Positions 1 to 20,595 of a stretch of 20,595 bases of DNA are shown here, one piece after another. Source of the DNA: a virus; the IMG/VR virus record IMGVR_UViG_3300047550_002443, positions 1 to 20,595 of that record. One strand, given 5' to 3'. Numbering within the stretch: the first letter of the stretch is position 1; each line of letters opens with the position of its first letter. Under the pieces are notes generated by a model that did not search any database, was not told where the DNA came from, and worked only from the letters and a program-made list of their open reading frames with translations. The position numbers and the translations under genes were made by a program.

Positions 1-1
1 A

Positions 2-283
2 GGAAAGAGCTATCCAGTAAAACTGACGCTTGACGGGATAGCTAAGATCGAGAGTTCTGTCGGATGCTCGATCATAAAAATCGCTCAAAAATTATCGCAG
101 GGTGATTTAACAGTCAGTGAAATAAGCACTATTTTGACTTATGCGATAAGGTCAGGCGGCAATAATTTAACATCATCAGATGTTAATATTGCAATATGGG
201 AAGAAGGTATTGTTAATTGTATGAAGTTAACTGGCGATCTCATTACTATCGCATTAGATACGGGCGAAAAGGGAAAAGAATAA
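2..283 (+). CDS. Tail assembly chaperone (GTA gp11 / Phage_TAC_11-like), 5' partial
   Basis: The frame is open from the first bases of the window to a TAA at 281-283, giving 93 residues with the N-terminus missing. The protein begins GKSYPVKLTLDGIAKIE and continues with an ILTYAIRSGG segment and a WEEGI segment. This is the pattern I know from the small tail assembly chaperones of gene transfer agents and related siphophages (Phage_TAC_11). Such proteins coat the tape measure before tail tube polymerisation and play the part of lambda gpG. It lies directly upstream of a second chaperone frame and the tape measure gene, the expected position. Its last codons contain a -1 slippery heptamer, so some ribosomes should extend it into the next frame. 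The family call rests on my reading of the protein and its context, not on a search. Confidence 0.8.
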   Translation, partial: GKSYPVKLTLDGIAKIESSVGCSIIKIAQKLSQGDLTVSEISTILTYAIRSGGNNLTSSDVNIAIWEEGIVNCMKLTGDLITIALDTGEKGKE

Positions 284-316
284 GCCAGGGCAGCCCAGTT
301 GATGAAATACCCTGGC
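271..316 (+). promoter_or_regulatory. Programmed -1 ribosomal frameshift element
   Basis: The heptamer GGGAAAA (271-277) is correctly phased in the zero frame as G GGA AAA; lambda uses GGGAAAG in its G-T overlap. After a 6-base spacer (278-283, which contains the zero-frame stop TAA), GCCAGGG (284-290) pairs perfectly with CCCTGGC (310-316) around a 19-base loop. Slippery site, spacer length and GC-rich stem are all in the usual range for -1 frameshifting. The shifted ribosome enters the frame that ends at 495. Confidence 0.82.
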
Positions 317-495
317 AGCGGTACATAAGTATCGGGATAGGAATTATGGGCATACAACCAGATCAATTCTGGAATATGTCATTAAAAGAATTTATTTTTG
401 CACTGGATGGATTCATGGAATTTAATTCGCCAGTTAAAAATAATCCATTAACAAGAGCAGAGTTAAATGAATTAATGGAGCTGTATCCCGACTAA
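271..495 (+). CDS. Tail assembly chaperone, -1 frameshift extension (Phage_TAC_6 / rcc01693-like)
   Basis: This frame lies -1 relative to the upstream chaperone. It encodes SPVDEIPWQRYISIGIGIMG, then FWNMSLKEFIFALDGF, and ends RAELNELMELYPD. The PW, FW-M-pattern and LM-PD ends are typical of the Phage_TAC_6 (rcc01693) family, which sits beside gp11 in gene transfer agents. No ATG with a ribosome site precedes the conserved part; the only upstream start is a TTG at 217 lying inside the previous gene. A slippery GGGAAAA at 271-277 and a following stem fit production as a fusion to the upstream chaperone, like lambda gpGT. In the shifted frame the junction reads GK-RISQGSPVDEIP. Its TAA overlaps the tape measure ATG by one base. 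Independent initiation at 217 is a less likely alternative. Confidence 0.75.
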   Translation, partial: GKRISQGSPVDEIPWQRYISIGIGIMGIQPDQFWNMSLKEFIFALDGFMEFNSPVKNNPLTRAELNELMELYPD

Positions 496-2480
496 TGGCA
501 AGCGAAACAATAGACACTTTGATCATAAAAATTCAAGCTGATATGCAAGGCTTGAAGGCTGATCTTGTCAAAACTCAAAAAGAATTAGATAACTTTTCAA
601 AGTCTGTCGATAAGCAGACATCATTTATCGGCTCGGCATTCAAAAGACTAGGAGCAACTGCATTAGCATATTTTAGTATTCAAACAGTAAAGCAAATTGT
701 AAATGTAGTATCATCGTTTGAAAAACTACAAACATCTTTAGTGTCCGTAACTGGCTCTGCACAATCAGCATCAGCAGCATTTGACCTTATCGAAAAATTA
801 GCATTAGAAACACCTTTTTCGATAGATGAAATAAGCGAATCCTATATTAAATTAAAATCACGCGGAATTGATCCAACAAAAGAAACATTGACAGCATTTG
901 CGAATATAGCAGCGGCTACTGGAAAAGACTTATCGCAGGTAAGTGAAGCGGCATCAAAAGCAATACTTGGCGAGATGGAAGGATTAAAACAATTTGGAAT
1001 TGTAGCTAAAAAAGAAAAAGGAAACATCGAGTTAATATATAAAGGCGTTACAACAACAGTAAGGGATAGCTCTGAAAACATATCTAAATATCTGCAATCC
1101 ATAGGTAATGTTCAATATGCTGATGCCGCAGCAAGACAGGCTGATACAGTTGCAGGGTCATTTGACAATCTTATTGATAGTGTAAAACTACTTATAAATG
1201 AATTGGGCGAATCAGGTCTTGGAAAGGCATTAGCTTTCACAATCAATCTGTTATCTAGCTACATTCAACTACAAGCAAGAATCCTAGATTCAGTAGGAAA
1301 AGAATATAATGCTCAAGATGAATTAAATAAAGCAATAGAGCGCAGGAATGAATTACAAGAAGAATTAAATGTTGCAGTTGCTGACGCTGGCGGAAAGTAT
1401 TCTGGTCTTGTCATTAATTTACGGGACTTGTTGAAAGCAAAAAATGCAGAGATAGTTTTGCTGAGGGCAGATGTTGATCAGCAAAATGAAGGAACTGAAG
1501 CAAAAAAGAAGCATAAAGAAGCTGTAATGCAAGAATTAAAAGAGATCGACAAGGCTTTAATTCCTAAGAAAAGATACAATGATTTATTTGCAGAGGAAAT
1601 AAAATACTATAAAGAGCTTGGTCTAACTGACGCTGAGTTAATGCGTCGAGACTTAGCCAAGTCAATGAGGGTGCTTAATATTGAACAAGTCAAAGGAGCA
1701 TTATCTGCAGATGAATATGCAAGGGCATCTGATTATTTAAAGAAAAAACTCAAAGAATTAAGTACTCCGCTTGAGTTTATAAGTAAATCAGAATTTATAC
1801 CCAGAAAAAGGCTAAACACAACAGCAATAGAAGATGCGCTGTCTGCTGTAATTCCGCGCGAAAAAAATGAATTAGACAATTTTGCAGTTGCGGCTGCCAG
1901 CTTGAAGGCTAATTTGATCAGCCTTTCTATGTCAGGCATTGGAACTCTGGAAGATTCAATGCTTAATCTTATCAACGGAACAAAATCAGTCAAAGAATCA
2001 TTCAGAGATATGGCTAATTCAATCTTGAATGACATTATAAGAATGACGCTGCGACAACAAATATCAGCACCCATTGCCGCATTGCTAGGTAACTTTATAG
2101 GCAATATAGGCGGTCAGATTGTACCCGGCGGCTTTCCTCTTGGTAGTTCATTGAATACCTCCGTATTGCAGAGACAAACGATGGATTATTTTACATCCAA
2201 CATAAATCTAGGCAGGGCAGGCGGTGGCAGTGTATCGCCTAATCTTCCGTATATGGTAGGCGAGCGTGGCGCTGAATTATTTGTACCTAATACGCCAGGA
2301 AGAATTGTCAACAATGCCGGCATGAAATCAATGCCTGGCGGTAATGTTGTCGTAAATCAAAACATAAATATATCTGCTGGCGTTGCTCAAACTGTCAGGG
2401 CAGAAATGTATTCATTATTGCCGCAGATAAAATTAGAAACTCTCGCAGCAATAAATAATAGAAAACTGAGAACAGTATAA
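495..2480 (+). CDS. Tail tape measure protein
   Basis: This 661-residue protein should set tail length and line the tail tube lumen before DNA ejection. The N-terminal ~45 residues look like a coiled coil (MQGLKADLVKTQKELDNF). Residues ~70-260 form the tape-measure core, including a SLVSVTGSAQSA segment, AIAGE-type helices and ADTVAGSFDNLIDSVK, a pattern that recurs in this family. A charged helical stretch follows at ~275-400. The C-terminus has a Gly-rich part with the motif PYMVGERGAELFVPNTPGRI, which is very typical of tape measure C-termini. The start is the ATG overlapping the upstream stop (TAATG), which suggests translational coupling; no strong ribosome site is seen. At roughly 0.15 nm per residue the tail would be about 100 nm long, a rule-of-thumb inference. 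Confidence 0.92.
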   Translation: MASETIDTLIIKIQADMQGLKADLVKTQKELDNFSKSVDKQTSFIGSAFKRLGATALAYFSIQTVKQIVNVVSSFEKLQTSLVSVTGSAQSASAAFDLIEKLALETPFSIDEISESYIKLKSRGIDPTKETLTAFANIAAATGKDLSQVSEAASKAILGEMEGLKQFGIVAKKEKGNIELIYKGVTTTVRDSSENISKYLQSIGNVQYADAAARQADTVAGSFDNLIDSVKLLINELGESGLGKALAFTINLLSSYIQLQARILDSVGKEYNAQDELNKAIERRNELQEELNVAVADAGGKYSGLVINLRDLLKAKNAEIVLLRADVDQQNEGTEAKKKHKEAVMQELKEIDKALIPKKRYNDLFAEEIKYYKELGLTDAELMRRDLAKSMRVLNIEQVKGALSADEYARASDYLKKKLKELSTPLEFISKSEFIPRKRLNTTAIEDALSAVIPREKNELDNFAVAAASLKANLISLSMSGIGTLEDSMLNLINGTKSVKESFRDMANSILNDIIRMTLRQQISAPIAALLGNFIGNIGGQIVPGGFPLGSSLNTSVLQRQTMDYFTSNINLGRAGGGSVSPNLPYMVGERGAELFVPNTPGRIVNNAGMKSMPGGNVVVNQNINISAGVAQTVRAEMYSLLPQIKLETLAAINNRKLRTV

Positions 2481-3100
2481 TGCCGTCCTATCCACTTACA
2501 ATGCCGACGAATGTAGGAATAAAAACAAGCGAGTTTGGGCTTGTTCGCTCTGTTGGTTTAACTGTATCTCCATTTACAGGTCAGCAGCAGACCTATCTAA
2601 ACAGTCTGGCATTGTGGAGAGCTGTTTATAATCTTCCTTTAATGAATAGGCAAAGGGCATCCGAATGGATGTCTTTTTTATCTGAATTGAATGGCAGATA
2701 TGGTACTTTTTTGGCAGGCGATCAGGACTGTAAAACAATACAAGGCGTTGCGTCTGGGACGATTTTAGTTAATGGAGCGCACAGTATAGGCGCAACGTCC
2801 ATAGCAATGGACGGATTTGCCTTGTCAACAAACAATGTTTTTAAGAAAGGCGATTATTTACAATTTGGATCAGGCTCATCAAGTAAATTACATATCGTTG
2901 TTGCAAACGCAAATAGTAACGCTTCAGGGCAATCGACAATAACAATCGAACCGCCATTGAAGTCTGCATTGTCAGATAATGATTCTGTAACTTATTCTAA
3001 TACTAAAGCGGTATTCAGGTTAAATGATAATAATATCGCTTGGCAAGCTAATGAAACCGGACTTTTTTCTATTTCATTTAGCGCAACAGAATCGGTCTGA
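2480..3100 (+). CDS. Distal tail-like protein
   Basis: The product has 206 residues, no signal peptide and no membrane helix. It begins MPSYPLTMPTNVGIKTSEFGLVRSV and contains SLALWRAVYNLPLMNRQRASEWMSFLSELNGRYGTF. That pattern recurs in phage proteins encoded directly after the tape measure, which are generally taken as distal tail or baseplate components that join the tube to the tip. A beta-rich middle segment (~85-160) may be an inserted carbohydrate-binding-like or Ig-like domain, judged only from alternating hydrophobic strands and a short TITIEPPL-type motif. The start overlaps the tape measure stop by one base and the end overlaps the next gene by one base (TGATG), so translation is tightly coupled. 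The role is inferred from position and the recurring motif. Confidence 0.65.
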   Translation: MPSYPLTMPTNVGIKTSEFGLVRSVGLTVSPFTGQQQTYLNSLALWRAVYNLPLMNRQRASEWMSFLSELNGRYGTFLAGDQDCKTIQGVASGTILVNGAHSIGATSIAMDGFALSTNNVFKKGDYLQFGSGSSSKLHIVVANANSNASGQSTITIEPPLKSALSDNDSVTYSNTKAVFRLNDNNIAWQANETGLFSISFSATESV

Positions 3101-3351
3101 TGTCTAAGCTGTCAAAAAATCAGTTTAATAGATTCTGTTCCCTGCTGTGTGTTATAACTGGAAAAGAGCCTAAAGAAAATATACAAGATAAATTGACGCA
3201 AGATGGATTCTATAAAGATAAAAAATTAACCGAAAAAGGGAATAGTGAACTACGCAGATTAGCAACGATTGCTGGACTAATATCTGATACTGTATTTGAT
3301 GATATAAGAGCCAGAAAAGAATTTAATGACTTAATCGAGGTGAAAAAATGA
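3100..3351 (+). CDS. Small hypothetical protein of the tail operon
   Basis: This 83-residue protein is rich in Lys and Asp and is predicted soluble and mostly helical. I do not recognise a family. The middle segment KLTQDGFYKDKKLTEKGNSELRRLATIAGL looks like a small helix-turn or winged-helix-like unit of the kind seen in many small phage proteins, but no residues diagnose DNA binding. It is coupled on both sides: its ATG overlaps the previous stop (TGATG), and its TGA overlaps the next ATG (ATGA at 3348-3351). Position between the distal tail protein and two secreted-looking proteins suggests a tail-tip assembly role at most. Confidence 0.7.
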   Translation: MSKLSKNQFNRFCSLLCVITGKEPKENIQDKLTQDGFYKDKKLTEKGNSELRRLATIAGLISDTVFDDIRARKEFNDLIEVKK

Positions 3352-4178
3352 TATTTTATATATTATTATTTTTTGCCCTCTCAGCAGAGATACAGGCGCA
3401 ACAGACAGGAACTTGTGCAATAGGCACAGAATACTGCGAAACAAGCTCGTCAGTAAATACAAATACGAGTACCAATACCAATATAAATACTAATACCAAT
3501 ATAAATACTAATACTAACGTAAATACTAATAACAATACAACGAACAGCACGACTACAAGTAACAGCACCAATATAAATACGTCTGATATAAATTCAAACG
3601 TAGAAACAAACGCAACAAATACAAATATTAATACAAGCGTATCAGAATCTGTTTCTGATTCTAATGTATCGACTGAGAATAAAAATTTTAACATCAATCA
3701 GTCATATTCTGGATCAGATCAATACATCAAGCAAAAGAGCATAGCACCGCCACCTAGCGCAACCGCGCCCAGTATTGGAAGCTCTTACAGTCAGGACTTA
3801 TGCAGCACTGGCGTATCAGCGGCATTGCAGACACAGATTCTTGGAATATCATCAGGCGCGTCTATAACAGATCAAAACTGCGAAAGAATAAAACTTGCTA
3901 AGGTTTTATATGATGCGGGTATGCGCGTTGCATCTGTCAGCATACTTTGCCAGGATGCGCGAGTATTCAAGGCAATGACAATGGCAGGAACGCCATGCCC
4001 GTACAATGGAATGATAGGCGAAAAAGCAGCTAAGGCATGGGATGATAATCCAAAAGATAGACCAGATTACGATGACTACATGGATAAAGAGGTAAATAAA
4101 TGCTTGTCCAGCTTTCAAAACGGGGCAATTAAAAAGAGTAAAAAACAATGCGAAAGAGAATTTGCAGATTCGCATTGA
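3348..4178 (+). CDS. Signal-peptide protein with Asn/Thr repeat region and Cys-containing C-terminal domain
   Basis: The 276-residue product starts with a hydrophobic stretch (MIFYILLFFALSAEIQAQQ) that looks like a Sec signal peptide with a cleavage site near residue 18. Residues ~34-125 are a low-complexity Asn/Thr/Ser run of the form NTNINTNTN, encoded by 18-bp tandem repeats. The C-terminal ~130 residues form a compact unit containing CERIKLAKVLYDAGMRVAS, LCQDARVFKAM and AGTPCPYNGMIG, with about six Cys that could form disulfides after export. I recall similar C-terminal motifs in proteins of unknown function from uncultured marine phages, but cannot confirm this. A signal peptide is odd for a tail structural protein. 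A host-envelope or tail-fibre-associated role are alternatives; no function is assigned. Confidence 0.8.
   Translation: MIFYILLFFALSAEIQAQQTGTCAIGTEYCETSSSVNTNTSTNTNINTNTNINTNTNVNTNNNTTNSTTTSNSTNINTSDINSNVETNATNTNINTSVSESVSDSNVSTENKNFNINQSYSGSDQYIKQKSIAPPPSATAPSIGSSYSQDLCSTGVSAALQTQILGISSGASITDQNCERIKLAKVLYDAGMRVASVSILCQDARVFKAMTMAGTPCPYNGMIGEKAAKAWDDNPKDRPDYDDYMDKEVNKCLSSFQNGAIKKSKKQCEREFADSH
3456..3545 (+). repeat. 18-bp tandem repeat inside the Asn/Thr-rich coding region
   Basis: Two identical copies of AATACCAATATAAATACT occupy 3474-3491 and 3492-3509. A third copy with three changes lies at 3510-3527, and degenerate copies flank them at 3456-3473 and 3528-3545. The unit is six codons, so changes in copy number keep the frame and only alter the length of the Asn-Thr linker. 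Confidence 0.8.
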
Positions 4179-5662
4179 TATTTATTGTCTGTTTTAATTC
4201 TTACGGGCAAGAATTAGTAGACATACGAAACGATCCGCCAGTAACTAATCTTACTGTAGGCGACGATCAAGTGTCGCAATGGGTGCAACTACCTTTTACG
4301 TTTACCTATTATGATAATGATTTTAATGCCGCACGAATGTCATCAAACGGATGCTTATCATTTTCTAATTCGGCTTGTAATTCATACATTCCGCAGCAAT
4401 TACCGTATCAAGATTTTATAATGTATGGATTCTGGACTGACCTTATAATTATAAATAATTATGCAAAAATGCTTTATAAGTCGTTCGATGATAAGGCAGT
4501 ATTCGGATGGTATGACATTTCAGAATATTATAATTCGTCAAACAACAATACTTTTGAGATTATTTTATACAACGATAATTCATACGAGTATCGATATGGG
4601 AATCTTAGACTGTTAAATCATAATCTTTTGATAGGTTCGCAAGGTGCTAATGGGCAAATAGATCAGCGTTTATGGTTCGATAGATTTTCGCAGAATCAGC
4701 CAGATTACAGTCCTATACAGCAATTAAGCGGCACATCTATTTGGTTCAACGTCCAGGAACAGCAGGAAGAAGATGCGCCAATAGAACAATATGCTATTAA
4801 TGAGCCTGATTATTCATTCAATGATATTGATCTTGTAGATGATGGGTTTCCTGAAGTAGACACAAATTATAGTCCCGATCAAACTGGCTACGATATTTTT
4901 GAATCAATAGGGCTATCCCAGGAAGATATAATCGGTTATACGCCAATAGATACGCCAATAGACCAGCAGCAAGATCAGATTATAGATATACAAAATGATT
5001 CTTTTATTGATATACCCGATGCAACAATTGATGTTTTTATACTAGAAGCCGCAGGAATTGATTTATTCAACACAGACAACGATCAGATAGACGCTGCAAT
5101 ATCAGAGGAAGTGCAAGATATTATTCCTGATGTGGAACTAGAAAATATATTAACGGATGAATCAGCGCAATTATTAGATATAGAAGTTTCTAATAGAGAT
5201 GAAAAAGAAACTATATTTCAGCAACAGGAAATTGCAGACAATAACCAAGATAACCTAGAAGATATACTTGCTGTAAACGATGATGACAATGAACAATCAG
5301 ATAATAAAGAAACAGAACAAACAGACGAAGAATTGACAGATGAGCAAGTGGCAGACGAAGCACAGTCACTTGCTGATGAAATGTCAGAAGAACAAATACA
5401 GCAGAATATGGACAAGCAACAGGAATCCTTATCTGATTCTGGTGGATTCGATGATCAGTCAGGAATAACAGCAACAATCGGATATAAAAAAGGATTTTCT
5501 GAATATTCAAAAATAAACATGACTGATAATTCTGATTGGTACGTTACAAAAGATATTTATAAAAACAACACGACAGTAGACAACAAGCAGATATATTTAT
5601 TAATGATGGGGCTTGATTCGAGGCATCAACAAATAGTGAGCAGCCAATATGAGCGAAGATAA
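4148..5662 (+). CDS. Signal-peptide protein with nidogen-like beta domain and acidic linker
   Basis: The product has 504 residues. The N-terminus MRKRICRFALIFIVCFNSYGQ has a basic n-region and hydrophobic core, so a Sec signal peptide cleaved near residue 20 is likely. Residues ~30-200 contain VQLPFTFTYYDNDFNAARMSS, NGCLSFSNSACN and YGFWTDL. This is the pattern of nidogen-like or related secreted beta-sandwich domains (compact strand, SSNG turn, FW-DL strand). Residues ~200-440 are an acidic Asp/Glu/Gln/Asn-rich region, probably disordered. The C-terminus (DWYVTKDIYKNNTTVDNKQI, then MMGLDSRHQQIVSSQY) recurs, as far as I recall, at the ends of uncharacterised marine phage tail-locus proteins. 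It overlaps the upstream gene by 31 bases. A receptor-binding or adhesion role is an inference; export by the host Sec system would be unusual for a virion protein. Confidence 0.78.
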   Translation: MRKRICRFALIFIVCFNSYGQELVDIRNDPPVTNLTVGDDQVSQWVQLPFTFTYYDNDFNAARMSSNGCLSFSNSACNSYIPQQLPYQDFIMYGFWTDLIIINNYAKMLYKSFDDKAVFGWYDISEYYNSSNNNTFEIILYNDNSYEYRYGNLRLLNHNLLIGSQGANGQIDQRLWFDRFSQNQPDYSPIQQLSGTSIWFNVQEQQEEDAPIEQYAINEPDYSFNDIDLVDDGFPEVDTNYSPDQTGYDIFESIGLSQEDIIGYTPIDTPIDQQQDQIIDIQNDSFIDIPDATIDVFILEAAGIDLFNTDNDQIDAAISEEVQDIIPDVELENILTDESAQLLDIEVSNRDEKETIFQQQEIADNNQDNLEDILAVNDDDNEQSDNKETEQTDEELTDEQVADEAQSLADEMSEEQIQQNMDKQQESLSDSGGFDDQSGITATIGYKKGFSEYSKINMTDNSDWYVTKDIYKNNTTVDNKQIYLLMMGLDSRHQQIVSSQYERR

Positions 5663-6167
5663 CAGCATAGAATACGGCGGAATAAAATTAACCGGCAGTA
5701 AATTATTGTTAATCATCCCGATCCTAAGCACTGTATCAGGTGCGCTATGGGCTGGTTTTGAATTATACAATAGGTTGTTGAAGGCTGAGGATGCGCTGAA
5801 TAGTATTGATCCGCCAGCAATAACAGCCGAAATTAAAAGAATGGAATCTGTTTATACACTGATAAAAGAAGATGTCACAAAGCAAATCCAGCAAGTAAAG
5901 GAAGCAAATGAAAAAGATATTAGTAGACTAAGAACTGATATTGATATTATTGAAGATAGAAATGCTGAAATGTCGGCTATTGTAAAAAAGACAGAATCAG
6001 AACTAGCAACGGCAGAGCGTGAATTGCGCGATGACGTATATGCTATGGAAAGGCAGATGCAGGAAGCGTTCAAGGAATCAGATAATAATGTAAGATTGAT
6101 AAGATCAGATATTGAAAAGAAAATAACCGAAATTTTGACCAATCCATTAAATAATTCAGGTAAATAA
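5649..6167 (+). CDS. Membrane-anchored coiled-coil protein
   Basis: This 172-residue protein has a short polar N-terminus, one membrane helix at ~17-38 (LLLIIPILSTVSGALWAGFEL) and then a long charged helix from ~45 to 165. The heptad pattern there (IKRMESVYTLIKEDVTKQIQ onward) predicts a coiled coil. It overlaps the previous gene by 14 bases and is followed, one base after its stop, by the holin gene. Position next to holin and endolysin suggests a role in lysis, for example as a spanin-like or antiholin-like inner-membrane protein. It lacks the lipoprotein partner expected of a classical two-component spanin. It could equally be a structural protein whose membrane helix inserts during infection. 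Confidence 0.72.
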   Translation: MSEDNSIEYGGIKLTGSKLLLIIPILSTVSGALWAGFELYNRLLKAEDALNSIDPPAITAEIKRMESVYTLIKEDVTKQIQQVKEANEKDISRLRTDIDIIEDRNAEMSAIVKKTESELATAERELRDDVYAMERQMQEAFKESDNNVRLIRSDIEKKITEILTNPLNNSGK

Positions 6168-6168
6168 T

Positions 6169-6588
6169 ATGGTACTCGACGCATTGTTAAACATCGGCGG
6201 CAAGCTGGTTGATAAACTTATTCCTGATCCCCAGGCTAAGGCAGCGGCACAACTTGAACTGGCTAAACTCGCACAAAATGGCGAACTAGCTGCAATGGCT
6301 AATGAAACAGAATTGTATAAACTTGAGCAGCAAAATCTGACCGACCGGCATAAAGCTGATATGGCATCCGACAGTTGGCTAAGTAAAAACATTCGCCCAA
6401 TGACGCTTGTTTTTATCTTGTTTGTTTATACGGTATTCGGTTTTATGTCTGCCTTTGAAATTGAAGTAAACTCGCCTTATGTAGAATTACTTGGGCAATG
6501 GGGGATGTTGATCATGTCATTTTATTTTGGCGGCAGAACGTTAGAAAAGATTATAGATATGAAGGGCGCGAAAAATGCATCTAAGTAA
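6169..6588 (+). CDS. Holin, 3TM gene-transfer-agent family
   Basis: The protein is 139 residues long. The N-terminal third is an amphipathic Ala/Leu/Lys helix region (PDPQAKAAAQLELAKLAQ), followed by SWLSKNIRPMTLVFILFVYT and a second hydrophobic segment LLGQWGMLIMSFYFGGRTLEK. The sequence SKNIRPMTL with a terminal FYFGGRTLEK is what I expect of the GTA_holin_3TM family (Pfam PF11351 as I recall it). The holin would form inner-membrane holes that release the endolysin. Two clear membrane helices (~76-96 and ~104-124) are visible; the third in the family name would have to be the N-terminal amphipathic part. The gene overlaps the endolysin gene by 14 bases, the classic lysis cassette arrangement. 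Confidence 0.85.
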   Translation: MVLDALLNIGGKLVDKLIPDPQAKAAAQLELAKLAQNGELAAMANETELYKLEQQNLTDRHKADMASDSWLSKNIRPMTLVFILFVYTVFGFMSAFEIEVNSPYVELLGQWGMLIMSFYFGGRTLEKIIDMKGAKNASK

Positions 6589-7042
6589 AAATTTTACTAT
6601 CGATGAACTATGTAAAAGTCAGTTGGCTATAGATTGTGGCATCGAGAACAAGCCAGACTCGGACGAGGTTGTAAATAACCTGAAGTTGTTGTGTGAAAAG
6701 GTTTTGCAGCCCGTCCGAGACCATTACGGCAAGCCTGTCAGAATCAATAGCGGATACAGAAGCGAGCAAGTCAATATGCTTGCCCGTGGCTCCAAGACTT
6801 CAGACCATATATTAGGATGCGCCGCTGATATTGAAATCAACGGCGTTCCTAATGCTGAACTGGCACAATGGATTGCTGATAACCTAGATTATACACAGGT
6901 TATACTTGAGTTCTACACGCCTGGAATACCAGACAGCGGCTGGGTTCATGTTTCTTATAATCCAGCTAATCTTAAAAAGCAGAACTTAACCGCTGCAAAA
7001 GTAGATGGCAAAACAAAATACATTGATGGGTTTGTAGCCTAA
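6575..7042 (+). CDS. Endolysin, M15-family zinc D-Ala-D-Ala peptidase
   Basis: The product has 155 residues and matches the Peptidase_M15_3 pattern throughout: LSKNFTIDEL at the N-terminus, VRINSGYRSEQVN, then SDHILGCAADIEI and GWVHVSY. The zinc ligands and catalytic residues read as His78 and Asp85 (S-x-H-x(2)-G-x-A-x-D type motif) and His125. The enzyme should cut peptide cross-links of peptidoglycan at the end of infection. There is no signal peptide, so it depends on the holin encoded just upstream, which it overlaps. It is the last gene of the late operon. Its TAA at 7040-7042 directly abuts the stop of the convergent oxygenase gene, leaving no room for a terminator between them. Confidence 0.9.
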   Translation: MHLSKNFTIDELCKSQLAIDCGIENKPDSDEVVNNLKLLCEKVLQPVRDHYGKPVRINSGYRSEQVNMLARGSKTSDHILGCAADIEINGVPNAELAQWIADNLDYTQVILEFYTPGIPDSGWVHVSYNPANLKKQNLTAAKVDGKTKYIDGFVA

Positions 7043-7594
7043 TCACCTGAACGGTGTCCCAGCAATCCATCCAACTAGTGCAACACGCTTGCCGCTTGTG
7101 ACTGGATTAACACGGTGCGGAATGAATGACGGGAAGGCTACAATCGTACCTTTAGAAAAGGAAAACTTGTATTCCTTATTTGTAAAAAAGGACATTTCGC
7201 CGCCTTCGTATTCGTCATTCAGAATGACTGAAACTGATATTTTTCTGCTAGAAGATTGATTTATACCAATATCAATATGCCAGTCATAATGTTGTTCCTC
7301 AGCATATTCTAATATCTGCGGTTCCTCGATAATCCCGAAAATATCATAGCCATATTTTTTATTAGCGATAATTCCAGCATTGCCGATAATCTGGTTTGTT
7401 ATTTCATTTTTTGGCAGATAAATATCGCAATTACGGTGCTGGTCTATGATTACAGAATCGCCATCGTTTATTTTAGAGATATGACGCTCGGCAGTTGCCT
7501 GTAACTTTAGAATCTCGTTGCATTGATCGTGATCAATCGATCCTAGTTGCTGAACGCCATAATCGTCATTCTTGAATTGCGGGAACAGCAGCAT
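7043..7594 (-). CDS. 2-oxoglutarate/Fe(II)-dependent oxygenase (PKHD-hydroxylase-like)
   Basis: This 183-residue protein carries the double-stranded beta-helix signature of 2OG-Fe(II) oxygenases. His106 and Asp108 form the HxD motif (DWHIDIG), His160 is the distal iron ligand (FIPHRV), and Arg170 (SGKRVAL) is the likely 2-oxoglutarate ligand. The stretch SVSVILNDEYEGGEMSFF is typical of the PiuC/PKHD and P4H-like subgroup. Such genes are common in marine phages, where the substrates are mostly unknown; protein hydroxylation or DNA/RNA base modification are possibilities. The start has GGAG six bases upstream of ATG and overlaps the preceding HTH gene by 29 bases. It is the last gene of the leftward operon. 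The family is confident; the substrate is not. Confidence 0.88.
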   Translation of the reverse strand: MLLFPQFKNDDYGVQQLGSIDHDQCNEILKLQATAERHISKINDGDSVIIDQHRNCDIYLPKNEITNQIIGNAGIIANKKYGYDIFGIIEEPQILEYAEEQHYDWHIDIGINQSSSRKISVSVILNDEYEGGEMSFFTNKEYKFSFSKGTIVAFPSFIPHRVNPVTSGKRVALVGWIAGTPFR

Positions 7595-7769
7595 AAAAAT
7601 CTCCGATGTTTACATCGCCATTTGTAACTTCTACAATTTTCTGGATTACGCTCTTGCGCGGAACTGTGCCCTTGATCCATTTATAAACATTTTGGCGATC
7701 TACACCAACAGACGCTGCGAACTGATTTACAGATATATTATTGTTTTTTAGGTATTCTGCGATTTTCAT
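7566..7769 (-). CDS. Cro/CI-type helix-turn-helix regulator
   Basis: The product has 67 residues and consists of little more than an HTH domain: IAEYLKNNNISVNQFAASVG forms the first helices and VDRQNVYKWIKGTVPRKSV the recognition helix and turn. The segment VDRQNVYKWIKG is typical of Cro/YdaS-like phage repressors. There is no oligomerisation or autoproteolysis domain, so it is Cro-like rather than CI-like. GAGGAAATAAA before the ATG is a good ribosome site. It lies late in the leftward operon, not beside the divergent promoters at 11.8 kb, where a lambda-type cro would sit. The TTACAT/ATGTAA repeats in that control region are candidate binding sites, but that link is only a guess. Confidence 0.85.
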   Translation of the reverse strand: MKIAEYLKNNNISVNQFAASVGVDRQNVYKWIKGTVPRKSVIQKIVEVTNGDVNIGDFYAAVPAIQE

Positions 7770-7778
7770 TTTATTTCC

Positions 7779-8225
7779 TCAGATGAAGTTTACAAATTCT
7801 AAACGCGTAATTACGCCTTGTGCCTTTAATTTTAACATATTTTCGTATTGCATTTTATAATGTTTTTCTACTTCAGGCAGATTCTTTTTTACGATTCTAC
7901 CAACTGTAATATCTCGATTTCGCTCCCGTAATATCTGAATCCTGCCGGAGCCTAATTGTTTATGCGCCCAATCCCTGAATATCTCAGGATTGCCGCCCAG
8001 GAATTGATGACAGCTGAAACAATGGGCAAATATGTTGTCTGGGTCATATCTGGTTGAATAAGATTTACGCCCGAAATAATGGGAAGCATGAAGCCCTTGT
8101 GATGATTCGTTGTAAACAACGCCGCAGTATTCGCAGGTATAATGCGTTCTTAATCTGGCGCACTTTGAAAACCACTTGTCCGCATTATTTATCTTAATCC
8201 CTAACATAGTATTTTCTACACCCAT
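7779..8225 (-). CDS. NinG/Rap-type HNH recombination endonuclease
   Basis: The sequence DKWFSKCARLRTHYTCEYCG, then GLHASHYFGRKSYSTRYDPDN and FAHCFSCHQFLGGNPEIF, is what I know from lambda NinG (Rap) and relatives. These are structure-specific endonucleases acting on branched recombination intermediates. Cys31, Cys34, Cys69 and Cys72 form a zinc site, and His46/His49 lie in the HNH-like core (numbering from the start chosen here). Length (148 residues) is shorter than lambda Rap (~200). The start is uncertain: ATGs at 8225 and 8207 are both possible, and a TTG lies at 8234. All overlap the upstream gene. With ERF, exonuclease and an SSB-like protein in the same operon, it completes a recombination module. 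Confidence 0.85.
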   Translation of the reverse strand: MGVENTMLGIKINNADKWFSKCARLRTHYTCEYCGVVYNESSQGLHASHYFGRKSYSTRYDPDNIFAHCFSCHQFLGGNPEIFRDWAHKQLGSGRIQILRERNRDITVGRIVKKNLPEVEKHYKMQYENMLKLKAQGVITRLEFVNFI

Positions 8226-8421
8226 AATTACCAAATTTATTTATTTTATTATCGGTAAACAGTCTGCTGCACAATGAATCTATAGTACCTTTTGGGAAGC
8301 CAGTGATATTCATAATTGCATCAACAGTTAGACCAGACTTGTGTTGGGCAAGTAATTCGTAAAGTATTATATATTTTGTTTTTTTGCCTGATTTTTCAAA
8401 TTTTGGTCTACCCGAAGGCAT
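8194..8421 (-). CDS. Small winged-helix/HTH protein
   Basis: I chose the ATG at 8421 because GGGAG lies 8 bases upstream; a TTG two codons earlier is only 2 bases from that site. The 75-residue product starts MPSGRPKFEKSGKKTKYIIL, a basic tail, and continues ELLAQHKSGLTVDAIMNITG and FPKGTIDSLCSRLFTDNKIN. That looks like a winged helix-turn-helix of MarR or replication-terminator type. The C-terminus FGNYGCRKYYVRD would be the wing. It is probably DNA-binding, with unknown targets. It overlaps the stop of the upstream 59-residue gene and the start of the NinG gene, so it is embedded in a coupled set. Confidence 0.7.
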   Translation of the reverse strand: MPSGRPKFEKSGKKTKYIILYELLAQHKSGLTVDAIMNITGFPKGTIDSLCSRLFTDNKINKFGNYGCRKYYVRD

Positions 8422-8423
8422 AT

Positions 8424-8603
8424 TCAAATCTCCCTTTTTTTTGCTTTCCAGTCAGCAGAATAAAACTCATTTTTATCATCAACTCCAACTTTATAAACAG
8501 GATAATAACCTTTATTGCATAAACTGTTATATGCAAGTAAATATTTATTATACGCCCTTTCGCATTGTTCGAGCGCAACTTTCAGATCAGCGTCATTATT
8601 CAT
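8424..8603 (-). CDS. Small hypothetical protein (59 residues)
   Basis: The frame runs from ATG at 8603-8601 to TGA at 8426-8424 on the minus strand and encodes MNNDADLKVALEQCERAYNK followed by a Tyr-rich segment and a basic end (DWKAKKREI). It fills an otherwise empty gap in a tightly packed operon. Its ATG overlaps the end of the upstream gene by four bases, and its stop is followed at once by the next gene's start. It has no recognisable domain. The first half is probably helical. Confidence 0.65.
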   Translation of the reverse strand: MNNDADLKVALEQCERAYNKYLLAYNSLCNKGYYPVYKVGVDDKNEFYSADWKAKKREI

Positions 8604-9055
8604 AGAATTATATCCCCGTCTTTTTTATTACCAGTTAGAATCGATCTTATTCTTTTTTCGGTTGCTCGATGTGCAGATACCATAATGCGCTCCGGCAATG
8701 TTTCTATTGCATATGAGTAACTATTTACCATTTGGCGTAGCATTGTCAGATCGTCGTAATCAATCGTGTTCGGCAATCCAGCCTCTTTTCTTTTATACGC
8801 CCTGGACAGCACATCAATTCCATCTTTTATCACGCCTTCCTTATCTTCAAGCAACTCAAATTCTTTTGTTAAAGTTTCAAGCATATTTGCAACATCGGAC
8901 AATGTCTGCCAGTGATGCAATTCAGGATAAAGCTCAGTATCGAACGCATCCAATGCCTGATAAATTTTAAGCATATAAAATGTAGCTTTTTTTTCTGACA
9001 GCGGGTTGATCGGGTCTGCCAGAAGTAAATCAAAATGACTATATGTAAACTTCAT
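8600..9055 (-). CDS. Hypothetical helical protein
   Basis: The 151-residue product is predicted soluble and mostly helical. It contains TFYMLKIYQALDAFDTELYP, SDVANMLETLTKEFELLEDK and AYKRKEAGLPNTIDYDDLTM. I do not recognise a family. The DDL and E-rich helices give an acidic centre, and the C-terminus (RATEKRIRSILTGNKKDGDI) is basic. It starts with an ATGA overlap to the SleB gene and ends with a four-base overlap into the 59-residue gene, so it is co-translated with both. Context is a recombination and accessory operon, which gives no specific role. Confidence 0.75.
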   Translation of the reverse strand: MKFTYSHFDLLLADPINPLSEKKATFYMLKIYQALDAFDTELYPELHHWQTLSDVANMLETLTKEFELLEDKEGVIKDGIDVLSRAYKRKEAGLPNTIDYDDLTMLRQMVNSYSYAIETLPERIMVSAHRATEKRIRSILTGNKKDGDIIL

Positions 9056-9546
9056 ATTTTCGGCTTATAAAAAATATGGTTTCCGATCTTAATCGTCTTA
9101 TCCATAGCCTTGCGCCATTTGGGGCGTACATAAACAGCATGGAAATACAAAGACCCGTCCGTTATATCGTCTAATTTGCCAGTATACGCAGCCTGGGCGA
9201 TATATTTTATTTGCCGATTTATGTTGTCTGCTGGTTTTTTGTTGCATACCCATGAAAACTGACACTTGCCATTAATTTTTTTATATACAACTTCGCAAGG
9301 CGATTCTTTCCCCGCTCGATTCATTGTCACATTGGCAACCGCAATCTGACCATTGATCGGCTCGCCGCGTGATTCGTGATAAATATTTTGAGCAATGCAG
9401 GAAATCTGATGCTGATCGTCAGCGTTTAATCTTGTAAAAAAAGATGAATTTACATTATTTGGCATATCACAATGCAGTAAATTAATATTGCCCGTGTGCG
9501 CTGTAAAAACAAAACAAAAAACGCCGATTGTATATTTTATGCTCAT
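9052..9546 (-). CDS. SleB-type cell-wall hydrolase (Hydrolase_2 family)
   Basis: The product has 164 residues. After a hydrophobic N-terminus (IKYTIGVFCFVFTAHTG) that could be a signal peptide or a signal-arrest-release anchor, it shows the SleB pattern: IAQNIYHESRGEPINGQIAV with probable catalytic Glu58, ANVTMNRAG, CEVVYKK, QFSWVC, GSLYFHAVYVRPKW and IGNHIFYKPKI. SleB-like enzymes are lytic transglycosylases that cut peptidoglycan glycan strands. The start has GGGGGA a few bases upstream. It is odd that it sits between recombination genes in the leftward operon rather than with the holin and M15 endolysin, so the phage encodes two wall hydrolases under different promoters. It could serve lysis, superinfection control or wall remodelling. 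Confidence 0.87.
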   Translation of the reverse strand: MSIKYTIGVFCFVFTAHTGNINLLHCDMPNNVNSSFFTRLNADDQHQISCIAQNIYHESRGEPINGQIAVANVTMNRAGKESPCEVVYKKINGKCQFSWVCNKKPADNINRQIKYIAQAAYTGKLDDITDGSLYFHAVYVRPKWRKAMDKTIKIGNHIFYKPKI

Positions 9547-9565
9547 AAATCCCCCGATTCATAAG

Positions 9566-9886
9566 TTAAAATCCTTTCCGCTGGTTTGCTTGTTGCGTTC
9601 GCCAAATCTCGATTTTCAACGCAGCGGCTTCAATCTGCCAGCGTAGCGTTTCCTCAATCTCGACAGCCGCCTTAATACCGTCGAGAATTTTGACATAATC
9701 AGGATGCGAATAGGCAAAAGCCTCGCGGTCACTGACAGTACCACCCGCCTGTGTGACATATAGCATTGCCTTTTTAGTCTTTCTGAATTGCTCAAGGTGC
9801 AACCTGTCCGCCTTTGCCTTGGCATAATCCTTTCCCCTATCTCGGATAAAATCGTTCGCCTTTTCAGCTTGTTCGTCTGAAATCAT
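9566..9886 (-). CDS. Conserved phage protein of the recombination operon
   Basis: This 106-residue, highly charged helical protein begins MISDEQAEKANDFIRDRGKD and ends EIWRTQQANQRKGF, with FRKTKKAML and AYSHPDYVKILDGI in the middle. I recognise this pattern from proteins of unknown function encoded close to ERF-type annealing proteins and PD-(D/E)XK exonucleases in many phages. That fits its place five genes downstream of ERF here. No catalytic motif is visible. An accessory role in recombination or replication is inferred purely from repeated association. AGGATTATAAA precedes the ATG as ribosome site, and it starts 9 bases after the SSB-like gene ends. Confidence 0.78.
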   Translation of the reverse strand: MISDEQAEKANDFIRDRGKDYAKAKADRLHLEQFRKTKKAMLYVTQAGGTVSDREAFAYSHPDYVKILDGIKAAVEIEETLRWQIEAAALKIEIWRTQQANQRKGF

Positions 9887-9895
9887 TTTATAATC

Positions 9896-10144
9896 CTAAA
9901 AAGGGATTTTTTCATCATCGATAAATTGTTTTCTTTTTGGCTGATCTTGATTCTGATCTTGCCATTCACTGACCGACAGGGACAGATATTCCTCTCCCTT
10001 TGCGCTCTTTTTCTGCCACCCTGCAAGGCGCATTTTTACATCACCTATAAAAATCTCACCGGTGTAATCTGGATGCTTTTCTGTTTTCTTTTTATAATTT
10101 ATAAACAGAACACCCTTATTCTTTTTATCGTATTGCTTTTCCAT
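9896..10144 (-). CDS. Small SSB-like protein with acidic IPF tail
   Basis: The product has 82 residues. The ATG at 10144 is preferred because GAGGG lies 7 bases upstream; an ATG one codon earlier is also possible and forms an ATGA overlap with the upstream gene. The body (GVLFINYKKKTEKHPDYTGE, then FIGDVKMRLAGWQKKSAKGE and YLSLSVSEW) reads as alternating beta strands and could be an OB-like fold. The last residues, DDEKIPF, closely resemble the acidic C-terminal tip of bacterial SSB (DDDIPF), which recruits SSB partner proteins. In an operon with ERF and an exonuclease, a single-strand binding role is a sound inference. The fold itself is not proven by anything I can see. Confidence 0.72.
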   Translation of the reverse strand: MEKQYDKKNKGVLFINYKKKTEKHPDYTGEIFIGDVKMRLAGWQKKSAKGEEYLSLSVSEWQDQNQDQPKRKQFIDDEKIPF

Positions 10145-10443
10145 CATTTTGCCCTCGCAATTCGTTGATGTCTGCCAGATAGACCTTTTCTGGTTCCCTT
10201 GTACTCGATTAATCCCTGCCGTTCCAATTCGCAGAATCTCGATGATATGCTGCTGGTTGAAATTCGCCCTCGTTCCCTGATCGCCCTTGTCAGGACTTGA
10301 TCGAGAATACAGCCATTATGATACGAGGCGATTATCTCATAGACCCATTGTTGCAGGGTCTTGGTCTTGATCGCCTGTTTTGACGTTGCAGGATCATTTT
10401 TCCTGCTCAGTTTTTTATTGTCCACATCGATAAATTTAGCCAT
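10144..10443 (-). CDS. Winged-helix DNA-binding protein
   Basis: The ATG at 10443 has GGAG eight bases upstream; an ATG two codons earlier is only two bases from it. The 99-residue product begins MAKFIDVDNKKLSRKNDPAT, and the NDPATSKQA motif recurs in small phage proteins of this kind. The C-terminal two thirds (LDQVLTRAIRERGRISTSSI, then RFCELERQGLIEYKG) form a clear winged helix with recognition helix SSISSRFCELERQG and a basic tail. It probably binds DNA. It may regulate the operon or act in replication; context does not decide. It follows the exonuclease with only two bases between stop and start. Confidence 0.75.
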   Translation of the reverse strand: MAKFIDVDNKKLSRKNDPATSKQAIKTKTLQQWVYEIIASYHNGCILDQVLTRAIRERGRISTSSISSRFCELERQGLIEYKGTRKGLSGRHQRIARAK

Positions 10444-10445
10444 TT

Positions 10446-11192
10446 TCATATCTCCACTTTATTTATTAAATACCAAAGACGTACTGCACTGTAAAATATT
10501 TGTAAACACCTTTCAAGCTCTGAATCATCATGTTGTTCGATCTGCACTTCACCATTTTCCAGGCAAACATAAACGTTGGCACAAGTTGCCAAAGGCAATC
10601 CCAGACCTTCACGATATGCAGCAAGCTGGATTATGTGGTCGGTCTGCACCAGATTTTTGAACTTGCTAGCGTGTTGCTTTGTTTTGAAATCCAAGATCAA
10701 GTCTGAATTGTGAGCATCCACTTGCCCAGCGTAAGACCCTGCCAAAAAATTATGTTCCGACTTGAAATCATCCGGCTTGAAGCCGTAGCGGTTTTCGATC
10801 TCGTAAAATACGCGATCAGCAATGGGAAGATCGGGATCGAGTTTGTAACCTTCGCGGTTGGTGATGTAGTCTGACAACAATTTGTGAAAATCCGATCCGG
10901 CAGACGGGGCGGCATCCATTTTGGTTTCCGCTTTCATCTTGCTTTGCAGAATGAAGTCATCAAGCGTGTCAGCCTCGACCTCAAATGCTGCCTTGAGGTA
11001 TTCGTCGATTTTCCAACTTGTCAACCCAGGTTTTGCCAAGATTGACATGATCGTGGTGACAGACGGGCGAACGATCCTGCCCTCAGCCAGCATTGCCCGA
11101 AAATCACGCAGACCGGAATTTTTTAACCCTGTTTTGCCTTCGACAAAATGGCGCGGCAGGATACCGTCATTAGTCAATTCGTAAATGTGCAT
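10446..11192 (-). CDS. PD-(D/E)XK exonuclease (RecB/Cas4-like)
   Basis: This 248-residue protein has the core of a PD-(D/E)XK nuclease in order: His103 in GSDFHKLLSDY, Glu146 region (SEHNFLAGSYAGQVDAH) with Asp159, the D-x-K motif Asp168/Lys170 in LILDFKTK, and Gln189/Tyr193 in QLAAYREGL, the QxxxY helix of RecB- and Cas4-type enzymes. Beside an ERF annealing protein, it should be the 5'-3' exonuclease that exposes single strands, equivalent to lambda Exo. AGGGG sits nine bases before the ATG, which directly follows the ERF stop codon. The region is slightly richer in GC than the surrounding tail genes. The nuclease fold is confident; polarity and substrate are inferred from context. Confidence 0.87.
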   Translation of the reverse strand: MHIYELTNDGILPRHFVEGKTGLKNSGLRDFRAMLAEGRIVRPSVTTIMSILAKPGLTSWKIDEYLKAAFEVEADTLDDFILQSKMKAETKMDAAPSAGSDFHKLLSDYITNREGYKLDPDLPIADRVFYEIENRYGFKPDDFKSEHNFLAGSYAGQVDAHNSDLILDFKTKQHASKFKNLVQTDHIIQLAAYREGLGLPLATCANVYVCLENGEVQIEQHDDSELERCLQIFYSAVRLWYLINKVEI

Positions 11193-11765
11193 TTATTTGC
11201 CCCTTACCTCTTTGATGAACTCTCTGCAATCCTCGCTCAAGTCCGCCCATGCTGATTTTTTGGCGGCATCGTCCAGCGACAGCCAGATATCGAGGACTGT
11301 TGTGACGTCCCTGATCGCCGCGTTTTTTTCCAGCAGCGGGATTATTTTTGGAATCTTCACATCTGATTTGCTGGTTTCTTGTGCGCTGCCTGAATCGTGA
11401 TCTGCGTCTCTGCTGTCATCGATTGCAAAAAGACCGTTAAGGGCATACTTTCTGGCATAACTCGATGCGCTGCCCGTGATCTGACTTGCGTCCATCCCCT
11501 TTTTTTCCAATGCTTCTCGAGCGAAAGCGGAGCAAGAGATCGATTGGCTTCCGCTGCTGATCGTCGCGGTTGCCTTCACATAGACCCTATCTCCGACAGC
11601 CACAACATCATCCGTGACTGTCAGGATCAGTCCATCAAGGTGCGGCTTCACAGCCGCCAGGATGTCTTCACATGACCTGTAATGAAACTTTGAAAAATCG
11701 TTCCATTGCCCTTTTGGGGCGACGAGATTCTTTTGAATCTCGGACAGCTTTTTGTACAATTCCAT
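11193..11765 (-). CDS. erf: ERF-family single-strand annealing protein
   Basis: This 190-residue protein shows the ERF signature: FHYRSCEDILAAVKPHL near residues 27-43, and ITGSASSYARKYALNGLFAI followed by DDSRDAD at ~97-122. ERF proteins of phage P22 and relatives anneal complementary single strands during recombination and genome circularisation. The C-terminal third (~125-190) is less conserved, as is usual in the family. It is the first gene of the leftward operon. A promoter about 30-55 bases upstream and the ribosome site GGGGA place it directly under early control. The exonuclease gene follows with no gap, and SSB-like and Rap-like genes follow further on. Confidence 0.93.
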   Translation of the reverse strand: MELYKKLSEIQKNLVAPKGQWNDFSKFHYRSCEDILAAVKPHLDGLILTVTDDVVAVGDRVYVKATATISSGSQSISCSAFAREALEKKGMDASQITGSASSYARKYALNGLFAIDDSRDADHDSGSAQETSKSDVKIPKIIPLLEKNAAIRDVTTVLDIWLSLDDAAKKSAWADLSEDCREFIKEVRGK

Positions 11766-11791
11766 GAAATTCCCCTTTTTTGCGGAAATTT

Positions 11792-11820
11792 ATTATAATT
11801 TATAATATAAAAAAAGTAAA
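11792..11820 (-). promoter_or_regulatory. Leftward sigma70-type promoter for the recombination operon
   Basis: On the minus strand, TTTACT (11820-11815) is followed by a 17-base spacer and TATAAT (11797-11792). The transcript would start near 11785 and leave a 20-base leader before the ERF ATG. The whole region is extremely AT-rich, so other hexamer pairs exist. This one has the best spacing. Confidence 0.6.
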
Positions 11821-11859
11821 ATATAAATAATAGTATAATAAAATCAAAGACTTATATAG

Positions 11860-11890
11860 TGTAAAAAATATATTTACATTATTTATGTAA
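11860..11890. promoter_or_regulatory. Overlapping inverted repeats, candidate operators
   Basis: TGTAAA (11860-11865) and TTTACA (11873-11878) form a 19-bp inverted repeat with a 7-base centre. The second half-site also pairs with a third: TTACAT (11874-11879) and ATGTAA (11885-11890) form a 17-bp inverted repeat with a 5-base centre. All lie on the -35 element and spacer of the rightward promoter. The regulator is unknown; the Cro-like HTH protein at 7566-7769 is one candidate. Confidence 0.5.
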
Positions 11891-11900
11891 TATGTATAAT
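11873..11900 (+). promoter_or_regulatory. Rightward sigma70-type promoter for the early genes
   Basis: TTTACA (11873-11878), a 16-base spacer and a perfect TATAAT (11895-11900) predict a start near 11907 and a leader of about 36 bases before the ATG at 11943. Inverted repeats overlap the -35 element and the spacer, so binding of a repressor there would block it. Confidence 0.68.
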
Positions 11901-11942
11901 TGCTTCATGGCAATTCGCCATGACATGAAAAGGGGAAGCAAA

Positions 11943-12266
11943 ATGAGCGATTTAGATCGGACGGTGTTCATCGTTGAAGATGGCAAAATTTTACAGACAA
12001 CCATCCGTGATTTGGATGGGTACATTGATATGACAACTACTCCCAATGGGATAGCGCCTCGGTTTCATGTTCGGGGCAATGAATTGTGGACGTGGGGCGC
12101 GTTCGGGGCTCATCCCGAACTCGTTGATGTTTTCAGCAGCGAAAAAGAAGCTGTACTTGCGCTGGAAACGACGTTCGTTTATGACTTCGTTAATTGTTCT
12201 TACTTAGAGTATAAGTGGTTTTATGACAGGGAATCAGCCGTAGCATTCTTGGCGGATGTGCCATGA
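11943..12266 (+). CDS. Hypothetical early protein
   Basis: I place the start at the ATG at 11943 (MSDLDRTVFIVEDGKILQTT) because AGGGGA lies seven bases upstream. An in-frame ATG at 11892 would put the promoter -10 inside the gene. The 107-residue product is acidic, with several Trp and Tyr (ELWTWGAFG, YLEYKWFYD), no membrane segment and no motif I know. It is the first gene under the rightward early promoter. First genes of phage early operons often encode small host-takeover or anti-defence proteins, but nothing in this sequence shows that. Its TGA overlaps a following ATG (ATGA at 12263). Confidence 0.75.
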   Translation: MSDLDRTVFIVEDGKILQTTIRDLDGYIDMTTTPNGIAPRFHVRGNELWTWGAFGAHPELVDVFSSEKEAVLALETTFVYDFVNCSYLEYKWFYDRESAVAFLADVP

Positions 12267-12307
12267 AGCGACAATGTTTGAACCACATACAAAAAAAGGA
12301 GATGAAA

Positions 12308-12550
12308 ATGAATAAAATTTTAATCACCATTGACGATCTCGCCCTGACCTATGCAGGCGAGATTGTGACCCGCGCGACCGTAAAGCTGTACGGCGTCGAT
12401 GTGACGCCTTCACGCCAGAAGATCGGCGTTGAAATCGACGAGCTGCAGGCGACATTGCAGCTATCTGACAGTGACGAAAATCCTATTGATTGTCCCGATC
12501 TTGAGGACTTTTTGATCGGCAAATATGCCGAAGAAACAGGGAGGTCATGA
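12308..12550 (+). CDS. Small acidic hypothetical protein
   Basis: The ATG at 12308 has AGGAG six bases upstream and is the best start; an in-frame ATG at 12263 overlaps the previous stop but has no ribosome site. The 80-residue product begins MNKILITIDDLALTYAGEIV, with a beta-strand-rich first part and an acidic second part (LSDSDENPIDCPDLEDFLIG). I do not recognise a family. It overlaps the next small gene by one base at the TGATG junction. Net charge is strongly negative, which DNA-mimic proteins also show, but that alone is not evidence of such a role. Confidence 0.7.
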   Translation: MNKILITIDDLALTYAGEIVTRATVKLYGVDVTPSRQKIGVEIDELQATLQLSDSDENPIDCPDLEDFLIGKYAEETGRS

Positions 12551-12681
12551 TGGACGATCAAATCCAGGATGATAGATTCTGGCAAGAGGTGCAGGAACAT
12601 GAGCAGCATGAATGGGAGTTGCTGCTCAAAAACGATCCAGCCTATCTGCAATGGTTGAGATCATTGGAGGAGCCACGATGA
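12550..12681 (+). CDS. Small acidic protein (43 residues)
   Basis: The ATG at 12550 follows GGAGG with a five-base gap and overlaps the previous stop; an ATG one codon earlier is too close to the ribosome site. The product begins MDDQIQDDRFWQEVQEHEQH and ends LQWLRSLEEPR. It is highly acidic, with three Trp and probably one amphipathic helix. It fills the gap before the replication gene and shares an ATGA overlap with it, so it is probably translated and may feed coupling into the next gene. Function unknown. Confidence 0.62.
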   Translation: MDDQIQDDRFWQEVQEHEQHEWELLLKNDPAYLQWLRSLEEPR

Positions 12682-13283
12682 AGTGGTTCAAACATGACGC
12701 AGCCGCTAACATGGATGCTAAACTCCAGAGCGTCCTTTTGGAATACGGGATGGAAGGGTATGGCTTATACTGGTACTGCCTTGAGCTGATCGCCCAGACC
12801 GTAACGCCAGACAAAATTACGTTTGAACTTGAGCATGATTCTCGCGTGATTGCCCGTAACACCGGACTTGGGGTGCAAAAGGTTCAGGAAATTATGACGC
12901 ACTTCGTCAATCTCGGTCTTTTTGAATCAGACAATGGGGTCATATCCTGCATCAAGTTGGCACAACGGACTGATGATTATATCAATAAAATCAGTCGATT
13001 AAGATTGTCCGGACAAAGTACGGACATTGTACGAACAAAATCCGAAAAAGTTGTCCTAGATAAGATTAGATCAGATAAGACAAGAAAAGAAAAAGATAAG
13101 ACTTTTTCAAAGCCAACTATTCAGGAAATAAAGGAATATCTTGTCGAAATAAAAGGTACAATCAACGCAGCATCGTTTTATAATCACTACGAGACCGTCG
13201 GCTGGAAGGTCGGCAAAAATGCAATGAAAGACTGGAAGGCCGCAGTACGCGGCTGGCAGCTTAGACAAAATGAAAGGGGATAA
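12678..13283 (+). CDS. Replication initiation protein (DUF4373 / Lin1244-like N-terminal domain)
   Basis: The ATG at 12678 has GGAGG seven bases upstream and an ATGA overlap with the previous gene. The 201-residue product starts MKWFKHDAAANMDAKLQSVL and LEYGMEGYGLYWYCLELIAQ, the pattern of the DUF4373/Lin1244 domain at the start of phage replication initiators (~1-100, winged-helix). A charged linker follows (~110-143), and then a C-terminal segment (FYNHYETVGWKVGKNAMKDW, KAAVRGW) like the helical tail of DnaD-type and phage O-like proteins that recruits the host helicase loader. The DNA of the linker region carries 11-bp direct repeats and a purine-rich tract that look like an origin. No polymerase or helicase gene is visible, so host enzymes are probably recruited. 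Confidence 0.8.
   Translation: MKWFKHDAAANMDAKLQSVLLEYGMEGYGLYWYCLELIAQTVTPDKITFELEHDSRVIARNTGLGVQKVQEIMTHFVNLGLFESDNGVISCIKLAQRTDDYINKISRLRLSGQSTDIVRTKSEKVVLDKIRSDKTRKEKDKTFSKPTIQEIKEYLVEIKGTINAASFYNHYETVGWKVGKNAMKDWKAAVRGWQLRQNERG
13011..13101 (+). other. Candidate replication origin: 11-bp iterons plus purine-rich tract
   Basis: Four adjacent 11-base units lie at 13011, 13022, 13033 and 13044: GGACAAAGTAC, GGACATTGTAC, GAACAAAATCC and GAAAAAGTTGT. The 11-base period is not a codon multiple, so it is not explained by protein repetition. The palindrome TTGTCCGGACAA overlaps the first unit. Just downstream, the top strand is almost all purine plus T, with AGATAAGA at 13058, 13073 and 13094. 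Iterons next to an A-rich strand-asymmetric tract within the initiator gene is the layout of lambda ori in gene O. Confidence 0.5.
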
Positions 13284-13287
13284 TAAA

Positions 13288-13416
13288 ATGCGCGAATTAT
13301 TTTTGGCAATCGTAATCAACATTTTTCTTGGCTATGTTTTATTACAATGGTTTTCTGGATGCGGCGAGCATTACATTGATGCGGCTGGCGTCACTCACAA
13401 ATACGAGTGCCGTTGA
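13288..13416 (+). CDS. Small membrane protein (42 residues)
   Basis: GGGGA lies seven bases before the ATG. The product MRELFLAIVINIFLGYVLLQ continues with a short polar part containing three Cys and two His (SGCGEHYIDAAGVTHKYECR). Residues 4-22 form one membrane helix with the C-terminus outside or in the periplasm. The Cys/His tail could bind a metal or form a disulfide. The stop overlaps the next ATG (TGATG). It lies between the replication gene and a zinc-ribbon gene, and its function is unknown. Confidence 0.62.
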   Translation: MRELFLAIVINIFLGYVLLQWFSGCGEHYIDAAGVTHKYECR

Positions 13417-13865
13417 TGAGTACCTGCCCAGATTGCGGAGGGTACATAAAAGCCGGGAAATGCGTATCGTGTGGATTCCAGGCGCAAATCGAATACGATA
13501 ATAAGTATTGCTCTTATGAATCCCGCCAATTCGGGCGGTGTAAACTTTTAGGGACAGTAAGCGACACTGTTAGAGGTGGTCCTGGAACAAAGTTTTATTG
13601 CTCAGAGCACTACGTGACCAAAGGTACAGATGCAGCGGAAAAACATTCTAGGGATGTGAACGATGGAAAAATAGTACACAGGAATGAACTGCAAAATAAA
13701 CTGAACAATAAAATGGAAGAAATAAGGAAATCCAATCCAGAGATATTTTGGAAACCTGCGGAAGATGAGCGCGACGAATATGTGGCGATGATCATGTCAT
13801 ATCTTAAATCTAGGCGGTCAATCACAAAAAAACTGCCGTATGATAAAAATAAGAAACAGGAATAA
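13416..13865 (+). CDS. Zinc-ribbon protein of unknown function
   Basis: The start at 13416 overlaps the preceding stop; a GTG nine bases upstream is in frame but less likely. The 149-residue product begins MSTCPDCGGYIKAGKCVSCG, a four-Cys zinc ribbon (CPxC and CxxC), followed by another Cys/His group (KYCSYESRQFGRCKLLGTVS, FYCSEHYV) and a helical, charged C-terminus. The second cluster may be a further zinc site. The protein may bind nucleic acid or act as a small adaptor. It lies between the replication and methyltransferase genes. I do not know a named family for it. A late-gene activator or antiterminator would be expected about here, but the sequence does not show that. Confidence 0.75.
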   Translation: MSTCPDCGGYIKAGKCVSCGFQAQIEYDNKYCSYESRQFGRCKLLGTVSDTVRGGPGTKFYCSEHYVTKGTDAAEKHSRDVNDGKIVHRNELQNKLNNKMEEIRKSNPEIFWKPAEDERDEYVAMIMSYLKSRRSITKKLPYDKNKKQE

Positions 13866-13877
13866 AAGGGGAAATTA

Positions 13878-14663
13878 ATGATAAAACTATTTAACGATCA
13901 TTTTCAGAATTATAAGCGGTATAACATACCAAAGGCGCAACTTGTCATCGCTGATATACCGTACAACATCGGAAATTACGCATATGGATCAAATCCGTCA
14001 TGGTATGTTGACGGCGATAACAAAAACGGCGAAAGCGAATTGGCGGGCAAGGAATTTTTTGACACAGACAAAAGTTTTAAGATTAGTGAGTTCTTGCACT
14101 TTTGCACAAAGATGATTAAAAAAGAGCCAAAAGAAACTAATGCGGCTCCGGCTATGATTGTTTTTTGTGAATTCGAGCAACAATTCGAAATTATACAGAA
14201 AGCAAAAGAATACGGGATCAATAACTATATAAACCTTGTTTTCCGCAAGAACTTTTCGGCTCAGGTGCTAAAGGCAAATATGCGTGTGGTTGGTAACGCA
14301 GAATATGCGTTACTTTTATACCGCGACAAACTGCCGAAATTCCGAAATAACGGAAAAATGATCTTTAACGTGATGGATTGGGACAAGGATACAGAATCAG
14401 AAAAGATACACCCAACGCAAAAGCCTGTAAAATTGCTCGAAAAGCTGATCATGACGTTCACAGATGAAGGTGATGTCGTGATTGACCCATGCGCTGGCAG
14501 CGGATCAACACTAATTGCCGCTAATAATATGAACCGCAATGCATACGGATTCGAGATTAAAAAGGATTTTTATAAAAACGCAAACAAATGGATAGAACAA
14601 TCTGAAGGGCAGCAAAAATTATTCAGTTATCAAACGCCTAAAAATAATGAGTTATTGCTATAA
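13878..14663 (+). CDS. DNA N6-adenine / N4-cytosine methyltransferase, beta class
   Basis: This 261-residue enzyme has motif IV first (ADIPYNIG, Asp26-Tyr29) and the AdoMet-binding motif I late (VIDPCAGSGST, ~202-211), so it is of the beta order. The HPTQKP motif (~178-183) before motif I is typical. Motif IV reads DIPY instead of the usual DPPY. I recall this DIPY variant in a phage group where the segments NPSWY, DNKNGES and VLKANM are also conserved, as they are here. It should modify the phage DNA, protecting it from host restriction or marking it for replication control. The recognition site cannot be read from the sequence. GGGGAAATTA before the ATG is a good ribosome site. There is no partner endonuclease. 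Confidence 0.9.
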   Translation: MIKLFNDHFQNYKRYNIPKAQLVIADIPYNIGNYAYGSNPSWYVDGDNKNGESELAGKEFFDTDKSFKISEFLHFCTKMIKKEPKETNAAPAMIVFCEFEQQFEIIQKAKEYGINNYINLVFRKNFSAQVLKANMRVVGNAEYALLLYRDKLPKFRNNGKMIFNVMDWDKDTESEKIHPTQKPVKLLEKLIMTFTDEGDVVIDPCAGSGSTLIAANNMNRNAYGFEIKKDFYKNANKWIEQSEGQQKLFSYQTPKNNELLL

Positions 14664-14685
14664 ACAATAAACAAGTAAAAAATAA

Positions 14686-14713
14686 TTTATACATTAAAAA
14701 AATAGACTATAAT
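14686..14713 (+). promoter_or_regulatory. Candidate late promoter upstream of terS
   Basis: TTTATA (14686-14691), a 16-base spacer and a perfect TATAAT (14708-14713) predict transcription from about 14720, in the 151-base gap after the methyltransferase gene. The transcript would run through the cos-like sequence and meet an intrinsic terminator at 14770-14792 before reaching terS. This suggests that late expression needs antitermination or a second promoter. Confidence 0.55.
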
Positions 14714-14754
14714 CAGTACGTCACGGTTTTAGTCTCCCTTTTACCGATGATAAT

Positions 14755-14766
14755 GGGCGGCGACCG
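14755..14766 (+). other. Putative cohesive-end (cosN) site, lambda-like
   Basis: The bases GGGCGGCGACCG match the 12-base lambda cohesive end GGGCGGCGACCT at the first 11 positions. The site lies 49 bases before terS, in a non-coding gap, which is where lambdoid cos sites are found. GCGG and CCGC around CGA (14757-14767) give it the partial two-fold symmetry seen around terminase nicking sites. A match of 11 bases in a window of this size is unlikely by chance. The alternative is that the bases only serve as a hairpin upstream of the terminator. Confidence 0.55.
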
Positions 14767-14769
14767 CTA

Positions 14770-14792
14770 GGCGGGATGACCCGCCCTTTTTT
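14770..14792 (+). terminator. Rho-independent terminator upstream of terS
   Basis: GGCGGG (14770-14775), the loop ATGA and CCCGCC (14780-14785) form a perfect six-pair GC stem, followed by C and six T. It lies between the candidate late promoter and terS, 22 bases before the terS ATG. GGGCGG at 14755-14760 can pair instead with CCGCCC at 14781-14786, giving an alternative structure that would disrupt the terminator stem. Confidence 0.75.
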
Positions 14793-14814
14793 ATTTCAGA
14801 GGTACAAAAAAATC

Positions 14815-15228
14815 ATGCCAAAGCGCGGTAGACCAGAAATTCCAATTACGGAAGAATTGTGCGAAAAAGCCGAAAGTCTGGCAGCGCAAGGATTAACCAT
14901 GCAACAATTAGCAGATGCTCTTGGCATAGGCATGTCAACTATTTATGACAAACAAGATGATTATCCAGAATTATTAGAATCTATAAAAACAGGTAGGGCA
15001 AAAGGAATTGCTATAATCACAAACGCTCTGTTTGAAAAAGCAAAAAATGGCGACAATGTTGCTATGATATTTTATCTGAAGAATAGGGCAGGATGGGCTG
15101 ATAAGGTTGAGAATGAAAACCGAACCACAATCAACATCAATGAAAACTCAGCGTTCGCTGAAATTCTCGCAGAACTTGACGAGATTGCAAACAGTCGAGC
15201 ATCAAAAGACGATAGAGATTTACACTAA
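14815..15228 (+). CDS. terS: Terminase small subunit
   Basis: The ATG at 14815 gives MPKRGRPEIPITEELCEKAE and 137 residues; an in-frame ATG at 14776 lies inside the terminator stem and is rejected. The helix-turn-helix SLAAQGLTMQQLADALGIGM with STIYDKQDDYPEL (~25-60) is typical of phage small terminases, and KARNGD-type (KAKNGDNVAMIFYLKNRAGW) followed by DKVENENRT is a motif I know from this family. The protein binds the packaging site and loads the large subunit; the cos-like sequence just upstream would be its target. The ribosome site AGAGG lies about 12 bases from ATG, a long spacing that may mean weak or regulated translation. The C-terminus overlaps the terL frame. Confidence 0.9.
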   Translation: MPKRGRPEIPITEELCEKAESLAAQGLTMQQLADALGIGMSTIYDKQDDYPELLESIKTGRAKGIAIITNALFEKAKNGDNVAMIFYLKNRAGWADKVENENRTTININENSAFAEILAELDEIANSRASKDDRDLH

Positions 15229-16432
15229 TTGGCTTAAAACAGCGCGACCTAAGCAATTACCGAAAAAAGGCGATTGGAATATATGGCTGATACTTGCCGG
15301 AAGGGGATGGGGCAAGACCAGGACAGGGGCGCATGACATAATAAATTACGCATTAAAAAATAATGACACAGTATCGGCAGTTATAGCACCGACTTATGGC
15401 GATCTCAAAAGAGTTATATTTGAGGGCGTATCCGGTCTCACCAAAATAATACCGCCTGAATTATACAAAGGCGGCAGCATCACGAAAGGTTACAATTCAT
15501 CGGCAGCGCAGATTAATTTATACAACGGAAGTAAAATAATCGGATTCACAGCAACAGAGCCTGACAGGTTACGCGGATCACAATTCCACAGAGCATGGTG
15601 CGACGAGTTGGCAGCATGGCGTTATCCTGAATCCTTCGATCAATTAATGTTTTGTTTGCGTCTGGGCAACAGACCGCAATGCGTTATTACCACCACTCCG
15701 AAGCCGACAAAACTTATTAAAACGCTCGTTGCCCGTGATGATGCTTATATTGTTACAGGCAATACCTTTGAAAATGCAGATAATCTGGCTGAAAGCGCGC
15801 TAGAATCATTTAGGAATTTATACGAAGGCACTACGCTCGGCAGACAGGAACTGTATGCTGAGATTGTAGAAAATATCGAAGGCGCATTGTGGACTTATGA
15901 CCAGCTAGAAAATATCAGAATAAATAAATCAGACTTGCCTGACATGAATCGTATTGTTGTAGCAATCGATCCAGCCATGACAGCAAGCAGCAGTAGCGAC
16001 GAAACAGGGATAATTATCGCCGGCAGATTTAATAACCGATATTATGTGATAGATGATGTAAGCGGAAAATATACAGCGGATGGATGGGCAAGGAAAGCAA
16101 TCGAATGCTATTATAAATACAAAGCTGATAAGATTATTGCAGAAACAAACAACGGCGGCGACATGGTAGAGCATACATTGCGAACCGTTGACAAAAATAT
16201 ATCATACAAAAAAGTAACGGCAACTAGGGGCAAGATGCTAAGGGCAGAGCCTATTCATGCGCTATATGAACAGAAAAAAGTGTATCATGTCGGAGTTTTA
16301 TCACAATTAGAAACACAAATGACTTCATACACTGGTGAAACAAAAGAATCGCCGGACAGACTCGATGCCTTAGTATGGGCGTTGACGGAACTAAACACAT
16401 CCAGCGGGAACGCAATCTGGAGAATAAACTGA
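15113..16432 (+). CDS. terL: Terminase large subunit
   Basis: From ATG 15113 (AAGG eight bases upstream) the product has 439 residues; ATG 15140 is also possible. The ATPase has a Walker A LAGRGWGKTRTGA (~61-73, with Lys68) and Walker B AWCDE (Asp164, Glu165). The C-terminal RNase H-like nuclease shows Asp286 (VVAIDPAM), Glu344 (IIAETNNGGD) and Asp415/Asp418 (SPDRLDAL). This is the Terminase_6/HK97-like type, and KTARPKQLPKKGDWNIWLIL is a segment that recurs in close relatives. It pumps DNA into the prohead through the portal and cuts the concatemer. The frame begins inside terS, with over 100 bases of overlap at this start, and its TGA overlaps the portal ATG. Confidence 0.95.
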   Translation: MKTEPQSTSMKTQRSLKFSQNLTRLQTVEHQKTIEIYTNWLKTARPKQLPKKGDWNIWLILAGRGWGKTRTGAHDIINYALKNNDTVSAVIAPTYGDLKRVIFEGVSGLTKIIPPELYKGGSITKGYNSSAAQINLYNGSKIIGFTATEPDRLRGSQFHRAWCDELAAWRYPESFDQLMFCLRLGNRPQCVITTTPKPTKLIKTLVARDDAYIVTGNTFENADNLAESALESFRNLYEGTTLGRQELYAEIVENIEGALWTYDQLENIRINKSDLPDMNRIVVAIDPAMTASSSSDETGIIIAGRFNNRYYVIDDVSGKYTADGWARKAIECYYKYKADKIIAETNNGGDMVEHTLRTVDKNISYKKVTATRGKMLRAEPIHALYEQKKVYHVGVLSQLETQMTSYTGETKESPDRLDALVWALTELNTSSGNAIWRIN

Positions 16433-18039
16433 TGGGCATTTTCGATAGATTCAAAAAAATCTATACCAAGCAAGCACCGGTGATCATGTACAGCAACATT
16501 GGCTATTCTGTAAATCGTAAAAGTAGCTACGAGGAATTTGCCAGGGAAGGATACACACAGAACAGCATTGTATATCGATGTATAAATGAAATCTCACAAG
16601 CGGCAGCATCCGTTCCGTTATGCGTTTATGTTAATGGCGAAGAAACAGAAGAACATCCATTGTATTATCTTTTGCAAAAGCCGAACCCGTTACAAGCTGG
16701 AGTTGAATATTTCCAGGAGTTATACACTAATCTTTTAATTTCAGGAAATGCTTATGAATTGTCAGTGTTAAGTGATCAGGAATTGCCAAAGGAAATCTAC
16801 AATCTTAGACCGGACAGAATAAAGATCATATCATCCGGCAGAGCAATTCCCACTGGTTACGATTATGTAATATCAGGTAAAACAGTAGAGCATTATCCAG
16901 TTGACAGCATGAATGGTTACTCGCAGATCAAGCATCATAAACTGTATAACCCGCTTGATGATTACTATGGCATATCGCCGATAGCCGCAGCAGCAAACGA
17001 TATTGACCAGCATAATATGTCAGCGCGGCATAATGTTGCATTGCTCGAAAATGGCGCACGACCTTCAGGCGCGATTGTATTTAGACCAAAAGATGAATCA
17101 GGGCAATCTGTACAATTAACCGAAGCGCAAAGATCGCAGTTAATCAGCGACCTTGAATTACGCTTTACTGGTAAAAATAACGCAGGACGCGCAATGCTGT
17201 TAGAAGGCGACTTCGACTGGAAGGAAATGGGATTGTCGCCGAAAGATATGGACTTCATGCAATTGAAAAACGCAAGCGCGAGAGATATTGCCTTGTGTTT
17301 TGGTGTTCCAGGACAGCTTGTTGGAATACCTGACTCACAAACCTATGCAAACATGGCAGAGGCAAGGCTTGCATTATATGAAGAAACTATCATCCCATTA
17401 CTTCGCAGAATTGAATCTGATTTATCAGAATGGTACAGCATAGCCTACGGCGAGGATATATACGTCGAATATGATGTGGACGATATACCGGCGATCACAG
17501 AGCGCAGAAAAATAGTCTACGACAGCGTAAACGCAGCGGTAGCGGCTGGAATCATGACGCGGAACGAGGCGCGTGAGCGTCTAGGATTATCAGAAGTAGA
17601 TGGCGGCGATCAGTTACTTGTCCCCGCAAATCTTTTCCCGATTGGAATGACTGATACAAACACAGACCTTGCGCCTGAAGATGCAGATAAAATGGCGTAT
17701 GGTTCTAAACAAGTAAACACAGTCCCGACAGATGAAATGGCAAAAGAAGCGCAGCGCGGATTGGATTGGCGCAGGGAATACAACCGAGGCGGCACATTGG
17801 TTGGTGTAACAAGGGCAAATCAGATTGTAAACAAAGAATCATTAAGTGAGAATACTATACGCCGTATGGTGTCTTATTTTGCAAGGCATGAAGTTGACAA
17901 GGAAGCCGAAGGATTCAATCAAGGCGAAGATGGTTATCCGTCAGCAGGGCGTATTGCTTGGGCATTATGGGGCGGCGATGCTGGAATGGAATGGGCAAAC
18001 GATAAAGCCGATGAATTTGACTCAGAAGATGAATTATAA
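16432..18039 (+). CDS. Portal protein, HK97 family, with extra C-terminal domain
   Basis: The start at 16432 overlaps the terL stop (TGATG) with GGAG upstream. Residues 1-400 are an HK97-type portal: NSIVYRCINEISQAAASVPL, LYYLLQKPNP, YYGISPIAAA, and FGVPGQLVGIP with the following ANMAEA helix. It forms the dodecameric ring through which DNA enters and leaves the head. Residues ~405-535 are not part of a normal portal (HK97 gp3 is ~424 residues). They contain GLDWRREYNRGGTLVGVTRA, RRMVSYFARHEVDKEAEGF and GYPSAGRIAWALWGGDAG. I know this unit from other phage head proteins, alone or fused, with no established function. The fusion is visible as one uninterrupted frame. Confidence 0.93.
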   Translation: MGIFDRFKKIYTKQAPVIMYSNIGYSVNRKSSYEEFAREGYTQNSIVYRCINEISQAAASVPLCVYVNGEETEEHPLYYLLQKPNPLQAGVEYFQELYTNLLISGNAYELSVLSDQELPKEIYNLRPDRIKIISSGRAIPTGYDYVISGKTVEHYPVDSMNGYSQIKHHKLYNPLDDYYGISPIAAAANDIDQHNMSARHNVALLENGARPSGAIVFRPKDESGQSVQLTEAQRSQLISDLELRFTGKNNAGRAMLLEGDFDWKEMGLSPKDMDFMQLKNASARDIALCFGVPGQLVGIPDSQTYANMAEARLALYEETIIPLLRRIESDLSEWYSIAYGEDIYVEYDVDDIPAITERRKIVYDSVNAAVAAGIMTRNEARERLGLSEVDGGDQLLVPANLFPIGMTDTNTDLAPEDADKMAYGSKQVNTVPTDEMAKEAQRGLDWRREYNRGGTLVGVTRANQIVNKESLSENTIRRMVSYFARHEVDKEAEGFNQGEDGYPSAGRIAWALWGGDAGMEWANDKADEFDSEDEL

Positions 18040-18808
18040 AATTCTAACAAAGGCTAGGCGAAAGAAAATATCGCCGCGCAAGCAATATATGGTTATGCAG
18101 CGCGAAGCCAGCAATTACGAAAAAAGGCTAGCGAGTGATTTATTATCAACATTTTCTAATATCTATAAAAGTATATCAAAAGAATACGCCGATACAGGGC
18201 GTTATCCTGAGCGCGATCACATAGACGAAAAGATCAATCAAGTATTACTAAAATTCTACAGGAATATAATTACTGAATTTTATAAGCGCACCAAAGATCA
18301 GGCAGGAACAAAAGACGACACAATATCTAATTTAGTAAAAAGATATATTAATACTATCGGCGCACGAAATATAAAAGAAATAAGCAGAACAACAAGGCTT
18401 AATATTAGAAAAATAATAGATACATCGATCCAAGATGGATTGTCGATAAACGATATAGCCAAAAATATACGGGAAGAATCAGGCGGCGCAATAAACAAAG
18501 TAAGGTCATTTACCATTGCCAGAACAGAAACACACAGCGCAATGAATTATGGAAACATCGAGGCGGCAAAGGAAATTGCACCGGCAAAGGCAAAGAAGCA
18601 ATGGATCGCGGCATTAGATGACAGAACACGCGAATGGCACAAAAACATGAATGGCGTCACTGTAGGTATTGACGAAAAATTTAATGTGCTTTATAAAGGC
18701 ATTAATTACAGCATGGAAAGACCTGGCGATCCAGCGGGAGGACCAGCAAATGTGATTAATTGCAGATGCGCGTTGATATTTATTTTTGACGACGAAACGG
18801 TGGAATAA
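18029..18808 (+). CDS. Minor head protein, MuF / SPP1 gp7 family
   Basis: I place the start at ATG 18029 (MNYKILTKARRKKISPRKQY), 11 bases inside the portal end. Longer versions would run deep into the portal frame, and ATGs near 18092 are alternatives. The 259-residue product has a basic helical N-terminal half and a C-terminal MuF domain: ARTETHSAMNYGNIEAA, KQWIAALDDRTREWHKNMNG and PGDPAGGPANVINCRCAL. MuF proteins sit inside the head near the portal and are ejected or help head assembly. Position between portal and protease is standard. No toxin or other effector domain is fused to it. Confidence 0.9.
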   Translation: MNYKILTKARRKKISPRKQYMVMQREASNYEKRLASDLLSTFSNIYKSISKEYADTGRYPERDHIDEKINQVLLKFYRNIITEFYKRTKDQAGTKDDTISNLVKRYINTIGARNIKEISRTTRLNIRKIIDTSIQDGLSINDIAKNIREESGGAINKVRSFTIARTETHSAMNYGNIEAAKEIAPAKAKKQWIAALDDRTREWHKNMNGVTVGIDEKFNVLYKGINYSMERPGDPAGGPANVINCRCALIFIFDDETVE

Positions 18809-18811
18809 AAA

Positions 18812-19621
18812 ATGCCAATACCCGCACCAAGCCCAGATGAATCTGAAGATGATTTTATAGGTCGCTGCATGGGCGATCCTTCAATGGTTTCTGATTTTTC
18901 CGATACAGATCAGCGTTATGCAATCTGCATTTCTTCATTCCGCGAAAAAGATCAAAAGAGCGTAAATACCGAATATTTGTCTATTGACGCTGAAATCAAA
19001 ACAATGGACGGCGATCAGGAAAAAGGACAATTTACCGGGTACGGATCAGTTTTCGGCAATCTCGATCTTGGCAACGATATTGTAATGCCAGGAGCCTTTG
19101 CAAAAAGCATTGCACAGAAAGGCGCACGAGGCGTAAAAATGCTTTATCAACATAAGAGCGATGAGCCGATAGGTGTCTATGATGAAATCACAGAAGACAA
19201 AAAAGGTCTGAAAGTAAAAGGCAGACTGGCAATGGGCACGCAGCGAGGTCGCGAAGTTTACGAACTTATGAAGATGGGCGCATTATCCGGCTTATCGATT
19301 GGCTTCCGTGTTTCAAACAAAGGTTTTTCATACGAAGATAACGGTAGAAAAAGATTATTAAAAGACGTTGATTTAATGGAAATCAGCGCAGTTACTTTCC
19401 CGATGAACACAAGAGCAACTGTGCAATCGGTGAAAGGTAATAACAGAACGGTGCGAGAATGGGAGGAACTGCTGCGTGATGTAGCAGGACTTTCAAGATC
19501 GCAATCCAAGATGACAGCAACGGCTATCATTAAATCCTTGAAACAGTGGGACGCTGAAAATGCAAAGGATTCGACATTAGTCACTGAAATCAACAAACTT
19601 ATCAATATCATTAAAAACTAG
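18812..19621 (+). CDS. Prohead protease (HK97 / U35 family) with extra N-terminal domain
   Basis: The 269-residue product has two parts. Residues 1-50 (MPIPAPSPDESEDDFIGRCM, then DPSMVSDFSDTDQRYAICIS) form a small unit that I know as a separate or fused N-terminal element in other phage head proteins, function unknown. Residues ~55-210 are the protease: FTGYGSVFGNLDLGNDIVMP, GAFAKSI, then the likely catalytic residues His114 (LYQHKSDEPIG), Ser162 (GALSGLSIGF) and Glu190 (DLMEISAVTFPMN). It removes the capsid protein delta domain and other scaffold parts during maturation. A C-terminal tail of ~55 residues is helical and probably the self-cleaved region. It starts three bases after the MuF stop. 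Confidence 0.93.
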   Translation: MPIPAPSPDESEDDFIGRCMGDPSMVSDFSDTDQRYAICISSFREKDQKSVNTEYLSIDAEIKTMDGDQEKGQFTGYGSVFGNLDLGNDIVMPGAFAKSIAQKGARGVKMLYQHKSDEPIGVYDEITEDKKGLKVKGRLAMGTQRGREVYELMKMGALSGLSIGFRVSNKGFSYEDNGRKRLLKDVDLMEISAVTFPMNTRATVQSVKGNNRTVREWEELLRDVAGLSRSQSKMTATAIIKSLKQWDAENAKDSTLVTEINKLINIIKN

Positions 19622-19631
19622 GAGCAACAAA

Positions 19632-20595
19632 ATGGAACATGATTATCAAGATGTAAAATCAGCCATTGAAGCTACTTGTCGCGCTTTCGAAGAATTTAAG
19701 AAAACGAATGACGAGCGAGTACGTAGGCTGGAAAAAGGCAACAGCGATTCGCTGGTTGATGCAAAACTGAGCCGTATCGAAAAAGACCTCGATCAGCTTG
19801 AAAAGATCAATCAGGAACTCACGCTGTCCAAGCAGAACGAGAAAAACATCAAGGAACAGCTTGATAACATCGAAACGATGATCAAGCGTCCTGCTATGGG
19901 ATTGACCAGTAAACAGGTTGATCGCAAGATGGAAGTATTCTCTAAGTGGCTGCGCAAAGGCAAAGAAAACCTGGATCGCGATGAAGTCAAAGCGTTGACT
20001 GTAGGCGATGACACCCAGGCTGGATTCCTTGCCCCGCCGGAATACGTTGCGGAACTGATTAAGACCGTTACCGAAATCTCGCCGGTTCGTCAGGTTGCCC
20101 GTGTTCGTACCACCAGCCAGCGTTCAATTCAGATGCCTTCGAGAACGGCTACTTTCGCCGCTTCTTGGGTTGCTGAAACTGGTACGCGGTCTGAAACGAC
20201 TGGATATACTACCCAGCTTGAAGAAATCCCGACGCATGAACTGTATGCGCTTGTCGATATTTCCGAAGCTCTGCTGGAAGATAGCGTATTCAATCTGGAA
20301 GCCGAAATGTCAACCGAGTTTGCCGAACAGTTTGCAAAGGCTGAAGGCGCGGCGTTCACAACGGGTAACTCTATTGGCAAGCCGGAAGGCTTCACCACCA
20401 ATACCGGCGCAAGCACGACAGGCGGTTCAGGTGTTGTTACTGCTGATACTCTGCTCACACTGGTACACGCGATTAAGACCGAATACGGCAGAAATGCTAT
20501 TTTTGCATTCAATCGCACTACGCTCGGCGCAATCCGTAAGCTGAAAGATACTGCCGGTCAGTATATATTCCAGCCTGGAATGAGTGGCATTGCTG
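19632..20595 (+). CDS. Major capsid protein, HK97 fold, 3' partial
   Basis: The ATG at 19632 has AGGAG seven bases upstream. The frame is open to the window edge, giving 321 residues without a stop. Residues 1-~105 are a charged coiled coil (RVRRLEKGNSDSLVDAKLSR, ISRIEKDL-type heptads), the delta domain that acts as scaffold and is removed by the upstream protease. The mature part begins near the segment TVGDDTQAGFLAPPEYVAEL and continues ISPVRQVARVRTTSQRSIQM and TPTHEL-like TQLEEIPTHELYALVDISEA, typical of HK97 Phage_capsid proteins. Codon use (CTG for Leu, CGT for Arg, GGT for Gly, ACC for Thr) is clearly more GC-rich than in the tail genes. This fits selection for high expression in the host. 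Confidence 0.96.
   Translation, partial: MEHDYQDVKSAIEATCRAFEEFKKTNDERVRRLEKGNSDSLVDAKLSRIEKDLDQLEKINQELTLSKQNEKNIKEQLDNIETMIKRPAMGLTSKQVDRKMEVFSKWLRKGKENLDRDEVKALTVGDDTQAGFLAPPEYVAELIKTVTEISPVRQVARVRTTSQRSIQMPSRTATFAASWVAETGTRSETTGYTTQLEEIPTHELYALVDISEALLEDSVFNLEAEMSTEFAEQFAKAEGAAFTTGNSIGKPEGFTTNTGASTTGGSGVVTADTLLTLVHAIKTEYGRNAIFAFNRTTLGAIRKLKDTAGQYIFQPGMSGIA

Follow-up and report, generated by a model that had tools for sequence, protein, structure and literature searches.

A predicted programmed -1 frameshift joins two tail assembly chaperones in a phage with an RcGTA-like tail and probably has counterparts in gene transfer agents

How is the second of two adjacent tail assembly chaperones translated when its reading frame lacks a plausible start codon of its own? 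The question is raised by the window, the whole 20,595-base stretch of DNA analyzed here, which is the complete virus record IMGVR_UViG_3300047550_002443, a metagenomic contig with both ends cut. Its first two open reading frames match the profiles of the RcGTA g10 and g10.1 families. ORF1 matches PF11836 (Phage_TAC_11, 'GTA-gp10'; E 1.3e-10, 41.6 bits, cut-off 27.8), while ORF2 matches PF09550 (Phage_TAC_6; E 1.2e-11, 45.3 bits, cut-off 23.4) and, under the cut-off of 56.1 bits, NCBIfam TIGR02216 ('rcc01693 family'; E 1e-9, 38.5 bits). At a TM of about 0.7, the TAC_11 structural model (pLDDT 84.7) matches models of viral proteins that carry the name tail assembly chaperone; its fold search against solved structures in the PDB gave no significant match, and that of the small TAC_6 model gave none at E <= 0.001. 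A tblastn search of phages with the window TAC_11 had no match.

The genomic setting agrees with a tail cluster. The record begins within TAC_11 (window 1-112) and finishes within a capsid gene (19632-20595), and thus the capsid-to-tail segment is absent. The end of a second contig, L010, is identical to window 1-112 in an exact overlap; L010, which seems by this overlap to be the same virus or a nearly identical one, supplies the ATG of ORF1 and, upstream, a tail tube gene similar to RcGTA g9. The resulting order is major tail protein, TAC pair and tape measure, with the ATG of the tape measure gene directly downstream and overlapping the ORF2 stop. The tape measure protein has 661 amino acids, and the window also carries recombination and methylase genes; it is therefore a phage and not a gene transfer agent (GTA), and a complete RcGTA-type cluster, with a short tape measure and the GTA TIM-barrel protein, was not found in it. 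Elsewhere in the window, positions 6169-7042 encode a GTA_holin_3TM protein (PF11351, E 9e-11) and, after it, an M15 peptidase, likely a lysis pair and a further GTA-associated family in a phage. At positions 3348-4178 lies a gene for a protein that has long Asn/Thr repeats and matches no Pfam family; the DNA at 3869-4072 shares 69% identity with Pelagibacter phage HTVC202P, and a PKHD-type 2-oxoglutarate/Fe(II) hydroxylase-like protein lies on the minus strand (7043-7594).

Table 1 Features of the chaperone junction and its surroundings in the window
Feature	Coordinates	Strand	Basis
ORF1, tail assembly chaperone TAC_11 / RcGTA g10 family ('G' protein)	2..283	+	PF11836; 5' end cut
Slippery heptamer G_GGA_AAA	271..277	+	Phase checked; conserved in relatives
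6-nt spacer GAATAA with zero-frame stop TAA (281-283)	278..283	+	Sequence
Hairpin, 7 bp, arms 284-290 and 310-316	284..316	+	Fold, synonymous shuffles, relatives L103 and L105
ORF2, -1 reading frame, 'T' part, predicted C-terminal part of fusion	217..495	+	Open frame, divergence pattern
TAC_6 / rcc01693 (RcGTA g10.1) domain	307..492	+	PF09550; TIGR02216 below cut-off
Tape measure protein	495..2480	+	TMP_3 PF20155 E 3e-14; PHROG tape measure families

All the elements of the frameshift cassette named in an earlier sequence-only reading are present: the heptamer GGGAAAA, a spacer of six bases that bears the stop, and a perfect stem of seven base pairs. The zero frame, whose codons begin at base 2 modulo 3, reads AAG GGA AAA GAA TAA, and the heptamer is therefore in the X_XXY_YYZ slip phase. 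ORF1 terminates inside the spacer, and a slip at this site would create the junction GEKGK-RISQGS. The same reading held that the second frame lacks a plausible start, which is borne out in the window, where the sole common start codon of the open -1 frame is a TTG at 217, 54 nt upstream of the heptamer. This TTG is not conserved, and the closest relatives have no start codon in that frame.

Comparison with relatives carries most of the argument. Profile searches of IMG/VR with both proteins, together with phage records, gave 106 distinct viral loci having both domains, and in 104 of them the second domain lies in the -1 frame. Every one of these 104 has a phased XXXYYYZ heptamer within the overlap, a count over relatives that are not statistically independent. 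The other two phases hold heptamers in 19 and 39 of the 104, the stretch of ORF1 just upstream in 1 of 103, and base shuffling yields a mean of 18 loci with one. Collapse at 80% identity to remove redundancy leaves 51 such loci, again all with the phased heptamer (against 11 and 22 of them in the alternative phases), where synonymous resampling of frame 0 predicts a mean of 13.5 and a maximum of 21 (300 draws). The heptamers are AAAAAAG, GGGAAAG, GGGAAAA, AAAAAAA, GGGAAAC and a few others, including AAAAAAC. The amino acids that they encode vary (GK, KK, GN, KN) while the heptamer pattern stays, and hence it is the nucleotide pattern and not the peptide that is conserved. The sequence-only reading had proposed to check relatives for conservation of the heptamer and for stem covariation; the heptamer pattern is kept in the -1 viral loci, and stem covariation is seen in the window clade, as two compensatory pairs. 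Relatives with a broken heptamer and an own start, which that reading had set against itself, occur, yet they are rare (2/106), and in both the +1 frame encodes the second part: in L120 (1491-1713) the junction reads GAG AAA AAA TAG, and in phage L180 (1455-1692) the second chaperone has its own ATG.

Could ORF2 instead be an independent gene, started at TTG 217 or by reinitiation near the stop, in the style of the Rhodobacterales GTAs? An AAGAAGG motif does precede TTG 217, which follows 9 nt later; overlapping stop and start codons do prevail in those GTAs; and L180 with its ATG, although in another frame, provides a precedent. Against this stand the position of the TTG deep within ORF1, in a frame that is startless in the nearest relatives, and the absence of ATG, GTG or TTG before the TAC_6 domain in 93 of the 104 second frames. 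An independent start would also leave the conserved phased heptamer unexplained, and we regard it as improbable. Still less credible is slippage of the RNA polymerase rather than the ribosome as the means of joining the frames. Runs of 6-9 A in some relatives would permit transcriptional slippage there, but GGGAAAA in the window is no long homopolymer, and GGGAAAN is used by 22 of the 51 non-redundant relatives. Sequencing error or decay of the gene, conceivable in a 20.6-kb metagenomic contig with cut ends, is already refuted by the recurrence of the -1 register and heptamer in more than 100 distinct contigs and isolated phages, and ORF2 is under purifying selection, because its differences from the two nearest distinct relatives, L103 and L105, fall mainly at third positions when codons are read in the -1 frame (22/9/44 and 8/8/31 for first, second and third positions); the corresponding ORF1 count against L103 was spoiled by an indel and left out.

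The conserved phased heptamer, the startless second frames and the order of the families therefore place the window with the lambda G/GT kind, and the claim that a -1 cassette joins TAC_11 to TAC_6 in the manner of lambda is strongly supported by the relatives. On these comparisons, we give a probability of about 0.93 to programmed -1 frameshifting by the ribosome at this site in the window, where a tailed phage with an RcGTA-like tail module encodes its tail assembly chaperones.

The downstream stem is the weaker half of the case. The arms GCCAGGG and CCCTGGC pair perfectly (MFE -14.1 kcal/mol). Compared with dinucleotide shuffles this energy is unremarkable (z -1.19); compared with synonymous shuffles that keep the -1 protein, it is lower than expected (p 0.02). 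L103 and L105 keep the stem in register, and two of its pairs are compensated; sliding the register gives a worse result. The clade comprises only three distinct sequences. Across non-redundant phages, folding downstream of the heptamer is stronger than expected at GGGAAAN sites (mean z -0.84, n 24) and not at AAAAAAN sites (+0.47, n 23; Mann-Whitney p 0.0007). A_AAA_AAG is generally viewed as slippery on its own, and this difference fits such self-sufficiency. We also considered one common stem register for all GGGAAAG phages (72% paired, compared with 43-57% for slid registers), and found covariation not above shuffles; the common stem is weakly supported, and stem covariation is therefore claimed for the window clade only. 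The window stem is probably a stimulator of frameshifting.

From the observed elements, their phase and their conservation, we infer slippage, its rate and the roles of the chaperones as follows. The majority of ribosomes would halt at the zero-frame TAA, which yields the short TAC_11 chaperone. The few percent (by the lambda model) that slip one base back on G_GGA_AAA, assisted by the hairpin, would make a TAC_11-TAC_6 fusion. By analogy with lambda gpG and gpGT, the short form would coat the tape measure protein and the fusion would bring in the tail tube subunits. A natural in-frame fusion supports, at the level of sequence, the physical joining of TAC_11 to the second domain: in Rhizobium phage RHph_X2_26 (L018, 2105-2677) a single protein of 190 aa covers both of them. 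In its relative RHph_TM3_3_14B, which matches it in two pieces at 60% identity, they are split between the 0 and -1 frames. No short form is obvious for the in-frame fusion of RHph_X2_26.

The sequence-only reading had contrasted the window with GTAs, in which the two chaperones were said to be separate genes. This is correct for the Rhodobacterales. With the RcGTA tail tube protein as query we obtained 80 loci, apparently all from this order and including R. capsulatus, in which g10 ends ACGTGA and g10.1 starts at the overlapping GTG. Among the 58 pairs in -1 register, 55 have a start codon that overlaps the stop (ATGA, GTGA or TTGA); the other 22 pairs are in +1 register, each with its own start. 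No GGGAAAN or AAAAAAN heptamer was found in any of these 80 pairs.

The contrast does not extend to many RcGTA-type clusters outside the Rhodobacterales. We sampled chromosomal TAC_6 loci at the class, phylum and order level and obtained 167 distinct pairs, 149 of them in -1 register. An overlapping start is present in 67 of the -1 pairs, and 7 of these 67 have a phased heptamer. Another 71 are startless, with ATG, GTG and TTG all absent from the second frame (rare starts such as CTG or ATT may still exist); here the phased heptamer occurs in 63, leaving 8 without, and the alternative phases give 7 and 4. The difference between 63/71 and 7/67 has a Fisher p of 7e-22, a value that ignores relatedness. 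Most of these loci have an RcGTA-like tape protein encoded after them, and the 71 pairs come mostly from GTA-type clusters outside the Rhodobacterales. Some of these clusters were confirmed as RcGTA-type through matches to GTA families (TIM-barrel, hub, peptidase and tape). Of the clusters examined, L313 (GGGAAAG) and L316 (CCCTTTC) encode the TIM-barrel protein (E below 1e-146), and both of them, like L315 (GGGAAAG), carry GTA hub, distal tail or tape families. One chromosomal junction (L281, 1441-1483) holds three phased GGGAAAG heptamers in 43 nt, apparently a repeated segment.

The chromosomal sites are of the GGGAAAG or AAAAAAC types in 15 cases, CCCTTT[CG] in 38 and mostly AAACCCT in the remaining 10. 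CCCTTTC in GTAs coincides in part with the coding of PFPW in the -1 frame. As a control, CCC TTT was counted in the overlap (27/34) and at positions after the stop (7/27; p 4e-5). Given this enrichment, and several CCCTTT sites that lie off PFPW, coding alone is insufficient, and the enrichment argues for selection. By their startless second frame and phased heptamer, these clusters probably frameshift too, with CCCTTTC and AAACCCT as candidate slippery sites. Two GTA-like phage records with short tape measures (L016 and L019) have AAACCCT plus an overlapping TTG, a combination that places them in neither class. The frameshift and stop-start linkages are nearly mutually exclusive, which suggests that the mode of making the second chaperone switched repeatedly during domestication. 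Taken together, we think it likely, with less assurance than for the window itself, that many RcGTA-type GTAs outside the Rhodobacterales frameshift between g10 and g10.1 (at GGGAAAG, AAAAAAC, CCCTTT[CG] or AAACCCT), that the Rhodobacterales replaced this linkage by the stop-start overlap, and that it changed more than once.

Such a scheme would place the uncharacterized g10/g10.1 pair of GTAs with lambda G/GT and would give a reason for its constant -1 register. It would also mean that gene annotation that relies on start codons cuts short, or overlooks, the second chaperone in numerous phages and GTAs. Because one gene pair occurs in both a frameshift and a stop-start form, it becomes testable whether only long tails depend on a strict proportion of short to fused chaperone, the Rhodobacterales GTAs having very short tape measures.

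Frameshifting of tail chaperones is itself established, and has been called usual in Rhodobacter phages (PMC8601537); a rate of 6-7% was measured in an HK97-like chaperone cluster by the GeneTack authors (PMC3711429). For RcGTA, g10 and g10.5 have been described as tail chaperones 1 and 2 with frameshifting unmentioned (PMC11409702), and the structure paper does not mention the chaperones (PMC7296036). The searchable literature, in which subscription journals are mostly not included, contained no report of frameshifting of the g10/g10.1 pair in GTAs.

The known precedent is frameshifting between the tail chaperones G and GT of lambda (Levin 1993; Xu, Hendrix and Duda 2004, as cited in PMC5009743). 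The window shares with it a pair of short, adjoining frames upstream of the tape measure gene, the -1 register, a GGGAAAN heptamer and a second frame without its own start. It differs in its families (TAC_11/TAC_6), in using GGGAAAA and not GGGAAAG, which is found in its relatives, and in the hairpin downstream of the GGGAAAN sites of its group. The HK97-like cluster (PMC3711429) and the TAC-N/NC genes of Vandenendeviridae (PMC12846349) also have a programmed -1 frameshift in tail chaperone genes, but with other families and other slippery sequences. Closer are Rhizobium phages RHph_Y3_1, RHph_TM3_3_14B and 16-3 and Labrenzia phage vB_LagS-V1, in which TAC_11 is followed by a -1 frame; the heptamer is GGGAAAC in RHph_Y3_1 and GGGAAAG in vB_LagS-V1. 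RHph_X2_26 differs by its in-frame fusion. Phages 16-3, TM3_3_14B and X2_25 differ in having GGGGGAR in common and no XXXYYYZ heptamer. In the records with this arrangement, TAC_11 then a -1 frame without XXXYYYZ (L455, which is phage 16-3, at 901-1463, and L452, L453 and L456), GGGGGAR near the end of the first frame is a possible non-canonical -1 site. RcGTA g10 (Rcc01692) and g10.1/g10.5 (rcc01693) have the same families, order and -1 register, and lie between the tail tube and tape measure genes as in the window phage; in R. capsulatus, by contrast, the second gene begins at the stop-overlapping GTG (ACGTGAGTGGC) and the slippery heptamer is absent. The frameshift predicted for the phage is thus ordinary, and it is the comparative pattern in GTAs that goes beyond the known kind.
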